NCBI RefSeq assembly: GCF_900115005.1
Contig: NZ_FOUY01000021.1
Location: 1 to 64,000 of the forward strand
Direction: 5' to 3'
Length of the DNA: 64,000 nt
Source of the DNA: Pseudonocardia ammonioxydans
GTDB lineage: Bacteria > Actinomycetota > Actinomycetes > Mycobacteriales > Pseudonocardiaceae
How positions within the stretch are numbered: position 1 is the first letter of the stretch; every line of letters starts with the position of its first letter. Below are positions 1 to 64,000 of this stretch, piece after piece. The notes below the pieces were generated by a model, which did no database searches, was not told where the DNA came from, and was given only the letters and a program-made list of their open reading frames with translations. The position numbers were made by a program, and so were the translations under genes.

Positions 1-328
1 CTGGCGCCAGATCTGGTCGAACAACCCTCAAGAGCGGCTGAACAAGGAGATCCGCCGTCGCACCGACGTGGTCGGGATCTTCCCCGGCCGCGACTCCCTG
101 ATCCGCCTCGTCGGCGCCGTCCTGGCCGAACAGAGTGATGAGTGGACCGAGAACCGCCGCTACATGGGCCTCGATCTACTGGCCCGCTCACGCATCCGCA
201 TCGTCACCACCGAAGCCGCACCGACCGGCAGCGAGGCACTCATGACAACCGAGGCGATAACCGCCTAGAATCCCGAACCAAGATCACGCGGAGTCGATCT
301 CATACACCACTCCGCCGGACGTGACCCG
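1..328 (+). mobile_element. Right end of an IS256-type insertion sequence
   Basis: This is the 3' end of a transposase gene followed by about 60 bp ending in a segment containing CATACACCACTCCGCCGGAC. That segment resembles the CATACACCACT-type inverted terminal repeats of actinobacterial IS256 elements (recall, not searched). The element boundary is placed near 328 because an unrelated open reading frame resumes at about 325 with no start codon of its own. The left end lies outside the window, so the terminal repeat and target duplication cannot be checked here. Confidence 0.6.
2..268 (+). CDS. IS256/Mutator-type transposase, C-terminal fragment (runs off window)
   Basis: Only the last 88 codons are visible; the frame is open to the window edge. 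The residues [20 protein letters not shown] followed by GIFP and a later [12 protein letters not shown] block are the C-terminal signature of IS256-family DDE transposases, which move the element by cut or copy mechanisms. The third catalytic acidic residue should lie just upstream and is not in the window. It ends at a TAG about 60 bp before the presumed element end. Nothing shows whether the full element is active. Confidence 0.8.
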
Positions 329-915
329 CCTACGCCCAGGAACCGGCGCTGGTGACGGCGGGCTACGCCCTGTTCGCGGGTGGAACGATCCTGCTGTTCC
401 CCGCCGTGCTGACCTTCGCCCGGATCGTGGCCGCCCGCTGTCCGCGGCTGGCATGGTGGGGCGGAACCATCTTCGGCGCCTCCTTGTTCGCCCGGCTCTA
501 CTACTCCGGCATCGACCTGACCGCGTTCCAACTGGTCGACACACTCGGCCTCCAACAGGCCACCGAGGTCGTGCTCGAGTCGTATGCTGAGCTGTCCTAC
601 GGGCTGTGGCGGATCCCGGTCACCGGCGCACTGGGGGCTCTCGTCGGCATCGTGCTGCTGACGATCGGCGCTTTCCGGTCGGGCACCATCGGCCTCGGAC
701 GCGGTGTCCTGCTGCTGTCGTTCGGCTGGGTCTTCATGGGCGTGCTCAAGCAGAGCGACCTCATCTTCGGCGTCCTCGGCGGCGGCGTCGCAATCTGCGT
801 GGTCTTCATCCCGCTGGGCATCGCCGTGCTCCGCGACCGCATCCGCCCGCTCCACACCACCGCCACGCCGATGACAGACACCACGCCTATACGGACGACA
901 CCGATAGCCTGGTAA
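325..915 (+). pseudogene. 5'-truncated polytopic membrane protein
   Basis: An open frame of about 196 codons has no convincing start or ribosome site; the first possible start is a GTG at 352 already inside a hydrophobic segment. It begins right where the IS256 end stops, so I read it as the C-terminal part of a gene cut by the insertion. Four to five hydrophobic helices are visible, for example around GYALFAGGTILLFPAVLTF and ALGALVGIVLLTIGAF, followed by a polar Thr-rich tail. I do not recognise the family; it recalls small DUF4386-like membrane proteins. Translation of the residual part cannot be excluded. Confidence 0.55.
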
Positions 916-1142
916 GTGGACATTGGATCCGCAAGATCCGGTCTACCCGAGCCGAGCCGGCAAACTCATCGCCGCAGGTCAGGCACTCATAATCGCCAAC
1001 GCTTGATCAGGTTGACAAAGGCTCACTGTTCTACGGCGACCGGATCGCCCTGAACTGACACAGACGATCACCGCCCACACACGATCTTCCAGACAGTCCC
1101 GCATCCGAAAGCGGCCACAGCGAACAGATTCGCTCGTGCGAG
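916..1142. other. Intergenic debris, no gene seen
   Basis: No frame with coding character, RNA gene or clear hairpin was seen. The stretch lies between two gene remnants and its base composition is lower in GC than the surrounding genes, in keeping with decayed DNA next to an insertion sequence. Confidence 0.5.
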
Positions 1143-1345
1143 TCACCTCGCCGACGCGGCCAACCCCACCCCGAAGCTCGCCAGTACTGCGCCACTTCCC
1201 GCATGAGCCACTTCTTCACGGCCGAGTGGGCGAGCATCGATCGCGCGGAAGCGACGACGGCCGCATAGACCGCAAGCGACGTGAAGCCGATCGCTGCGAA
1301 CAGGATTCCGAGCACTTCGACCTGCAGAAGTGAACTCGAGGACAC
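1143..1345 (-). pseudogene. Frameshifted remnant of a LysE/RhtB-type exporter
   Basis: On the minus strand a frame reads LGILFAAIGFTSLAVYAAVV followed by VASARSMLAHSAVKKWLM, which looks like the last two membrane segments and connecting loop of LysE/RhtB amino-acid exporters. The expected ending, GSGAVLASFGVGLAASAR then stop, is found in another frame beginning about 1200. Joining the two frames gives a normal family C-terminus, so a small insertion or deletion has broken it. The N-terminal four helices are missing and there is no start. I conclude a dead fragment. Confidence 0.5.
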
Positions 1346-1413
1346 CCCAGGCCGTTCCCGTCGCGTGACGAGCGCCGTGGAGTGCAGCGTTCTTCATGCC
1401 CAACGTGATCCCC

Positions 1414-1442
1414 GGCCCCGGGGAGCCCGGCTCCCCGGGGCC
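1414..1442 (-). terminator. Hairpin after the MscS-type gene
   Basis: A perfect 12-bp inverted repeat (GGCCCCGGGGAG and its complement) with a 5-nt loop lies 6 nt beyond the stop codon of the minus-strand MscS gene. There is no U-tract, which is usual for actinobacterial terminators. Confidence 0.7.
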
Positions 1443-1447
1443 GCCGA

Positions 1448-2446
1448 TCAACCCTGCTTGACCGCACCGCTGCCGTTGAGGGGCAGCAGCGGGTAGGCGA
1501 CCTTGATGCCCGCGGCGTCGAAGCTGCTCTTGAGGTGGGCGCGCAACGCGCGGCCGAGGGCCCACTGCTCGCCCGGCTTGGTCTTGACGATGATCCGGAC
1601 GGTGACGGATCCGTTGCCGATGCCGACCACCCCGCTGAGGTCCGGCTTCTCCAGGATCTTCATCCTGTTAGCGGGGTCCTCGGCGAACTCGGCGATGCTC
1701 TCGCCGATCACCTTCTCGGCGTGGGACACGTCGACGCTGTAGTCCAGCGGGACCTCCACGACGGCGTTGGCCCAGTCCTGGTTCATGTTGCAGACGCGCT
1801 GGATGTTGCCGTTGCGCACGTGCCACAGCCCACCGTCGAGGTCGCGGATCTTGGTGATCCGCAGTGTCACGTCCTCCACGGTGCCCACCGCGTCGCCTGC
1901 GTCGATCACGTCGCCGACGCCGTACTGGTCCTCGACCATCATGAAGATGCCGGACATGAAGTCCTGCACGAGGTTCTGCGCGCCGAACGCGACCGCGAGG
2001 CCGAGCACGCCGGCACTGGCCAGCACCGGGCCGAGATTGATGCCCATCTCGCCGAGGATCATCATGAACCCGACGCCGAAGATAATCGCCGTGGCGATGC
2101 TGCGCAGCACCGAACCGATCGTCCGGGCCCGCTGCTCCTGGCGCGTGTGAGCGTCCGCCACCGAGTCCTCGGACCGGTGCAGCACGACCCCCTCGCGCCG
2201 GGCCTTGACCTGGCGGATCCGCTGGTGCGAGGTGACCATCCGCCGGACGCCGTGGGTGATCAGACGCCCGGCCACGGCGCGCGCCACCAGCACGAGCACC
2301 AGGATGATCACGATGTTGATCAGCCCGGAGATGAACGCGCTGCTGTTCTCGGTGAACCACGACATCCACGGCTCGGCCTGTTGCAGCACCACGCCGGGAG
2401 CCGGCGGGGCGGCGTCGGGGTTCGGTTGGCTGAGGAGGGGGAGCAC
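1448..2446 (-). CDS. Mechanosensitive ion channel, MscS family
   Basis: 332-residue inner-membrane protein expected to open under membrane tension and release solutes during osmotic downshock. The N-terminus is proline-rich, followed by a hydrophobic helix near residues 38-60. After a charged linker come a second helix and the conserved pore-lining helix with the run VLASAGVLGLAVAFGAQNLV, then the beta domain (QDFMSGIFMMVEDQYGVGDVI) and a C-terminal alpha/beta domain. Length and order match small MscS proteins. It is followed by a strong hairpin and appears monocistronic. The gene is intact although both sides are damaged DNA. Confidence 0.93.
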   Translation of the reverse strand: MLPLLSQPNPDAAPPAPGVVLQQAEPWMSWFTENSSAFISGLINIVIILVLVLVARAVAGRLITHGVRRMVTSHQRIRQVKARREGVVLHRSEDSVADAHTRQEQRARTIGSVLRSIATAIIFGVGFMMILGEMGINLGPVLASAGVLGLAVAFGAQNLVQDFMSGIFMMVEDQYGVGDVIDAGDAVGTVEDVTLRITKIRDLDGGLWHVRNGNIQRVCNMNQDWANAVVEVPLDYSVDVSHAEKVIGESIAEFAEDPANRMKILEKPDLSGVVGIGNGSVTVRIIVKTKPGEQWALGRALRAHLKSSFDAAGIKVAYPLLPLNGSGAVKQG

Positions 2447-2559
2447 CGTTCACCTTTCTGTACGGACGTACTCGTGCGTCGGCCTCACATCCGCCACCGT
2501 TGCTCACGGCGCCGGAACGCCGTGCCCCATCGTGTCAACCGATCTCGGGACCGGCCGCC

Positions 2560-2589
2560 CCGGGCGTGATCGGCGCCGATCACGCCCGG
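2560..2589. terminator. Perfect 30-bp palindrome
   Basis: The half-site CCGGGCGTGATCGGC is followed directly by its exact complement with no spacer. It lies 37 nt beyond the stop of the minus-strand menD remnant and about 110 bp upstream of the mscS start. It could be the menD terminator or a dimeric repressor site; the sequence alone does not decide. Confidence 0.5.
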
Positions 2590-2626
2590 TGGCGGCCCCC
2601 TCCTCACCGCGCGCGGCCGCTCCGGA

Positions 2627-3915
2627 TCACGCCCGCACGGTGTCCGACCGGTCCGGTTCCCCGGCCGGCGCGAACGGGGCGAGCGCGGCGGCGACGCCGG
2701 CCCGCAGCTCCCGGCGCAGCGTCGCCTGCTCCTCCCGGTCGGTACGCACCTCGACGATCCGCAGGCCCGCCGGGGCCGCGCGCACCGCGTCGGCGAGCGC
2801 CCCGGGGCCGCGGACCTCGACGTACGCCGCACCCGCCGACGCCGCGATCGCCGACACCGCGACGCCGTGCGGCGTGCCGAACAGCCGCTCGACGGTGGCC
2901 GACCAGTCCGGGGTCCGGCCGAGCTCCCCGTGCTCCAGCTCGGCGAAGATCCCGCCGCCGTCGTTGGCCGGCACCACGATCGTCAGGTCCGGCACCCGCT
3001 CCCCCGGACCGGTCAGCAGCCCGTTGCGGTCGTGCAACAGCGTCAGGTCGCCGAGCAGCGCGTACACCGGCCCGTCGTGCGCCAGCGCGGCACCGACCGC
3101 CGTGGACACCACGCCGTCGATGCCGCTGGCCCCGCGGTTGGCGATCACCCGGACCGCGGGCCGGCCGGGAGCGGCCAGGTCGAGGTCGCGGATCGGCATG
3201 CTCGGCCCGGCCACGAGCAGCGAGTCCGCGGGCAGGGCCCGCATCAGGTCCCGCGCCACGCGCGGTTCGTCGAGCCGGTCGGGCCGGTCCCGCCCGTCGG
3301 GGATGCGGTCCAGCGCCGCCGACGCCGCCTCGTCGGCCTCCCGCCAGCGGCGGGTCCAGTGTTCCGCCGTCACCGGCCGGGTCGGCGGCGCCAGGGCCGC
3401 CACCACGAGGTCCGCGGTCCGTACCGGGTCCGCCACCCGCGGCCCCGGCTCCACCACGATGTGCGAGCGGGCCGCGCGCAGGTAGGCGAGCGTGCCGCGG
3501 GACAGCCCCGGCCGCCCCGACGTGACGACCAGGTCGGCCGGGTGCGCCCGGGCGAACCCGGGGTCGCCCAGCAGCGCCCGCGGCGCCCGCAGGGCACTGC
3601 GCACGTGCCGGACCCCGGACGTCGGCTCGGCCAGCAGCGGCCAGCCCGTCGCCTCGGCGAGCGCGGCCATCCCCGCCGGGTCGGGGCAGCCGTCGCCGCA
3701 CACGATCACGCCCCGCTCGACGTCGGGCGCGGGCACCGCGGCGGCCACCGAGGCCGTGATCGACCGGGTCCACGGAGCGCCACCGGCCCGGCCCTGCAGG
3801 CCGGCCGGGAGGTCCGCGGCGTCGAGGCGGTCCGCGGCGGGCAGCAGCGGGTCGCGGAAGGGGACGTTGAGGTGCACCGGCCCGGGGCCGGGACCGAGCA
3901 GCCTGCGCCACGCCT
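2627..3915 (-). pseudogene. menD: menD remnant lacking the N-terminal third
   Basis: MenD (SEPHCHC synthase) is a ThDP enzyme of menaquinone synthesis joining isochorismate and 2-oxoglutarate. The visible part starts at the mid-protein block GPVHLNVPFRDPLLP and runs through NRGASGIDG, LLGDLTLLHDRNGL and VVPANDGGGIFAELE to a normal C-terminus, so the thiamine-diphosphate-binding C-terminal domain is present. The first roughly 190 residues, which hold the catalytic glutamate that activates ThDP, are missing. The frame upstream of 3915 is unrelated proline/arginine-rich antisense sequence from the divergent ABC gene. An intact menC is present at 35-36 kb. A working menD should exist elsewhere, or the pathway differs. 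Confidence 0.8.
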
Positions 3916-3930
3916 GGCAGGTGGGTGCCC

Positions 3931-5763
3931 GTGTCCGGCACGGTCCTGTCCCCGTCCGTCCCCGCGTCCGGCCCGGTGCCCGCGGACGGACCGGAACCAC
4001 CCCCGGTGGACCTCTTCGCCCCGGTGCGGGCCCGGCTGGTGTGGATCGTCGTGCTCGCCGCCGCAGGCGCGGCCGCCACGGTGGTCCCGCTGGTGGCCGT
4101 GGTCGAGCTCGCCCGCACGCTGTGGCCCGCGCTCGGGGGGCAACCGGTCGACACGGCCAGGGTCTGGTGGATCGTGGCGATCGCCGCGATCGCGCTGCCG
4201 CTGTCCTTCGCCGCCGCCTGGGGATCGATCATGGTGGGGCACCTGACCGATGCGCGGCTGCAGAGCGAGGTCCGCACCCGGATGGTGGACCTGCTCGGCA
4301 GGCTCCCGCTGGGCTGGTTCGGGTCCCGCTCGTCGGGTGTGGTGAAGAAGACCGTCGAGAACGACGTGTCGGCCCTGCACCACCTGACCGGGCACGCGGT
4401 GCACGACCTCGTCGTCGCGATCGTCGTGCCGGTCCTGTCGCTGGTCTACCTGTTCGCCACCGAGTGGCGGATGGCCCTGGCCTGCCTGGTCCCGCTGGTC
4501 CTGACGGTGGTGCTCTACGGCGTGATGATGGCCGGCAGCCGGGAGCAGCTGGTGCGCTACGACGAGTCCGTCGAGCGGCTCAACGGTGCCACCGTCGAGT
4601 TCGTGCACGGCATCGCGGTGGTGAAGAGCTTCGGCCAGGGCCGCGGCCGGCACGCCGGCTACCAGCGCGAGACCGGGAGGTTCCTGCAGTTCTACCGCGG
4701 CTGGATGAACGAGACGTCGGTGATGCAGACCGTGATCGAGGTGGCCACCGCCCCGGTGGTGGTCCTCGTGTGGCTCGCCGCGGTCGGCACCTGGCTGACC
4801 GGCGACGGCACGGTCGCCCCGGTCGACATCCTTCCCGCGCTGGTGCTCGGGCTCGGGCTGACCGCCCCGCTGCTGCAGCTCGGCTACACCGGCCAGGCGA
4901 TGCGCACCGCGCTGCAGGCCCGTGACTCGGTGACCCGGTTCCTGGCGCAGCCCGCCCAGTCCCTGCCCGCGCGGCCGGTCGCGCCGCGGGACTCGACCGC
5001 GGAGTTCACCGGCGTGTCGTTCGCCTACGAGGCCGACCGCGAGGTCCTGCACGACGTCACGCTCACCTGCCGACCGGGCACGGTCACCGCGCTGGTGGGC
5101 CCCTCGGGATCCGGGAAGTCCACCCTGGCCCGGCTGCTCCCCCGCTTCCACGACGTCACCGAGGGCGGGGTGAGCGTCGGCGGGGCCGACGTGCGGGAGA
5201 TCGCCCCGTCCCGGCTCTACGCCGAGATCGGATTCGTCCTGCAGGACGCGCACATCCTGCGGACCACGGTCCGGGACAACATCCGCCTGGCCCGCCCCGG
5301 CGCGGACGACGACGCGGTGGAGCGCGCCGCCCGCGCCGCCCGGATCCACGACCGCATCCTCCGGCTGCCCCGCGGCTACGACTCGGTCGTCGGCGAGGAC
5401 GCGCACCTGTCCGGCGGTGAGGAGCAGCGGCTGACGATCGCCCGCGCGCTGATCACCGACGCGCCGATCCTGGTGCTCGACGAGGCGACCGCCGCGCTGG
5501 ACCCCGACTCCGAGGCCGCCGTCCAGGACGCGATCTCGGCACTGGCGGTGGACCGCGGCCTGCTGGTGATCGCGCACCGGCTGCACACGATCACCGGCGC
5601 GGACGCGGTCCTCGTCCTCGACGGGGGCCGGATCGTCGAGCGCGGCACGCACGAGGAACTGCTGGCACTGCGCGGGAGGTACCGGGACCTGTGGGAACGG
5701 CACGAACGGGCCCGCTCCGCCGGGTCCCCCGACACCGCAGGCACCGACCGGGACGCCCGATGA
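3931..5763 (+). CDS. ABC exporter half, fused permease/ATPase (IrtA-like, no SIP domain)
   Basis: About 610 residues: six membrane helices in the first 330 residues, then an ATPase domain with Walker A GPSGSGKST (about 389), Q-loop FVLQDAH, signature LSGGEEQR (about 493), Walker B ILVLDEAT (about 513) and H-loop IAHR. The LPLGWF element between helices recalls the mycobacterial IrtA/IrtB siderophore transporters, but the N-terminal siderophore-interacting domain of IrtA is absent. I chose GTG 3931 over GTG 3925 because AGGTGG lies 6 nt before it. The next gene overlaps by 4 nt, so the two form a heterodimer. The substrate is not shown. Confidence 0.85.
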   Translation: MSGTVLSPSVPASGPVPADGPEPPPVDLFAPVRARLVWIVVLAAAGAAATVVPLVAVVELARTLWPALGGQPVDTARVWWIVAIAAIALPLSFAAAWGSIMVGHLTDARLQSEVRTRMVDLLGRLPLGWFGSRSSGVVKKTVENDVSALHHLTGHAVHDLVVAIVVPVLSLVYLFATEWRMALACLVPLVLTVVLYGVMMAGSREQLVRYDESVERLNGATVEFVHGIAVVKSFGQGRGRHAGYQRETGRFLQFYRGWMNETSVMQTVIEVATAPVVVLVWLAAVGTWLTGDGTVAPVDILPALVLGLGLTAPLLQLGYTGQAMRTALQARDSVTRFLAQPAQSLPARPVAPRDSTAEFTGVSFAYEADREVLHDVTLTCRPGTVTALVGPSGSGKSTLARLLPRFHDVTEGGVSVGGADVREIAPSRLYAEIGFVLQDAHILRTTVRDNIRLARPGADDDAVERAARAARIHDRILRLPRGYDSVVGEDAHLSGGEEQRLTIARALITDAPILVLDEATAALDPDSEAAVQDAISALAVDRGLLVIAHRLHTITGADAVLVLDGGRIVERGTHEELLALRGRYRDLWERHERARSAGSPDTAGTDRDAR

Positions 5764-7559
5764 GCGCCGCGGGGACGACCGCGCTCCGGACCCTGGTGGG
5801 CAGGCTGCTGGCGCTGGTCCCGCCCGCCGTCGGCAGGCGGCTGCGGATCCTGGTCACGCTGTTCGTCGCGTGCGCGGTGCTCCAGGGGCTCGGGTTCGTG
5901 CTCCTGGTGCCCTTCCTGACCGCGCTGTTCTCCGGCGACCGGCCCGGCACGACGTACTGGCTGACCGGGCTCGCGGTCGTCGGCATCGGGTACGCCGTGG
6001 TCGGGACGGTCGCGGGCCGCCGCGCCCAGATCACCGCGGCCGAGGTGCTGAGCGCGCTGCTCGAGCGTTTCGGCGACCGGCTCGCCGAGCTGCCGATCGG
6101 CTGGTTCGTCGCCGCCGACCGCACCGGCCGTGCGTCCGAGGCCGCGACCCGGGGCCTCAACTTCGTGGCCTCGACGACCTACGTGATCGTCCGCCCGGTC
6201 ATCACCGCGTTCGTCATCCCGGCCACGGTGCTCGTCGGCGCGGCGGTCGTCGAGCCGCGGATCGCCGTGGTCCTCCTCGTCGCCGCCCCGGTCGTGTGGC
6301 TCACCTACCGCGCGATCGCGGCGAGCACGGCCCGCGCGTCCCACGAGCACGACGACGTGGTCGCCGAGGCGTCGAGCCGGATCGTCGAGTACGCCCGCCA
6401 CCAGCCCGCGCTGCGCACCGCGTCGGACTCGACGATCGCGCGGGGCCTGCTCGACGAGGCGATCGGCCGCCGGGACGCCGTCGCGCGGCGGACGCACCTC
6501 AGCGCCGGGGGCGCAACCGCGCTGTTCGCCGTGGTCGTGCACCTGTGCGTGGTCGCGGTGCTGGTCTTCGGGGTGTGGCTGGCCCTCGACGGCGGGCTCG
6601 CCGTCCCGGCGCTGATCGGGCTGCTGGTGCTCACCGTCCGGTTCACCGAGCCGATCGTGAACTCCGGCGCGCTGGGCGGCGGGATCGCCGCGGCCCGCAA
6701 CACGCTCGACCACCTCGACGAGCTGTTCGCCGAGCCCGTCCTCCCGGAGCCCGCCGAACCGGCGCAGCCGCGGGGTCACGAGGTCCGGTTCGACCGGGTC
6801 CGGTTCGGCTACGGCACGTCCGCCGACGCAGGCGCGGACGGCGCCGCCGGCGAGACCGTGCTCGACGACCTGTCGTTCACCGCGCCGCAGGGCGCGATGA
6901 CCGCGATCGTCGGGCCGTCCGGGTCGGGCAAGTCGACGATCGTGCGGCTGCTGGCCCGGTTCTACGACCCCGGCGCCGGGACCGTGTCGATCGGCGGGGT
7001 CGCGCTGCCGGACCTGGGCAGCACCCGGGTCGCCGAGCTCGTGGCGCCGGTGTTCCAGGACGTGTACCTGTTCGACGGCAGCGTGATCGACAACATCCGG
7101 CTGGGCCGCCCGGACGCGACCGACGAGCAGCTGGCCGCCGCCTCCCGGCACGCCCGGGTCGACGAGATCGTCGACCGGCTGCCGGACGGCTGGGACACCG
7201 CGGTCGGCGAGGGCGGGGTGCTGCTCTCCGGGGGCGAACGGCAGCGCGTCGCGATCGCCCGGGCGCTGCTCAAGGACGCCCCGATCGTCGTCCTCGACGA
7301 GGCGACCTCGGCGCTGGACGCCGAGAACGACGAGGCGGTCGGCCGGTCGCTGGACGAGCTGCGCCGCGACCGCACGGTCGTGGTGGTCGCCCACCGGTTG
7401 CAGACCATCCGCACGGCCGACCGGGTCGTGATGCTCGACGGCCACGGCGGCATCGCCGAGCAGGGCACGCACGACGAGCTGCTCGCCCGCGACGGCGACT
7501 ACGCCCGCTACTGGCGCACCCGGCACCGCGCAGCCGGGTGGCGGCTTCGCAGCCCGTGA
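5760..7559 (+). CDS. ABC exporter half, fused permease/ATPase (IrtB-like partner)
   Basis: 599 residues, starting at an ATGA overlap with the previous gene. Six predicted helices are followed by an ATPase domain with Walker A GPSGSGKST (about 385), Q-loop VFQDVYLF, signature LSGGERQR (about 487), Walker B IVVLDEAT and H-loop VAHR. The LPIGWF motif matches its partner. Both halves have intact catalytic glutamates after Walker B, so neither ATP site is obviously degenerate. The stop codon lies inside a strong palindrome. An iron-siderophore role is possible by similarity to IrtAB, but no iron box was found upstream, so this is only a suggestion. Confidence 0.85.
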   Translation: MSAAGTTALRTLVGRLLALVPPAVGRRLRILVTLFVACAVLQGLGFVLLVPFLTALFSGDRPGTTYWLTGLAVVGIGYAVVGTVAGRRAQITAAEVLSALLERFGDRLAELPIGWFVAADRTGRASEAATRGLNFVASTTYVIVRPVITAFVIPATVLVGAAVVEPRIAVVLLVAAPVVWLTYRAIAASTARASHEHDDVVAEASSRIVEYARHQPALRTASDSTIARGLLDEAIGRRDAVARRTHLSAGGATALFAVVVHLCVVAVLVFGVWLALDGGLAVPALIGLLVLTVRFTEPIVNSGALGGGIAAARNTLDHLDELFAEPVLPEPAEPAQPRGHEVRFDRVRFGYGTSADAGADGAAGETVLDDLSFTAPQGAMTAIVGPSGSGKSTIVRLLARFYDPGAGTVSIGGVALPDLGSTRVAELVAPVFQDVYLFDGSVIDNIRLGRPDATDEQLAAASRHARVDEIVDRLPDGWDTAVGEGGVLLSGGERQRVAIARALLKDAPIVVLDEATSALDAENDEAVGRSLDELRRDRTVVVVAHRLQTIRTADRVVMLDGHGGIAEQGTHDELLARDGDYARYWRTRHRAAGWRLRSP

Positions 7560-7598
7560 GCGGCTATCGCGGCTCTGACCGCGATAACCACTCACGGG
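7553..7598. terminator. 46-bp palindrome between convergent genes, copy 1 of a repeat
   Basis: The left arm CCCGTGAGCGGCTATCGCGG and the right arm CCGCGATAACCACTCACGGG are separated by 6 nt. The two mismatches are G-U pairs in minus-strand RNA. It contains the TGA of the ABC gene and ends next to the stop of the convergent reductase gene, so it can terminate both. A near-identical palindrome lies at 33314-33359. Confidence 0.75.
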
Positions 7599-9098
7599 TC
7601 AGCGTCGGAGCTTCCCGGCCAGGGCCCGCACCCGGGAGACGGGGCGCTCGCGCGCGGGCAGCCGGGCGGCGACGGCGTCGTCGAGCAGCGACCCGACGGT
7701 CTCGGCGGCGCAGCCGCGGTTGGTGCCGATCCCCCCGGACGGCCCGCGCTTGACCCAGCCCACGACGTAGTGACCGGGCCGGTCGGCGACCCGGCCGGCG
7801 TCGTTCGGGACGACGCCGCGGTCGTCGTCGAACGGCAGTCCCGGCACCGGACGCCCGCGGTGCCCGGCCGCGCGCACGACCAGCCCGGCCGGGATCTCGG
7901 TGCCGTCGTCGGTGTGCACGCCCTGCACCCGGTCGGCGCCGGCGATCCGGTCCGGTGCGGAGTGGAAGCGGAACACCACCCGCGGCGCGGCCGCGGGCAC
8001 CGACCAGTCGATCTTCTCGCGGCGCGCACCCTGCAGCAGCCGGTGCGCCTCGGAGGCCGCCGGGCCGTCCATCGACTCGGTGACGCGCACGTCGTGCTCG
8101 TCGACCACCACGTCCACACCGGACCGGCCGAGCAGCTCGCGCAGCTCGGGCGCGGTGGCCGCGACCGTCTCCGGGCCGCGCCGGCCCAGCACCACGACCT
8201 CGCGGATCGCCCCGGCCCGCAGCGCGGCGAGCGCGGACGGGTCGACCGGGGTGTCCTCGAGGTCGTCCGGCCGCGCGGTCAGCACCCGGGCCACGTCGAT
8301 CGAGACGTTCCCGGTCCCGATCACCACGACCCGCTCCCGGCTGGTGTCGACGGCGTCGCGGGGCACCTCGGGGTGGCCGTTGTACCAGCCGACGACGGTG
8401 TCCGCGGCGATGCTGCCGGGAAGGCCCTCCCCCTCGATACCGAGGGCCTTCGGCACCGGCGCGCCGACCGCCCAGACCACCGCGTCGTGCTCCCGGGCGA
8501 GCTCCTCGGCCGTGACGTCCCGGCCCACCTCGGTACCCAGTCGCATCCGCACCCGCGGATGGGTGTGGAACCGGGCGAACGACTCCCCGATCCGCTTCGT
8601 CGACGGGTGGTCGGGGGCGACGCCGTAGCGGACCAGCCCGCCGGGCGTGTCCAGCCGGTCCACCAGCGTCACCCGGGACGCGGTGTGCAGCAGCAGGTCC
8701 TGCGCCGCGTACATGCCGGCAGGCCCGGTCCCGACGACGGCGACGTCGAGTGGCGCCATGTCCGCGGGCAGCGAGCGGGTGAACGACAGCGGGGACCAGT
8801 CGTGGAACAACGGCGAGTCGGTCTCGAGCTTCCCGGCGACCGGCTTGTCCTCGTAGTACGCCGCGTTGACGTCGGCGTAGCCGGCGAGCGAGTCGCTGAG
8901 CCGCTCGACCGGGAACACCGCGTCGACCGGGCACGCGTCCGCGCAGGCCCCGCAGTCGATGCACGCCCGCGGGTCGATGTAGAGCATGTCGGTGGTCCCG
9001 AAGTCCGGTTCGTCCGGCGTCGGGTGGATGCAGTTGACCGGGCACGCGGCGACGCAGGACGCGTCGGTGCAGCAGGTCTGGGTGATCGCGAAGGCCAC
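7599..9098 (-). CDS. fprB: Ferredoxin/ferredoxin-NADP+ reductase fusion (FprB type)
   Basis: 499 residues. Residues 1-85 form a bacterial ferredoxin with the clusters CTDASCVAACPVNC and CIDCGACADACP, expected to bind two iron-sulfur centres. Residues 100-499 are an adrenodoxin-reductase-like domain with FAD motif GTGPAGMYAAQ, NADP motif GTGNVSIDVARVL and the C-terminal GWVKRGPSGGIGTN block. The fusion matches mycobacterial FprB and moves electrons from NADPH to the attached ferredoxin. It starts 16 nt after the stop of the diiron oxygenase gene, so it is probably that enzyme's electron donor. It ends at the shared palindromic terminator. Confidence 0.9.
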   Translation of the reverse strand: MAFAITQTCCTDASCVAACPVNCIHPTPDEPDFGTTDMLYIDPRACIDCGACADACPVDAVFPVERLSDSLAGYADVNAAYYEDKPVAGKLETDSPLFHDWSPLSFTRSLPADMAPLDVAVVGTGPAGMYAAQDLLLHTASRVTLVDRLDTPGGLVRYGVAPDHPSTKRIGESFARFHTHPRVRMRLGTEVGRDVTAEELAREHDAVVWAVGAPVPKALGIEGEGLPGSIAADTVVGWYNGHPEVPRDAVDTSRERVVVIGTGNVSIDVARVLTARPDDLEDTPVDPSALAALRAGAIREVVVLGRRGPETVAATAPELRELLGRSGVDVVVDEHDVRVTESMDGPAASEAHRLLQGARREKIDWSVPAAAPRVVFRFHSAPDRIAGADRVQGVHTDDGTEIPAGLVVRAAGHRGRPVPGLPFDDDRGVVPNDAGRVADRPGHYVVGWVKRGPSGGIGTNRGCAAETVGSLLDDAVAARLPARERPVSRVRALAGKLRR

Positions 9099-9114
9099 GG
9101 CTGGTCTCCCCGGG

Positions 9115-10029
9115 TCAGATCAGGTTGGCGCGGCGGTAGAACCAGAGCGCCGGCTTCGTGAGCAGCCCGCACGAGGACAGGAACTCCATCAGCCCGGCGC
9201 ACGACGAACGCAGCAGCGCCTTGTGGTGCTCGTTGCCCCGCGCCTCGCGCAGCGCGCGCTGCGTGTCCAGGCCCGCGTTCGCGTAGACCTGTTCGTTCCA
9301 CATGCTGCTCACGATGTGGTAGGCGGCGGCCGCGACGAGCAGCGCCTGGACGCGGCGGCGTGCCGGGCCGGCGGCGCGGAGCCGCTCGCGGGTCTCCTCG
9401 CGGGCGAAGCGCATGTGCCGCGACTCCTCGACCACGTGGATGTTGTTGATCGTCCGCACGAACGGGGCGACGCGCTCGTCGCGCATCCAGTCCCGCTGCA
9501 TGACGTCGAGGACCTCCTCGGCGACCAGGATCGACGCGTAGGCCGCCTCGCCGGAGTAGGTCAGCGCGCAGAACCGGCCCAGCGCGACGACGTGGCGCTT
9601 CGGGACGTAGGCCGGCGCGCCCAGCTTCGCCGAGCCGCGGGCGAACATGATCGAGTGCCGGCACTCGTCGGCGATCTCGGTCAGCGCCCACTGGAACGCC
9701 GGGTCCGTCGGGTCCTTCGCGTAGAAGTCCCGCAGCACCAGCTGCTGCAGGATCATCTCGAACCAGATGCCCGTGGACGCGACCGACGCCGACTCCTGCC
9801 GGGTCAGCTCGGCCCGCTGCTCCTCGGTCAGCTCGTTCCAGTAGGCGGTGCCGTAGAGGCTGCTCCACTCCGGGCTCATCCCGTGGTGGGTCCGGTCCAG
9901 CGGCGTGTCCCAGTCGACCTGGGTCGCCGGATCGAACGAGAGCTCCGCGGACGAACGCAGCAGCCGCTGCGCGGTGTCCTGCCGCTCGTCGGTCACCTCG
10001 GCCGGGGACTCCGGAACGGTGGCGGTCAT
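9115..10029 (-). CDS. AurF-like diiron oxygenase
   Basis: 304 residues of the ferritin-like AurF family, whose founding member oxidises an aromatic amine to a nitro group with a diiron centre. Iron-ligand motifs are visible: an early Glu in the ESASV...WFEM helix, ADECRHSIMF, LVAEEVLD and VVEESRHMRF. ATG 10029 is preceded by GAGGGAG at good spacing; the longer frame to 10071 would overlap the operator. The gene is co-transcribed with the FprB-type reductase, an arrangement I also recall for Rv0885/fprB in mycobacteria. The physiological substrate is unknown. Confidence 0.85.
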   Translation of the reverse strand: MTATVPESPAEVTDERQDTAQRLLRSSAELSFDPATQVDWDTPLDRTHHGMSPEWSSLYGTAYWNELTEEQRAELTRQESASVASTGIWFEMILQQLVLRDFYAKDPTDPAFQWALTEIADECRHSIMFARGSAKLGAPAYVPKRHVVALGRFCALTYSGEAAYASILVAEEVLDVMQRDWMRDERVAPFVRTINNIHVVEESRHMRFAREETRERLRAAGPARRRVQALLVAAAAYHIVSSMWNEQVYANAGLDTQRALREARGNEHHKALLRSSCAGLMEFLSSCGLLTKPALWFYRRANLI

Positions 10030-10061
10030 GTCGGCTCCCTCGCAAACGACGACGTCAAGTG

Positions 10062-10095
10062 GTGTAACCACCGGTAACGTTACCAGTGGTTACAC
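10062..10095. promoter_or_regulatory. 34-bp operator upstream of the AurF-like gene
   Basis: A palindrome with one mismatched pair: GTGTAACCAC, C, GGTAACGTTACC, A, GTGGTTACAC. Size and symmetry suit a TetR-family dimer pair. It lies 32 nt before the ATG. Its core CCGGTAACGTTACC resembles CCGGTAAGGTTCCG upstream of the TetR gene at 37545. Confidence 0.7.
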
Positions 10096-10150
10096 ACGAC
10101 GCAAGCCCGGGCGGGGCCGGTGATCACCGACCGGGCGGCGGCGGTATATC

Positions 10151-10165
10151 GTTGCGATACGCAAC
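10151..10165. promoter_or_regulatory. MarR-like palindrome before the next operon
   Basis: GTTGCG-ATA-CGCAAC is a perfect 6-bp inverted repeat with a 3-nt centre, 5 nt before the GGAGGAGG ribosome site and 18 nt before the GTG start. GTTGC...GCAAC half-sites are common MarR-family targets. No marR gene lies beside it in this window. Confidence 0.5.
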
Positions 10166-10182
10166 TAATGGAGGAGGACGCC

Positions 10183-10971
10183 GTGGCAACCGGGCCGTCG
10201 ATCATCGGCACCGTCCGACGACGCAGCGGGACCCCCGTCCCCGCCGCGACCGTGACCGTCACCGACCTGGACGGGCGCCAGCACGGGCGGTCCGAGACCG
10301 GACCGGACGGCGACTACGCCGTCGGGCTCGGGACCGGGGGGACCTACCTCGTCGTCGTCCGCGCCGAGGGCTCCGGGCCGGACGCCGGACTGGTCCCCGT
10401 CCGCGACACCCCCGCCCGGCACGACGTCGTCACGACCGGCGGCGGGACCGTCGAGGGCGTGCTGACCGACGGCACCGGCGCCGGGGTGCCGGGCGCGTCG
10501 ATCACCCTGATCGACCCGCTGGGCGACGTGGTCGCGAGCGGCCCCACCGGTCCGGGCGGGCGGTTCCGGCTGGAGACCCCGGGCACCGGACCGCACACGC
10601 TGACCGTCACCGCACCCCGGCACCAGCCGGTGGCGCGCACCGTCACCACCGGGCCACCCGGGACCCCGATCGAGGTCCGGCTGCCCGCGCCGGCGGGGCT
10701 GACCGGCGTCGCCCGCACGTCCGACGGCAGCCCGGTCGCGGGGGCCCAGATCGTGCTCAGCGACGCGGGCGGGCACACGATCGCGACCACGACGACCGGC
10801 CCGGACGGGCGCTACGAGCTGTGGGACCTGCCACCCGGGCAGCACTCGCTCACCGCGAGCGGGCACGCCCCCGTCGTCGCCGCGGTGCAGGTCGACCAGG
10901 GTGCGACCACACCGGTGCAGGTCCACTTCCCCGACCCCGCGGGCACGACACGGGAGAACGCGCATGAGTGA
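10183..10971 (+). CDS. Triple carboxypeptidase-regulatory-like domain protein
   Basis: 262 residues made of three successive beta-sandwich repeats of about 85 residues. Each has the pattern G-V-G-A-V-T then GPDG-Y/F (GPDGDYAV, GPGGRFRL, GPDGRYELWDLPPG), as in carboxypeptidase-regulatory-like/Cna-B-type folds. There is no signal peptide or membrane segment. GTG 10183 is chosen because GGAGGAGG lies 5 nt upstream; longer starts would run through the palindrome. The next gene overlaps by 8 nt and carries one copy of the same domain. Such domains act as structural modules; no catalytic residues are seen. Confidence 0.7.
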   Translation: MATGPSIIGTVRRRSGTPVPAATVTVTDLDGRQHGRSETGPDGDYAVGLGTGGTYLVVVRAEGSGPDAGLVPVRDTPARHDVVTTGGGTVEGVLTDGTGAGVPGASITLIDPLGDVVASGPTGPGGRFRLETPGTGPHTLTVTAPRHQPVARTVTTGPPGTPIEVRLPAPAGLTGVARTSDGSPVAGAQIVLSDAGGHTIATTTTGPDGRYELWDLPPGQHSLTASGHAPVVAAVQVDQGATTPVQVHFPDPAGTTRENAHE

Positions 10972-11767
10972 GCTGTACGGGCGACTGAGCAGCCCCGACG
11001 GATGGCCGGTCGCCGGCGGGACCGTCACCGTCATGGACGGCACCGGCATGCAGAAGGGACGGGCGGCGAGCCGCGCGGACGGCGGGTTCTCGATCGGCGG
11101 GCTGGCCGCCGGACCGCACACGGTCGTCGTCGCGGCGCCCGGGCACGAGCCGTCCGCCCGGTCGGTGGTGCTGAACGGGACCGGCGTCGACCTGGGCCGG
11201 TTCGAGCTGCCCCGGGCCGGCGGCGTCGTGCTCCCCGCACCGGGGACGTGGCGGATCGACAGCCGGCACTCCAGCATCCGCGCGACCGCCCTGCACCTGG
11301 GCATGAGCCGGATCCACGGGCGGCTGCGGCAGTTCTCCGGCCGGCTCGAGGTGACCGACCCGTTCGAGGCGAGCCGGGTGGACGTGGCGATCGACGCCGG
11401 GTCGGTCGACTCCGACGACCCGGACCGCGACGCGCACCTGCGCGCCCCGGACTTCCTCGACGTCGGCACCCACCCCTCGATCGGCTACACCGGATCGGGG
11501 CTCACCCGGCACGACGTCACGCACTGGACCGTGCACGGCACGCTGTCGCTCAAGGGCGTCTCCGCGCCGGTGGACCTGGCCGTCACCTACGGCGGTTCCG
11601 GGCCGGACCCGTGGGGCGGCACCCGCGCGGCCTTCACCGCCACCACCGAGGTCTCCCGCGACGAGTTCGCGATCGACTGGAACCAGTCGGTGCTGGCCGG
11701 GGTGCTCGCGGTGGGCCGCACGCTGCGGATCGACATCGACATCCAGGCGGTCCTGGACGAGGGCTGA
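10964..11767 (+). CDS. Carboxypeptidase-regulatory-like domain fused to YceI lipocalin-like domain
   Basis: 267 residues. Residues 1-85 are a single regulatory-like repeat (ADGGFSIGGLAAGPH). Residues 95-267 are YceI: the start PGTWRIDSRHSSIRATALHLGMS, the DPDRDAHLRAPDFLDV segment typical of the family, and the end DEFAIDWNQ. YceI proteins bind isoprenoid chains such as polyprenyl quinones in a lipocalin barrel. No signal peptide is visible, so a cytoplasmic role is likely here. ATG 10964 overlaps the previous stop. MarR-type control is inferred from the palindrome before the first gene. Confidence 0.85.
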   Translation: MSELYGRLSSPDGWPVAGGTVTVMDGTGMQKGRAASRADGGFSIGGLAAGPHTVVVAAPGHEPSARSVVLNGTGVDLGRFELPRAGGVVLPAPGTWRIDSRHSSIRATALHLGMSRIHGRLRQFSGRLEVTDPFEASRVDVAIDAGSVDSDDPDRDAHLRAPDFLDVGTHPSIGYTGSGLTRHDVTHWTVHGTLSLKGVSAPVDLAVTYGGSGPDPWGGTRAAFTATTEVSRDEFAIDWNQSVLAGVLAVGRTLRIDIDIQAVLDEG

Positions 11768-11787
11768 CCGTGCGGGTGGCCCCGGGC

Positions 11788-11834
11788 GGTCACCCACCCG
11801 TCGCCGAGGCCGGCACGACGGCGGGTGGGTGACC
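11788..11834. terminator. Hairpin after the YceI gene
   Basis: Perfect 13-bp arms (GGTCACCCACCCG and its complement) enclose a 21-nt loop, 20 nt after the YceI stop and before the convergent small exported-protein gene. It can serve both directions. Confidence 0.7.
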
Positions 11835-11902
11835 TGTTCGGCTCGTCCCCCGGCGAGCCGGGACCCCGGGCGCGCCCTGCGACGTACCCGGGGCGGGTCG
11901 GA

Positions 11903-12187
11903 TCAGGTCAGGCCGTCGAGCACGCCGAAGACGGGTGCGGTCAGGTCGACCGGGGTGACCAGGGCGTCCGGCAGCGGCAGCGCCGGGACGCCGTCGAGCA
12001 GGAACACCGGGACGGAACCGGCTTCCTCGGCTCCAGTCGTCTCGGTGCCCGCTGACTCCGAGCCGGTGGCGTCCGATGTGGCCGGGCCGTCGGGGGTGTC
12101 GGCGTGCGCGAGGCCGCCGGTGAGGGCGGCGAGCGCCCCGGCACCGGCGACGGCGAGCGCGGCGCGACCGGCCGTGCGTGCGGTCAT
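11903..12187 (-). CDS. Small exported protein, last gene of the sulfur-linked cluster
   Basis: 94 residues. The N-terminus MTARTAGRAALAVAGAGAL and a GLAHA-DTP junction look like a Sec signal peptide cleaved near residue 29. The mature part is an acidic Ser/Thr/Glu-rich linker followed by a hydrophobic tail around VPVFLLDGVPALPLPDALV. It begins 37 nt after the YeeE-type gene. The same layout (signal peptide, linker, LP.L/V-rich tail) occurs in the 117-residue protein that heads the cluster, so the two may be related partners. I do not recognise a family. Confidence 0.6.
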   Translation of the reverse strand: MTARTAGRAALAVAGAGALAALTGGLAHADTPDGPATSDATGSESAGTETTGAEEAGSVPVFLLDGVPALPLPDALVTPVDLTAPVFGVLDGLT

Positions 12188-12224
12188 GGTGTGTACCTCT
12201 TTCCTCGGGGAGCGTCCGGCGGGC

Positions 12225-13511
12225 TCAGCAGAGCGAGTCCGCCGGCTTGGGGTTGGTCAGGCCGAAGAGCGGACGCAGCCGCAGCCCGACCCAGGTACCG
12301 CCGAGTGCGACGACGGCCCAGATCCATCCGTGCAGGCTGAACGAGGCGATGCCGGAGAAGTAGGCGCCGATGTTGCAGCCGCCCGCCAGCCGCGCGCCGT
12401 AACCCATGGCGACACCGCCCAGCACCGCGCCGAGGGCGAGCTTCCAGGGGACCCGCCGGTGCAGCACGAAGGCGCCGCCCACCGCGGAGGCGATCAGGGC
12501 ACCGATCATGATCCCGACGTCGAGGTTGGAGATCCGGTCGGCGAGCACCGGGTTGGCGAGGGCCTTCGCGTTCGCCGGGACCTGCCAGTACGCCAGGCCG
12601 GCCATGTCGAACCCGAGCAGCTCGAGGAACTTCGACCCCCACAGCGCGAACGCCGACGTCACGCCCCACGGGGCGGCCGAGACGAACAGCACCGCGGCGT
12701 TGAGCACGGCCAGCACGAGCGCGCCGACCCACATCGGCCAGGAGCCCCGCAGCACCCGGGCGATCCCGCGGGCCGACGGCGGCCGCTCGACCGGCGGCGG
12801 GGTCCGCCGCCGCGCCACCACCCAGGTGACGACGGTGATCGCGGCGAGCACGACCAGGGTGATCGCCAGGGCGCCCGGGTAGCCCAGCAGCTGGGCGAGG
12901 TTGATGCTCGGCCCCTGCGGCACCGTCTCGGTCCAGAACGTGTGGGTGAACACGGCGAGCATCGAGCCGAGGATGAAGCCGAACAGCGTCAGGACGATCG
13001 CGGACTGCCCGCTGCCGACGGCGAACAGCGTGCCCGACGCGCACGACCCGCCGACCTGCATGCCGAGTCCGAACAGGAACGCCCCGACGACCAGTCCGAT
13101 CCCGACCGGGGAGGTCAGCCCGCGCGGCTCGCCCGCCAGCGCGACCCCGGACGCGAGGATCACCGCGAACAGCACCGCGGCGGTCCCCAGCATGATCATG
13201 TGGGCCCGGATCGCCGCACCCTGGCCGACCGCGACGAGCTGGCGCCAGCCGGAGGTGAACCCGAACCGCGAGTGGAACAGGGTGAAGCCGAGCGCGAGGC
13301 CCAGCGCGGCCGTACCGACCATCGTGGCCGGCGCCACCGCGCCCACCCCGAACAGGAACAGCGCGGCCAGCACGAGGCCGATCGCGACGACGGTCCACTG
13401 CGGAGGCTTCGCCGCGCGGTCCCGCGGACCGTACGCGGCCCGCTCGGTGGCCGGGATCTCGCGCAGCGCCCGCACCAGCGGGCCGGGTCTGCGCTCCTGG
13501 ACGACGGACAT
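12225..13511 (-). CDS. YeeE/YedE-family sulfur transporter
   Basis: 428 residues with about ten membrane helices in two related halves, the YeeE/YedE fold that imports thiosulfate or handles other small sulfur species. Each half has the conserved cysteine motif: GGSCASGTLF in the first and AGGCNIGAYFSGI in the second. These cysteines relay the sulfur compound through the pore in the characterised homologue. The protein ends in Cys. ATG 13511 has GAGGAGA just upstream. Being downstream of a methanethiol-oxidase-like gene, it may import reduced sulfur made outside the membrane; that link is inference. Confidence 0.85.
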   Translation of the reverse strand: MSVVQERRPGPLVRALREIPATERAAYGPRDRAAKPPQWTVVAIGLVLAALFLFGVGAVAPATMVGTAALGLALGFTLFHSRFGFTSGWRQLVAVGQGAAIRAHMIMLGTAAVLFAVILASGVALAGEPRGLTSPVGIGLVVGAFLFGLGMQVGGSCASGTLFAVGSGQSAIVLTLFGFILGSMLAVFTHTFWTETVPQGPSINLAQLLGYPGALAITLVVLAAITVVTWVVARRRTPPPVERPPSARGIARVLRGSWPMWVGALVLAVLNAAVLFVSAAPWGVTSAFALWGSKFLELLGFDMAGLAYWQVPANAKALANPVLADRISNLDVGIMIGALIASAVGGAFVLHRRVPWKLALGAVLGGVAMGYGARLAGGCNIGAYFSGIASFSLHGWIWAVVALGGTWVGLRLRPLFGLTNPKPADSLC

Positions 13512-13539
13512 GGTCTCTCCTCAGCGATTCGTGGGGCGG

Positions 13540-13557
13540 CCGAGCAGCGCTGCTCGG
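13540..13557 (-). terminator. Short palindrome between two cluster genes
   Basis: CCGAGCAGC and its exact complement meet without spacer, 7 nt beyond the stop of the CopD-like gene and 29 nt before the YeeE-type start. It may act as a partial terminator or an RNA-stability element inside the operon. Confidence 0.4.
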
Positions 13558-13564
13558 GGCGCGG

Positions 13565-15634
13565 TCAGGGGGTCGGCGACGCGGCCGGGGCACCGATCGG
13601 GCCGATCGCGGCGACCGCCCCGCCGGGGAACCAGGCGGCGGTGTTCGGCCCGCCGTGGTGGCCGGGGCCGTCGCCGGGCTCGACGCTCATCGGTACCGAC
13701 ACCGGTGCTGCACCGTGCCAACCGTAGGGTTGCTCCACCTGTTCCCCGGCGGCATCGGCCCAGGCCAGCAGCCCGGAGGTGGACGGGGCCGAGCCCGGCA
13801 CGGTGAGGGCCAGCGCCCGGACGTAACGCTGGGGCAGCGGCTCCTGCGGCCCGAACGGCAGCGGGAGCACCGCGCTCTGCGCGGACCCGAGCACGCCGCC
13901 GGTGAGCAGCCAGGGCGCCAGGTAGGTCCCGCCGAGCGCGGTGGGCTCGGTGTTCGCCGCGTACGCGGTCTCGCGGGCCACCCGGGCGGCGTCCTGCCAG
14001 CCGGAGACCACGACGAGCCCGCCGTCGGCCCCGGCCCGCGGCCGCACCGGCACGCCGGCCGCAGCGGCCTCGGCGCGCACCGCCTCGGCGGCCGCCCGGG
14101 AGCGGGGTGAGGCGTCCGCGGCGATCGCGATCCCCGGGATCCCCCGGGCACCCAGCGCGCGGACGGTCTCCCGCAACGCCTGCTCGTCCCCCGGACGCAG
14201 CGACTCCGACGGGCAGTCGGTGACGTCCCCGGACCCCGGTCCGGCGGCCACGACGGCGCCCAGCACGGCGGAGGCGCACTCCGGGCCGTCCGCGCCCGTG
14301 GCACCCGCGGGTGTGGTCCGCTCGGTGCCGACGTCGACCGGCACCGTCCGGGACGCGCCACCCGCGTGCACGCTCAGCGAGTCCGTCCCGGCCGGCAGGT
14401 CGACCAGGGCCCACCCGCCGGGCGCCCCGGCCCGGCCGGTGACGGGTACGTCGCGGTCACCGACCCGGACCGTGAGGGGCGCGGTCGGCCCGGCGTCGGG
14501 CCCGCCGTGTCCGGGCATCGGGGCAGCGGCCGTCGACACGGCGGCCCCCGTCTCGGCGGGCACCACGACGCCCGGGTCGGTCAGCTGCACCAGGTTCGGG
14601 CCCGGCCGCATCGGGCTGACGACGAGTGTGAGCGCGCCGGAGCCGAGGTCGACCGTGCGGGCCAGCAACTGTCCCGGCTCCGCGGCCGCCGCCGGGGGCG
14701 GCAACGCGGCCAACACCGAGGCCGCCGCGACACCGGCGACCGCGGCCACGCCGGCCGTGGCCCGGAAGCGGTCGCGGGTGCCCCGGGCCCGGGCCCGTCC
14801 GGTCGCGTGCCCGCCACGGCCGGTCACGGCCCGCTCGGCCACGACCAGGACCGTCGCCAGCGCCGGACCGGCCACCGCGACCAGCGCGGAGCGCCCGTAT
14901 CCGGTGCCGACCAGGTCGATCACGCTGAACGGCCCGGTGAGCAGCAGCTGGGCGAGCCCGGCACCGGTCGCCGCGGTGCCGGCCACGACGGCGAGCACCC
15001 GGACCCGCCCCGTGCCCGGACGGTCGTCCGGCCCGGCCGTGGGCGTGTCCGGATCGGCGAGGGCGCGCAGGGGTGCCTCGTCCGCGACCGCGCGGTGCGC
15101 GAACAGGTGCAGCACGGCGCCCGCCAGCAGGGCGACGGCGACGGCGTACCCGGCGTCGAGCGCGACCGGTACCGGCGCGCCGCGGGCGGAGGACAGCACC
15201 GACGCGAGGAGCGCGGCGACGACCGCACCGGGCAGCACCGCCGTCGCCGGCCGGCCGCCGTGCAACAGCACCGGGACCGCGGCGACGGCGACGACCAGCC
15301 CGGCCGCCCACAGTGGCGTACCGCTGCCGGACCAGACCGTCGCGGCGATCGCGGCACCGGACGCCACCAGGGCCGCGACCGTCGCCACGATCCGCTCCGT
15401 GGGCACCGGGCCCCGGGCGAGCGGGCGCACGAGGCCGGCACCGGCGACGACGGCGAGCCCGACCAGCAGGGCCGACCGCAGCAGGGTGACCGCGAGCGGG
15501 GCGCCGTCGAACGGCCCCGCGGGAGCGGCCGCCGGGACGAGCGCGTGCCCCAGGGCGGCGGCCCCGGCCGGGCCGGCGGGCAGCAGCCCGCCGGCCGGCA
15601 CGAGCGCTGGGTTCACCAGCAGGAACAGCGACAT
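13565..15634 (-). CDS. Polytopic membrane protein with CopD-like core and large extracytoplasmic C-terminus
   Basis: 689 residues. The first about 320 residues hold eight or so hydrophobic helices reminiscent of CopD/YcnJ copper-handling membrane proteins, ending with a helix and AAAAEPG that looks like an export boundary. Residues about 330-445 are a beta-rich part (PGPNLVQLTDPGVVVPAE). Residues about 460-689 read like an alpha/beta binding-protein domain (GIPGIAIAADASPRSRAAAE). ATG 15634 follows the upstream stop by 2 nt. I recall this family only as a DUF found with SBP56-like proteins. A role in metal or substrate supply to the secreted enzyme is inference. Confidence 0.6.
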   Translation of the reverse strand: MSLFLLVNPALVPAGGLLPAGPAGAAALGHALVPAAAPAGPFDGAPLAVTLLRSALLVGLAVVAGAGLVRPLARGPVPTERIVATVAALVASGAAIAATVWSGSGTPLWAAGLVVAVAAVPVLLHGGRPATAVLPGAVVAALLASVLSSARGAPVPVALDAGYAVAVALLAGAVLHLFAHRAVADEAPLRALADPDTPTAGPDDRPGTGRVRVLAVVAGTAATGAGLAQLLLTGPFSVIDLVGTGYGRSALVAVAGPALATVLVVAERAVTGRGGHATGRARARGTRDRFRATAGVAAVAGVAAASVLAALPPPAAAAEPGQLLARTVDLGSGALTLVVSPMRPGPNLVQLTDPGVVVPAETGAAVSTAAAPMPGHGGPDAGPTAPLTVRVGDRDVPVTGRAGAPGGWALVDLPAGTDSLSVHAGGASRTVPVDVGTERTTPAGATGADGPECASAVLGAVVAAGPGSGDVTDCPSESLRPGDEQALRETVRALGARGIPGIAIAADASPRSRAAAEAVRAEAAAAGVPVRPRAGADGGLVVVSGWQDAARVARETAYAANTEPTALGGTYLAPWLLTGGVLGSAQSAVLPLPFGPQEPLPQRYVRALALTVPGSAPSTSGLLAWADAAGEQVEQPYGWHGAAPVSVPMSVEPGDGPGHHGGPNTAAWFPGGAVAAIGPIGAPAASPTP

Positions 15635-15636
15635 CG

Positions 15637-17469
15637 TCAGTCCTTGATGTCCTCGTCCGCGGTCACGAACAGCATCGAGTGCGGCTTGGCGTTGCCGAAC
15701 GCACCGTGCGGCCATTGCTCGCGGTTGAAGTTGACGCAGGGCTCGCCGGTGTCCTCGTCGGTGAAGGACTCGTCGAGGGCCAGCGCCCCGTCCTGGGCGA
15801 TGTCGACCATGCAGACCCGGTGGTCGCCGTCGAGCCCGGTCCGGGCCACGAAGTAGTTCGCGGTGGCCAGGCGCTTCGGCTGGTCGGTCTCCCGGTAGAA
15901 CCCGTCCTCACCCAGCTCCAGGTTGTCCAGCGCGCCCCAGTGCGGGCCGGCGCCGGTCTGGTCGGGGTTGATGCCGGTGCTCCCGCGGACCGTCGGGCAG
16001 TCCGCCTCGGCACCACCGGCGGTGATCTCCTCCTCGGTGTCGATCGAGCACTCGGTGCCCGGCCCGGCCGCCAGCAGCTTCTCGATGTCGAGGGCGATCA
16101 CGCCGCCCGCGGTGCCCTCGTCGTCCGGACCCAGCGTCCCGGCCTTGCGGCCGATCGTGGCGTGGTAGAGCGTCCGGTCGTCCGGGCTGGTCTGCAGCCA
16201 GCCGCCGTTGGCGCTCGGGCCGCCGTTCTCGCCGCCGGTACCCAGCTCCGGGGCGACCGTGGACAGGTCGAAGACCTCGCGCCACTCCGGGTTGTCGACG
16301 GTGATGTCGGGCGTGTAGTAGATCGCGCCGCCCTGCATGGTCTGCGCGAACGCACCCTTGTTGCCCGGCTGGTTGGTGACCGTGGTCTCCATCGCGGCGC
16401 GGTTCTCGTTGCGCAGCGGGTCCTCGCCGTTCGAGCGCGGACCGGTCGGCAGGTAGGCCACCGACTTGACCTTCGGGTGGTTGAGGTCGGAGATGTCCCA
16501 GGTCCGCACGGTCGGTCGTCGCAGGTACGGCGACGGGTTCTTCACCGGATCGAGGATGATCGTCCGCGGTTCGGCGTAGTCGCTGGTGACCATGGTGTTC
16601 AGGTCCTCACGGACCTGGATGCCGTGCGGGTTGGCACACGTCGGGTTGCCCAGGGACGGCATGTTGAGGCACTGGGTCGGATCCTCCGGCGTCTCGGTCG
16701 CGGCCGGGGCCTCGACCATGTTCTCGCCGTCCTCACCGAGCCGGACCACCGAACCCGGGGACCCGGCGAATCCGTTGCCGGTGCGGACCTCGCCGTGGGT
16801 GTAGCGGCACGGCCCCGGCGCGACCGGGCCACCCATGTAGGTGCCGTAGGCGGTGCCGTCGTTCAGGACCCAGTAGGCGTCGGGCACCGAACCGCACAGC
16901 GTCTGCGACGGCAGCGAGATGCCCGAGAGCTTGAGCTCCGGCAGCGCGCTGACGTCGAACACGTAGGTGGCCGCCGTGAACAGACCACCCGCGTAGATCT
17001 TGTCGCCCTTGCGCCACGTGTACTGCATGTGGTGCGGCTCGTTCTCCACCAGCGGCCCGACGGTGGCGGTGTTGACGACCTTGCCGTAGTCCGGGGTGCC
17101 CTTCGTGACGTCGACGACGGCCATGAAGTCCGGCCCGGGCAGGGTGTCACGCACCTTGTCGATCGGGTCGGTCAGCGACCCGGGCAGGTTCCGCACGTCG
17201 GAGACCGCGGTGTCGGCGACGTTCTCGTCACCGGCCCAGACGATCGCGTACTCCTTGCGGGGCCCGTCGGCGCTCTGCTGCCGGGCCTCCGGCGTGAGGT
17301 TGTTCTCGACCCAGTAGTCCTTGCCGTCGGCACCGGCGACCTCGGAGCGGACCGTGTCGATCGCGTTCTGGGCGGTCGCGGGCACCGCGACCACCCCGGC
17401 GACGACGGCCGCACCCAGCAGGGCGAACGCGGATCGCCGTCCCCAGCGGGACTTCGGTAGCAGTCTCAT
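15637..17469 (-). CDS. Secreted SBP56 / methanethiol-oxidase-like protein
   Basis: 610 residues. A Sec signal peptide (RRSAFALLGAAVVAGVVAVP then ATAQ) precedes a beta-propeller of the selenium-binding-protein 56 family: NEPHHMQYTWRKGD, NPHGIQVREDLNTMVTSDY, DPVKNPSPYLRRPTVRTWDI, GPHWGALDNL and a final NAKPHSMLF. Conserved His residues in these blocks are copper ligands in bacterial methanethiol oxidase, which turns methanethiol into sulfide, formaldehyde and hydrogen peroxide. The insert between blades is longer than in classical SBP56. The gene overlaps its upstream neighbour by 4 nt and is followed by a CopD-like gene and a sulfur transporter, which supports a sulfur role. The substrate is unproven. 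Confidence 0.75.
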   Translation of the reverse strand: MRLLPKSRWGRRSAFALLGAAVVAGVVAVPATAQNAIDTVRSEVAGADGKDYWVENNLTPEARQQSADGPRKEYAIVWAGDENVADTAVSDVRNLPGSLTDPIDKVRDTLPGPDFMAVVDVTKGTPDYGKVVNTATVGPLVENEPHHMQYTWRKGDKIYAGGLFTAATYVFDVSALPELKLSGISLPSQTLCGSVPDAYWVLNDGTAYGTYMGGPVAPGPCRYTHGEVRTGNGFAGSPGSVVRLGEDGENMVEAPAATETPEDPTQCLNMPSLGNPTCANPHGIQVREDLNTMVTSDYAEPRTIILDPVKNPSPYLRRPTVRTWDISDLNHPKVKSVAYLPTGPRSNGEDPLRNENRAAMETTVTNQPGNKGAFAQTMQGGAIYYTPDITVDNPEWREVFDLSTVAPELGTGGENGGPSANGGWLQTSPDDRTLYHATIGRKAGTLGPDDEGTAGGVIALDIEKLLAAGPGTECSIDTEEEITAGGAEADCPTVRGSTGINPDQTGAGPHWGALDNLELGEDGFYRETDQPKRLATANYFVARTGLDGDHRVCMVDIAQDGALALDESFTDEDTGEPCVNFNREQWPHGAFGNAKPHSMLFVTADEDIKD

Positions 17470-17819
17470 TCGCCGACCGTTCCGTTCTGCAGGACGGTCG
17501 GGGTGATCTGCTTCGGCGCCTTGGTGACCACGTCCACCAGGCCGGTGACCGGCACGCCGGCGGGCGCGAAGTCACGCAGCTGCTGGATCGGTTCGCCCGA
17601 GTCGAACGCGGTGTAGGACGGCTCGACGTACGGGGCGGTCGGGGCCGGGTCCGGCTGGTCGTCGTTCGGGGCGCTGAGCAGCGGCCCGAGGTCCGGGACC
17701 AGGTCGGGCGTGGCCGCCTGGGCCGCGCCGGACAGACCGATCAGGGCGGTGCCGGCGAGTGCGGCACCACCGGCGATCAGCCGGATCCGGGACGCCGGTC
17801 GTGCGCGGTGCTGGGGCAC
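17466..17819 (-). CDS. Small exported protein heading the SBP56-like operon
   Basis: 117 residues from GTG 17819, chosen for the AGGAGA just upstream. A signal peptide (RIRLIAGGAALAGTALIGLS, cleavage near AQA-ATP) is followed by an acidic Pro/Asp-rich linker and a tail containing QLRDFAPAGVPVTGLVDVV. The stop overlaps the ATG of the SBP56-like gene (ATGA), so translation is coupled. It has no cysteines or recognised domain. Position and pairing suggest an accessory or chaperone-like partner of the secreted enzyme. Confidence 0.6.
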   Translation of the reverse strand: MPQHRARPASRIRLIAGGAALAGTALIGLSGAAQAATPDLVPDLGPLLSAPNDDQPDPAPTAPYVEPSYTAFDSGEPIQQLRDFAPAGVPVTGLVDVVTKAPKQITPTVLQNGTVGE

Positions 17820-18140
17820 GAGGGTCTCCTGTCTTCGTCGGGGAGCGAGTCTTCGTCGGGGAGCAGCGGAGGTCCGATGTGGACGTTCGGCGGGCGGCGG
17901 GCCGGGTGGAACCGTCGGAGAGGACGGCCCGGGGCGCGGGCGGGCCGGACGTGGGATCCGGCGGCGTCGGACCTCCACCTCCCGGGCCGCCGGACGGCGG
18001 GGCGGGAGGGGCCGCGCGCGACGGCGCGGTACCGGACGTGGATCAGGGCGTGCGGGACGGTCCCGCGTCGCGCGGGTGCGGACCGGCGGGTGCCGTGTCC
18101 GCACGGAGCGGGGCGGGCGCGCCCCGGGGACCGGGCGCGG
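17820..18140 (-). promoter_or_regulatory. Leader-to-operon region, candidate attenuator
   Basis: About 320 nt between the leader peptide stop and the first operon gene hold no further gene. The RNA would be over 75 percent GC and can form several strong hairpins, for example GCGGGAC/GTCCCGC near 18055-18075 and GGGCCGTCC-type pairs near 17930. Two copies of GCTCCCCGACGAAGAC lie side by side at about 17828-17864, just before the ribosome site. The arrangement suits transcription or translation control by the leader; the exact structures were not computed. Confidence 0.45.
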
Positions 18141-18221
18141 TCAGGCGCCGGAACAGAGCGCGCTCGCCTGGCGGCGCAGGTCGACGTGGCGCCGACTCGC
18201 GAACCGGGAGACGAGGTGCAT
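18141..18221 (-). CDS. 26-residue leader peptide, RRHVDL...SALC type
   Basis: The ORF runs from ATG 18221 to TGA 18141 and contains SRRHVDLRRQASALC near its end. I recall short actinomycete 'putative leader peptides' with the consensus R-R-H-V-D-L-x-R-x-x-S/T-A-x-C placed before sulfur-uptake and sulfur-assimilation genes, where the cysteine codon near the end could sense cysteine or charged tRNA-Cys supply. Here the peptide precedes an operon with a methanethiol-oxidase-like enzyme and a sulfur transporter, which fits. There is no strong ribosome site before the ATG, so translation may be leaderless. The mechanism is inferred. Confidence 0.7.
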   Translation of the reverse strand: MHLVSRFASRRHVDLRRQASALCSGA

Positions 18222-18544
18222 GGGGATCAGTCTGCCGACACGTTCGGAGCAACGCGCCACGGGCCGGGTCCACATCGTGGGATCAGAGCGCCGAGGGGCC
18301 GCTCGCTGCCGTCCGGAGTGACCGGCGCCACTCCCGGCCGATACCGGACACCCCGTTGCAAGCCGGAAGGATCGCCGCAGGGATCACCCGATCGAGACCA
18401 CAGCGTCGGGAACCACCCCGGATCACGCCGCTGACCTGCGACGATGCCGCTTCCCATCGGGAATCGGGAACCCGTCCGGACAACTGCCCCGCCGCCCGCC
18501 CCGCTCCCCCGGCGCAGCTCCGGGGCGGGCGGGGCGCAGGACCG
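18222..18544. other. Non-coding region upstream of the leader peptide
   Basis: No gene is seen in these 323 nt. The leader promoter should lie in the first 60 nt, but no -35/-10 pair stands out. Toward the far end there is a GC-rich inverted repeat (GCCCCGC...GCGGGGC, about 18490-18540) next to the repeat array. Confidence 0.5.
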
Positions 18545-18935
18545 CCCCGCGCCAGGGCGCTGACGTGCTGATCACTGAACTCCGCACGGGCCAGGCGCGC
18601 TCCCGCCCTCGGCAGGGCAGTTGCGCGCTGATCACCGAGCCCGACACCGGCCACGCGCACGCTTCTGCCCTCGGCAGGGCACCTACGCGCTGATCACCGA
18701 GCCCGGCGCCGGCGCCGGTGAGACGCACACTGTCGCCCTCCCCAGGGCATTGGCGCGCTGATCAGCGGGCCCGGTCCAGGCGACGTGCACGCAGTCGTCC
18801 TGTGCAGGGCAACTGCGCGCTGATCGTTGAGCTCGGCGCTGGCCAGGCGCACGCTTCCGCCCTCGACAGGGCACTTGCGCGCTGATCAGCGGGCCCGGCA
18901 GCGGTGAAGCGCACGCTTCCGCCCTGGCGGGGACG
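18545..18935 (-). repeat. Array 1: six imperfect ~62-bp repeats
   Basis: The core TGATCAGCRCG (read on the minus strand) recurs with its TGATCA at 18883, 18821 (degenerate), 18759, 18691, 18629 and 18569, giving spacings of 62, 62, 68, 62 and 60. After each core come 4-5 nt, a hairpin such as GCCCTGCCGAGGGC, and a box like GAAGCGTGCGCCTGGCC. The spacing is not a multiple of three and no frame is kept open, so it is non-coding. It lies downstream of, and in sense with, the MFS gene that ends at 19174. It belongs to the same family as 28413-28971. Confidence 0.85.
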
Positions 18936-19173
18936 GAACCGTGCACATCACCCGGCCGGCGCCTCTGAGCGGCACGTTTCCGCCCCTTCTCGTGACGTCC
19001 CGCGTGGCGTCGTGGGAAACCGCCCCCGAGCGGGGCTGGGCAGTTGGGGACCGGGACCGGCGGCCGCGCGAGCCCGCAGCCCGGGCCGCCGACAGTGCAG
19101 CCCGAGCCGGCACCGCGCGGCCCGGGCCGGCGCCGCTGCGGCCCGAGCCTGCGTGCTGCGGCCCGGGCCGGGG
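18936..19173. repeat. Low-complexity GC repeats after the MFS gene
   Basis: Several degenerate copies of a GC(A/G)GCCCGGGCCGGC-like unit lie at about 19075-19175 directly after the MFS stop. They can fold into overlapping GGCCCGGGCC hairpins and probably end that transcript. No gene is seen. Confidence 0.45.
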
Positions 19174-20619
19174 TCAGGCGTCCGCGTCGGCGGCGGGCGC
19201 CGCGGCCCGGCGACCGGTGAGGAACGCGACGGCGACCACCAGCAACGACACCACAGCGGCGACGAGGAAGGCGGCGTGGATGCCGGCCTCGTCGACCCCG
19301 CCCGCGCCGGAGAAGACCGTCATCACCGTGATGAAGAGCGCCGTCCCGGCGGCACCCGCCACCTGCTGCAGGGTGGTGAGGATCGCGCTGCCGTGCGAGT
19401 ACAGGTCCCCGGGCAGCGACCCGAGGGCCTCGGTCATCAGCGGCGTGAACATCAGCGCCAGCGACGCGGACATGCCGACGTAGAGCGCCGCGACCAGCCA
19501 GATCGGCGAGGTCGCGCCCAGCGTGGTGAACCCCCACATCACCGCGGCCAGCAGCAGCGAGCCCGGCACGACCAGGGGCCGCACACCCAGCCGGTCGTAG
19601 GCACGTCCGACGACCGGGCCGAGCAGCCCCATCACCAGACCACCCGGCAGCACGACCAGGCCGGCGACGAACGCGCTGTCGCCCAGCACGTCCTGGATGT
19701 AGAGCGGCAGCAGGATGATCGCCCCGAACAGGGACATGAACCCGGTGACCACCAGCACCAGCGCCAGGGTGTAGCTGCGGACCGCGAGCGGACGCAGGTC
19801 CAGCAGTGGTGCCCCGGTGCGCTGCAACCGGATCTGCCGGTGCACGAACACCGCCAGCGCGATGACACCGACCACCAGTGGCACCCACGGCGGGACACCG
19901 GCGTGCGTCCCCGCCGCCGCGGACTCGCCGATCGCGGACAGCCCGTAGACGATCCCGGAGAACGCGACCACGGAGATCAGCACGGACGCCACGTCCAGCG
20001 GGGTCCGCGTGGTCTCGGCGGTGACCTTCAGCCAGACCGCCCCCGCGGTGAGCGCGATCAGCGCGATCGGCAGCACCAGCCAGAACATCCAGCGCCAGCC
20101 CAGCGAGGAGAGGATCACACCGGAGATCGTCGGGCCGACCGCGGGCGCGACGGCGATGACGATCGAGATCGTGCCCATCGTCTGGCCGCGCCGCGTCGCC
20201 GGGACCAGCCGCAGGATCGTCGTCATCAGCAACGGGACCATGACGGCGGTGCCGCAGGCCTGCACGATGCGCCCGGCCAGCAGTACCGGGAACGCCGGGG
20301 CGAGCGCCGAGAGCAGGGTGCCCGCGCTGAACACGCTCATCGACCCCAGGTAGACCGACCGCGGCGGGAACCGCTGCAGCAGGTACCCGGTGATCGGGAT
20401 GACCACGGCCATCGTCAGGAGGAACCCGCTGGTCAGCCACTGTGCGGTGGCGGCGGTGACACCGAGGTCGGCGATCAGCGCCGGCAGCGCCACACTCATG
20501 ATCGTCTCGTTGAGGATCATGACGAAGGCGGACCCGACCAGCAGCGAGATGATCAATGGGGCGCCCGCCGGGAGCCGGTCCGCCTCCTGGGCGGGTCCGG
20601 TCGTCGGCTCGGTCGTCAC
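19174..20619 (-). CDS. MFS drug/solute exporter, DHA2 (14-helix) type
   Basis: 481 residues with about 14 membrane helices. Family motifs: MILNETIMSVALPALIADLG in helix 1 (motif D1), LAGRIVQACGTAVMVPLL, and GTISIVIAVAPAVGPTISG in helix 5 (motif C of proton-coupled exporters). GTG 20619 has AGGAGGA 8 nt upstream. The C-terminus is Ala/Asp-rich. It is divergent from the geranylgeranyl-reductase-like gene across about 185 bp with no adjacent regulator. Proton-driven export of a hydrophobic compound is expected; the substrate is unknown. Confidence 0.88.
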   Translation of the reverse strand: MTTEPTTGPAQEADRLPAGAPLIISLLVGSAFVMILNETIMSVALPALIADLGVTAATAQWLTSGFLLTMAVVIPITGYLLQRFPPRSVYLGSMSVFSAGTLLSALAPAFPVLLAGRIVQACGTAVMVPLLMTTILRLVPATRRGQTMGTISIVIAVAPAVGPTISGVILSSLGWRWMFWLVLPIALIALTAGAVWLKVTAETTRTPLDVASVLISVVAFSGIVYGLSAIGESAAAGTHAGVPPWVPLVVGVIALAVFVHRQIRLQRTGAPLLDLRPLAVRSYTLALVLVVTGFMSLFGAIILLPLYIQDVLGDSAFVAGLVVLPGGLVMGLLGPVVGRAYDRLGVRPLVVPGSLLLAAVMWGFTTLGATSPIWLVAALYVGMSASLALMFTPLMTEALGSLPGDLYSHGSAILTTLQQVAGAAGTALFITVMTVFSGAGGVDEAGIHAAFLVAAVVSLLVVAVAFLTGRRAAAPAADADA

Positions 20620-20803
20620 GGCGGGGTTCCTCCTGTCGTCTCGGCCCCGCCCACGGTCGGGCAGCCGTCGGAAACAGGCGTGCGGGACCGCGGCGGGAGT
20701 CGGTGATGCGGTACGCACGAGTGAACACCAGACGGGCCCCCTCGACCACCGGATTCCGCGACGCGTGAGCGGTGTCCGCCCTCGGTGAACGCAGAATGAC
20801 CCC

Positions 20804-22015
20804 ATGTCCGTCTACGACGTCGCGGTGGTCGGGGCCGGCCCCGCCGGGTCGGCGGCGGCGCTGAACGTGCTGCGCCTGCGCCCCGACGCCACCGTGCTGC
20901 TGCTCGACGCCCAGCCGTTCCCGCGCGACAAGACCTGCGGCGACGGCGTCGCGGCCGAGGTGTTCGACCTGCTCGACGACCTCGGGGTGCGCGGAGTCCG
21001 CGACCTCGGCGAGCCGGCGCAGCGGCTGCGCCTGCGCACCCCGTCCGGGCGCGCCGTGCACCGCACCGCGCCGCGGCCGAACCGGGTGATCACCCGGCGG
21101 GTGTTCGACGCCGCGCTGGTGGACGCCGCCGTCGCCGCCGGGGCCGAGCTGCGCCGGCACCGCGTGCGTTCCCTGGAGGTCGACGGCGACCGGGTGGTCC
21201 TCGACGGCGGCGGGCCGGGCAGCAGCGGATCGCACGGGCCCCTCGCCGCCCGCACGGTGATCGGCGCCGACGGCGCGCACTCGGCCGTGCGCCGGGCACT
21301 GGGCGCCCCGCCCGCGCCGCCGGAGGGCACCGCGGTCGCGATCCGCGGGTACGCCCCGGTCGCCGCGGAGCCGGGCACGCTCACCATCGAGTACGCCGGG
21401 GACACCTATCCCGCCTATGCGTGGTCGTTCCCGGTCGCCGGGGGCGGGGCGAACGTCGGCTACGGGGTGTTCGACAAGCGCGGCGCCGGGACCCGGGCCG
21501 AGTTCCTCGACCGGATCGCGGCGCTGCTACCCGGCCAGCAGCCCTACCCGGAGACGCTGCGCGCCCACCACCTCCCGCTGTCGACGACGCCGCGGTTCCA
21601 GCCCGACGGCCGCGTCCTGCTCGCCGGCGACGCCGCCGCCAAGGTCAACCCGCTGACCGGCGAGGGGATCTTCGACGCCGTCGCCTCCGGGATCCTGGCC
21701 GGCCGCAACGCGCTGCGCGGCGCCGACGCCGGCGCGGCGCACCGGGCGGCGATGGAGCACACCTTCGGCCGCCACCACCGGCACGTGGCGGCCCTGGCCC
21801 GGCTGGCGGCCCGCCCCGCGTTCCTGGACGCCGCGATCGGCGCTGCCTCGGCCCACCGGTCCGTGTTCGACTGCGCGGTGCGCCTCGGGCTCGCGCGCGG
21901 GGTGGTCACCCCGTCCGCGCTGGCCCTGGTGGCCGCGCACCTGCCGGGTAGCGCGCTGCGCGCCGGGGGCGTGATCCGCGCCGTCCGGCGGGCCGCCGGG
22001 CCCGCGGTGGGGTAG
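20804..22015 (+). CDS. Geranylgeranyl reductase family FAD enzyme
   Basis: 403 residues. FAD-binding motif VVGAGPAGSAAALNVL at residues 8-23, the PFPRDKTCGDGV block diagnostic of the geranylgeranyl reductase family, RRVFDAALVDAA, and the second FAD contact GDAAAKVNPLTGEGIFDA. These flavoproteins reduce double bonds of isoprenoid chains on lipids or menaquinone. The next gene, 10 nt downstream, is isopentenyl-diphosphate isomerase, supporting an isoprenoid role. Menaquinone side-chain reduction (MenJ-like) is one possibility. ATG 20804 is the only start before the FAD motif. Confidence 0.85.
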   Translation: MSVYDVAVVGAGPAGSAAALNVLRLRPDATVLLLDAQPFPRDKTCGDGVAAEVFDLLDDLGVRGVRDLGEPAQRLRLRTPSGRAVHRTAPRPNRVITRRVFDAALVDAAVAAGAELRRHRVRSLEVDGDRVVLDGGGPGSSGSHGPLAARTVIGADGAHSAVRRALGAPPAPPEGTAVAIRGYAPVAAEPGTLTIEYAGDTYPAYAWSFPVAGGGANVGYGVFDKRGAGTRAEFLDRIAALLPGQQPYPETLRAHHLPLSTTPRFQPDGRVLLAGDAAAKVNPLTGEGIFDAVASGILAGRNALRGADAGAAHRAAMEHTFGRHHRHVAALARLAARPAFLDAAIGAASAHRSVFDCAVRLGLARGVVTPSALALVAAHLPGSALRAGGVIRAVRRAAGPAVG

Positions 22016-22025
22016 ACAGGAGCGC

Positions 22026-22565
22026 ATGGAACAGGTCGTGCTGCTGGACGACGACGGCAACCCGGTCGGCGTCGCCGACAAGGCGACCGTGCACGGTGCG
22101 ACGACCCCGCGGCACCTGGCGTTCTCCTGCTACGGCGTCGACGACGACGGACGCCTGCTGGTGACCCGGCGGGCGCGCGGGAAGGCCACGTTCCCGCTGG
22201 TCTGGACGAACACCTGCTGCGGGCACCCCGCCCCGGGCGAGGACATGGCCGACGCGGTGCGCCGCCGGCTGTCCCGCGAGCTCGGCCTCCGGGCCACCGA
22301 GCTGCGGATGGTGCTGCCGCACTTCAGCTACCGGGCCTCCCAGGACGGTGTCGAGGAGAACGAGCTCTGCCCCGTCTTCGTCGCGCGCCTGACCGGCGAA
22401 CCCGACCCGCGCCCGGACGAGGTCGAGGACGTGCAGTGGTGGAGCTGGGAACGCTTCCGCACCGCCGCGGACGATCCGGAGTCCGGCCTGTCGCCGTGGG
22501 CCCGGATGCAGGTCCCGCTGCTCGACGCGCTCGACGACCCGCTGCTGGCCGGCGTCCGGGGCTGA
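22026..22565 (+). CDS. idi: Isopentenyl-diphosphate delta-isomerase, type 1
   Basis: 179 residues, the normal length. It interconverts IPP and DMAPP in isoprenoid synthesis in the cytoplasm. Diagnostic motifs: TNTCCGHP with the catalytic cysteine (about residue 66) in a Nudix-type fold, AVRRRLSRELG as the Nudix-like helix, and GVEENELCPVF with the catalytic glutamate. It sits in an apparent operon with the geranylgeranyl-reductase-like gene. The start is ATG 22026, 10 nt after the previous stop. Confidence 0.95.
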   Translation: MEQVVLLDDDGNPVGVADKATVHGATTPRHLAFSCYGVDDDGRLLVTRRARGKATFPLVWTNTCCGHPAPGEDMADAVRRRLSRELGLRATELRMVLPHFSYRASQDGVEENELCPVFVARLTGEPDPRPDEVEDVQWWSWERFRTAADDPESGLSPWARMQVPLLDALDDPLLAGVRG

Positions 22566-22602
22566 ACCGGGCCGCCCGCCGGGCGGCTGGTGCAATACCG
22601 GG

Positions 22603-23604
22603 GTGCCTGCCCCGGAGACCGACACCGACACCGCCGCGGCCCTGGACCGAGCCCTGCACGAGGTCCTGGACCCGGTCCCGGCGGGGCGCCTGGCTCCCGT
22701 GGTGGACCGGCTGATCCGCGACTACCGCAGTGGCACCGTGCCGTCGTCGCCGATCCTGCGCACCGCCGACGACGCCGCGGCCTACGCCGCCTACCGGATG
22801 CCGGCCACGCACGCGGCCGTCGCCGACGTCCTCGCCCGGGCCGCCGGCCGGGTACCGGAGCCGGCCGAGATGGTCGACCTCGGCGGCGGCACCGGTGCGG
22901 CCGTCTGGGCGGCCGCCGGGGTGTGGCCGTCGCTGCACCGGGCGACCGTGCTGGAGGCCGCGGCGCCGGCCCGGGCACTCGGGCGCCGCCTCGCCGAGCA
23001 CGCGCCGTGGCCCGCGGTGCGCACCGCGGGCTGGGAGTCCGCCGTGCTCGGCCCGGGCACCGCACTGCCGGAGTCCGACCTGCTCACGGCCTGTTACCTG
23101 CTGGGCGAGCTGGCCGAGCCGCTCCGCGACGCGCTGGTCGACGCCGCCGCCCGCACCGCCCGCGTCGTGGTCGTCGTCGAACCGGGGACGCCGGCCGGCT
23201 ACGCCCGGGTGCTGGCCGCCCGGTCCCGGCTGCTGGCCGCCGGCCTGCGGGTCGCGGCACCCTGCCCGCACGACGGCGCCTGCCCGGTGACCGGCGACGA
23301 CTGGTGCCACTTCGCGGCCCGGGTGAACCGCAGCTCCCGGCACCGCACGCTCAAGGCCGGCAGCCTCGGGCACGAGGACGAGAAGTTCTCCTACGTCGTG
23401 GCCGTCCGCGGGGAAGCGGAGCAGGCGCCGGGCCGGGTCGTCCGGCATCCGCAGACCCGGAAAGGACTCGTCACCCTCCGTGTGTGTTCGGCGGACGGAA
23501 CACTGCGCGACACCCCCGTGCCGCGCAGTCGCAAAGAGCTGTACCGGGCCGCTCGCGACACCGCGTGGGGCGATCCGTGGCCACCCGCAGCGCCCGAACG
23601 ATGA
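22603..23604 (+). CDS. Rsm22-family methyltransferase-like protein
   Basis: 333 residues. A Rossmann methyltransferase core with motif I MVDLGGGTGAAVWAA (about 88-102) and an acidic motif II TVLEAAAP. The region CPHDGACPVTGDDWCHF holds the cysteines of the Rsm22 family, which bind an iron-sulfur cluster in the mitochondrial homologue that supports small-subunit ribosome assembly. A C-terminal ARRTAW-type end (AARDTAWGDPW) is typical. GTG 22603 gives the expected N-terminus. It follows idi by 37 nt and could be co-transcribed. Confidence 0.85.
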   Translation: MPAPETDTDTAAALDRALHEVLDPVPAGRLAPVVDRLIRDYRSGTVPSSPILRTADDAAAYAAYRMPATHAAVADVLARAAGRVPEPAEMVDLGGGTGAAVWAAAGVWPSLHRATVLEAAAPARALGRRLAEHAPWPAVRTAGWESAVLGPGTALPESDLLTACYLLGELAEPLRDALVDAAARTARVVVVVEPGTPAGYARVLAARSRLLAAGLRVAAPCPHDGACPVTGDDWCHFAARVNRSSRHRTLKAGSLGHEDEKFSYVVAVRGEAEQAPGRVVRHPQTRKGLVTLRVCSADGTLRDTPVPRSRKELYRAARDTAWGDPWPPAAPER

Positions 23605-23757
23605 TCGTCCGGCGGCCATGGTGAAGATCACACCGGTGAGTCGCCCCGGCGGCGTCGCGCCGCTGTAACACCGACGGGCACCATGGGCGATGTCCGGGCG
23701 CGACGGCCATCTGGTGGGCCGCGACCAGCCGCCTTTTCTCACAGATCGAGCACGACC

Positions 23758-24330
23758 ATGACCGACTTCACCGCCCCCGGCCCCACCGAGCGGCTCCCCA
23801 CCCTCGTCCGTACCGCGCGCGGCTACCGCGTGCACGACCCGGCACTGATCACCGGCACCCGCTACGTGATCGACGACGAGGGCGACCTCGTCTACACCCG
23901 GCTCCCGGCCGGCTCGATGTCCGCCAGCGTGTTCCTCGGCGCTGCCGCGGTCGCGCTCACCCTCAGTCACGACGACTGGGGGCGGATGCTCCTGCTCTTC
24001 CTCTGCGCGGTGCTCGTCGGGTGCGGCATCGCGATCGCGGTGCTGTCGCTGATCCACGTCGCCACGGACCCGGTGCGGAGCTACCGCAACCGGTTCGGGC
24101 ACGCCGAGTTCTCCGTGGACGTCACCGACCGGGCGTCGGTGGACTGGCAGCTGTGTGCCCGCGCCGAACGGCTGGCCGCGAGCCGGTCCTGGCAGAGCGG
24201 GCGGGTCGATCCGGCCCGCACCCTCGGCGGCCTGCTGTGGGCGGCCGTCGGCGAGGGTCAGGACGAGGCCGGGCAGGCCCTGCTCGCCCTCGCCGAACCG
24301 GCGACCGGCCCGGACCTCACGGCCGTCTGA
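23758..24330 (+). CDS. Hypothetical protein with two membrane helices
   Basis: 190 residues from ATG 23758; earlier starts lie in a non-coding-looking stretch. A polar N-terminus of about 55 residues precedes two hydrophobic helices (SASVFLGAAAVALTL and MLLLFLCAVLVGCGIAIAVL). A soluble tail of about 90 residues follows with VDWQLCARAERL and LLWAAVGEGQDEAG. No family recognised. It stands alone between the Rsm22-type gene and the convergent GTPase gene. Confidence 0.65.
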   Translation: MTDFTAPGPTERLPTLVRTARGYRVHDPALITGTRYVIDDEGDLVYTRLPAGSMSASVFLGAAAVALTLSHDDWGRMLLLFLCAVLVGCGIAIAVLSLIHVATDPVRSYRNRFGHAEFSVDVTDRASVDWQLCARAERLAASRSWQSGRVDPARTLGGLLWAAVGEGQDEAGQALLALAEPATGPDLTAV

Positions 24331-24354
24331 GCCCCGGACCCGATCCAGAGCCCG

Positions 24355-24405
24355 GTTCCGGTTCCGGCCCGGCCCGCGCGGCCGGGCCGGGCCGGGCCGG
24401 GCCGG
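24355..24405. terminator. GGGCC-rich region between convergent stops
   Basis: Tandem CGGTTC and CCGGG/GGGCC units (GGGCCGGGCCGGGCCGG) fill the 75 nt between the two stops and can form strong stems with the CCCGGCCCGC just before them. Probably a bidirectional terminator. Confidence 0.45.
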
Positions 24406-25422
24406 TCAGACCGCGTACCGGGCGACCGGGAGCAGCGCGTCGGCGTCGCGGCGGTCGTCGTCGCCGGCGACGCAGGCGTGCAGGGACCGTTCCAGGGCGG
24501 CCTCGTCGAGGCCCGTACCGATCAGGACCAGGGTGGTGCGGCGGGGCTCGCCGGTGTCCCACCGGGTCCGGTGGAACCGGACGTAGCGGCCGACGGTGTG
24601 CAGGTCCCACCGCTCGCGGGCGGGTGCGGCCGCGAACCGCACCGAGCCCTTGATCCGGTAGAGCCCGGACGGCCGGGCGTCGAGCAGGTCCTGCAGGCGG
24701 GCGGCGTCGAGCGGCTCGTCGCAGCAGAAGGTCACGCTCTGGTAGCCGGCGTGCAGGTGTGTGTCGTGGTCGCCGCGGTCGCCGTCCTCGCGGACCTGCT
24801 CGCCGAGCATGAGCTGGCGCCCGGGGACGACCTCGATGTCGAACAGCAGCGCGGGGTCGACCGCGCCGTCGCGGACCGGGACGATCGGTGCCCGCGGGTT
24901 CGCCTCGCGGCACAGCCGGCGCACCCGCCACAATCCGCCCGTGCCGACCCTGTCGATCTTGTTGAGGATCACGAGGTCGGCCAGCCCGACGTGCCGGTCC
25001 AGCTGCGGGTGCCGGCGGCGGGTGGCCTCGAACTCCGCGGCGTCGACCACCTCGACCAGGCCGCCGAAGCTCAGGTGCGGTCCCAGCCCGTCGAGCACCA
25101 GCTGGACCAGCGTGCCGGGCTCGGCGATCCCGCTCGCCTCGATCACGATCACGTCGATCTCGTCGCGGCGCCGGGTCAGGTCCGTGAGGACCTGCGCGAC
25201 CCCGCCCTCGCCGACCTCGCAGCACAGGCAGCCGTTGCCGAGGCCGACGATCCCGCCCGCCTGCCCGGCCAGGCGCATCGCGTCGATGCCGACGGACCCG
25301 AAGTCGTTGACGACCACACCGATACGCGCATCCCCGCCCGCGACGAGGAGGTGGTTCAGCAGGGTCGTCTTGCCGGCTCCGAGGAACCCGGCCAGCACCA
25401 CGACCGGGATCTTCCGGGCCAC
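24406..25422 (-). CDS. CobW/COG0523 metal-chaperone GTPase
   Basis: 338 residues. GTPase motifs: Walker A GFLGAGKTTLL (12-22), the metal-binding GNGCLCCEV (CxCC), ASGIAEP and NKID. A C-terminal CobW domain with DLHTVGRYVRFHRT and a His/Asp-rich insert (DRGDHDTHLHAGYQ) follows. The family hands zinc, cobalt or other metals to client proteins. No zinc-uptake gene or Zur box was seen nearby, so the metal cannot be assigned. It starts at ATG 25422 and reads toward the membrane-protein gene. Confidence 0.9.
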   Translation of the reverse strand: MARKIPVVVLAGFLGAGKTTLLNHLLVAGGDARIGVVVNDFGSVGIDAMRLAGQAGGIVGLGNGCLCCEVGEGGVAQVLTDLTRRRDEIDVIVIEASGIAEPGTLVQLVLDGLGPHLSFGGLVEVVDAAEFEATRRRHPQLDRHVGLADLVILNKIDRVGTGGLWRVRRLCREANPRAPIVPVRDGAVDPALLFDIEVVPGRQLMLGEQVREDGDRGDHDTHLHAGYQSVTFCCDEPLDAARLQDLLDARPSGLYRIKGSVRFAAAPARERWDLHTVGRYVRFHRTRWDTGEPRRTTLVLIGTGLDEAALERSLHACVAGDDDRRDADALLPVARYAV

Positions 25423-25528
25423 CCGACATGACTACCACGTGCCACCGACGCCCGCGGCCGGGCGGGTCGCCGCCGACCGTGGTTCGCCGAGGGCGGACCC
25501 CGGGGCCGGCCGTGACTAAGGTGCCCTC

Positions 25529-26521
25529 ATGCCCGACACAGCTGCCGGACGTCCGCACGGGGTCGTCGCCGTCGCCGGCGAGGCCCTGGTCGACATCGTC
25601 CCCGCCCCGGCGCAGGGGTACTGGGAGTTCGCCCCCGGTGGCAGCCCCGCCAACGTCGCCGTCGGCCTCGCCCGGCTGGAGGTCCCGGCCCGGATGCTGG
25701 CCCGCCTGGCCGACGACCTGCTCGGCCGCAGGCTGCGCGAGCACCTGGCCGCCAACGGCGTCGACCTCTCGCACGCCGTGGCGGCCACCGAGCCGTCGTC
25801 GCTGGCGATCGTCGAGCTGGCCGGCGACGGGCAGGCGTCCTACGACTTCCGGATCGCCGGCACGGCCGACTGGCAGTGGACCGACGACGAGCTCACCGGC
25901 GCGCTCGACGAGGGCGCCGCCGGACCCGTCGTCGCCGTCCACTCCGGCTCGCTGGCGCTGACCACGCCGCCCGGGCACGAGACGCTGCGCGAGCTGATGG
26001 CGACAGCCGTGGACATCGCGACCGTCAGCTACGACCCCAACTTCCGCCCGCTGCTGATGGGCAGCCCGGACGAGGTGCTGCCCGGCGTGCACGAGCTGCT
26101 CGGGCTGGCCGACGTGGTGAAGGTCAGCGAGGAGGACCTGGCCTGGCTGCACCCCGGCCGCAAGCCCGGCGACATCGTCGGCGAGTGGCTCGAGCTGGGC
26201 CCGGCCGTGGTCGTCGTGACGCTCGGGGCCGACGGCGTGCTGGCCGGCACCGCGTCCGGCCTGCACAGCGTGCTCCCCGGCCGTCCGATCGACGTCGTGG
26301 ACACCGTCGGCGCGGGGGACAGCTTCTCCGCGGCGCTGCTGGCGGGCCTGCACCGGCGCGGCCTGCTCGGCGCAGCCGCCCGCGAGGACCTCTACCGGAT
26401 CGACCGCGAGTCCCTCGACGGCGTCCTCGGCGAGGCCGTCACCGCCGCCGCGATCACCTGCTCGCGGCACGGCGCCGACCCGCCGACCCGGGCCGAGCTG
26501 GCCGCCGCAGCGGGGTCCTGA
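25529..26521 (+). CDS. PfkB-family sugar kinase (fructokinase-like)
   Basis: 330 residues. Ribokinase-fold motifs: the N-terminal sugar-binding stretch GGSPANVAVGLARL (about 32-45) and the ATP/anion-hole signature DTVGAGDSFSAALL (about 258-271) with the catalytic aspartate. SYDPNFRPLLM matches fructokinase-type members. It phosphorylates a sugar or nucleoside with ATP; fructose is the best guess from that motif. It is monocistronic, divergent from the GTPase gene, and closed by a hairpin. Confidence 0.85.
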   Translation: MPDTAAGRPHGVVAVAGEALVDIVPAPAQGYWEFAPGGSPANVAVGLARLEVPARMLARLADDLLGRRLREHLAANGVDLSHAVAATEPSSLAIVELAGDGQASYDFRIAGTADWQWTDDELTGALDEGAAGPVVAVHSGSLALTTPPGHETLRELMATAVDIATVSYDPNFRPLLMGSPDEVLPGVHELLGLADVVKVSEEDLAWLHPGRKPGDIVGEWLELGPAVVVVTLGADGVLAGTASGLHSVLPGRPIDVVDTVGAGDSFSAALLAGLHRRGLLGAAAREDLYRIDRESLDGVLGEAVTAAAITCSRHGADPPTRAELAAAAGS

Positions 26522-26580
26522 GCCGGGAGCACGGTGCGGGCCGCCCCCGGTCGTTCGTGCACGCCGGGTCGCACCGGTAC

Positions 26581-26632
26581 CGGCCGGGCCCCACTGACCG
26601 GGTCCCACTGACCGGGCGCCGGGGCCCGGCCG
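26581..26632. terminator. Long hairpin between convergent genes
   Basis: Perfect 12-bp arms (CGGCCGGGCCCC and its complement) enclose a 28-nt loop that itself contains ACTGACCGGG twice. It lies between the PfkB stop and the GH16 stop, so it can serve both. Confidence 0.7.
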
Positions 26633-26636
26633 GGGA

Positions 26637-27746
26637 TCAGGGCCGGGGCGCCGGCTGCTCCGGTGCCTGCTGCTCGGCCGGGGTCAGTTCGCGCGGGGCG
26701 CGCTCCGGATAGTCCTTCGGCTGCCCGGTCGCCGGGGCCCCCGGCGGCAGGCTCAGCTGCGCCGGCTCGCTCTCGGGCAGCGCCCACTGGCTCGCCCAGT
26801 CCATGTGCATCGCGGTCGGCCCACCGGCGTCACCGAAGTAGTCGAGCTGCATCGTCATGTTCATCGGCCGCGGCGGGAACTGGTCGGTCTCGGTGTTGGT
26901 GTACCACTCCTCACCGTCCACATAGGCGGTGATCTTCTCCGGCGTCCACTCCAGCGCGTAGGCCGACCACTGGGTGGAGTCGTGCTGCACGGAGCCGTAG
27001 TCCTGGTCGTTGTCCGGGCCGTAGTGCAGGAAGAAGGATGTCTCCTGCCGGTCGTCGGAGAGGATCTCCATCCAGTCGACCTCGCCGCCGACCGGGAAGT
27101 CCTCGGCGACCGGCCAGAGCAGCAGCAGGGCGTTCAGCCCGCCGGACGCCTTCTCCGACTGCACGCACGCCTCCCAGCGTCCGTACTTCTGGCCGGGATG
27201 CCAGCTCACCGCACCGGTCGTGCCGTCCTGCTCGCCGCGGATCGTCATCGCACCGTCGGCGACGCTCACCTGCTCGGGCGTGCGGGTGCCCTTCTTGTTG
27301 TGGCCGGGCTCGGGCCCGTAGGGGTGCCAGTCCGGTGGGACGGTCGTCCCGTCGAACGCGGAATGCCGGTCGGGCTCACCCCAGCCGTGCGTCGCGGCCG
27401 CGGTCCGCGTGCACGGCGACGCCGGCTGTGCCCCGGTGACGGGCGCATCGTGGGCGGCGTCCGCCGGTTCCTGCTGCGGCTCGTCCCCGGCCCCGGCGTC
27501 CGCCGGTTCCTGCTGTGGCTCGTCCCCGGCGGGCGGCGGATCCTGCTGCGGCTCGGCCCCCGGCCCGGTGGCCGGCGGATCCTGCTGCCCGGCCACGGCG
27601 GGCGCGGTCGTGACGGCTCCGGACACGCCTGCCGAGGCGAGTGCGGTGGGCGCGGTCGCGGTCGTCGCCGCCGAGACCGCCAGGGTCGTCGTGAGCGCCG
27701 CCAGCACCGCCACCGTGCTCCGCCGGGCTCTGTTCCTCGTACGCAC
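26637..27746 (-). CDS. Secreted glycoside hydrolase family 16 enzyme
   Basis: 369 residues. Signal peptide in the first about 35-40 residues (TVAVLAALTTTLAVSAATTA). Then comes a low-complexity linker of about 70 residues with repeats such as DEPQQEPADA. The catalytic domain, about residues 125-335, carries EVDWME (Glu-x-Asp-x-x-Glu at about 221-226), the GH16 nucleophile and acid/base pair, and later WSAYALEWTPEKITAYVDG. A Pro/Ala-rich tail ends the protein. GH16 enzymes cleave beta-1,3 or beta-1,4 glucans and galactans; the exact substrate is not evident. Promoter and signals lie in the 215 bp before the divergent cupin gene. Confidence 0.9.
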   Translation of the reverse strand: MRTRNRARRSTVAVLAALTTTLAVSAATTATAPTALASAGVSGAVTTAPAVAGQQDPPATGPGAEPQQDPPPAGDEPQQEPADAGAGDEPQQEPADAAHDAPVTGAQPASPCTRTAAATHGWGEPDRHSAFDGTTVPPDWHPYGPEPGHNKKGTRTPEQVSVADGAMTIRGEQDGTTGAVSWHPGQKYGRWEACVQSEKASGGLNALLLLWPVAEDFPVGGEVDWMEILSDDRQETSFFLHYGPDNDQDYGSVQHDSTQWSAYALEWTPEKITAYVDGEEWYTNTETDQFPPRPMNMTMQLDYFGDAGGPTAMHMDWASQWALPESEPAQLSLPPGAPATGQPKDYPERAPRELTPAEQQAPEQPAPRP

Positions 27747-27960
27747 CGTGAGTCACTCCCGTCCCTCATGCACCGACTGCCCCATCAGACGAGCGCTCGG
27801 TGAGCAGTGCCAGTGGAAACACCCGACCGGGGCACCCACGATCAGGGACGGCACACCGATCGATCGACGGAGGGTGATCGAACCCAGCGGGGCTCTCACC
27901 GACCGTCACGGGAGGCTCGGGACTACGCGAGCGCGTCGGACGGGCTGCCAGAGTGGTCCC

Positions 27961-28380
27961 GTGTCGCGCCCCGATCTTGCTGCCACGCTCGACCTCTCAC
28001 CGCACCCGGAGGGCGGCTGGTACCGCCGACTCTGGACGTCCCCGGTCACCGTGGAGGCCCCGTACGGGACGCGACCGTCCGCGACCGCGATCCTCTACCT
28101 GTTCGACGCGCCGGGGCGCTGGCACCGGGTCCGCTCGGCCGAGCTGTGGTTCCTGCACCGCGGCGAGGCGGAGCTGGTCCTCGGCGGCGATAGTGACGCA
28201 CCGGGCGCCGAGGACGTCCGGCGTCTCGGGCTGCCCGGTTCCGCCGGTCCCGCGGCGCTGCCGCAGCTGGAGGTGCCCGCCGGGGTCTGGCAGCGGGCCT
28301 CGCCGCTGGGGACCGAGCCCGTCCTGGTCAGCTGCGTCGTCTCCCCCGGCTTCGACTTCGCCGACTTCGAGCTGCGCTGA
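27961..28380 (+). CDS. Cupin, DUF985 family
   Basis: 139 residues from GTG 27961. DUF985 cupin marks: SPHPEGGWYRRLW at the start, SATAILYLF, WHRVRSAELWFLHRGEAEL (His and Glu cupin ligands) and the C-terminal GTEPVLVSCVVSPGFDFADF. The family is close to the ABA/epimerase-like cupins of unknown substrate. It stands alone; the repeat array begins within about 35 nt of its stop and is in sense with it. Confidence 0.85.
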   Translation: MSRPDLAATLDLSPHPEGGWYRRLWTSPVTVEAPYGTRPSATAILYLFDAPGRWHRVRSAELWFLHRGEAELVLGGDSDAPGAEDVRRLGLPGSAGPAALPQLEVPAGVWQRASPLGTEPVLVSCVVSPGFDFADFELR

Positions 28381-28412
28381 TCCGCGCGCCCGGCTCCCGG
28401 CTGTCGGGCACC

Positions 28413-28971
28413 GGCTCGATCAGTTCGCGCTCACCCTGCGCAGGGCGAGACGGTGCGCCTCGGACACCCCGACCCCGGTGATCAGCACGCCGTCGCCCCG
28501 CATGGGGCCGAACGGTGCACCTCGAGGGGCCGGGCACCGGTGATCAGCACGCTGACGCCCCCACCAGGCAGAAGAGCGCACCTCGAACGCCTGGCCTCGG
28601 TGATCAGCACGCTGTCGCCCCTCGGATGAGCGGAGCGGTGCGCCTCGGACACCCGGGCGCTGGTGATCAGCACGCTCCCGCTCCTATCAGGGCAGAAGAG
28701 CGCACCTCGGCCCCCTGGCCTCGGTGATCAGCACGCCGTCGCCCCGCATGGGGCCGAACAGTGCACCTCGAGCGACCGAGGACCGGTGATCAGCACGCCG
28801 TCGCCCCGCATGGGGCGGGAAGGTGCACCTCGAGCGGCCGGGCCTCGGTGATCAGCACGCTGTCGCCCCGCATGGGGCCGAACAGTGCACCTCGAGCGGC
28901 CGGGGTCCGGTGATCAGCACGCTTCCGCCCCCGCGGCGCGGTGTCGGTGCGCGCCCGGGGGGGTGTCGCGG
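28413..28971 (+). repeat. Array 2: eight ~62-bp repeats plus one degenerate unit
   Basis: GTGATCAGCACGC occurs exactly eight times, starting at 28478, 28540, 28600, 28663, 28724, 28786, 28848 and 28910 (spacings 60-63). A degenerate unit precedes from about 28413. The best units read core, TGTC, hairpin GCCCCGCATGGGGC, CGAACA, GTGCACCTCGAG, and a GC spacer of about 15 nt. Frames shift between units, so it is not coding. There are no unique spacers, so it is not a CRISPR array. It fills the gap between the cupin and PHP genes. Confidence 0.9.
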
Positions 28972-28974
28972 CGG

Positions 28975-30027
28975 TCAGTGGGCCCCGAGGAGGCCGGCGG
29001 CGTCGCGGGTGTTGCGGATGCGTTCCGGCGGCACCCCGCAGAGCACGGCCCGGGCGCAGCCGTTGTCGAGCCAGTCGAGCTGACCGGGGGCGTGCGCGTC
29101 GGTGTCGATGGTGAACTCGCAGCCCGCCTCGACGGCGAGGCGCAGCAGCCGCTTCGGCGGGTCGAGCCGTTCCGGCCGCGAGTTGATCTCCACGGCGACG
29201 CCGTGCTCGGCACACGCGTCGAACACGGCCTGCGCGTCGAAGTCGGACCCGGGCCGCCGGCGCCGCCCGGTGACCATCCGGCCGGTGCAGTGCCCGAGCA
29301 CGTCGACGTGCGGGTTCGCGACGGCGGTGAGCATCCGCTCGGTCATCTCCGCGTGCGGCATCCTCAGTTTCGAGTGGACGCTGGCGACGACGAGGTCGAG
29401 CTCGGCGAGCAGCTCGGCGTCCTGGTCGAGGGCGCCGTCGTCGAGGATGTCGACCTCGATCCCGGTCAGCACGCGGAAGCCGGAGCCGGTGCCCGCGATC
29501 CGCTCGTTGAGCTCCGCGACCTGGTCGAGCTGGCGGCGCAGCCGGTCCGCGGACAGGCCGTTGGCCACGGTGAGCCGCGGCGAGTGGTCGGTCACGACGA
29601 GGTAGTCGTGCCCGAGCCCGATCGCCGTCTCCGCCATCTCGGCCAGCGGGGAACCGCCGTCGGAGGCGTCGGTGTGGCTGTGGCAGTCGCCGCGCAACGA
29701 CTCCCGCAGCCGCACGGCGGCGTCGGCGAGCGGCACCCCGTCGGCGTCGGCGCGGGCGACGGCGTCCTCGAGCCGCCGCAGGTAGACCGGCTCCTCCCCG
29801 GCCAGCGACTCACCGATGCAGCGCGCGGTCACCTCGCCGACACCCCGCAAGTCGGTGAGCGAGCCTGCCGCGTGCAGCCGCGCGAGCTCCTCGGCGTCCC
29901 GGCCCCGCAGCGCGGCGGCCGCGGTGCGGAAGGCCCGTACCCGGTAGGTCGACTCGTGCGCCCGTTCCAGCAGGAACGCGATCCGGCGCAGGTCGGCCAC
30001 CGCGTCGCGGACGTCGTCGGAGCTCAC
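28975..30027 (-). CDS. PHP-domain phosphoesterase with helix-hairpin-helix N-terminus
   Basis: 350 residues from GTG 30027. The first about 80 residues are helix-hairpin-helix-like (TDLRGVGEVTARCIGESLAG). The PHP metal sites are complete: CHSHTDASDG (about 114), VVTDHS, GIEVDI, VASVHSK, LGHCTGR, EINSRP and TDAHAP. The arrangement resembles the C-terminal half of bacterial PolX without the polymerase palm. It is expected to hydrolyse a phosphoester with a trinuclear metal site; a DNA-end role is plausible from the HhH part. It starts 11 nt after the CYTH-CHAD stop, in one operon. Confidence 0.85.
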   Translation of the reverse strand: MSSDDVRDAVADLRRIAFLLERAHESTYRVRAFRTAAAALRGRDAEELARLHAAGSLTDLRGVGEVTARCIGESLAGEEPVYLRRLEDAVARADADGVPLADAAVRLRESLRGDCHSHTDASDGGSPLAEMAETAIGLGHDYLVVTDHSPRLTVANGLSADRLRRQLDQVAELNERIAGTGSGFRVLTGIEVDILDDGALDQDAELLAELDLVVASVHSKLRMPHAEMTERMLTAVANPHVDVLGHCTGRMVTGRRRRPGSDFDAQAVFDACAEHGVAVEINSRPERLDPPKRLLRLAVEAGCEFTIDTDAHAPGQLDWLDNGCARAVLCGVPPERIRNTRDAAGLLGAH

Positions 30028-30037
30028 GTCCGGCAGG

Positions 30038-31708
30038 TTAGCGCCGCATCCACGTCCGGGCCTTGCGCGTCCACGCGTCCTCCCACACCGCGGGCAGCCG
30101 CCGCTCCAGGTCGAGCATCGTGGCGGTGGCACGCCCGTGCAGGACACCGAAGGTGAACCCGTTACCGCCCTCGGCACCGGCGCGGGCGCCGAGGGCGCGC
30201 AGCGTCTCCCGGGCGACGACGGCGTCCTGGTGGTCACCGAGGACGCGCTGCACCGACTTGAGCCGCTTCGCGAAGCGGCGGGCGTCGGAGCCGACGGCCG
30301 GGGCGGCCACCTCCGTGGCGTAGCGCAGCTGCTTGCCGGTCTTGCGGGCGTCGTGCAGCGAGGTCGGTGCCTGTTCCCCGGCCTCGAGCGCGGCCAGGGC
30401 CCGCTGCATGCGCCGCTCCAGCTTGCGGGCGGTCTTCCCGACCATGCCCGGCAGCACCGCCTCGGCCGGCTCGTCGGCCCGCGCCGACAGCGGCGGGTCG
30501 GCCAGCAACCGGCGCAGCGCCTTCTGCAGCGCCGCGTAGCGCTCACCGTCGACGACCTCGCGCACCACGGCACCGGTCCCGGCGCGGGTGCGGGCGAAGT
30601 GCCGGGTGAGCGCGGCCTGCACCGGGCCGAGCACCAGCTCCGGCTCCAACGCGGCCAGCTGCGCGTCGAGCCGCTCCTCCTGCACCTCGGCGTCGCGCTC
30701 GCCGGCCAGCTCCCGGCCCAGCCACCGCAGCTCGGCGACCAGGTGCCCCGGCCGGGGCCCCTCCAGCAGCCCGCCGTAGGTGCGCAGCGCGCTGCGCAGC
30801 CGCCGCGCGGTGACCCGCATCTGGTGCACGGCGTCGGGCCGGTCGGCACGCAGGTCGCCGTCGCGTTCGGCGAGGGTGTCGACCTGGCGGCCGAGGTAGT
30901 CGAGCAGCACCCGCCCGGCGCTGCCGCGGCGACCGCGGTGGCGGGGCGGCTCGTCGGGTGCCACCTCGGCGAGCAGCGCGCCCAGCCGGGCGCCGGCCCG
31001 TCCCGGCCCGCGCACGAGGCCGGTCTCGCGCAGGGCTGCGTCGAGCTGCTCGAGCACGGCGGGCCCCGCCGTCCCGGGCCGGACGACGGCCTCGCTCCAG
31101 CTCTCCGTGGTCGTCGACGCCCCGAGCGTGGAGACCCCGACCTCGTCGTGCTGCAGCACCGCGAGCTCACGGCCGGCGTCGTCGTGCAGGCTCATGACCG
31201 AGCGGACGACCCGCACCCGCCCGACCGGGCGCAGCACGGCGTCGCCCCGGACCCGCCGGAGCAGGGCCTCGAACTCGGGCGGGACCGCGTACGGGTCGCC
31301 CCCGGCGGGGCCCTCGCCGTCGCCGCCGGACACGCTCGCCCGCAGCTCCGCCCCCGGGTCGCCGTCCGGGAGCCGCAGCACCCACACCGTGCAGGCCGGC
31401 ACCGCCGACGCCCGGTCCGGGGCCGCCCGCTCGACCAGCAGCTCGATACCGGCGCCGAACAACCGCAGGTCCTCGGTGTCGACGCGCTCCTGCTCGCCGA
31501 CCTCGGACCCGGTGACCGTCCGGACGTCGTCCACACCGGACAGCGCAGCCAGCCGGGGGGCGCCGGTGTGGGCGGGACCCCGGTAGGTCAGCCGGTCACC
31601 GGGATGATCGCGGACCCCCGGGGTGGCGGCGGGCGGGGTGCTGGTCGAGGCCGGGTCGGCGTTCATCCCACGGGGTTCCCGGCGCCCGGTGTGTCCACTC
31701 GGCTCCAT
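30038..31708 (-). CDS. CYTH-CHAD domain protein
   Basis: 556 residues from ATG 31708; ATG 31666 is an equally possible start. Residues about 55-250 are a CYTH (triphosphate tunnel) domain. Residues about 270-550 are CHAD, seen as VHQMRVTARRLRSALRTYGG, VAELRWLGRELAGERDAEV, SLHDARKTGKQLRYATEV and the final LGDHQDAVVARETL. CHAD domains bind polyphosphate through conserved His/Arg/Lys helices, and CYTH domains act on triphosphates, so polyphosphate metabolism is the best guess. The gene lies between the FAD oxidase and PHP genes in one orientation. Confidence 0.9.
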   Translation of the reverse strand: MEPSGHTGRREPRGMNADPASTSTPPAATPGVRDHPGDRLTYRGPAHTGAPRLAALSGVDDVRTVTGSEVGEQERVDTEDLRLFGAGIELLVERAAPDRASAVPACTVWVLRLPDGDPGAELRASVSGGDGEGPAGGDPYAVPPEFEALLRRVRGDAVLRPVGRVRVVRSVMSLHDDAGRELAVLQHDEVGVSTLGASTTTESWSEAVVRPGTAGPAVLEQLDAALRETGLVRGPGRAGARLGALLAEVAPDEPPRHRGRRGSAGRVLLDYLGRQVDTLAERDGDLRADRPDAVHQMRVTARRLRSALRTYGGLLEGPRPGHLVAELRWLGRELAGERDAEVQEERLDAQLAALEPELVLGPVQAALTRHFARTRAGTGAVVREVVDGERYAALQKALRRLLADPPLSARADEPAEAVLPGMVGKTARKLERRMQRALAALEAGEQAPTSLHDARKTGKQLRYATEVAAPAVGSDARRFAKRLKSVQRVLGDHQDAVVARETLRALGARAGAEGGNGFTFGVLHGRATATMLDLERRLPAVWEDAWTRKARTWMRR

Positions 31709-31729
31709 CCGGGCGATCCCCGCGGTCCG

Positions 31730-33238
31730 CTACACCGCCTTGCCCGGGTTGAGGATGCCGTCCGGGTCGAGCGCGGCCTTCATCGCGCGCTGCAGGGCCA
31801 GGACCTCGGGCCCGAGCTCGCGCTCCATGCCCGCGCGCTTGAGCAGGCCGACACCGTGCTCGCCGGTGACCGTCCCGCCGAGGTCGACCGCGCTGGTGAT
31901 GATCGCGTCGAACGCGGCCCGGGTCCGGTCCCGCGCCGCGTCGTCACCGTGCGGGGTGAGCATCAGCGGGTGCAGGTTGCCGTCGCCGGCGTGCGCGACC
32001 GTGGCGATCCGGACGTCGTGGACGCGGCCGATCTCCTCGATCCGGGCGAGCATCTCGGCCATCCGCGGGCGGGGCACGCAGACGTCCTCGGTGAGCATGC
32101 CCATCCCGAGCTGCTCCAGCGCCGGGTAGGCCATCCGGCGGGCCGCGAACAGCGCCTCGGCCTCGGTCTCGTCGGTCGAGGCCATCGCCTCGGTCGCCCC
32201 GTGCGCGGTGAACGCCGCCAGGATCGCCTCCGCCTCCGCCCGCGCGGCCGGTTCCGGCAGGTCGGTCTGGGCGAGCAGCAGCGCGGCCGCGTCCTCCGGC
32301 AGCCCGGCGTTGCGCCAGGCGTTGACCGCGCCCAGCACCTCCCGGTCGACCAGCTCGAACACCGCAGGCTGCAGTCCCTGCTCGGTGACGGCGGCGACCG
32401 CGGCCCCGCAGTCGGCGAGGGTGTCGAAGAACCCGACGACGGTGTGCGGCGCGACCGGGCGGGCCGGGCGCAGCTTGACGGTGATCTCGGTGATGACCCC
32501 GAGGGTCCCCTCCGAGCCGACCAGCAGCCCGGCCAGGTCGTAGCCGACGACGCCCTTCGCGGTGCGCCGCCCGACCCGCACCACCTCGCCGGCCGCGGTG
32601 ACGACCTCGAGGGCGAGCACGTAGTCGCGGGTGACGCCGTACTTCACGCAGCACAGCCCGCCCGCATTGGTGGCGACGTTGCCGCCGATCGTCGACCACG
32701 GCGCCGACGCCGGGTCCGGCGGATACCAGAGCCCCTGCTCGGCGCAGGCCACGCGGAGGTCGTCGTTGACCACCCCCGGCTCGACGACGGCGAGCCGCTC
32801 GCCCGCCGAGATCTCCCGGATCGCGGTCATCCGCTCGAGCGAGAGCAGCACGCAGCCGTCGACGGCGTTGGCCCCGCCGGACAGGCCGGTGCCCGCCCCG
32901 CGCGGGACCACCGGGACCCGGGCCCGTGCGCACGCGGCGACAGTCACGGCGACGTCGGCGGTGCTGCGGGCCCGCACCACGCACAGCGGGGTGCCGTAGT
33001 CGGCCCACTCGGCCTCGTCGCGCACGTACGGGCGCACGGTGTCCGGGTCGGTGAGCAGTGCTGCGGGACCGAGCGCGGCGGACAGTTCGGCGAGCAGGGC
33101 CAGGCCCACCGGGCCGGGACCGGTGCCGTCGAGCTCGGCCGGGTCGGTCGAGTCACCGAACGGCCTGCCCTCCGGTTCGACGACGACGGGTGTGCCGTCG
33201 GTGAGCCCTGCGCCGGGTTCGGTCGCGCGATCGGTCAT
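31730..33238 (-). CDS. FAD-linked oxidase, GlcD / D-lactate dehydrogenase type
   Basis: 502 residues from ATG 33238; the frame stays open to 33352 but that part is the palindrome and leader. The PCMH-type FAD domain has PRGAGTGLSGGANAVDG and PWSTIGGNVATNAGGLCCVKYG; the C-terminal FAD-oxidase domain has VAHAGDGNLHPLML and EHGVGLLK. These flavoenzymes oxidise 2-hydroxy acids such as glycolate or D-lactate and pass electrons to the quinone pool or a partner. No glcE/glcF genes adjoin, so it acts as a single-subunit enzyme. The conserved end DPDGILNPGKAV is complete. Confidence 0.9.
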   Translation of the reverse strand: MTDRATEPGAGLTDGTPVVVEPEGRPFGDSTDPAELDGTGPGPVGLALLAELSAALGPAALLTDPDTVRPYVRDEAEWADYGTPLCVVRARSTADVAVTVAACARARVPVVPRGAGTGLSGGANAVDGCVLLSLERMTAIREISAGERLAVVEPGVVNDDLRVACAEQGLWYPPDPASAPWSTIGGNVATNAGGLCCVKYGVTRDYVLALEVVTAAGEVVRVGRRTAKGVVGYDLAGLLVGSEGTLGVITEITVKLRPARPVAPHTVVGFFDTLADCGAAVAAVTEQGLQPAVFELVDREVLGAVNAWRNAGLPEDAAALLLAQTDLPEPAARAEAEAILAAFTAHGATEAMASTDETEAEALFAARRMAYPALEQLGMGMLTEDVCVPRPRMAEMLARIEEIGRVHDVRIATVAHAGDGNLHPLMLTPHGDDAARDRTRAAFDAIITSAVDLGGTVTGEHGVGLLKRAGMERELGPEVLALQRAMKAALDPDGILNPGKAV

Positions 33239-33313
33239 TCCCGCGACGGTAGGTCGCCGCCGCGTGCCGGGCCAGGGCCACCCGGAGATCGACGTGTCCC
33301 GCCCGTCCGCATC

Positions 33314-33359
33314 CCCGTGAGTGGTTTTCGCGGCTCCAGCCGCGAAAACCACTCACGGG
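33314..33359. terminator. 46-bp perfect palindrome, copy 2 of a repeat
   Basis: The arm CCCGTGAGTGGTTTTCGCGG-CT is exactly mirrored around a 2-nt loop. It contains the TGA of the minus-strand renalase-like gene. The same core, again around a stop codon, lies at 7553-7598. Confidence 0.75.
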
Positions 33360-34312
33360 CGGAGCGCTTGCCCGAGCCGGCGTCCGGACGACCACGCCGT
33401 CTGCACCCGGGGGCGGCCCCAGCCGTCCCCGGCGAGGCCGATCCCGTCGTCGTCGAGGTGGAAGGCCGGGTCGCGGTGCGCCGCGGGCGCGGCGAACGGC
33501 CAGCGGTGCACGTGCGTCCACTCCGGATCGGCGCCGATCCCGAGCAGCTCCCGCACCGCAGCGGTCATCGCAGGCACGGCGCTGTCCGGGTCACCGGCCG
33601 CTCGCGCGAACGCGGCGGTGGAGTGCGCGACCAGGACGGGGGCGTCGTCGCCGCGGCGGTCGCCGTCGTCGGCGACCAGAGCGAGCACCGGGTGACCGTT
33701 GACGAACGCCGCGGGCAGCCGCGGCCACTCCCGGCGGGCGAAACCGAGGGTCAGCGTCAGCACCGGGTCCCACACCCGGCCGGCGACCGCGGCCCCCGCC
33801 GGGGTGTCCGGAGCGAGCAGCCGGGCGGCCTGCGGGTCCGGCATCGCGAGCACGACGGCGTCACAGGCCTCCCCGTCGACCAGCGGCCGCCCGCCCGGCC
33901 CGGGCCGCACGCTCCGCACCGGTCGTCCGGTGTGGACCGGTACCCCGGTCCGCAGCTCGAGCTCGGCCGCCGCGTCGGCGACCAGGGAGCGCAGCCCGCC
34001 GGGCGCGGCCCAGCGCATCGGGCCGGGGGTGTCGGCGGCGCGGGTGCCGTCGTCGAACACGGCGAGGGTGTCGGTCCACTCGCGGATCAGGCCCGCGTCG
34101 CGCCAGCGCCCCACCTGCGCGGCGAACCCGTCGTCGGACACCGTGAGGTAGGCCGCGCCGACGTCGGCGGGGCGGCCCCGGTGCCGGTGCACCGCGAGCC
34201 GACCGCCGACCTCGCCGTCCTGCTCGCGGACCTGCACCTCGACGCCCCGCGCGGCCAGCTCGCCGGCACAGCTCAGGCCGGCGATCCCGGCCCCGACCAC
34301 GATCACACCCAC
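33353..34312 (-). CDS. FAD-dependent amine-oxidase-like protein (renalase-like)
   Basis: 319 residues. N-terminal FAD motif VVGAGIAGLSCAGELAARG (about 4-22), the second contact EVGGRLAVHR, and a C-terminal LAGDGWGRPRVQTAWSSG that binds the flavin. Length and the WPFAAPAA segment match renalase-like bacterial proteins rather than full amine oxidases. Bacterial renalases oxidise dihydropyridine isomers of NAD(P)H; whether this one does is not known. It is divergent from the PNPOx-like gene, and its stop lies inside the palindromic terminator. Confidence 0.8.
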   Translation of the reverse strand: MGVIVVGAGIAGLSCAGELAARGVEVQVREQDGEVGGRLAVHRHRGRPADVGAAYLTVSDDGFAAQVGRWRDAGLIREWTDTLAVFDDGTRAADTPGPMRWAAPGGLRSLVADAAAELELRTGVPVHTGRPVRSVRPGPGGRPLVDGEACDAVVLAMPDPQAARLLAPDTPAGAAVAGRVWDPVLTLTLGFARREWPRLPAAFVNGHPVLALVADDGDRRGDDAPVLVAHSTAAFARAAGDPDSAVPAMTAAVRELLGIGADPEWTHVHRWPFAAPAAHRDPAFHLDDDGIGLAGDGWGRPRVQTAWSSGRRLGQALRP

Positions 34313-34354
34313 CGCACCGACCCTAGGACCCCTTTCCGTGAAGCACGTTCACAG

Positions 34355-34373
34355 TTAGGGTCACCTCAATCAA
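34355..34373. promoter_or_regulatory. Weak iron-box-like site before the PNPOx-like gene
   Basis: TTAGGGTCACCTCAATCAA matches the IdeR/DtxR consensus at about 11 of 19 positions and lies 16 nt before the ATG, between divergent genes. The half-site TTAGGG also starts the better box at 42117. Control is possible but not secure. Confidence 0.35.
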
Positions 34374-34389
34374 CGAGGGGGATCCGTCC

Positions 34390-35001
34390 ATGGAGCACGT
34401 CACCGACGAGGCGCGGCTGCGCGAGATCATCGGCGAGACCAGCGCCGCCATCCGGGACAAGGCCCGGGACCGCGTCGACCCGGTGACCGCGGAGTTCCTG
34501 GCCGCGTCACCGTTCTTCCTGCTGGCCACGACCGGGCCGGACGGCGTCGACGTCTCCCCGCGCGGCGATCCCGCCGGGTGTGCGCTGGTGCTCGACGAGC
34601 ACACGATCGCGTTCGCCGACCGCAAGGGGAACCGCAAGCTGGACTCGCTGCGCAACATCCTGCACGACCCCCGGGTCGGGATGCTCTTCATGGTCCCGGG
34701 CTCGAACGACACCGTGCGGGTCAACGGCCGGGCCCGGATCGTGCACCACCCGGACTTCGCCGAGCGGCTCACGGTGCGGGGGTCGGCCCCGGAGCTGGCG
34801 GTCGTCGTCGACATCGACGAGCTGTACCTGCACTGCGCGAAGGCGTTCCTGCGGTCGTCGCTGTGGGACCCCGCGACGTGGCCCGCGAAGGGCGAGGTGC
34901 CCAGCGCCGGGAAGCTCGTGAAGGGGCAGTACGGCATCCCGGGCCCGGCCCGGCTGATCGACGCGGCGTTCCGGCGCGAGGCGAAGGCCAACCAGTACTG
35001 A
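34390..35001 (+). CDS. Pyridoxamine-5'-phosphate-oxidase-like flavin protein
   Basis: 203 residues. A split-barrel FMN domain: FFLLATTGPDGVDVSPRGD, the strand VLDEHTIAFADRKGNRK and DPRVGMLFMVPGSNDTVRVNGRARI. The ending PAKGEVPSAGKLVKGQYG matches the MSMEG_1061-type subfamily. The subfamily is uncharacterised; related proteins bind FMN, F420 or heme. RBS GAGGGGGA lies just upstream of ATG 34390. The weak iron-box-like site nearby would suit a redox or iron-linked role, but this is only suggestive. Confidence 0.85.
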   Translation: MEHVTDEARLREIIGETSAAIRDKARDRVDPVTAEFLAASPFFLLATTGPDGVDVSPRGDPAGCALVLDEHTIAFADRKGNRKLDSLRNILHDPRVGMLFMVPGSNDTVRVNGRARIVHHPDFAERLTVRGSAPELAVVVDIDELYLHCAKAFLRSSLWDPATWPAKGEVPSAGKLVKGQYGIPGPARLIDAAFRREAKANQY

Positions 35002-35035
35002 CGCGCCGGCCCGCACGGCCCCCGGCAGGGGCGGG

Positions 35036-35998
35036 TCAGGCCCGCTCGAGCAGCCCCCGGATCCGGTCGTGCCGGGCCCGCCACCAGTCCGCCCGCTCCG
35101 CGGGCGCGGCGACGGCGTCCCGGTGCGCCGGCTCCGGCGCCCGGCGCGGCACGGGCAGCGTCCCGCCGACCGGGACGAGCCGGTCGGCGGCGGCGACCAC
35201 GTCGTCGGCCAGCAGCGACACCGTCCCCAGCCCGCAGGCGTGCCGCAGCTCGGGCAGCGCCCCGGCCAGGGCGAGCCCGGCGGCCAGCCCGACGCTCGAC
35301 TCCACCGCCGAGGACACCACGACCGGCAGCCCGCACTCCTCGGCGATCCGCAGCGCCCGGCGCACGCCGCCCAGCGGCGACACCTTGAGCACCACGACAT
35401 CGGCCGCCCCAGCCCGCACCACCCGCATCGGGTCCTCGGCGCGCCGGATCGACTCGTCGGCGGCGATCGGCACGTCGACCGCGCGCCGCACCCGCGCCAG
35501 GTCCTCCACCGCCGCGCACGGCTGCTCGACGTACTCGAGCCCGCCGGCGGCCGCGGTGAGCCTGCCGATCGCGGTGACCGCCTCGTCGGCGGACCAGCCC
35601 CCGTTCGCGTCCACCCGCACCAGGCCGGCCGGCCCCAGCGCGTCCCGGACGGCGGCGACCCGCTCCTCGTCCTCGGCCGCGGGCCTGCCACGCTCGGCGA
35701 CCTTGACCTTGGCCGTGCTGCAGCCCGACGCCCGCACGATCCGCTGCGCGTGCTCGGGCCCGACGGCCGGGACGGTGCAGTTCACCGGCACCCGCTCGCG
35801 CACCGGTGCGGGCCAGCCGTCCTCGGCCGCCTCCCGCGCGGCGGCCAGCCACGCGACGGCCTCGTGGTCGTCGTACTCGGTGAACGGGCAGAACTCCCCC
35901 CACCCGGCCGGGCCGGACAGCAGCATCCCCTCCCGCACGGTGATGCCGCGGAAGCGGGTGGTCATGGGGAGCGCATAGGTCCAGACGGAGCCGTCCAC
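35036..35998 (-). CDS. menC: o-Succinylbenzoate synthase
   Basis: 320 residues of the enolase superfamily. MenC dehydrates SHCHC to o-succinylbenzoate in menaquinone synthesis. Catalytic features: the KxK pair in TAKVKVAERG, metal ligands in VRVDANGG, LEYVEQP and AADESIR, and the second-shell lysine in VVLKVSPLGG. The gene is intact and convergent with the PNPOx-like gene. It is the direct next step after MenD, of which only a truncated copy lies in this window. Ends with a short charged tail (WWRARHDRIRGLLERA). Confidence 0.93.
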   Translation of the reverse strand: MDGSVWTYALPMTTRFRGITVREGMLLSGPAGWGEFCPFTEYDDHEAVAWLAAAREAAEDGWPAPVRERVPVNCTVPAVGPEHAQRIVRASGCSTAKVKVAERGRPAAEDEERVAAVRDALGPAGLVRVDANGGWSADEAVTAIGRLTAAAGGLEYVEQPCAAVEDLARVRRAVDVPIAADESIRRAEDPMRVVRAGAADVVVLKVSPLGGVRRALRIAEECGLPVVVSSAVESSVGLAAGLALAGALPELRHACGLGTVSLLADDVVAAADRLVPVGGTLPVPRRAPEPAHRDAVAAPAERADWWRARHDRIRGLLERA

Positions 35999-36014
35999 CC
36001 ACCCACGCTAATGC

Positions 36015-37468
36015 CTAGGCGAGGAGCTCGTGCGCGGCCGGGTCGACCCGTCGGGTCCGGCGCCGGAAGCTGAAGGTGTAGCCGGGCCAGAGCGTGCGGT
36101 TGCGGCCGTGCTCGTCGAGGTACCAGGAGGCGCAGCCGCCCGACCCCCAGACCGCGGCGCCGAGCCGTTCCTGCAGGTCGGCGTTGTGCGCGTGCTGCAC
36201 ATCTGACCGGGTGTCGATCGCGACGGCACCGTCGGCGTCGACCAGGCGCATCGCGTCCAGGACGTAGTTCAGCTGCGACTCGATCATCAGCACCATCGAG
36301 CTGTGCCCGAGCCCGGTGTTCGGACCGACGACCGTGAACAGGTTCGGGAACCCGGCGATCGTCGTGCCGTGGAACGCCTGCTGCCCGTCCCGCCAGAGGT
36401 CGGCCAGCTTGGTCCCGTCCCGGCCGCTGATCGACATCCGGCCCAGACCGTCGCCGACCCGGAACCCGGTCCCGAACACGATCACGTCCGCCGGGTGCTC
36501 GACCCCGTCGGCGGTGACGACACCGTGCTCGGTGATCCGCTCGATCCCGGCCGTCTCGACGGTGACGTCGTCGCGGCGCAGCGCCGGGTAGTAGTCGTTG
36601 CTCATCAGCACGCGCTTGCAGCCCAGCGTGAAGTCCGGGGTGACCTTCCGGCGCAGCGTCGCGTCGCCGGCGAAGGTGCGGCGCAGGTACAGCCGCACCG
36701 CCCGCTCGGCGAGCCGCATGATCCGCGGGTGCAGGAAGCCGACGACCATCGCCTCGTGCCGCCAGTACAGCGCGGTCCGGTAGGCGCGACGCAGGCCGGG
36801 GACGCGGCGGAACGCGCGCCGGGTCCGCTCACGGATCGGCTTGTCCGGCTTGGGCAGCACCCACGGCGCGGTCCGCTGGAACAGCGTGAGGTGCCCGGTC
36901 TCCCCGGCGACGGCGGGCACGAACTGGACGGCCGACGCACCGGTGCCGATCACCGCGACCCGCTTGCCGCGCAGGTCCACGGTGTGGTCCCACTGCGCGG
37001 AGTGGAACGCGCTGCCGGCGAACCGCTCGATGCCCTCGATCTCCGGGACGGCCGGTTCGTGCAGCGCCCCGGTGCCGAGGACGAGGTAGCGGGCGCGCAG
37101 CGTGCTGCCGTCGCCGAGCGTCACGTCCCAGGCCGCGCCGTCCCACTCGGCACCGGTCACCTGGGCGCCGAACCGGATCCGGTCGCGCAGCCGGTAGTGG
37201 TCGGCGACGTCCTCCAGGTAGGAGCGGATCTCGCCCTGCCGGGCGAACGTGCGGGTCCACTCGGTGTTCGGGAAGAACGAGAACGAGTACAGGTGCGACT
37301 CGACGTCGCAGGCGCAGCCCGGGTAGACGTTGTCCCGCCAGGTCCCGCCGAGCGTGTCGGCCTTCTCCAGCATCAGCCAGTCGGGACGGCCGGCCACGTC
37401 GAGCCGGACCGCGGCCCCGAGACCGGCAAACCGCTCCCGACGATGAGGGTGTCGACCTGCTCGGACAT
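36015..37468 (-). pseudogene. Flavin monooxygenase (Baeyer-Villiger type) with a frameshift in the FAD motif
   Basis: From ATG 37468 (GGAGGAG upstream) the frame reads MSEQVDTLIVGSG, then slips. One base too few at about 37427-37435 turns the expected GSGFAGLGAAVRLDVAG into an early stop, and the downstream frame continues to the normal C-terminus. Adding one base gives 484 residues. The remainder is a full enzyme: LGGTWRDNVYPGCACDV, NADPH motif VIGTGASAVQFVP and the BVMO fingerprint FQRTAPW. A shorter product could start at GTG 37397 but would lack the FAD motif. It is divergent from a TetR gene. Either a real mutation or a sequencing error. Confidence 0.8.
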
Positions 37469-37492
37469 GGGCTCCTCCGGGACCGCACGGGT

Positions 37493-37541
37493 GTTACCGG
37501 CGGTAACCTACCACGGGTAACCTACTGCCGGTAAGGTTCCG
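37493..37541. promoter_or_regulatory. TetR-type operator cluster between divergent genes
   Basis: An inverted repeat GTTACCG-G-CGGTAAC (37493-37507) is followed by GGTAACCTAC at 37502 and 37516 and GGTAAGG at 37530, that is, three GGTAA sites 14 bp apart. It separates the monooxygenase and TetR starts and probably controls both. Confidence 0.7.
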
Positions 37542-37544
37542 GTC

Positions 37545-38150
37545 GTGACCGCGCAGACCGCTCCCGGCCCCCGGCGCCGCGTCCCCCGCGCCGAACGGGA
37601 GCAGCAGATCGTGGACGCCGCGGTCGCGGTGTTCGGGGAGCGCGGGTACGCCGGCGCCTCGATGGACGCGGTCGCCGAGCGCGTGGGCGTGACCAAGCCG
37701 GTGCTCTACACCCACTTCGGCTCCAAGGAGGGCCTGCTGCTCGCCGCCATCGCGCGGGCCCGGGCCGAGCTGCTGGAGGTCATCACCGAGGCCGCGGCCC
37801 CCGCGCAGGACCCGGAGTCGATGCTGCGCAACGGCACGCTCGCGTTCTTCACCTACCTGGACCGGCGCGCCCCGGCCTGGCAGCTGTTCTGCTCCGAGGC
37901 CGGGGTGGCCGACGACGCGCTCGAGGAGATCCGCGCCCAGCAGACCGACTTCATCGCCGGCCTGCTCGCCGCCCAGGTCCCGGGCACCGCGCCGGAGCGG
38001 CTGACCGGCTGGGCGCAGGTGATCGTCGGGGCCTGCGAGCGGCTCGCGGTGTGGCGCGGGCAGGACGAGACCGTCACCGCGGAGCAGGCGACCGAGTACC
38101 TGATGGAGGTCGCCTGGACCGGGCTCGCGGGACTCCGCGGAACGCGCTGA
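37545..38150 (+). CDS. TetR/AcrR-family regulator
   Basis: 201 residues from GTG 37545. The N-terminal helix-turn-helix is clear: REQQIVDAAVAVFGERGYAG followed by MDAVAERVGVTKPVLYTHFG and SKEGLL (about residues 17-70). The C-terminal ligand domain includes QLFCSEAGVADDALEEIRAQ. It is divergent from the flavin monooxygenase gene with GGTAA-type operators between, so autoregulation and control of the monooxygenase are likely. A similar site before the AurF-like gene at 10 kb suggests a second target. Confidence 0.9.
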   Translation: MTAQTAPGPRRRVPRAEREQQIVDAAVAVFGERGYAGASMDAVAERVGVTKPVLYTHFGSKEGLLLAAIARARAELLEVITEAAAPAQDPESMLRNGTLAFFTYLDRRAPAWQLFCSEAGVADDALEEIRAQQTDFIAGLLAAQVPGTAPERLTGWAQVIVGACERLAVWRGQDETVTAEQATEYLMEVAWTGLAGLRGTR

Positions 38151-38176
38151 GCACCCGTCCGGGAGACTGGACGGCC

Positions 38177-38938
38177 ATGAGCACGACCGCGCCCCGCCTG
38201 CTGCAGGTGGCCCGCACCGAGCGGATCACACCCGGCATGATCCGGGTGACCCTGACCGGCGAGGAGCTGGCCGGATTCCCCGGTCACGGCCCCGACCGCC
38301 GGATCAAGATGTTCTTCCCGGTCGAGGGGCAGGACCGCCCGGCGATCCCCCGGGCCTCCACCGGCGGGCCGGTGTGGCCGGCCGGTGAGGCCCGTCCGGC
38401 GATCCGCACCTACACCGTCCGCCGGTTCGCCCCGGACGCCGGCGAGCACGGCGAGCTGGACGTGGACTTCGTGGTGCACGCCGGGCACGGCCCGGCCGCG
38501 GCGTGGGCGGTCGGGGCCGGGCCCGGCGACTGGGTCGGGGTGTCCGAGCCGGGCGGGCGGTGGGCCCCGGACCCGGCCGCCGAGCACCACCTGGTCATCG
38601 GCGACGAGTCGGCGCTGCCGGCGATCGCGACCGTGCTCGAGACGCTCGCCGCCGACCACCCGGACGTGCCGGTGCGGGCGATCGTCGAGGTCGCCGACGC
38701 GGGCGAGGAACAGGCACTGCCGGGCCACGCCCGGGTCGAGTGGGTGCACCGCGGGACCACACCCGCCGGGGAACCGCTGGTCGCGGCCGTGACGGCGGCC
38801 GAGCTGCCCACCGGGCGCGGCCAGGCGTGGCTGTCCGGGGAGTCGGCCGCGGTCAAGGACCTGCGGGCGCACCTGCTGACCGAGCGCGGCCTCGACCGGC
38901 GCGCCGTCTACGCGACGGGGTACTGGCGGGCCCGCTGA
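38177..38938 (+). CDS. Siderophore-interacting protein (ferric reductase family)
   Basis: 253 residues. The SIP family releases iron from ferric siderophores by reduction with NAD(P)H through bound FAD. Visible: the FAD-binding RTYTVRRF (about 77-84), DVDFVVHAGHGPAAAWA, HHLVIGDESALPAIATVLE in the NAD domain, and the C-terminal GYWRAR (normally YWRxG). It follows the TetR gene by 26 nt. ATG 38177 is preceded by GGGAGACTGGACG. The separate SIP here and the SIP-less IrtA-like exporter at 3.9 kb could be partners, but they are far apart. Confidence 0.88.
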   Translation: MSTTAPRLLQVARTERITPGMIRVTLTGEELAGFPGHGPDRRIKMFFPVEGQDRPAIPRASTGGPVWPAGEARPAIRTYTVRRFAPDAGEHGELDVDFVVHAGHGPAAAWAVGAGPGDWVGVSEPGGRWAPDPAAEHHLVIGDESALPAIATVLETLAADHPDVPVRAIVEVADAGEEQALPGHARVEWVHRGTTPAGEPLVAAVTAAELPTGRGQAWLSGESAAVKDLRAHLLTERGLDRRAVYATGYWRAR

Positions 38939-39732
38939 GCGGGCCGTCGATCCTGACCGGGCCGGCGGTCCTGCCCGGCCGGGGCCTCGGCGACCAGGTC
39001 CGCGGAGATCTCCCGGACCACGTCGTCCAGCGCCTCCTGCATCGTCTGCCGGAAGGCCGCCAGCAGCGACCGGGTCGCGACCGGCTGCAACGCTTCGACG
39101 GTGGTGCGCAGGTCGGCGACCCCGTCGCGGGGCATCCCGGCGGCGACGTGCGCCTGCCAGAGCTGCTCGCGGAACAGGCCGACGAAGACGTCGGCGATCT
39201 CCCGGGTCCGCTCCCGCAGCTCCACACCGACCTCGGCGACGGACTCCGGGGAGAGCCCGAGCGCGACGGCGTGCGCCCCGGCCCGCGCCAGTGCGGGGTT
39301 CAGGATCCGCAGGCGCCCCTCGGCCGGGCGCTCCACCACCCCGGTCGCGCCGAACACGTCGAGCACCCGCGCGGGCACGTCGCCACCGACCCAGCCGGGC
39401 CACGCGTTCTCGTCGATCTCGACGGGCTCCTCGGGCTCCCAGGGCGCGAGCATCCCGCGGTAGAGCCGCAGAGCCTCCTCGGCGCTGCCCGACGGCGTCT
39501 GGTGGATGAGCACGCCGATCGCGGCGAGCGAGAAGCCGCGCCGCTGCAGCCCGGCGATGAGCTCGAGCCGGGCCAGATGCTCCGGGCCGTACCAGGCGGT
39601 GCGCCCGCGCATCTCACCGGCCGGGAGCAGCCCGCGCGACAGGTGCGCGCGCACGTTGCGCACGGTCATCCCGGCCCGCTCCGCGAGCCGGTCGATGGTG
39701 CACTCGTCCCCACTCGGCGTCGGTCCGGGCAT
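38908..39732 (-). CDS. MerR-family regulator
   Basis: 274 residues. The N-terminal winged helix has CTIDRLAERAGMTVRNVRAH then RTAWYGPEHLARLELIAGLQ and RRGFSLAAIGVLI, with a long C-terminal domain of unknown ligand (about residues 100-255) and an Arg/Gln/Asp-rich tail. Its last 31 nt overlap the 3' end of the convergent SIP gene. No MerR-type operator was identified upstream. The length suggests a member with a helical effector domain rather than a small metal sensor. Confidence 0.85.
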   Translation of the reverse strand: MPGPTPSGDECTIDRLAERAGMTVRNVRAHLSRGLLPAGEMRGRTAWYGPEHLARLELIAGLQRRGFSLAAIGVLIHQTPSGSAEEALRLYRGMLAPWEPEEPVEIDENAWPGWVGGDVPARVLDVFGATGVVERPAEGRLRILNPALARAGAHAVALGLSPESVAEVGVELRERTREIADVFVGLFREQLWQAHVAAGMPRDGVADLRTTVEALQPVATRSLLAAFRQTMQEALDDVVREISADLVAEAPAGQDRRPGQDRRPAQRARQYPVA

Positions 39733-40039
39733 CGGTGCGGGACCCTACCGCGAACCGGTCGGCGGGGACATACGCCGACAGACCGACAGCCTCCGCCCGG
39801 ACGGCCCGGATCGGGACGACGACATCGCCGACTCCTCGGCACGCCCGCGATCGCTGCTGGTCGGCCGCGCCGAACCGGCGAACCTTGACATCGATGCCGC
39901 TCCGGCTAGTACGGTCCACATCGGCTGCACGCCCGTGGGCTGCGCCGATGTGGACCGGCCGACGGGTCCCCCTCCCTGCCGGCCGGTCCACCGGCTCGGC
40001 GCGGGGCTCCGACAGGACTCGCTCAGCGGCAGGACGCGT
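39733..40039. other. Intergenic region with a promoter-hairpin element
   Basis: No protein gene is supported in these 307 nt. They contain the perfect TTGACA and the long inverted repeat described separately at 39885-39957. The stretch is lower in GC than the flanking genes around 39880-39910. Confidence 0.5.
39885..39957 (+). promoter_or_regulatory. Promoter-like TTGACA/TAGTAC pair followed by a 14-bp inverted repeat
   Basis: TTGACA at 39885 and TAGTAC at 39907 are 16 nt apart. Transcription would start near the inverted repeat CGGTCCACATCGGC (39912-39925) whose exact complement is at 39944-39957, with an 18-nt loop holding GCCC-GT-GGGC. It could be a small RNA, an attenuator for the ligase gene at 40421, or an operator. 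Confidence 0.4.
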
Positions 40040-40240
40040 TCAGCGTCCGGCGTGCGCCGGCTGCGGCGTGCAGGACGGGCAGTCGCGCCACGGCAGCACC
40101 CGCGAGTCGGCCGGGCGGGCGGCCCCGCAGCGGCAGACACCGGCGAGACCGCCGGTGCCGGGCACGGTCTTCGCCGGACGCCCGGCACGGACGAGGGTGC
40201 GGCCGGAAGCGGACGTGCGGGCAGGCAGGTACAGGCGCAT
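40040..40240 (-). CDS. Small cysteine-containing protein (possible zinc ribbon)
   Basis: 66 residues from ATG 40240, with GGGGA 6 nt upstream. The C-terminal half has GVCRCG and, 18 residues on, CPSC, a CxC...CxxC pattern that could hold one zinc. The N-terminal half is basic. Codon use is compatible with a real gene, but length and evidence are slight. Its 3' end faces the MerR start across the hairpin region. Homologues in related genomes would settle it. Confidence 0.4.
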   Translation of the reverse strand: MRLYLPARTSASGRTLVRAGRPAKTVPGTGGLAGVCRCGAARPADSRVLPWRDCPSCTPQPAHAGR

Positions 40241-40420
40241 CAGGATCCCCGACGGAGTGTGTGGTGGTGGCGTGACGACCTGTGGGTCACCACGTGAAGG
40301 ACATCGTCATCACGCACCGGAACATGACGGGCGCGGACCGTGACGTCGCGCACAGGCTCGCGCACACCGCTGCGGACCGGGCCCGGCGCCCCCGCGCCGC
40401 GCCCTGCGAGACTGCGACCC

Positions 40421-42091
40421 ATGGCCGCATCCCCGCTGCTCCAGAACCTGTCCGCCACCGCGCGCACGGCCTACGAGCTCGGCAGCGGCACGGCCCGCGC
40501 AGCCGTGGCCCTGACCCGGTCCGGGGTGGTACGGCCGCTGGGCCCGGGCCGGCTGTACGGGATGGGCCGCGCCCTGCTGCGCTACGGCCACAGCGTCGCC
40601 GCCGCCTACTCGGTCGGCGCCGCGCGCCACCCGTACCGGCTGGCCGTCGTCGACGACCACGGGCTCACCACCTACGCCGAGCTCGACGAGCGCACCGACC
40701 GGCTCGGTCTCGCGCTGCTCGACTCGGGGGCCGGTCCCGGGGCACCGGTCGGGATCCTCTGCCGCAACTCCGCGGCCCCGGTCGAGGTGCTGGTCGCCGC
40801 CGGGAAGGTCGGCGCCGACGTCGTCCTGGTCAACACCGGGCTCTCCGCCGAGCAGCTGCGCGGTGTCCAGTCCCAGCAGCAGTTGCACACGATCGTCGCC
40901 GACCCGGAGTTCCGCGACGTCGTGCCGGACGGCCCGCGGCTCGTCCTGACCTCCACACCGGACGGTCCGCGGGCGGCGGGCGGGCGGGTGCTCGACGACC
41001 TCGAGCTCATGGTCGCCCGCGGCGGGCCGGGCGAGCTGCCGTTCCGCCCGCCGCGGTCCAAGCAGATCGTGCTGACCTCCGGCACCACCGGCACGCCGAA
41101 GGGCGCCAAGCGGCCGCACCCGTCCACGCTGGCCCCGGCCGCGTCGATCCTCTCCGCGATGCCGCTGCGCGCCGGCGAGACGGTGCACATCGCCGCCCCG
41201 CTGTTCCACACCTGGGGCAACGCCGGCCTGCTGCTCGCGGCGCTGCACGGGTCGACCGTCGTGCTGCGCCGCCGGTTCACCCCGGAGGGCTTCCTCGCCG
41301 CGGTCACCGAGCGCCGCGCCGACACGGTCTTCGCGGTGCCGGTGATGCTGCAGCGGCTGCTCGAGTCGGACGCGACCGGACCGGCCGGCGACTGGGGGGC
41401 GGAACACACGCCGCGGGTCGTCGCCGTCTCCGGCTCGGCGCTGCCCGGCGGGCAGGCAGTCGCGTTCATGGACCGCTTCGGGGACAACCTCTACAACCTC
41501 TACGGCTCCACCGAGGTGTCGTGGGTGTCGATCGCCGGCCCGGACGACCTGCGCGACGCCCCGGGCACGGCGGGCCGCGCCCCCGCCGGCACCACGCTGG
41601 TGATCCTCGACGAGCAGGACCGGCCGGCCGGGCCGGGCGTCGAGGGACGGGTGTTCGTCGGCAACGACCTGCCGTTCGAGGGCTACACCGGCGGGGAGGC
41701 CGGCCTCGAGGAGCGCGACGGGCTGCTCGGCACCGGCGACGTCGGGCACCTCGACGAACAGGGGCGGCTGTTCCTCACCGGCCGGGCCGACGACATGATC
41801 GTCTCCGGTGGCGAGAACGTGCATCCCGGGCCGGTCGAGGACCTGATCTCCGGGCTGGACGGGGTCCGGGAGGCCTGCGTGCTCGGCGTGGACGACCACG
41901 ACTTCGGCCAGCGCCTCGCCGCCTGGGTGGTGACCGAGCCGGGCGCGGACCTCACCGCCGACACGATCCGTGATCGGGTGAAATCCGATCTGGCGACGTT
42001 CGCGGTCCCCCGGGACGTGCACTTCCTCGACGAGCTCCCACGGAACCAGACCGGTAAGGTCCTGCGGAAACAGCTTCCGGGTCGTTCCTGA
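40421..42091 (+). CDS. AMP-binding acyl-CoA synthetase (FadD-type)
   Basis: 556 residues. The P-loop-like LTSGTTGTPKGAKRPHPST, NLYGSTEVSWVSIA, the GDVGHLDEQGRLFLTGRADD hinge (A8), SGGENVHPGPVED and the catalytic lysine segment NQTGKVLRK are all present. The enzyme activates a carboxylic acid with ATP and joins it to CoA; FadD2-like fatty-acid ligases are the closest type I recall. ATG 40421 is chosen because the ligase fold begins there. The next gene follows after 53 nt with its own iron box. Confidence 0.9.
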   Translation: MAASPLLQNLSATARTAYELGSGTARAAVALTRSGVVRPLGPGRLYGMGRALLRYGHSVAAAYSVGAARHPYRLAVVDDHGLTTYAELDERTDRLGLALLDSGAGPGAPVGILCRNSAAPVEVLVAAGKVGADVVLVNTGLSAEQLRGVQSQQQLHTIVADPEFRDVVPDGPRLVLTSTPDGPRAAGGRVLDDLELMVARGGPGELPFRPPRSKQIVLTSGTTGTPKGAKRPHPSTLAPAASILSAMPLRAGETVHIAAPLFHTWGNAGLLLAALHGSTVVLRRRFTPEGFLAAVTERRADTVFAVPVMLQRLLESDATGPAGDWGAEHTPRVVAVSGSALPGGQAVAFMDRFGDNLYNLYGSTEVSWVSIAGPDDLRDAPGTAGRAPAGTTLVILDEQDRPAGPGVEGRVFVGNDLPFEGYTGGEAGLEERDGLLGTGDVGHLDEQGRLFLTGRADDMIVSGGENVHPGPVEDLISGLDGVREACVLGVDDHDFGQRLAAWVVTEPGADLTADTIRDRVKSDLATFAVPRDVHFLDELPRNQTGKVLRKQLPGRS

Positions 42092-42116
42092 CACGACCAG
42101 GTGCCCGGGCTTGAAG

Positions 42117-42135
42117 TTAGGGCAACCTTGCCTAC
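42117..42135. promoter_or_regulatory. Candidate IdeR/DtxR iron box
   Basis: TTAGGGCAACCTTGCCTAC matches about 12 of 19 consensus positions, including the TTAGG and CCTA ends, and lies 10 nt before the ATG of the sucrase-ferredoxin-like gene. The spacing would let a bound repressor block transcription start. Confidence 0.6.
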
Positions 42136-42144
42136 ACTGGGCTG

Positions 42145-43053
42145 ATGACGGTCACCACCCCGCACGCCGGCCCGAGGGCCGCGGCGGCTCCCCTGCGCGC
42201 CGGGTGTTCCGCGCTCAGCGAGGAGGCCGGGGAACCGCTCGAGGGGACCGCACCCGCGGCCCGCCGGCTGATCGCCGTCGAACACGTGGGGGCCTGGCCC
42301 CGCACCGTGGCCGACCACGCCGACCCGGACGTCGCCGAGTTGTTCGGGCGGCTGCGCCGCGAGGACGTCCTGCTGCTGCTCATCCGCAGGCCCGGGCGCG
42401 CCGGACGGGACTGCGACGGGGCGCGCACCGTGTACGTCGCCGACCTCGCGCCGGGTGGGTCCCGGGTCACCGCGCGGACCGTCCGCAGCACCGACGACCT
42501 CGCCTCGATCGCCTTCGACCCCGGAGCAGGCGAGCCGGTCACCGACCCGGTGCTGCTGGTGTGCGCGCACGGCCGGCGCGACGTCTGCTGCGCGGTCCGC
42601 GGCCGCGCGCTCGCCTCCGAGCTGACCGGCGAGGGCGCCGACGTGTGGGAGTGCACCCACCTGGGCGGGCACCGGTTCGCCCCCACCGCGCTGGTGCTGC
42701 CGACCGGTTACGCCTACGGGCGGCTCGACACCGGCAGCGCGCTGGCCGCGCTGAAGGCCGCCGCCGGCGGTGACGTGGACCCGTGGTCGTGCCGCGGGCA
42801 CGTCGGGCTCGACCCCGTCGCGCAGGTCGCGGAGATGGCCGTGCGCGAGCACGCCGGGATCGGCGACGCCTCGGCGCTGCTGGTCGAGCCGGTCGACGGC
42901 CCGGGGCCGGTCACGGTCCGCAGCCGCGACGGCCGGTTGTGGACGGTCGAGGTCCGGGCCGACACCGGCCGTCCGGCGCAGCCGCCGTCCTGCGGGGCCG
43001 CGCTGGAGCCGGTGACACCGCTGGTCGCGGGCACCCCGCTCCTGTACTCATAG
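42145..43053 (+). CDS. Sucrase/ferredoxin-like (Apd1-type) iron-sulfur protein
   Basis: 302 residues. The thioredoxin-like ferredoxin domain carries CAHGRRDVCCAVRGR and ECTHLGGHRFAPTALVLPTG: the Cys and His residues that hold a [2Fe-2S] cluster in the Apd1-like family, then YGRL. The family is redox-linked and in actinomycetes often iron-regulated, and the box at 42117 fits that. ATG 42145 follows the box directly. The 3' end overlaps the convergent HAD gene by 6 nt. Confidence 0.85.
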   Translation: MTVTTPHAGPRAAAAPLRAGCSALSEEAGEPLEGTAPAARRLIAVEHVGAWPRTVADHADPDVAELFGRLRREDVLLLLIRRPGRAGRDCDGARTVYVADLAPGGSRVTARTVRSTDDLASIAFDPGAGEPVTDPVLLVCAHGRRDVCCAVRGRALASELTGEGADVWECTHLGGHRFAPTALVLPTGYAYGRLDTGSALAALKAAAGGDVDPWSCRGHVGLDPVAQVAEMAVREHAGIGDASALLVEPVDGPGPVTVRSRDGRLWTVEVRADTGRPAQPPSCGAALEPVTPLVAGTPLLYS

Positions 43054-43842
43054 GACTCGCGGCTGGAAGAACCGCTCCAGCACCGTGGCCAGCCCGTCGT
43101 CGGCGACCGTCCCGGTGCTGATGTCGGCGTCCGCGTGGACCTCCGGCGGCGCCTGGCCCATCGCCACGCCGTGGCCGGCCCAGCGCAGCATCTCGCGGTC
43201 GTTGTCGCCGTCGCCGACGGCGAGCACCTCGGAGCGGTCGACACCGAGCCGTTGCGCCACCCGGGCCAGGCCGGACGCCTTGGAGACCCCGGACGGCACC
43301 AGTGTCACCCACGGCAGCTCGTGGTCGAGGGTCATGGTGGCGTCGTCGAACTCCAGGCCGGCGGCGCGGGCCGCGGTCTCGGCCGGGGTCCGGCCCGGCC
43401 AGTACATGATCAGTTTGGGCGTCGGTTCGCGGGACACGCCGTCCAGCCCGACCTCGGTCACGGTGCCGGCGAGGATGCCGTCCGGGAAGGGCGCGCTGAC
43501 CCGCTGGCCCACCCCGACGTGCTCGGCGCCGAACACCGCACCGGGGAACGCCTCCCGCAACCGCCGCACCCCGGCGGTGACGTCGAACCGGGCCACCGAC
43601 AGCACCCGTCGGGAGGCGGTGTCCATCTCGACGGCGCCGTTCGAGGTCAGCGTGACGCCGCCGTCGAGCCCCAGCTGGTCCAGCGCGGTGCCCGCGCCCA
43701 GGACCGTGCGGCCGGTGCACAGCATCACCGCGGCGTGCTTCGCGGCGGCCGCGATCGCGTCGAGCACCGGCGGGCTCGGCGGGCGCCTGCCGTGCACGAT
43801 CGTGCCGTCGATGTCCAGGGCGACCAGTCGGGGTCGGGTCAC
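43048..43842 (-). CDS. HAD-superfamily phosphatase, Cof type
   Basis: 264 residues. Motif I LVALDIDGTIVHGRRPPS with both aspartates (about 8-10), motif II LCTGRTVLGAG, a C2-type cap, and motif IV AVGDGDNDREMLRWAGHGVAMG near the end. Cof-type members hydrolyse sugar phosphates, FMN or similar metabolites. It starts 10 nt after the GNAT stop, so the two are likely co-transcribed. The convergent gene overlaps its stop. Confidence 0.9.
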   Translation of the reverse strand: MTRPRLVALDIDGTIVHGRRPPSPPVLDAIAAAAKHAAVMLCTGRTVLGAGTALDQLGLDGGVTLTSNGAVEMDTASRRVLSVARFDVTAGVRRLREAFPGAVFGAEHVGVGQRVSAPFPDGILAGTVTEVGLDGVSREPTPKLIMYWPGRTPAETAARAAGLEFDDATMTLDHELPWVTLVPSGVSKASGLARVAQRLGVDRSEVLAVGDGDNDREMLRWAGHGVAMGQAPPEVHADADISTGTVADDGLATVLERFFQPRVL

Positions 43843-43852
43843 GTCGCCGACC

Positions 43853-44359
43853 CTAGGCGAGCAGGTAGCGCTCCACCCCGTCGACCGTGCCGATGTGACG
43901 CATCCCGAGCCCGATGAGCACCCGCACCGAGGCGGGGTTGCCCGGGTCGACGCCCGCGACGACGCGGGACACCCCGTCCGCCCGTGCCAACCCGACCAGG
44001 GCGGCGGCGGCCTCGCCGGCGTAGCCGCGCCCCCGCCGGGACGGGACGACGCCGTAGCCGATCTCCAGCCCGGGCCCGCCGGGCTCCGGGAACATCCCGG
44101 CCCCGCCGACGACGAGGCCGCTCGACCGTTCCACGAGCAGGCGGTGGCCGTGGCGGCCCCAGCCCGGCCCGCCCGGCTCCCGGGCGAGCAGCCCGGCGAT
44201 CACCCGGTCGCCGTCGGCCGGGAAGTCGTCGGCCCAGCCGGTGCCGCGGGCCCCGGCGAGGACAGCGGCCGCCACCTCGGGCGTCCAGCTGCGCAGGAGC
44301 AGCCGCTCCGTGCGCAGGTCGGCGGTGGGACCGGCGGGCTCGGTGGTGTGCTCGGGCAC
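43853..44359 (-). CDS. GNAT-family N-acetyltransferase
   Basis: 168 residues from GTG 44359. RimJ/RimL-type GNAT: LRTERLLLRSWTPE at the start, GLEIGYGVVPSRRGRGYAGEAAAALV with the acetyl-CoA-binding R/Q-x-x-G-x-A loop, and VDPGNPASVRVLIGLGM near the end. It transfers acetyl from acetyl-CoA to an amine; the substrate is not evident. GTG is the best start since the frame upstream belongs to the rearranged dehydrogenase region. Confidence 0.85.
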   Translation of the reverse strand: MPEHTTEPAGPTADLRTERLLLRSWTPEVAAAVLAGARGTGWADDFPADGDRVIAGLLAREPGGPGWGRHGHRLLVERSSGLVVGGAGMFPEPGGPGLEIGYGVVPSRRGRGYAGEAAAALVGLARADGVSRVVAGVDPGNPASVRVLIGLGMRHIGTVDGVERYLLA

Positions 44360-44427
44360 GGGTGGATCGTGCCGGTGCCGCCGACGCGGCCGCCACCTGA
44401 TTCGGGTACTCGTGCCGCGGTGATCCG

Positions 44428-44962
44428 GTGAGCACGTCGCCTCTCCCGGTCGGCCCGTTCGCCCCGCCCGCCGACCTCGCCACCCATCCCGCGGTCGTCG
44501 CGGCGACCGACGTCGCCGACCGCGTCCTCGCCCCGCGGACCGGCGCGGCCGACGACCCCGCCCGCGGTGTGACCCGGGAGGCGTGCGAGGCGGTCGCCGC
44601 CGCCGGGTTGCTGTCGGTGACCGTCCCGGCGGACGAGGGCGGGCACGGGGCCGGGGCCCGGGTCGACGCCGAGACCGTCGAGTTGCTGGCCGGGGCCTGC
44701 GGGGCGACGTGGTTCGTCGGGACCCAGGCACCGCACCCCGCTGCAGCCGGCCCGCGGCAGGCCGGTGGACCTGCCGGAGGGGAGCGTCCGCACCGGCCCC
44801 GCCGCCGCACGGCACCGCGCCGGGCTGAGCACCAGGACGCACCGCGCCGGGATCGCGATCGCCCACCTGCGCCGACCTGGCGCGCCCGCGGTGACCGCCG
44901 AGCCGGACGGCTCCGGGTGGCGGCTCCGCGGCCGGTCCGACTGGTGCACCGGCTGGGGCCTG
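44428..44962 (+). pseudogene. Acyl-CoA dehydrogenase, 5' half, frameshifted
   Basis: From GTG 44428 the frame reads REACEAVAAAGLLSVTVPAD and EGGHGAGARVDAETVELLAG ACGATWFVGTQ, an acyl-CoA dehydrogenase N-terminal domain. It slips at about 44740 and continues in another frame as PEGSVRTGPAAARHRAGLST to GRSDWCTGWGL. The protein then stops resembling the family at about 44960. The missing 3' half is present just downstream on the opposite strand. Such flavoenzymes desaturate acyl-CoA or hydroxylate substrates; this copy cannot. Confidence 0.7.
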
Positions 44963-45362
44963 CCTCCGGCCCGAGTGTCGGGGCGACGAGCGGCCCCCGG
45001 CCCCAGCGCCGCGGCGAGCTCGACGGCCTCCGGCCGGTCCCGTTCGTGGCCGAGCCGGTCCAGCTCGGTCAGCACCCGGCGCAGCAGCCCGATCGAGGCC
45101 GGGGTCGGGTTCGCCGTCCGGGCCGCGTCGAGCTCGCGCCAGGCGGCGCCGTCGACGTCGGCGAGGACCGTGTCGCCGCCGACAGCGAGATCGTCGAACT
45201 CGACGGCGACCGTGCGGGTCCCGCCCATCACCGACAGCGGCAGGGGCACCCCGGCCCACAGCCCGGGCGCCTCCCGCCGGGACGAGGATGAACAGGTAGC
45301 GGTCACCCGGGGCGACTGCACCGATCATCACCAGGTCGGGGTAGTCGACGACGCTCGCGTGA
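44963..45362 (-). pseudogene. Acyl-CoA dehydrogenase, 3' half, inverted
   Basis: On the minus strand from about 45362 the reading SVVDYPDLVMIGAVAPGDRY then LFILVPAGG continues the family exactly where the plus-strand half (CTGWGL) ends. After a frame slip at about 45262 it goes on as APGLWAGVPLPLSVMGGTRT, VAVEFDDLAVGGDTVLADVD and ELAAALGPGAAR. Reinverting about 400 bp would rebuild one gene. The far breakpoint lies in the 60 bp before the LexA-boxed HNH gene. Confidence 0.7.
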
Positions 45363-45424
45363 CCGTCTTTCTCCCTGGGTCGATTCGCTGCCCTGTCGAT
45401 TCACTGCCCCGAAACTGTCAGGGG

Positions 45425-45440
45425 TCGAGCGTATGTTCGA
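45425..45440. promoter_or_regulatory. LexA (SOS) box
   Basis: TCGAGCGTATGTTCGA differs from the actinobacterial LexA consensus TCGAAC-N4-GTTCGA by one base. It ends 3 nt before the ATG of the DUF222 gene, which has no ribosome site, so the transcript may be leaderless and fully blocked by LexA. Confidence 0.7.
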
Positions 45441-45443
45441 ACC

Positions 45444-47546
45444 ATGCAGCTGGGGCAGGCGATACCGGACGGGCTGGCGACCATGCCACCCGGCCCCGAC
45501 CTGGCCGCCGTCCTCGCCTCGATCGACCTGACCCAGGTGTGCAACGACGACATCGACGAGGTCATGCTCGCCCACTCCCGGCAGCTGTCCCACCACCAAG
45601 CGCACATGTTCGCGGCGATCTCCGAGGTGGTGCACCGGCGCCCGTTCGCCGGTCCCTTGGAGATCCGCCGCGGTGCGCTGCCCGACCAGTACGGGTCGGA
45701 CGAGATCCGCTTCGCACTGGCCTGGAACCGCCGCGCCGCCGAGTACGAGATGGGCCTCGCCGTCACCCTGGTGTCCGATCTTCCGCAGGTGCAGGCCGCC
45801 CTGTGCCAGGGGCGGATCGACCGCACCAAGGCCCGGGTGTTCGCCCAGCACCTCGCCGACCTCCCGGAAGCCCAACGCGCCGCGATCTGCGAGGCGGTCC
45901 TGCCGCACGCACCGAAGCTCACCACCGGCCAGATCGGGGAACGGATCAAACGACTGATCCTCGAACTCGACCCCGCCTACTACGAGCGCCGCTACCGCAA
46001 AGCCATCCGCGACCGGCTGGTCGTGGCGTATCTGACCGAGACCGGCACCGCCGTCATCTCCGCCGAAGGCCTGCCCGCCGAGGAAGCCGCCGCCGCGTGG
46101 GAACGCCTCGACGCCCTGGCCAAGGCCGCCCGGCGTGACGGGCACCCGGGCACGATCGACCAGATCCGCGCCGACCTCGTCCTCGGCCTGCTCGACGGGA
46201 CACTGCACGGCCTCGACCGCGCCGGGATCCTGCGCGCGCTGATGGCACGCTTCGCCGGCCACGCCGACAACCCCACCGGTAGCGAGGTCGACAAGCCCGC
46301 AGCCGGCACCCCGGCCGCGGGCCGCCCAGCGGCCGGCGACCCGGCCTCCGGTAGCGCCGACTCCGATCCCAACTCGGACTCGGACTCGGACTCGGACTCG
46401 GACTCGGACTCGGACTCGGACTCGGACGATCCTGACACCGACGACCAGGGACCGCCTGGACCGTCCGGCCCCGCCCCCGGTCCTGGGGATCCCCGACCCA
46501 GCGGCCCGAACGGCGGCGGCACACCCGCACCCCCCGACGCCAACCCCGACCCATCTCCGACCGTGCCCTCACAACGCCGCAGCAACGACCACACCGCACC
46601 CCGCAAGAGCGCCGGTGTCGGGACCGAGGTCCGCGTCCCGCTCACGACTCTGCTCGGCCTCGACCAGCGCGCCGGCGAACTCCCCGGCTGGGGTCCGATC
46701 CCGGCCAGTGCCGCACGACGCCTCGTCGCCCGCCAGCACCGCGCCCCATGGCGCTGGGTCGTCGTCGACGACCACGGCCACCTACTCGCCGAAGGCATCA
46801 CCCGACACCGCCCGACACCCCGCGACCCCACCGGCCCACCCGGCGGAATCGTCGAACTCCACATCCCCGCCACCCAACTCACCACCCTCGCCGCGAACGC
46901 CGCCGAGCACGACGCCTGGGCGAAGGTGATCACCGACATCGCCGACCAATACCGGCAGCACACCGAACACGACGACCCCGACGCCGCACTCGACAACCAA
47001 CCGAACGCCCGGTTCCCGCACGCCGCGCTACGGCGCCACACCGAGGTCCGGGATCGCACCTGCCTCAGCCCCGGGTGTCGTACCGCAGCGCGGCGCTGCG
47101 ACCAGGACCACACTCGCGATCACCATCACGGCGGGCCGACCGTCCGCGGCGGCCTCGGGCCGCTGTGCCGGCACGACCACACGTTGAAGACCAAGGGCAA
47201 CTGGCGCCTCGACCAGCCAGAACCCGGCCACTTCATCTGGACCAGCCCGCTCAAACGCCAGTACCGGGTCGACCCCGAACCGATCCTGCCGCCACCGATC
47301 ACACCGGTGCGCCGCGACGACGACCCGGCCTTCGACGCGCCCGCCCCCGGGCCCGTCTACGCCGACGACGAACAACCCGACCTCCGCCGACACGAACGCG
47401 GCCCGCCGGCCCAGAACGACACCTCGACGGACGGCATCGAGCCGGCCGGTCCCACGCCCCGGCGGCACACCACACCGGGCGGCACCCCACCACGCACTCC
47501 CCCGGCCAACAGCAGCGTGCGCGACGATGCCCCACCGCCGTTCTGA
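45444..47546 (+). CDS. DUF222 / 13E12-type HNH endonuclease-like protein
   Basis: 700 residues. The N-terminal DUF222 domain (about 20-270) has the family's HMFAAISEVVHR and RIDRTKARVFAQHLADLPEA. A middle disordered linker holds nine Ser-Asp pairs. The C-terminal HNH nuclease domain (about 540-610) has CLSPGCRTAARRCDQDHTRD, HHGGP and CRHDHTLKTKGNWRL with zinc-type cysteines and the catalytic His. Mycobacterial 13E12 proteins are repeated genes, several under LexA; the SOS box here agrees. The role is unknown; mobility or DNA-damage response have been suggested. A Pro/Thr/Arg-rich tail follows. Confidence 0.9.
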   Translation: MQLGQAIPDGLATMPPGPDLAAVLASIDLTQVCNDDIDEVMLAHSRQLSHHQAHMFAAISEVVHRRPFAGPLEIRRGALPDQYGSDEIRFALAWNRRAAEYEMGLAVTLVSDLPQVQAALCQGRIDRTKARVFAQHLADLPEAQRAAICEAVLPHAPKLTTGQIGERIKRLILELDPAYYERRYRKAIRDRLVVAYLTETGTAVISAEGLPAEEAAAAWERLDALAKAARRDGHPGTIDQIRADLVLGLLDGTLHGLDRAGILRALMARFAGHADNPTGSEVDKPAAGTPAAGRPAAGDPASGSADSDPNSDSDSDSDSDSDSDSDSDDPDTDDQGPPGPSGPAPGPGDPRPSGPNGGGTPAPPDANPDPSPTVPSQRRSNDHTAPRKSAGVGTEVRVPLTTLLGLDQRAGELPGWGPIPASAARRLVARQHRAPWRWVVVDDHGHLLAEGITRHRPTPRDPTGPPGGIVELHIPATQLTTLAANAAEHDAWAKVITDIADQYRQHTEHDDPDAALDNQPNARFPHAALRRHTEVRDRTCLSPGCRTAARRCDQDHTRDHHHGGPTVRGGLGPLCRHDHTLKTKGNWRLDQPEPGHFIWTSPLKRQYRVDPEPILPPPITPVRRDDDPAFDAPAPGPVYADDEQPDLRRHERGPPAQNDTSTDGIEPAGPTPRRHTTPGGTPPRTPPANSSVRDDAPPPF
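46374..46427 (+). repeat. Nine tandem TCGGAC hexamers inside the HNH gene
   Basis: TCGGAC is repeated nine times without interruption, encoding nine Ser-Asp pairs in the linker between the DUF222 and HNH domains. The 6-nt unit allows length change without a frameshift. Confidence 0.95.
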
Positions 47547-47629
47547 TTCCTCGCCGGGTTCCGGACACGGCACGATCACCGACGGCGCGGGTGGCTGACC
47601 TCCGTCGGCCCGTTCGGCAGAGTGGGGGC

Positions 47630-48163
47630 ATGACCGCGACCGGGCCCGTCACCACCGGCGATGCATCGCTGCCGCTCCCGCTGCGTCCCCCCGCACATCA
47701 GGTGGACCCGCGAGCGATCTGGTGGTGGCGGCTGCGCGCGCTGCCGTTCCCGATCGTCCTGCTGGTCGCCCAGGGCGTCGGCTGGTACTTCCTGCCGCCC
47801 CGGCCGTGGCACGGCCTGCTGATCGCGACGATCACGCTCACCGTGCTCTGGCTGCTGGTCGAGGTACTGGTCGTCCCGTCGCTGCGCTTCCGGCTGCACC
47901 GCTGGGAGGTCACCGACGAGGCGGTCTACCACCGTTCCGGCTGGCTGGTCCGGGAGTGGCGGATCGCCCCCATCCCGCGGGTGCAGACCGTCGACACCGA
48001 GCACGGACCGCTGCAGCAGGCGCTCCGGCTGGCGACCGTCACCGTGACGACGGCATCTGCCCGTGGTCCGGTCCGCATCGCCGGCCTCGACGCCGACCAG
48101 GCCCGCGAGCTGGCCCGGCGGCTCACCGAGACCACCGGCCGTCACCCCGGGGACGCCACGTGA
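47630..48163 (+). CDS. Bacterial PH-domain membrane protein (YdbS-like)
   Basis: 177 residues. Two membrane helices (RALPFPIVLLVAQGVGWYFL and GLLIATITLTVLWLLVEVLV) precede a DUF304/bPH2 domain: FRLHRWEVTDEAVYHRSGWL, IPRVQTVDTEHGPLQQALRL and VTVTTASARGPVRIAGLD. In Bacillus the YdbS/YdbT pair counters certain antimicrobial peptides; here too the next gene is the larger YdbT-like partner, overlapping by 4 nt. ATG 47630 follows GTGGGGGC. Confidence 0.88.
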   Translation: MTATGPVTTGDASLPLPLRPPAHQVDPRAIWWWRLRALPFPIVLLVAQGVGWYFLPPRPWHGLLIATITLTVLWLLVEVLVVPSLRFRLHRWEVTDEAVYHRSGWLVREWRIAPIPRVQTVDTEHGPLQQALRLATVTVTTASARGPVRIAGLDADQARELARRLTETTGRHPGDAT

Positions 48164-50043
48164 CCGCGGGCGGGCCCGACGACCGCGGCCCCCACGGTGG
48201 CGGGGACACGGCGACCGGCGGTGTGCCCCCGCCCTGGAGCCGTGCCGCGGCGGTGGGGCACGGGGAACCGGCCGCCGACGACCCGCACCACGGGTCCGGG
48301 CAGGGTGGAGCACCGAGCTCCGGCGCGTCCGGTGCAGACACCTCCCCATCGATGCCGCCCCCGTCCGGCACCGGTGGTCCCGCCCCCGACGGGTCGGCCT
48401 CGAACACGCCCACGGGGACGACCGGGCCCGACGAGCCACCGTGGCGCCGCCTGCCCGCGCTGATGCTGGTGGTCGCGCCCGCGACCGCTCTGCTCAAACT
48501 CGCACCCGCGCTGATCGTCCTGCTGCTCTTCGGCGCGGGACGGGGCAACGACGTCCAGCTGTGGATCGCCGCCGGGATCGCGGTCCTCGCCGTCGGCGCC
48601 GGGGTGGTCCGCTGGCGGACGACCCGCTACCGGATCACCGACGAACGCGTCGAGCTGCACAGCGGGCTGCTCAACCGGCAGCGCCGCTCGGTCCCGCGGG
48701 ACCGGATCCGGACGGTCGACCTCACCGCGCCCCTGCTGCACCGGCTGGTCGGCGTCAGCGTCGTGAAGGTCGGCTCGGGGCAGAGCGCGGGCAAGGAGTC
48801 CGGTCTCGACCTCGACGCCGTCACCACCGCCGAGGCCGAACGGCTGCGGCGCGAGCTGCTGTCCCGGCCGGGGGCGCCGGCCCGCACCGGCGCGGACGCA
48901 CCGGCGGGGGCACACCCGTCCGCCGGCGCGGACGCGACCGGCGGCCCGGGCGCGGCCGGCACGATCCCGGGGACCGGCACGATCCCGGAGTCCGGTGCCG
49001 GCCCGGCGGTCCCGGCCGGGGCCGCGCCGGAGCCGGAGGCCGCCGAGGAGATCGACCGCATCGACTGGTCGTCGCTGCGTTTCGCGCCGCTCACCGTCAG
49101 CTCGCTCGCCGCGATCGGCGCCGCGGCGGGCGCCGGCTGGAACCTGCTCCGCGAGGCCGACGTCGATCCCCGGAACCTCCCCGGCGCCGACGTCGTCACC
49201 GGCGGGCTCAGCGCCGTGCCGATCTGGGCGTCGGTGCTCGTCGGGGTGCTCCTGCTGCTGGTCGTGATGGTCGCGGGCTCGATCGTGCTGTTCGTCGAGC
49301 GGTGGTGGGGGTTCCTGCTGACCCGCGAACCGGACGGGACCCTGCGCGTCCGGCGCGGGCTGCTCACCCGCCGGTCGCTGTCGGTGTCCGAGCAGCGGCT
49401 GCGCGGCGTCACCGTCACCGAGCCGCTGCTGGTCCGCGTCATCGGCCGGGGTGCGCAGGCCGGGGCGCTCACCGTCGGGCTGGCCGGCGCGGACGGCGAG
49501 CAGAGCCACGCGGGAGCGCTCGGCCCACCCGTGGCCCGGGCACAGGCGCACCGGATCGCCGCGACCGCGGCCCGCACCGGTACCGAGGTCACCGCGGGTC
49601 CGCTGCGCCCGCACCCGCCGCGGGCCCGCACCCGCCGGTTGGTCCGCGCGATCGGGCCCGCGCTGGTGCTCCCGGTGGCGGCCGGCGTCCTCGTCCACGT
49701 CGGTGGCCCGGTGTGGCCGCTGTTCCTCGCGGTGCTGCTGGTGCTCCTCGCCGTCCCGCTGGCGCTGGACCGCTACCGCGCACTCGGGCACCGGCTCGAC
49801 GAGCGCTACCTGGTCGCCCGCGGTGGCTCGCTGGTCCGGACGACCTCGGCACTGCGCCGCGACGGCGTCATCGGCTGGCGGATCCGGCAGAGCCTGTTCC
49901 AGCGGCGGGCCGGCGTCGTCGCCCTCGAGGCGACGACGGCCGCGGGCAGCGGCGCGGTGGAGGTGCTCGACCTGTCCCCCGCCGACGCCGCCGCGTTGAT
50001 GGCGGAGGTCACCCCGGAGGCGGTCACCGGCCTGCGGGCGTGA
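48160..50043 (+). CDS. Bacterial PH-domain membrane protein (YdbT-like)
   Basis: 627 residues from a GTGA overlap. The first about 90 residues are a Gly/Pro/His-rich disordered stretch. Then come repeated units of two helices plus a DUF304/bPH2 domain: TTRYRITDERVELHSGLLNR with RDRIRTVDLTAPLLHRL, a second at LLTREPDGTLRVRRGLLTRR, and a third at LDERYLVARGGSLVRTTSAL. An Ala/Gly/Pro-rich insert (about 235-290) separates units one and two. It forms the partner of the upstream YdbS-like protein in the membrane; a role in envelope stress is inferred from Bacillus. Confidence 0.88.
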   Translation: MTAGGPDDRGPHGGGDTATGGVPPPWSRAAAVGHGEPAADDPHHGSGQGGAPSSGASGADTSPSMPPPSGTGGPAPDGSASNTPTGTTGPDEPPWRRLPALMLVVAPATALLKLAPALIVLLLFGAGRGNDVQLWIAAGIAVLAVGAGVVRWRTTRYRITDERVELHSGLLNRQRRSVPRDRIRTVDLTAPLLHRLVGVSVVKVGSGQSAGKESGLDLDAVTTAEAERLRRELLSRPGAPARTGADAPAGAHPSAGADATGGPGAAGTIPGTGTIPESGAGPAVPAGAAPEPEAAEEIDRIDWSSLRFAPLTVSSLAAIGAAAGAGWNLLREADVDPRNLPGADVVTGGLSAVPIWASVLVGVLLLLVVMVAGSIVLFVERWWGFLLTREPDGTLRVRRGLLTRRSLSVSEQRLRGVTVTEPLLVRVIGRGAQAGALTVGLAGADGEQSHAGALGPPVARAQAHRIAATAARTGTEVTAGPLRPHPPRARTRRLVRAIGPALVLPVAAGVLVHVGGPVWPLFLAVLLVLLAVPLALDRYRALGHRLDERYLVARGGSLVRTTSALRRDGVIGWRIRQSLFQRRAGVVALEATTAAGSGAVEVLDLSPADAAALMAEVTPEAVTGLRA

Positions 50044-50046
50044 CCG

Positions 50047-51642
50047 TCACCGCCGCCGGCGGGTCCCGAACAGGCTCCGGGTGATCTCCCGGGTCACCGT
50101 GTTCGTGATCTGCCGCCCGGTCGGCGACTGCAGGAAATCCCCGATCTTGGAGAACCAGTTCTTCTCGCTGGAGTCCTGCGGCTGCGGCGGAGGCGGTGTC
50201 CCACCGGCCTGCGGAGTGGCCCCGGCCGGCGGCGGGGCGTCACCGGGCGGCGGGGCGGGTGCCCCGACCGGCACCGCGTCACCTCCGGGGCCGGAGGCGA
50301 TCCGCCCGGTCAGCCGCTCGTAGGCCGAGTCGCGGTCGACCATCTCGCCGTACTTCTCCTGCAGCGGCGACGCCGCGGCCTCGGCGCGGATCTCGTCCTC
50401 GCCGATCGCGGCCATCATCGAGCGCGGCGCCCGCAGCCGGGTCCACGCCACCGGAGTGGGCGCGCCCCGCTCGGACAGCACGGTGACGATCGCCTCGCCC
50501 GTGCCCAGCGAGGTCAGCGCCGACTCGAGGTCGTAGACGTCGGAACGCGGGTAGGTCTTGACCGTCCGGCTCAGTGCCTGCTGGTCCTCCGGGGTGAACG
50601 CCCGCAGGGCGTGCTGCACCCGGGCACCGAGCTGGGACAGCACCTCGTTCGGGATGTCGGTGGGCAGCTGCGTGCAGAAGAACACCCCGACGCCCTTGGA
50701 CCGGATGAGCTTCACGGTCTGCTCGATGCGGTCCAGGAACGCCTTCGACGCGTCGGCGAACAGCAGGTGCGCCTCGTCGAAGAAGAAGACCAGCTTCGGC
50801 TCGTCCAGGTCGCCCGCCTCGGGCAGCTCCTCGTACAGCTCGGCCAGCAGCCACATCAGGAACGTCGAGAACAGCATCGGGTTCGCGGCACGCTCGGCGA
50901 GCTCCAGCAGCGTCACGACACCTTTGCCGCCGATCTGACGCATGAGGTCCGCGGGCTCGAGCTCCGGCTCCCCGAAGAACGTGTCCCCGCCCTGGGCCTC
51001 CAGGTTCACCAGCGCCCGCAGGATCACCCCGGCCGTCGACGACGACACCCCGCCGATCCCCTTCAGGTCGGCCTTGCCCGCGTCGGAGGTCAGGTGCTGG
51101 ATGACCGCGCGCAGGTCCTTGGTGTCGAGCAGCGGCAGCCCGCGCTGGTCGGCCCAGTGGAAGATCAGGCCGAGGGTCGACTCCTGGGTGGGGTTGAGCC
51201 TGAGGACCTTCGCCAGCAGGATCGGGCCGAACTGGGTGATCGTCGCGCGGACCGGGACGGCGACACCTCCGTCGCCGAGCGACAGGAACAGCACCGGGTA
51301 CGCCGTCGGGGTCCAGTCGTCGCCGGTGTCACGGACTCGCTCGTCGATCTTCTCGTTGCGCTCACCGGCCCGGGCCATCCCGGACAGGTCGCCCTTGACG
51401 TCGGCGAGCAGCACCGGGACCCCGGCGTCGGAGAGCTGCCCGGCGAGCGCCTGCAGCGTCTTCGTCTTGCCGGTACCGGTGGCGCCGGCGACCAGGCCGT
51501 GCCGGTTCAGCGTCGCGAGCGGGATGCGCACCCGGGCCTCGGGGTCGCAGACGCCGTCGACGAGCACCGTGCCGAGTTCCAGCGCGGCACCGTCGGTGGC
51601 GTATCCGTCGGCGATGGTTCGGGCGGGGGTGTTCTCGGCCAC
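50047..51642 (-). CDS. HerA-like ATPase, DUF853 family
   Basis: 531 residues. Walker A LVAGATGTGKTKTLQALAGQ (about 50-69), LLADVKGDLSGMA, Walker B PKLVFFFDEAHLLF and the sensor-like GVGVFFCTQLPTDIPNEVL. This is the YjgR/DUF853 group of HerA/FtsK-type motor ATPases, thought to act on DNA or in membrane-linked processes. The C-terminal 90 residues are Pro/Gly/Gln-rich followed by NWFSKIGDFLQSPTGRQITN and a basic RRRR end. It is convergent with the PH-domain operon, with 3 nt between stops. Confidence 0.88.
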   Translation of the reverse strand: MAENTPARTIADGYATDGAALELGTVLVDGVCDPEARVRIPLATLNRHGLVAGATGTGKTKTLQALAGQLSDAGVPVLLADVKGDLSGMARAGERNEKIDERVRDTGDDWTPTAYPVLFLSLGDGGVAVPVRATITQFGPILLAKVLRLNPTQESTLGLIFHWADQRGLPLLDTKDLRAVIQHLTSDAGKADLKGIGGVSSSTAGVILRALVNLEAQGGDTFFGEPELEPADLMRQIGGKGVVTLLELAERAANPMLFSTFLMWLLAELYEELPEAGDLDEPKLVFFFDEAHLLFADASKAFLDRIEQTVKLIRSKGVGVFFCTQLPTDIPNEVLSQLGARVQHALRAFTPEDQQALSRTVKTYPRSDVYDLESALTSLGTGEAIVTVLSERGAPTPVAWTRLRAPRSMMAAIGEDEIRAEAAASPLQEKYGEMVDRDSAYERLTGRIASGPGGDAVPVGAPAPPPGDAPPPAGATPQAGGTPPPPQPQDSSEKNWFSKIGDFLQSPTGRQITNTVTREITRSLFGTRRRR

Positions 51643-51749
51643 GGCGTCGCAGCGTAGGGCACCCGGCGGGCCGGGAGCTGCTCCGCACCGCCGGCGGCGC
51701 GGCGCCGGGGTGCCCGGCCCGCCGCGACGACGTCACATAGTCTGCACGG

Positions 51750-52430
51750 ATGACGGACCGGCTGGTGTGGATCGACTGCGAGATGACCGGGCTGGACCTG
51801 GGTTCCGACGCGCTCATCGAGATCGCGGCGCTGGTCACCGACGGGGACCTCAACATCCTGGGCGACGGCGTCGACGTGGTGATCTCCTGCGACGCCGGCA
51901 AGCTCGAGGGGATGCCCGAGGTCGTGCGCGAGATGCACGCGCGCTCCGGGCTCACCGAGGAGGTCCGGTCCGCGACGGTCACCGTCGCCGAGGCCGAGCA
52001 GATGGTGCTCGACTACATCCGCACGCACGTCCCCGACCCGCGCACCGCGCCACTGGCCGGCAACTCCATCGCCACCGACCGCGGCTTCCTCGCCCGGGAC
52101 ATGCCGGAGCTCGACGCCTACCTGCACTACCGGATGATCGATGTGAGCTCGCTCAAGGAACTGGCCCGGCGCTGGTTCCCCCGGGTGTTCTACGCCAAGC
52201 CGGAGAAGGGCCTGGCGCACCGCGCGCTCGCCGACATCCGGGAGTCGATCCGCGAGCTGGCCTACTACCGCAAGGCGCTGTTCGTTGCCCCGCCCGGACC
52301 GAGCACCGAGCAGGCGCAGACCGCGGCGGCCGCCGTCGCCGACGTCGCCGTCGCACCCGCGGATCCGCAGGCAGCGAGCCAGGTGGAGACCCCGGTGAAC
52401 GGCCGGGTGGAGGGCACCGCGAGCCACTAG
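51750..52430 (+). CDS. orn: Oligoribonuclease
   Basis: 226 residues. DEDDh 3'-5' exonuclease that degrades di- and oligoribonucleotides, including pGpG from cyclic-di-GMP breakdown. Motifs: [20 protein letters not shown] (ExoI), [20 protein letters not shown] (ExoII), [16 protein letters not shown], and [18 protein letters not shown] (ExoIII with His and Asp). The C-terminal about 45 residues are an Ala/Val/Pro-rich extension beyond the usual 180-200. It is followed by two tRNA genes. Confidence 0.95.
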
Positions 52431-52541
52431 GACAACCCCCCGCGCAACCCCCGTACGGCCGGGAGCTATGCTGTGTCAGCACTTCCGGCCACGGCCTGAC
52501 GGGTCTCACGATCCGGCAGGGAATGGCTGCGGAGATCGCAT

Positions 52542-52615
52542 GGTGGGTGTAGCTCAGTTGGTAGAGCACCTGGTTGTGGTCCAGGTGGCCGCGGGTTCGA
52601 GTCCCGTCACTCACC
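52542..52615 (+). tRNA. tRNA-His (GTG)
   Basis: Cloverleaf: acceptor GTGGGTG/CACTCAC with the extra G at -1 (52542) and C73, both marks of tRNA-His. D-arm GCTC/GAGC, anticodon loop TTGTGGT with GTG at 52576-52578, T-arm with TTCGAGT. CCA is not encoded. Confidence 0.95.
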
Positions 52616-52708
52616 CGGTCGCCACCCTGGCGATCGATCCCGGAAAGCATCGTGCTAGTTTTCCGGGGTCGTTCTCGCCCGGGGTCGGCGAATGCGAGAA
52701 ATGAATAT

Positions 52709-52784
52709 GCGCCGTTAGCTCAATTGGCAGAGCAGCTGGCTCTTAACCAGCGGGTTCGGGGTTCGAGTCCCTGACGGCGCACCA
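52709..52784 (+). tRNA. tRNA-Lys (CTT)
   Basis: Cloverleaf: acceptor GCGCCGT/ACGGCGC, D-arm GCTC/GAGC, anticodon stem GCTGG/CCAGC with loop CTCTTAA (anticodon CTT), T-arm with TTCGAGT, and an encoded CCA end. Confidence 0.96.
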
Positions 52785-52917
52785 AAGACAACAAGACGGC
52801 ACGCGGAACCGCCTCCGCGGGCCGTTGTCGTGTCCACCGGCTGCCACGACGGGTGACGCCGCGTGACACCGGTCGCCCGGACATGACCGCGGGGCCCGGA
52901 CCCGCCACGATGTTCCC

Positions 52918-53550
52918 ATGGCGCGTCCCGACCACACCGTCTTCCTCAAACGGTCCTTCTCCCGGATGGACCAGCTCGCCACGCCGTTCCTCACCGGGCG
53001 GCGGCTGTGCCGGCAACTGGCCCAGGTCGTCCCGTACGGCACCGACGGCGTCGTCGTCGAGCTCGGCGCCGGGTCCGGGGTGCTGGCCGAGCCGATCCGC
53101 GCCCGGCTCGGGAACGGCGCCCGCTACCTCGCCATCGAGATCGACGAGGAGCTCGTCGCCCACCTGCGCCGGCACAAGCCGTGGCTGGAGGTCGTGCAGG
53201 GCGACGTCGCCGACCTCGAACGGATCCTCGACGACGCCGGCATCGACCGGGTGGACGCGTTCGTCTCCACGCTGCCGTGGGCGGTGTTCCCCCAGGACCT
53301 GCGCACCAGGGTGCTGGACGTGATCGCCCGCCGGCTGGTGCCCGGCGGCGTCCTCAGCATGATCATCACCTGGATGGCGCTGCCGAACCGGGTCCGGGAC
53401 CTGCGCGCACTGCTGGACGCCCATTTCGACGAGGTGGTCGAGACCGCCACCGAGTGGCGCAACCCGCCGCCGGCCCGGACCTTCCTGTGCCGACGGCCAC
53501 TCGCCCGGCCCGACTATCTCGACGAGCGAGATACTCAATCGGCGAGCTAA
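52918..53550 (+). CDS. Class I SAM methyltransferase (PmtA/KsgA-like)
   Basis: 210 residues. Motif I GVVVELGAGSGVLAEPI (about 42-58), acidic motif II YLAIEIDEEL, VVQGDVADLERIL, and motif IV-like FVSTLPWAVFP, the pattern of phospholipid N-methyltransferases of the PmtA type and of rRNA dimethyltransferases. The lack of the KsgA C-terminal domain and the short length favour a lipid or small-molecule methylase. ATG 52918 follows a non-coding stretch after tRNA-Lys. The next gene starts 1 nt after its stop. Confidence 0.82.
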   Translation: MARPDHTVFLKRSFSRMDQLATPFLTGRRLCRQLAQVVPYGTDGVVVELGAGSGVLAEPIRARLGNGARYLAIEIDEELVAHLRRHKPWLEVVQGDVADLERILDDAGIDRVDAFVSTLPWAVFPQDLRTRVLDVIARRLVPGGVLSMIITWMALPNRVRDLRALLDAHFDEVVETATEWRNPPPARTFLCRRPLARPDYLDERDTQSAS

Positions 53551-53551
53551 C

Positions 53552-54799
53552 ATGGACGGCGTGACCACACCGGGAAGAACCGTAGTCGCCGGCGGCGGGC
53601 CGGGCGGGATGCTGCTGGCGTACCTGTTGGCCCGCGCGGGGCTGCCGGTCACGCTGCTGGAGCGCCACCAGGACTTCGACCGCGACTTCCGCGGCGACTC
53701 GCTGCACCCCTGGACCCTCGAGCTGCTCGACCGGCTCGGCGTGGCCGAACGGCTGCTGGAGCAGCCGCACGTCAAGGCCCGCCAGTTCCGGTTCCGCACA
53801 CCGAAGGGCCTGGTCACGACGTCGGACTACGGGCTGCTCGACACCCCGTACGACTACGTCGCGCTGATGCCGCAGGCCTGGTTCCTCGACTTCCTGGCCG
53901 CGGAGGCGCAGACCCTGCCGTCGTTCGAGCTGCGCACCGGCGCGGCGGTGAACGGGCTGCTCGGCAGCGACCCGGTGCGCGGGGTGACGCTGCGGTCCGG
54001 CGAGGAGATCGAGGCCGACCTCGTCGTGGCCGCCGACGGGCGGTTCTCCCGGATCCGGACGCTGGCCGGGGCGAAGGCGGAGTCGCAGGGCGCCACCACG
54101 GACCTGCTGTGGTTCGCCCTCCCCCGCCGCGACGACGACCCGCCGGACGCCGACGTCGACCTGTTCTTCGGCCGCCGGCACTACGTGGGTGTCCTCGGCA
54201 GCCCCGGGCGCTGGCAGGTCGGGTTGTCGCTGCCGAAGGGCGGCTACCCCGCCCTGCGCGACGCCGGTGTCGACTACGTGCGCCGCGAGGTCGCCGAACG
54301 GGTGCCGTGGCTGGCCGACCGGGTCCACCTGCTCACCGACATGAACGAGACGACACTGCTGTCGGTGGACATCTCGCGGGTGCCGGTCTGGCACCGCCCC
54401 GGCCTGCTGATGATCGGCGACGCCGCGCACGTCATCTCCCCGGTCGGCGGCAACGGCATCCTCATGGCCTGCCAGGACGCGCTGGCCGCGGCCAACCACC
54501 TGGTCCCGGCGCTGACCGCGGGCGTCCCCGGTTCCGAGGCGCTCGCCGCGATCCAGGCCGACCGGGAGGAGGCGATCGTCACCGTGCAGGCCCAGCAGGT
54601 CCGGGTGGAGCAGACCGCGGCCCGCGCCCGCGAGCGCGGGAAGGCCGTGGCGCCCCCGGGGTTCCTGCGCCTGCTCACCCGGATCCCGGCGATCCGCCGA
54701 CGCTCGGCCCGGCGCAACGGGTACGGCCCGGTCCCGGTCGTCCCGAGCCCCGGGCTGGAACGCGCCCTCGACCTGCGGCCCGCCCCGGTCCCCGCCTGA
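53552..54799 (+). CDS. FAD-dependent aromatic monooxygenase-like protein
   Basis: 415 residues of the PHBH fold. FAD motif VAGGGPGGMLLAYLLARAGL (about 11-30), LERHQDFDRDFRGDSLHPWT, the DG motif VVAADGRFSRIRTLAG and the GD motif LMIGDAAHVISPVGGNGILM are all present. These enzymes hydroxylate aromatic or polyketide-like substrates with NAD(P)H. ATG 53552 lies 1 nt after the methyltransferase stop; GTG 53561 is an alternative. Coupling to the methyltransferase suggests a two-step modification, but no substrate can be named. Confidence 0.87.
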   Translation: MDGVTTPGRTVVAGGGPGGMLLAYLLARAGLPVTLLERHQDFDRDFRGDSLHPWTLELLDRLGVAERLLEQPHVKARQFRFRTPKGLVTTSDYGLLDTPYDYVALMPQAWFLDFLAAEAQTLPSFELRTGAAVNGLLGSDPVRGVTLRSGEEIEADLVVAADGRFSRIRTLAGAKAESQGATTDLLWFALPRRDDDPPDADVDLFFGRRHYVGVLGSPGRWQVGLSLPKGGYPALRDAGVDYVRREVAERVPWLADRVHLLTDMNETTLLSVDISRVPVWHRPGLLMIGDAAHVISPVGGNGILMACQDALAAANHLVPALTAGVPGSEALAAIQADREEAIVTVQAQQVRVEQTAARARERGKAVAPPGFLRLLTRIPAIRRRSARRNGYGPVPVVPSPGLERALDLRPAPVPA

Positions 54800-54836
54800 T
54801 CCGGCGGCCCGCGCGGCCTCACGTAGCGTCGGCGCC

Positions 54837-55802
54837 GTGCCCCTGCCCGTCCCGCCGGTGCTCGCCGGTGCCGTCCCGCTCGCGTACGTGGAACGCGACG
54901 GCACGGTCGAGTCCGTGCACCTCGGCACCCTGGCCCGGGTGGAGCGAGACGGTGCCGTGTCCGGGCACGGCGACCCGGACACCCCGTTCCTACCCCGGTC
55001 CGCGCTCAAGCCGGTGCAGGCGGTGGCGCTGCTGCGGGCCGGCCTCGACCTCGACGGCGAGCTGCTCGCCCTGGCCTGCGCCTCGCACTCCGGCGAGGCC
55101 GGGCATCTCGACGGGGTCCGCCGCGTGCTCGCCGGGGCCGGGCTCACCGCCGACGACCTGGACAACACGCCGGACCTGCCGCTGGGCGTCGAACCGGGCG
55201 CAGCGGCCCGCGCCGCCGGGACCGCGCCGGCACCGCTGCTGCAGAACTGCTCCGGCAAGCACGCCGCGATGCTGGCCGCGTGCGTCGCGGCCGGGTGGCC
55301 GACCGCCGGTTACCGGGAACCGGACCACCCGCTGCAGCGGCTGATCCACGACACCGTCACCGAGCTGACCGGCCGCGTCCCGGACGTCACGACCGTCGAC
55401 GGGTGCGGTGCACCGCTGTTCGGCTCGACCCCGGCCGGGCTCGCCCGCGCGTTCGCCCGGATCGCGGTCGCCGCGCCGGGGACGCCGGAGGGCCGCGTGG
55501 CGCGGGCGATGCGCGCCCACCCCTGGTGCGTCGGCGGGACCGGCCGCCCGGTGACCCGGCTGGCGCAGGCGGTGCCCGGGCTGGTCGTGAAGGACGGCGC
55601 CGAGGGCGTCCTGGCCGCCGGGCTCCCCGACGGGCGGGCGTTCGCGATCACGGTGCTGGACGGCTCGCCCCGCCCGCTGCCGGTGCTCGCCGCGGCCGTG
55701 CTGCGGGGCTGGGCCGCAGACACCCCGGAGCTGGCGGAGACGGCCCGCGTCGACGTGCTCGGGCACGGCCGCCCGGTCGGGTCCGTCCGTGCTGTGACCT
55801 GA
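54837..55802 (+). CDS. Asparaginase (L-asparaginase II family)
   Basis: 321 residues from GTG 54837. PF06089-type asparaginase: VPLAYVERDGTVESVHLGTL at the start, FLPRSALKPVQAVALL, CASHSGEAGHLDGV, LLQNCSGKHAAMLAACVAAG and VDGCGAPLFGSTPAGLARAF. This family differs from the classical AnsA/AnsB fold and hydrolyses asparagine to aspartate and ammonia in the Rhizobium prototype. It is intact and follows the monooxygenase gene after 37 nt. Confidence 0.9.
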   Translation: MPLPVPPVLAGAVPLAYVERDGTVESVHLGTLARVERDGAVSGHGDPDTPFLPRSALKPVQAVALLRAGLDLDGELLALACASHSGEAGHLDGVRRVLAGAGLTADDLDNTPDLPLGVEPGAAARAAGTAPAPLLQNCSGKHAAMLAACVAAGWPTAGYREPDHPLQRLIHDTVTELTGRVPDVTTVDGCGAPLFGSTPAGLARAFARIAVAAPGTPEGRVARAMRAHPWCVGGTGRPVTRLAQAVPGLVVKDGAEGVLAAGLPDGRAFAITVLDGSPRPLPVLAAAVLRGWAADTPELAETARVDVLGHGRPVGSVRAVT

Positions 55803-55844
55803 CCCAGATCCTGCCCCGCGTCCCCGACGCAGGTTCTGACCCGG

Positions 55845-56831
55845 TCAGGGCTCCGCCGCGGCACCGGCCGCCCGGGAGGCGCTCGCCGCCCGGGTCAGCC
55901 GGGCCGCGAGCGCGTCCAGGTGCTCGACCAGCTCCGGTGGCTCCAGCACGTGGAAGTCCACGCCGAAGAAGTTGATCCACACCGCCAGCGACTCGAGCGT
56001 CCACGCCCCCGCTGCGAGCTCGCAGCGCCCGTCGCCCAGGTCGGTCACGATCCCGGACGCCGGGGTCACGTGCTCGGCGAGCCGCTCCGCGGACGTCTCG
56101 AACACGATCCGGGCCCGGTACGGGTAGGCACCCGAGGAGATCCCGCGCTGGGCGAACGCACCCACCCCGCCCTCGGGCGGGTCCCGCGGCGTGAACCGCG
56201 GGCCGGCGGGCAGCTTCAGCCGCATCCGGTCCACCCGGAACGTCCGCCGGTCGTCGCGGCCGGTGTCCCACGCGACCAGGTACCAGCGGCGGCCGGTGTG
56301 CACCAGGCCCTCGGGCTCGACGATGCGACGGGTCTCGCCGCCGTCGCCCGCGACGTAGTCGAACCGGATCTGCTCGTGGTCGCGGCAGGCCGCAGCGAGC
56401 GCCGAGAGGTCGTCGGCGTCGACGACGGCGCCGCGGCCGGTCAGCGTCGTGGTGGCGGCCCCGAGCGCGGCGACCCGGCGACGCAGCCGGTTCGGCAGGA
56501 CCTGCTCCAGCTTGGCCAGGGCCCGCACCGAGGTCTCCTCGATCCCCGAGACGGCGCCGCCCGCCGCGGTCCGCAGCCCGACCGCGACGGCGACGGCCTC
56601 GTCGTCGTCGAGCAGCAGCGGTGGCAGCGCCGCACCCGCACCCAGCCGGTAGCCACCCGTGGTCCCGGGCGTGGAGTGCACGGGATAGCCGAGGGTGCGG
56701 AGCTTGTCGACGTCGCGCCGGACGGTCCGGACGTCGACCTCGAGGCGCTCGGCCAGTGCCGGACCCGTCCAGTCACGCGGGACCTGCAGCAGCCCGAGCA
56801 GGCGCAGCAGTCGTGCCGAGGTCTCCATCAC
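55845..56831 (-). CDS. WYL-domain transcriptional regulator (YafY family)
   Basis: 328 residues. N-terminal HTH_11: LLRLLGLLQVPRDWTGPALA then RLEVDVRTVRRDVDKLRTLG. Then the linker with GGYRLGAGAALPPLLLDDDE, the WYL domain RRIVEPEGLVHTGRRWYLVA (the W-Y-L triad reads WYL here) and a WCX-type C-terminal part. WYL regulators respond to nucleic-acid or small ligands. It is divergent from the ABM-type gene, with about 115 bp between starts, and convergent with the asparaginase. Confidence 0.9.
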   Translation of the reverse strand: MMETSARLLRLLGLLQVPRDWTGPALAERLEVDVRTVRRDVDKLRTLGYPVHSTPGTTGGYRLGAGAALPPLLLDDDEAVAVAVGLRTAAGGAVSGIEETSVRALAKLEQVLPNRLRRRVAALGAATTTLTGRGAVVDADDLSALAAACRDHEQIRFDYVAGDGGETRRIVEPEGLVHTGRRWYLVAWDTGRDDRRTFRVDRMRLKLPAGPRFTPRDPPEGGVGAFAQRGISSGAYPYRARIVFETSAERLAEHVTPASGIVTDLGDGRCELAAGAWTLESLAVWINFFGVDFHVLEPPELVEHLDALAARLTRAASASRAAGAAAEP

Positions 56832-56946
56832 GGGAGCCAGTGTGCCCGCCGTCGCGGACAGCCCCCGTCCGCGATACCCGGGACGGGGTCGGGTCGCCGG
56901 CAGGGCGCCGACGCCGGTGCGCGGTCCGGCCGCTACCGTCGCGGCC

Positions 56947-57264
56947 GTGGAGACGAGCGAGCGGGTCGGGCGGTATGTACGAATGGTCGCCGTCGAGGGG
57001 CAGGGCCCCGAACTGGCGAAGGCCCTGCTACGGGTCGCGGACGGTATGGCCGCGCAGCCCGGCTGCCTCGCCTACGTGGTGAACGCCGCGCCGGACGAGG
57101 CGGACGCGGTCTGGGTGACCGAGATCTGGGCGGACTCCGCCTCCTCCGAGGCGGCGCTCGGCCGCGACATCGGCGAGGCCGGGCTCGCCGACGTCCTCGA
57201 GCTGCTGGCGTCCCCGCCGGAGTACATCGAGGTCACCCCGCTCGGCGGTCCGGGGCTGGGCTGA
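56947..57264 (+). CDS. Antibiotic biosynthesis monooxygenase (ABM) domain protein
   Basis: 105 residues from GTG 56947. A dimeric ferredoxin-like ABM fold: VRMVAVEGQGPELAKALLRV, AAQPGCLAYVVNAAPDEAD, VWVTEIWADSASSEAAL and a short C-terminal helix and strand. Members include quinone and heme-degrading mono-oxygenases that need no metal or flavin. The divergent WYL gene may regulate it. No cofactor residues can be assigned. Confidence 0.82.
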   Translation: METSERVGRYVRMVAVEGQGPELAKALLRVADGMAAQPGCLAYVVNAAPDEADAVWVTEIWADSASSEAALGRDIGEAGLADVLELLASPPEYIEVTPLGGPGLG

Positions 57265-57319
57265 GACCCGCCGGCTGACCGGGGCCGCGGCGCCCCGGTC
57301 CGTCGTCGGTCCGTCGTCT

Positions 57320-57393
57320 CCTGCTGCTCGCTGCGCTCCTCAGTCCTGCTGCTCGCTGCGCGCTCCTCAGTCCTGCTGCTCGCTGCGCTCCTT
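57320..57393. repeat. Three near-identical 25-27-bp repeats at the TerC 3' end
   Basis: CCTGCTGCTCGCTGCGCTCC or a close copy occurs at 57320, 57345 and 57372, the first two followed by TCAGT. The repeat encodes the end ERSEQQD-stop of the TerC protein, so its coding 3' end has been copied twice downstream. Confidence 0.9.
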
Positions 57394-58371
57394 GCGGGCC
57401 TTCAGCGACCCCGGCTTGGCCGTCAGCGACGGGTCGCCCTTGGTCTTGATCAGGCTGGCGACGGTGACGATCGCCAGGATCACCACGATGACGACCAGGC
57501 TGAGCATGGTCGGGATCTCGGGGATCGCCGGGGAGATGTCCACGTGTCCCCAGTGCAGGACGAGCTTGATCCCGATGAACCCGAGGATGATCGCCAGGCC
57601 GGTGGACAGGTAGACCAGGCGATCGAGCAGGCCCTTGACCAGGAAGAACAGTGCCCGCAGGCCGAGCAGCGCGAACGCGTTGGCGGTGAAGACGATGTAG
57701 GCCTCCTGCGTCACGCCGAACACCGCGGGGATCGAGTCGAGGGCGAACAGCAGGTCGATGCCGCCGATCGCGATCAGCACGATGAACATCGGGGTCGCGA
57801 CCCGGCGGCCGTTCTCCCGGCTGAACAGGCGCCCGCCGTCGTACTCCTCGGTGACCGGGAAGAGCTTGCGCGCGCCCTTCACGACCATGTTGTCCTCGAT
57901 GTCGGGTTCCTCGTCCTTGTGCCGGTAGAGCTGGACCGCCGTCCACAGCAGCAACGCGCCGAAGACCAGGAACATGAACGAGAACAGGTTCAGCAGCGTC
58001 GCACCGACCACGATGAAGATCGCGCGCATGATCAGCGCGAGCACGATCCCGAAGGTCAGCACCTTGTGCTGGTGCTGCTCGGGGACCGCGAACGTCGTCA
58101 TGATGATCACGAAGACGAACAGGTTGTCGACCGAGAGACTCTTCTCGACGATGTACCCGGTGAAGTACTGGGTCCCGAAGTCCCAGCCGTGCACCATCGC
58201 GAACACCACACCGAAGGCGACCGCGACCAGGATGTAGAACACCGACCAGGCCGTCGCCTCGCCGAACCCGACCTTGTGCGGCTTGAGCCACGCCAGGATC
58301 AGATCCAGCGCGAGCAGCCCGACGACCAGGCCGATCATGATGATCCATTCGAGCGCGCTGATCTCCAGCAC
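57367..58371 (-). CDS. TerC/Alx family integral membrane protein
   Basis: 334 residues from GTG 58371, preceded by GGAGGGA. About nine helices with the TerC marks EKSLSVDNLFVFVIIMTTFA, the second acidic face GGIDLLFALDSIPAVFGVTQ, and FLVKGLLDRLVYLSTGLAII. Recent work links the family to manganese export; older work links it to tellurite resistance. No yybP-ykoY riboswitch could be recognised in the 117 nt before it. The stop lies in a tandem repeat. Confidence 0.92.
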   Translation of the reverse strand: MLEISALEWIIMIGLVVGLLALDLILAWLKPHKVGFGEATAWSVFYILVAVAFGVVFAMVHGWDFGTQYFTGYIVEKSLSVDNLFVFVIIMTTFAVPEQHQHKVLTFGIVLALIMRAIFIVVGATLLNLFSFMFLVFGALLLWTAVQLYRHKDEEPDIEDNMVVKGARKLFPVTEEYDGGRLFSRENGRRVATPMFIVLIAIGGIDLLFALDSIPAVFGVTQEAYIVFTANAFALLGLRALFFLVKGLLDRLVYLSTGLAIILGFIGIKLVLHWGHVDISPAIPEIPTMLSLVVIVVILAIVTVASLIKTKGDPSLTAKPGSLKARKERSEQQD

Positions 58372-58488
58372 CGGCTTCCCTCCGTACGCCGATCAGGGCA
58401 CCGGCCTGTCGCACCGGTATTGCGCAGAGCACCTTAACGGGCAATCGGGACGTCGCGCCCGATCTGGATGCGCGCCGCCGGATCGGGT

Positions 58489-59394
58489 TCAGCGCGCCGG
58501 GCGGCTCGCGAACACCCCCTCGGCCGGAAACGCGCCGTTGGCCAGCGCGGTCCGGGCGAACGCCGTGCCGAGCTCGCCCAGGCGGGCGGCGCGCTCGGGT
58601 CCGAGCACCGACCACGGCGCCGCCCCCAGCCGGTGGGTGTCGTCCTCGAGCCGCCGGCGCAGCGCCGACCCGGCCTCGGTGAGCACCGGGGTGACGGCCT
58701 CGTCCGAGGGCGTCGCGTGCTCGAGCAGGCCGCGTTCGGCGAGCCGGGCGACACCGTCGTTCCACTCGGTCCGCGACCAGCCACGGCTGGACCGGGCGAA
58801 CCCGGTCGTGAAACCGGTGCCGGTCGCCGTCGCGGTGATCAGTGCCTCCAGCCCCGACAGCTCGGCCTCGACGAGCAGCGCGATGTGCCCGTCGCCGCGG
58901 TGCTCGCGCAGGATCGACAGCGCGTGCCAGAGCACCAGGTGCGGTGCCGCCGGCCACGCGAGGTCCCGGTGCCCGGCCGCCAGCGGTCGGCCCTCGACCG
59001 GCGTGGCCTCGGCGGCGGTGCGGGCGAGCCCGGCGGCCTCGGCCATCTCCGCCGACCCGACCGCGTCGTCCCCGAGCAGCCGGCGCAGGGCGGCGTCGAC
59101 GACCTCGAACCGCGCCGCGACCAGGTCGGCCGGCGCGGCCAGCTCCCACGCCCGCGGGATCGAGTCGGCGACGAGGCGGGGCGCGAAGTTGTAGAACGTC
59201 GCGGTGACCACCGACGGGCCGACCGCCCCCATCGGTGCGGCCCGCGGCGCGAAATAGGTCATCCGGTGCCCCTGCTCCAGGCCGGCCTGCGCGAAGCGGG
59301 GCTCGGACTCGGGGGCGAAATAGACCTGGGCATGCAGCGGTTCCAGCGCGCGGGCGATACGTCCGGCGGCGACGGCGTCTCCGGTGGTACTCAT
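58489..59394 (-). CDS. SCO6745-family protein
   Basis: 301 residues from ATG 59394. The family marks I recognise are ARALEPLHAQVYFAPE near the start, FYNFAPRLVADSIPRAWELA, LAWPAAPHLVLWHALSILRE HRGDGHIALLVEAEL, and RGWSRTEWNDGVARLAERGL, which looks like a winged helix. The C-terminal half resembles MarR-like DNA-binding domains, but no function is known to me. It follows the OYE-type gene by 48 nt and may be the last gene of that operon. Confidence 0.8.
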   Translation of the reverse strand: MSTTGDAVAAGRIARALEPLHAQVYFAPESEPRFAQAGLEQGHRMTYFAPRAAPMGAVGPSVVTATFYNFAPRLVADSIPRAWELAAPADLVAARFEVVDAALRRLLGDDAVGSAEMAEAAGLARTAAEATPVEGRPLAAGHRDLAWPAAPHLVLWHALSILREHRGDGHIALLVEAELSGLEALITATATGTGFTTGFARSSRGWSRTEWNDGVARLAERGLLEHATPSDEAVTPVLTEAGSALRRRLEDDTHRLGAAPWSVLGPERAARLGELGTAFARTALANGAFPAEGVFASRPAR

Positions 59395-59442
59395 GATCGC
59401 GACGCTAACGGTTCGGACCGGCTCGCGCGGCCCGGGCGGCAC

Positions 59443-61386
59443 TCAGACGGTGAGGCCGGCGTCGGCGCCGGTGTTCACCGCCCGGACGAAGTCGGCCGGG
59501 GTCTCGGCGTCGCCGAGCACGCGGACCTCGATTCCGGTGTCGCGCAGGGTCCCGGCGAACTCCTCGCCGGACGGGCGCCAGCCGATCGCCAGCGCGACCC
59601 GGTCCGCGGGCAGCTCCACCGGCGCACCGTCCGGGCCGGTGCAGTGGATCGTGTCCGCGCCGACGGCGACCAGCGTGGTGCCGGTCCGCAGCTCGACGCC
59701 GTCGGCGCGCAGCGACCGCACCAGGTTCCGCCGGGTGATCGCCTCGATGCCGCGCCCGACCGAGGAGGCCATCTCCACGATCGTCACCGACGCGCCGCCC
59801 GCCACCAGGGTCTCCGCGGTCTCGCAGCCGGTCGCGCTCCCCCCGACCACGACGACCCGCGCCCCGGCGGGCACCGGCACCTCGCCGCGCAGCAGGGCCT
59901 GCGCGTCGTGCACGTGCGCAGCGTCGATGCCGGGGATCGGCGGGACCAGCGGGCTCGCCCCGGTCGCCACCACGACGACGTCCGGCGCCCGGGCCGCGAC
60001 CAGCGTGGCGTCGACCTCCACACCGGTGTGCACGGCGACGCCGAGCGCGGCCAGCCGCGCGGACTGGTACTCCCGGTAGCGCAGGACCTCACGCTTGCTC
60101 GGCGCCAGCCCGGCCACCTCGAGCTTGCCACCGAGCTCGGGGTCGCGTTCGTAGAGCGCGACCTCGTGCCCACGCAGCGCCGCGAGCCGGGCCGCCTCCA
60201 TCCCACCCGGGCCGCTGCCGACGACCAGCACCCGCCGCGGCCGGACGGCCGGGGTCACCCGCCAGGTCCGTTCCCGCCCGGCCTCCGGGTTCACCGCGCA
60301 GCGCGCCCGCTCGCCGCGCCCGACCAGGTCGACGCAGGCGTTGCAGGCGATGCACGGCCGTCGCTCGGCGAGCCGGCCGGTGCGGACCAGGTCCGGCCAG
60401 TCCGGCTCGGCGATCAGCCCGCGGCCCAGCAGGACCAGGTCCGCGTCGCCGGAGGTCACCACGTCGGCGGCCAGGTCCGGGTCGTCGAGCCGGCCGACGG
60501 CCATCACCGGCACCGCGCCGACCGCCCGCTTCACCGCCGCGGCCATCGCGCGCATGTGCCCGCGCGGGACCGACATCGGCGCGAGGGTCTCCTGCAACGA
60601 CAGCCAGGTGCCGGAGCTGACGCTGATCGCCGCCACCCCGGCGTCGACCAGCATCGTCGCGGTCGCCACGGCCTCGTCGATCCCGAGCCCGCCGCGCTCG
60701 GCGTCCGAGCCGTTGAGCCGCCACACCAGCGGCACCCCGGGCCCGACGGCGTCGACGATCGCCCGGGCCACCTCGACGGAGAACCGGGCCCGGCCGGCGA
60801 GGTCGCCGCCCCAGGCGTCGGTGCGGTGGTTGGTGTGCGGGGACAGGAAGTTCGACGGGAGGTAGCCGTGCGCCCCGTGGACCTCGAGATAGCCGAAGCC
60901 CGCGTCGACGGCGCGGCGGGCAGCCGCGGCGTAGTCGTCCACGATCCGTTCGATCTCCGGGCCGGTCAGCTCGTGCGGGACCGGGGCACGCGGGTTCAGC
61001 GGCACCGGCGACGGCGCCACCGACGGCCCGTCGACCACCTGCCGGCCCGGATGCATGAGCTGCACGCCGACCGCGACGTCGTGCGGGGCCAGCGCCTCGA
61101 CCAGCTTGCGCAGGCCGGGCAGGTACTCGTCGGAGTGGATCCGCGGTTCCGGGCCGACCGAGTCCGGCGACACCAGGACGCCCTCGACGGTGATCGCCCC
61201 GATGCCGCCGCGGGCGCGCCGCTCGTAGTAGGCGATCGTGTCGTCGGTGATGTGCCCGGACTCGTCGAGGCAGGTCCCCATCGGGGCCATCACCAGGCGG
61301 TTGCGCAGGGTCAGCGGGCCGAGCCGGAGGGGGGTGAACAGCACGTCGTGGTCTTCCGTCACTCCTGCCCGCCCCTCACCCGTCAT
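59443..61386 (-). CDS. Old-yellow-enzyme-type iron-sulfur flavoprotein reductase
   Basis: About 647 residues. An FMN TIM barrel (TPLRLGPLTLRNRLVMAPMG, HGAHGYLPSNFLSPHTNHR) is followed by a 4Fe-4S motif CIACNACVDLVGRGERARC and FAD/NAD domains (VVGSGPGGMEAARLAALRG, VVVGGSATGCETAETL). This is the 2,4-dienoyl-CoA / 2-enoate reductase architecture, shared by BaiCD/BaiH bile-acid reductases. ATG 61386 has GAGG 6 nt upstream; ATG 61398 is possible. It is the last enzyme of the operon with P450 and ferredoxin genes and probably reduces an enone or enoyl intermediate. Confidence 0.9.
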   Translation of the reverse strand: MTGEGRAGVTEDHDVLFTPLRLGPLTLRNRLVMAPMGTCLDESGHITDDTIAYYERRARGGIGAITVEGVLVSPDSVGPEPRIHSDEYLPGLRKLVEALAPHDVAVGVQLMHPGRQVVDGPSVAPSPVPLNPRAPVPHELTGPEIERIVDDYAAAARRAVDAGFGYLEVHGAHGYLPSNFLSPHTNHRTDAWGGDLAGRARFSVEVARAIVDAVGPGVPLVWRLNGSDAERGGLGIDEAVATATMLVDAGVAAISVSSGTWLSLQETLAPMSVPRGHMRAMAAAVKRAVGAVPVMAVGRLDDPDLAADVVTSGDADLVLLGRGLIAEPDWPDLVRTGRLAERRPCIACNACVDLVGRGERARCAVNPEAGRERTWRVTPAVRPRRVLVVGSGPGGMEAARLAALRGHEVALYERDPELGGKLEVAGLAPSKREVLRYREYQSARLAALGVAVHTGVEVDATLVAARAPDVVVVATGASPLVPPIPGIDAAHVHDAQALLRGEVPVPAGARVVVVGGSATGCETAETLVAGGASVTIVEMASSVGRGIEAITRRNLVRSLRADGVELRTGTTLVAVGADTIHCTGPDGAPVELPADRVALAIGWRPSGEEFAGTLRDTGIEVRVLGDAETPADFVRAVNTGADAGLTV

Positions 61387-61417
61387 CGCCGACCTCATTC
61401 GTCGCCGACCTCATTCG
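61386..61417. repeat. 16-bp tandem duplication at the ferredoxin 3' end
   Basis: TCGCCGACCTCATTCG occurs twice in a row. It covers the last codons and stop of the ferredoxin gene, and the second copy supplies the GAGG used as ribosome site by the OYE-type gene. Confidence 0.9.
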
Positions 61418-61608
61418 TCACGGACGGCCAGTGCCCGCACCGGGCAGGCGTCCACCCCGATCCGCGCCACGTCCTCCTCGCCCTCGGGGACCGGCTCGTC
61501 GGTGCCGAGCGCGGTGAACCCGTCGTCGTCGAGTGGGAACAGGTCCAGGTCGACCACCGAGCACTGCCCGTGGCCCTCGCAGCGGTCCCGGTCGGCGCCG
61601 ATCCTCAC
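61411..61608 (-). CDS. [3Fe-4S] ferredoxin of P450 type
   Basis: 65 residues from GTG 61608, overlapping the P450 stop by 3 nt (GTGA). The cluster ligands are RCEGHGQCSVV (two cysteines) and DACPVRAL (third), with the middle position of the first motif not cysteine, as in 3Fe-4S ferredoxins of actinobacterial P450s. It should pass electrons to the adjacent P450 from a ferredoxin reductase encoded elsewhere, perhaps the FprB-type one at 7.6 kb. The acidic surface (DLDLFPLDDDG) is typical. Confidence 0.92.
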   Translation of the reverse strand: MRIGADRDRCEGHGQCSVVDLDLFPLDDDGFTALGTDEPVPEGEEDVARIGVDACPVRALAVRDE

Positions 61609-62849
61609 GGCCGCCCCTCCGGGTAGACCCACAGCTGCTCCATCGCCCGCGACGCGAGCGCGTCCTTCCACTCCGGTTCGGCGGCGAGCTCGAGGCGCGG
61701 CAGCCGCTCGACGATCCGGGCGATCGCGATCCGGGTCTCGGTGCGGGCGAGCTGGGCGCCGATGCAGGCGTGGATGCCCTTGCCGAACGCGATGTGCGGG
61801 TTGGGGCTGCGAGCCAGGTCGAGCACGTCCGGGTCGGCGAAGCGCTCCGGGTCCCGGTTGGCTGCGCCGAGCACCAGGTGCACCCGCTCGCCCGGCGAGA
61901 TCGTCCGCCCGCCGAGCGAGGTCTCGCCGACCACCCACCGGTTGAGCACCTTGATCGGGCCGTCGTAGCGCAGCAGCTCCTCGACCGCCGCGTCGCGCAG
62001 CTCCGGCTCGGCCCGCAGCCGGGCCAGCTGCTCCGGGTGATGCAGCAGCGCCAGCGTCCCGTTCGCGATCGAGTTGGTCGTGGTCTCGTGCCCGGCGAAC
62101 AGCAGCAGCGCACACATGCCGACCAGCTCGTCGTCGTCGAGGGCGTCGGTGCCCTCCCGGCCGGCGATCAGCGCGGACAGCATGTCCTCGCCCGGCTCGG
62201 CGCGGCGCCGCGCGACCAGCTCGCGGAAGTAGGCGTCCATCTCGCGCAGCCCGGCCAGCGCCCGCTCGTGCCGGTCGGCCCGGGCGTCCCCACCGGCCCC
62301 GAACGCGACCAGCGCCAGCTCGTCGGACCACTCCCGGAAGCGGTCGCGGTCCTCCGGCGCGGCGCCGAGCATGGTGGCGATGACGGTGGCGGGCAGCGGG
62401 TACGCGACCTCGGCGATGAGGTCCAGCGGACCGGTCCGGCCCATGAGGCCGTCCAGCAGCTCGTCGACCAGCGCGGTGATCCGCGCGTCCATCGCCGAGA
62501 TGCGCTGCCCCTTGAACGCGCCGGCGGCGAGGCGGCGCAGCCGGGTGTGCGCCGGCGGGTCGGTGACGACCATCCAGTCGGCCATCATCGCGAGGACGCG
62601 TTCGCCGGCGCCCGGTGCGGCGTCCGGCTCGCCCGCGGCCCGGCGCCGCTCCAGGACCGGGCGGACCCGGTCGTTGGACAGCGCCTTGTCCGCGAACGCC
62701 GCGGCCACGTCGGCGTAGCGGGTCACCAGCCACGCCCGGTGGCGCTCGCTCCAGTGCACCGGCGCGTGCTCGCGCAGCCCCGCGTAGATCGGGTACGGGT
62801 CGGCGGCCGCGGCGGACCCCAGCAGCTCGTCGGTGATCGCACCGGTCAT
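61605..62849 (-). CDS. Cytochrome P450
   Basis: 414 residues. I-helix oxygen-binding motif LLFAGHETTTNSIANG, K-helix ELLR, and heme-ligand loop FGKGIHACIGAQLAR with the cysteine thiolate. DPPAHTRLRRLAAGAF near the start places it in the soluble bacterial class I group. The downstream ferredoxin overlaps its stop and the upstream gene overlaps its ATG, so all are translated together. It hydroxylates an unknown, probably alicyclic or terpenoid-type, substrate; this is inferred from the operon only. Confidence 0.95.
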   Translation of the reverse strand: MTGAITDELLGSAAAADPYPIYAGLREHAPVHWSERHRAWLVTRYADVAAAFADKALSNDRVRPVLERRRAAGEPDAAPGAGERVLAMMADWMVVTDPPAHTRLRRLAAGAFKGQRISAMDARITALVDELLDGLMGRTGPLDLIAEVAYPLPATVIATMLGAAPEDRDRFREWSDELALVAFGAGGDARADRHERALAGLREMDAYFRELVARRRAEPGEDMLSALIAGREGTDALDDDELVGMCALLLFAGHETTTNSIANGTLALLHHPEQLARLRAEPELRDAAVEELLRYDGPIKVLNRWVVGETSLGGRTISPGERVHLVLGAANRDPERFADPDVLDLARSPNPHIAFGKGIHACIGAQLARTETRIAIARIVERLPRLELAAEPEWKDALASRAMEQLWVYPEGRP

Positions 62850-63652
62850 GCCGATCTCCTCTCCTCGCTCCGGGCCAGCGCACGCGCACAGCCCAGCCGG
62901 TCGCGGACCACGTGCCCGGACACGACCCGGCCGCCCGCGGTGTGCACCAGCCCGACCGCGTGCAGGGTGGCCGGGCTGCCGGGGGTGGCGGCCGTGACGT
63001 CGTCCAGACCACCCGCATAGGTCCCGGTGCAGGTCAGCCGGAACGCCACGGCGGGGCCGGCCGAGAACAGGTCGTCCACGACGACCTCGGCGCCGGCCAG
63101 CACCGGGGCCGGGCTGCCGGGCCCGCCGTCGTCGTAGGTGACGGCGTCGCCGGGTGCCCCGGCCGCGAGCCAGTCGCGGACCACCCGTTCCGCGGCGGGG
63201 GTGGCGGCGACGGCCGCGGTGTCCCACGGCGCGACGGCCGGTGCGGGCACCGTGCCCGGGTCGCCGTCGGCGAGCCGGCGGCGGCGGGTGAGGTAGTCCT
63301 GCTCGACGCTGTTGTCGACCAGCCGGGTGCCGTCCCAGCGGTAGAGCCCCAGCCCGGTCCAGGTCGCGGCGGCCCCGCCGTGCTTGCGCGAGGCGCCGTG
63401 CTCGGAGAACCGCATGGCGAGCCGGGTCCCGTCGGTGACGATCTCGTGCACGGTCAGGCCCAGCCCGGGGAACTGCTCGAACTGGGCCCGGGCCGCGGGG
63501 ACGTAGGCGTCGTCGCGGCCCGCGACGACGTGCGGGCCCATCCGCAGGACGTAGTCCGGGTCCATGATCTCGGCACACACACCGGTGTCGTGCCGGTTGG
63601 TGTAGTCGACGACGTAGCGGCGCATCAGCGCGACGAACGGGTCCATCCTCAC
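62846..63652 (-). CDS. SnoaL/NTF2-like protein (two domains)
   Basis: 268 residues from GTG 63652 (ATG 63646 possible). The first about 125 residues form a SnoaL-like cone fold: DYTNRHDTGVCAEIMDPDYV, FEQFPGLGLTVHEIVTDGTR and TWTGLGLYRWDGTRLVDNSV. The second half looks like a degenerate repeat (ERVVRDWLAAG, FRLTCTGTYAGGLDDVT). Such folds serve as cyclases, dehydratases or isomerases in polyketide and steroid pathways. It overlaps the hydratase gene before it and the P450 after it by 4 nt each. Confidence 0.78.
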   Translation of the reverse strand: MRMDPFVALMRRYVVDYTNRHDTGVCAEIMDPDYVLRMGPHVVAGRDDAYVPAARAQFEQFPGLGLTVHEIVTDGTRLAMRFSEHGASRKHGGAAATWTGLGLYRWDGTRLVDNSVEQDYLTRRRRLADGDPGTVPAPAVAPWDTAAVAATPAAERVVRDWLAAGAPGDAVTYDDGGPGSPAPVLAGAEVVVDDLFSAGPAVAFRLTCTGTYAGGLDDVTAATPGSPATLHAVGLVHTAGGRVVSGHVVRDRLGCARALARSEERRSA

Positions 63653-64000
63653 CGCCCCTCGAACGTGGGCGGGCGCTTCCCCAGGAACGCCGCGATCCCC
63701 TCGGCGGCGTCGGCGGTGGAGTGCAGCACGGTCAGCGCCGCCGTGGAGTGGTCGAACTCGCCGCGGTCGACGTGCGCGTTGACCAGGTTCTTGCCGGTCG
63801 CCACGGCGAGCGGGGCCGCGCCGGCCATCCGGGAGGCCAGCGCCCGCGCCCGGTCGCGCAGCTCGTCGGCGGGGTGCACCTGCTGGGCCAGGCCGATCCG
63901 CAGCGCGGTCGCGGCGTCCACCCGTTCCCCGGCGAACATCATCAGCTTGGTCCAGTGCCGCCCGATCACCGACGGGGCGCGCAGCACCCCGAAGCCGGGC
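63649..64000 (-). CDS. Enoyl-CoA hydratase/isomerase, C-terminal part (runs off window)
   Basis: The last 116 codons of a crotonase-fold protein, open to the window edge. Visible: PGFGVLRAPSVIGRHWTKLM after the oxyanion region, GERVDAATALRIGLAQQV, ASRMAGAAPLAVATGKNLVN and the end FLGKRPPTFEGR. This is the standard C-terminal trimerisation half; the catalytic half lies outside. It overlaps the SnoaL-like gene by 4 nt and so is part of the same operon, which suggests CoA-linked degradation of the P450 product. Confidence 0.9.
   Translation of the reverse strand, partial: PGFGVLRAPSVIGRHWTKLMMFAGERVDAATALRIGLAQQVHPADELRDRARALASRMAGAAPLAVATGKNLVNAHVDRGEFDHSTAALTVLHSTADAAEGIAAFLGKRPPTFEGR

Follow-up and report, generated by a model that had tools for sequence, protein, structure and literature searches.

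Clusters of extragenic palindromes of the REP/BIME type alternate in unit orientation and are bound by gyrase, IHF or Pol I, and the MIRU/VNTR loci of Mycobacterium are intergenic tandem repeats, tens of base pairs long, that are scattered over the genome. The extracts of the published work cited here tie REP elements to a Y1 transposase and place them mostly in proteobacteria (PMC12306157, PMC3733652, PMC2817692); they also describe a GTAG/CGTC tag at the foot of the REP stem (PMC3733652), regularly spaced REP clusters in Xanthomonas campestris, and the binding of BIME-2 by gyrase, which is the nearest precedent for a protein on the arrays described below (PMC2817692). The Pseudonocardia repeats described here resemble the REP/BIME elements of E. 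coli, Pseudomonas, Stenotrophomonas and Xanthomonas in being short, extragenic, palindromic and of high copy number, in lying at gene ends, and in occurring both as singletons and as clusters. They differ from them in sequence, in their 62-bp period and in being actinobacterial; their consensus lacks the GTAG/CGTC tag, and the 46 units of the five arrays aligned run in one direction instead of alternating. Like MIRU/VNTR loci, they form dispersed tandem intergenic repeats in an actinomycete; unlike these, their units hold a dyad, their singletons are covarying hairpins and their spacers are array-specific. Among the titles listed by searches of an open literature library, none concerned such repeats in the genus.

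The window, i.e. the whole 64,000-nucleotide stretch of Pseudonocardia ammonioxydans DNA analysed, holds two arrays of this kind (Table 1). The first of these, A1, is flanked by a Cupin_5 gene and a PHP-domain gene that converge on it, their stop codons separated by a gap of 594 bp. Sequence comparison indicates that A1 is very probably one locus of a dispersed REP/BIME-like extragenic palindrome family of Pseudonocardia. The eight repeats of about 62 bp reported in the first-pass annotation are real: GGTGATCAGCACGC occurs exactly eight times between 28477 and 28922 at a spacing of 60-63 bp, and the unit profile picked up a degenerate ninth unit that makes the array slightly longer. Three parts had been said to recur; GGTGATCAGCACGC does so in all eight full units, but only four of these carry an intact GTGCACCTCGAG and GCCCCGCATGGGGC (by eye). 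The last ~14 bp before each following unit form the array-specific spacer. TRF finds a period of 62 bp (7.4 copies) and gives a higher score to a period of 124 bp, and units 2, 6, 7 and 8 are mutually identical at 52-59 of 62 positions (24-43 for the remaining pairs); together these point to recent whole-unit duplication within A1. The array is indeed neither coding nor a CRISPR, as had been stated, since its units are divergent repeats whose length is no multiple of three. A palindromic repeat and a regular period are shared with CRISPR, whereas the Pseudonocardia units are strongly divergent rather than near-identical and occupy about 30 genomic loci, often at gene ends. At gathering score an Rfam scan of the window matched two tRNAs only, and the array region gave two sub-threshold matches, the sole CRISPR one at 15 bits for a cut-off of 39; a known RNA family was therefore dropped as the identity of the array. 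A plasmid or phage origin was likewise dropped, because A1 (501 bp) had no match in a plasmid collection and the element pattern had no exact match in viral contigs.

Table 1. Arrays of the repeat family and their neighbouring genes in the window.
Feature	Position	Strand	Description	Basis
Array A1	28415..28956	+	8 clear units of ~62 bp and a degenerate first (ninth) unit	pattern count, TRF, unit profile
A1 clear unit starts	28477, 28539, 28599, 28662, 28723, 28785, 28847, 28909	+	degenerate unit starts at 28415	
A1 unit 2 (type unit)	28477..28524	+	GATCAGCACG left arm, GCCC / GGGC inner dyad, GTGC right arm	
Cupin_5 (DUF985) gene	27961..28380	+	converges on A1; start codon picked by eye	PF06172, E 3.2e-35
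PHP-domain protein gene (HHH_8 + PHP)	28975..30027	-	converges on A1	Pfam match and own gene call
Array A2	18529..18952	-	7 units of A1's family	TRF, unit profile
A2 units	18905-18952, 18843-18890, 18781-18828, 18719-18766, 18651-18698, 18589-18636, 18529-18576	-		unit profile
MFS transporter gene	19174..20619	-	ends before A2, which lies downstream on the same strand	Pfam match and own gene call

The first-pass annotation had named units confined to this site as something that would count against it, and had proposed a covariance-model search of this and related genomes; a search of this kind shows the family to be genome-wide and present in related species, and the objection fails. Two models were used: R1, built from 46 units of five arrays with 12 pairs modelled, and R2, a hairpin model built on mostly single elements. 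Among the 150 R1 matches listed, the genome of the window (G000; the other G labels are relatives among the 62 genomes of the genus) holds at least 31 clusters, by our count and including one at only E 0.047, and G014 is as rich, with 65 clusters and 148 of its best 150 matches reaching E 1e-3. G069, G027, G079, G002, G072 and G073 rank below these two, and other genomes have at most 12 R1 matches, mostly weak; at E 0.1 some R1 match is found in all 62 genus genomes. In the 84 stretches examined more closely (664 kb, the window and 83 others chosen for holding arrays), the unit profile gave 934 matches of at least 10 bits and none in reversed sequence; a palindrome often scores on both strands, so matches outnumber units. 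R2 at E 1e-3 matched 52 of the 62 genus genomes, with 1 to at least 95 matches each, and reached more distant genomes as well (28 matches in G075, 19 in G009, 18 in G016). G061 has no R2 match at this threshold, though it stands near element-rich genomes in a two-protein tree whose support is too weak for placing gains and losses; this genome could help in finding a partner gene. Of six stretches found by a pattern scan of named genomes, five belong to Pseudonocardia and one, with a single match, to a Gemmatimonadetes MAG; R1 at E 1e-4 gave one match each in 3 of 298 genomes of the order outside the genus, with no array at any of the three stretches; and R2 at E 1e-6, in the family search, matched 6 of 297 non-genus genomes. 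A dependence on replication-strand polarity or regional clustering was rejected, since the G014 clusters are spread chromosome-wide, and most bins of 0.5 Mb contain clusters of either strand.

A further departure from REP/BIME concerns mobilisation. The Pfam search found the Y1 (RAYT-type) transposase domain PF01797 in 5 of the 62 genus genomes and in none of the eight element-rich ones (G000, G014, G069, G027, G002, G079, G072, G073), and RAYT/IS200 mobilisation was rejected on this ground, Y1 being the only type searched. For an element that resembles known bacterial repeats, the regular spacing and the lack of a mobilising enzyme of the usual type in the genomes checked are unusual.

G027, G002, G079, G072 and G073 carry the element singly, as a strong hairpin with the basic form CGA-N3-GCACG-N5-GCCC-N6-GGGC-N5'-CGTGC-N3'-TCG. 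Singletons fold at -31.6 kcal/mol, against -16.3 for letter-shuffled sequences, and their stems covary. In an alignment of 40 singletons (A3, without L338 and L339, which are weak and have no hairpin) the covariation score was 0.184 compared with 0.113 after shuffling, and in one of 21 elements (alignment A2, not array A2, made of 19 single elements and two units of the short G069 arrays L077 and L207) it was 0.257 compared with 0.121; in both, none of 500 shuffles scored as high and slid controls were lower. Two of five measures did not exceed shuffles for the 40 singletons (double-change pairs, 321/500; further pair types, 97/500), nor did double-change pairs for the 21 elements. The singletons had been retrieved with R1, which favours pairing, and the control is limited to the eight pairs that R1 left unpaired: these scored 0.330 against 0.207 shuffled (0/500), and the two inner ones alone 0.496, with slid controls close (0.407 and 0.376). 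Because kinship can inflate covariation scores, orthologous sites were also compared, pairwise within 13 groups and hence not independently. Of 125 N5 pairs, 51 had changed: pairing survived a change on both sides in 18 cases and on one side in 17, and was broken in 16. In N3, 34 of 60 pairs had changed, 20 of these being broken, and in the blocks 8 of 266 had changed. Most simply, a singleton would serve as a hairpin for the end of transcription in both directions or for the end of the mRNA. It is comparable to intrinsic or bidirectional terminators in being a strong hairpin that often lies between convergent stops, and the family differs from these in its conserved blocks, in the weak stems of its arrays and in having no T-run within ~14 bases past the stem in 24 windows inspected by eye.

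The elements lie at gene ends. For the arrays we sampled 25 of the at least 31 clusters of G000 and 62 of the 65 of G014; 87 of 91 clusters were kept (minimum two units, or a single unit scoring 18 bits), the four dropped being single weak matches, and 85 of the 87 have two units or more. Their gaps are convergent in 37 cases, tandem in 41 and divergent in 9, and in convergent against divergent counts they differ from the non-array gaps of the same stretches (Fisher P 1e-5, gaps not length-matched). Singletons lie in 23 convergent, 15 tandem and 2 divergent gaps (40 contexts, including L338 and leaving out L365), in many cases no more than a few bases from a stop codon, and the 15 G069 loci in 7, 7 and 1, respectively; these contexts derive from our own codon-based gene caller, some calls of which overlap the element.

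The history of individual sites is varied. Arrays occupy sites that carry a singleton or are empty in other species, and copy number differs between species at the same gap: one gap holds six units in G014 and a single unit in G002, G079 and G072. The A1 site has nine units in G000, two in G069 and a weak array in G014; it is a gap without units of 10 bp in G072, 14 in G027, 10 in G002, 37 in G061 and 99 in G079, and in more distant genomes there are five long gaps (600-1293 bp) without unit matches. At the end of a SpoU gene the hairpin is seen by eye only in G079, G002 and G027 among 30 loci. A counterpart among the 62 sampled G014 loci exists for only 3 of the 25 sampled G000 arrays, the A1 site, outside this set, being a fourth; some elements are retained at orthologous sites, in 12 groups. 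This varying occupancy across species implies that elements come and go and that some stay. The occurrence of singleton and array forms at the same sites in relatives allows a direct comparison of how a palindrome multiplies and what selection keeps. As a separate observation, L299 (G029) carries, past the stop of the SpoU gene, an unrelated, very long perfect hairpin where relatives have the family hairpin.

A spacing of exactly 62 bp separates neighbouring units in 361 of 519 cases across the 87 loci, and one of 61-63 bp does so in 458. Nearly all arrays share this period, with unrelated spacers (mismatch between different arrays 0.64-0.67, compared with ~0.70 expected from composition). In G069, 9 of 19 spacings are 62 bp and four others are 72 bp, all in one array. 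A 72-bp lineage is represented by L316 of G069 (positions 1968-2256, five units) and L187 of G000 (3242-3433, three units, spacings 72 and 72), and its gap holds one unit each in G027, G079 and G072. The longer period exceeds 62 bp by about one helical turn; that it is common to the G069 and G000 counterparts indicates that a unit, when duplicated, in part passes its period on. The off-62 spacings (51, 72, 93) hint at helical steps, a pattern that was set aside because it did not reach significance in the Rayleigh test (P 0.07-0.57, depending on the period tried).

Inside arrays, sequence blocks are kept and pairing is lost. The compensating hairpin stems of the first-pass annotation did not hold up: pairing in the 46 units of five arrays is not above shuffles, and pair by pair no covariation within arrays exceeds them (148 of 160 and 344 of 384 units of at least 12 bits, the other 12 and 40 being out of register; single-pair z -2.7 to 3.3). 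Covariation is thus absent from the array units but present in the singletons of related species. Array units fold less strongly than singletons (-21.4 kcal/mol in G000, shuffled -15.9; -20.3 in G014, shuffled -15.2), and the nine units of A1, at a mean of -15.7, barely better than their letter-shuffled versions at -14.4. The conserved blocks already noticed in A1, and the selection on them, are on firmer ground: among units of at least 12 bits, mismatch within arrays is 0.11-0.21 at GTCGATC, GCACG, GCCC and GGGC, whereas N5, loop and spacers stand at 0.40-0.55, which makes selection likely. The right arm is less well kept (CGTGC 0.22 in G014 and 0.37 in G000; CTCG 0.34 and 0.44). When weak and interpolated units are added (606 detected and 13 interpolated, with 29 irregular gaps left unfilled), the blocks, CGTGC included, stand at 0.18-0.27 and the rest at 0.43-0.53; the effect of detection bias on block conservation looks small. 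Listed G014 matches fall on one strand per cluster, bar two clusters; in 38 of the 87 loci the minor-strand score exceeds half the major one, the dyad scoring on both strands, and orientation is less sure there.

Selection on either DNA binding or RNA structure had been suggested at the outset, and for the array DNA sequence and spacing fit better than RNA. Taken together, the conservation of the blocks, the loss of pairing and the near constancy of the period argue for helically phased DNA sites that a protein would recognise, and we regard helically phased sites for a sequence-specific protein as a plausible account of the arrays, one we would put a little below an even chance. The overall scheme, a REP/BIME-like family with singletons as gene-end hairpins and arrays as phased protein sites, is in our judgement evenly poised. 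The element has multiplied in tandem in G000, G014 and G069, the arrays growing and shrinking by whole-unit duplication; they no longer preserve a perfect stem but do preserve the blocks and the near-exact period of 62 bp, about six helical turns. Under this scheme the array would act as DNA, as a row of weakly dyad-symmetric sites on the same face, on which a putative sequence-specific protein may bind side by side and mark or insulate gene ends. The position at gene ends hints at an effect through termination, a roadblock or the control of supercoiling, perhaps by analogy with BIMEs and gyrase. A point against phased sites is that whole-unit duplication alone preserves the period. More speculative, and on balance doubtful, is the extension in which the arrays are docking tracks, a putative protein on dyads six (in one lineage, seven) turns apart building boundary complexes between convergent genes, with the singleton hairpin as the older form, the array as the specialised one, and selection having moved from structure to spacing. 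The near-constant 62-bp period yields a sharp prediction of a DNA-level assembly at gene ends.

Equally doubtful, in our estimate, is that these are selfish REP-like mobile palindromes, hairpins inserted by some unnamed enzyme, with arrays that have no host function and are drifting by-products of slippage. Such an origin would explain the uneven spread of R2 matches (1 to at least 95 in 52 of 62 genomes, none in G061), the sites that differ by species (the SpoU-gene hairpin at 3 of 30 loci; gaps of 10-14 bp in G072, G027 and G002 where the window has 594 bp) and the few G000 arrays with a sampled G014 counterpart (3 of 25, the A1 site being a fourth). Drift, however, would predict neither a block mismatch near 0.2 next to one near 0.5 in N5 and spacers of the same units nor the retention of singletons at orthologous sites with compensatory changes; the Y1 transposase gene, the one type searched, was not found in the element-rich genomes. 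An ordinary functionless minisatellite of the VNTR/MIRU kind would account for the visible whole-unit turnover, as among units 2, 6, 7 and 8 of A1 (52-59/62, other pairs 24-43), but not for a motif and period that recur in three species and across many arrays whose spacers are unrelated, nor for the conserved blocks, and we consider it very improbable.

Somewhat less probable than selfish spread is the proposal that every unit is an RNA hairpin and that the array is a tandem terminator or a row of elements stabilising mRNA 3' ends, which we hold to be unlikely. It draws on the gene-end placement, on the strong folding of singletons (-31.6 against -16.3 kcal/mol) and on array units that overall fold somewhat better than shuffled ones (-21.4 against -15.9; -20.3 against -15.2). 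The array units are, however, weaker than singletons (in A1, -15.7 against -14.4) and do not covary, the 62-bp period would be unneeded, and the T-run is absent from the ~14 bases past the stem in the 24 windows viewed by eye. Given the weak folds and the lack of covariation, we rejected an RNA-structure reading for arrays and kept it for singletons.

The window also contains tandem repeats of other kinds, found in part with TRF. A different repeat of ~20 bp (period 20/41; TRF) lies at 19075-19171, between the end of the MFS gene and A2, and a 39-bp repeat of 3.6 copies lies at 27455-27588, inside a predicted minus-strand ORF adjoining the cupin gene. Further along, TRF reports a perfect run of the hexamer ACTCGG (9.3 copies) at 46372-46427 and a 27-bp repeat of 2.9 copies at 57319-57392.
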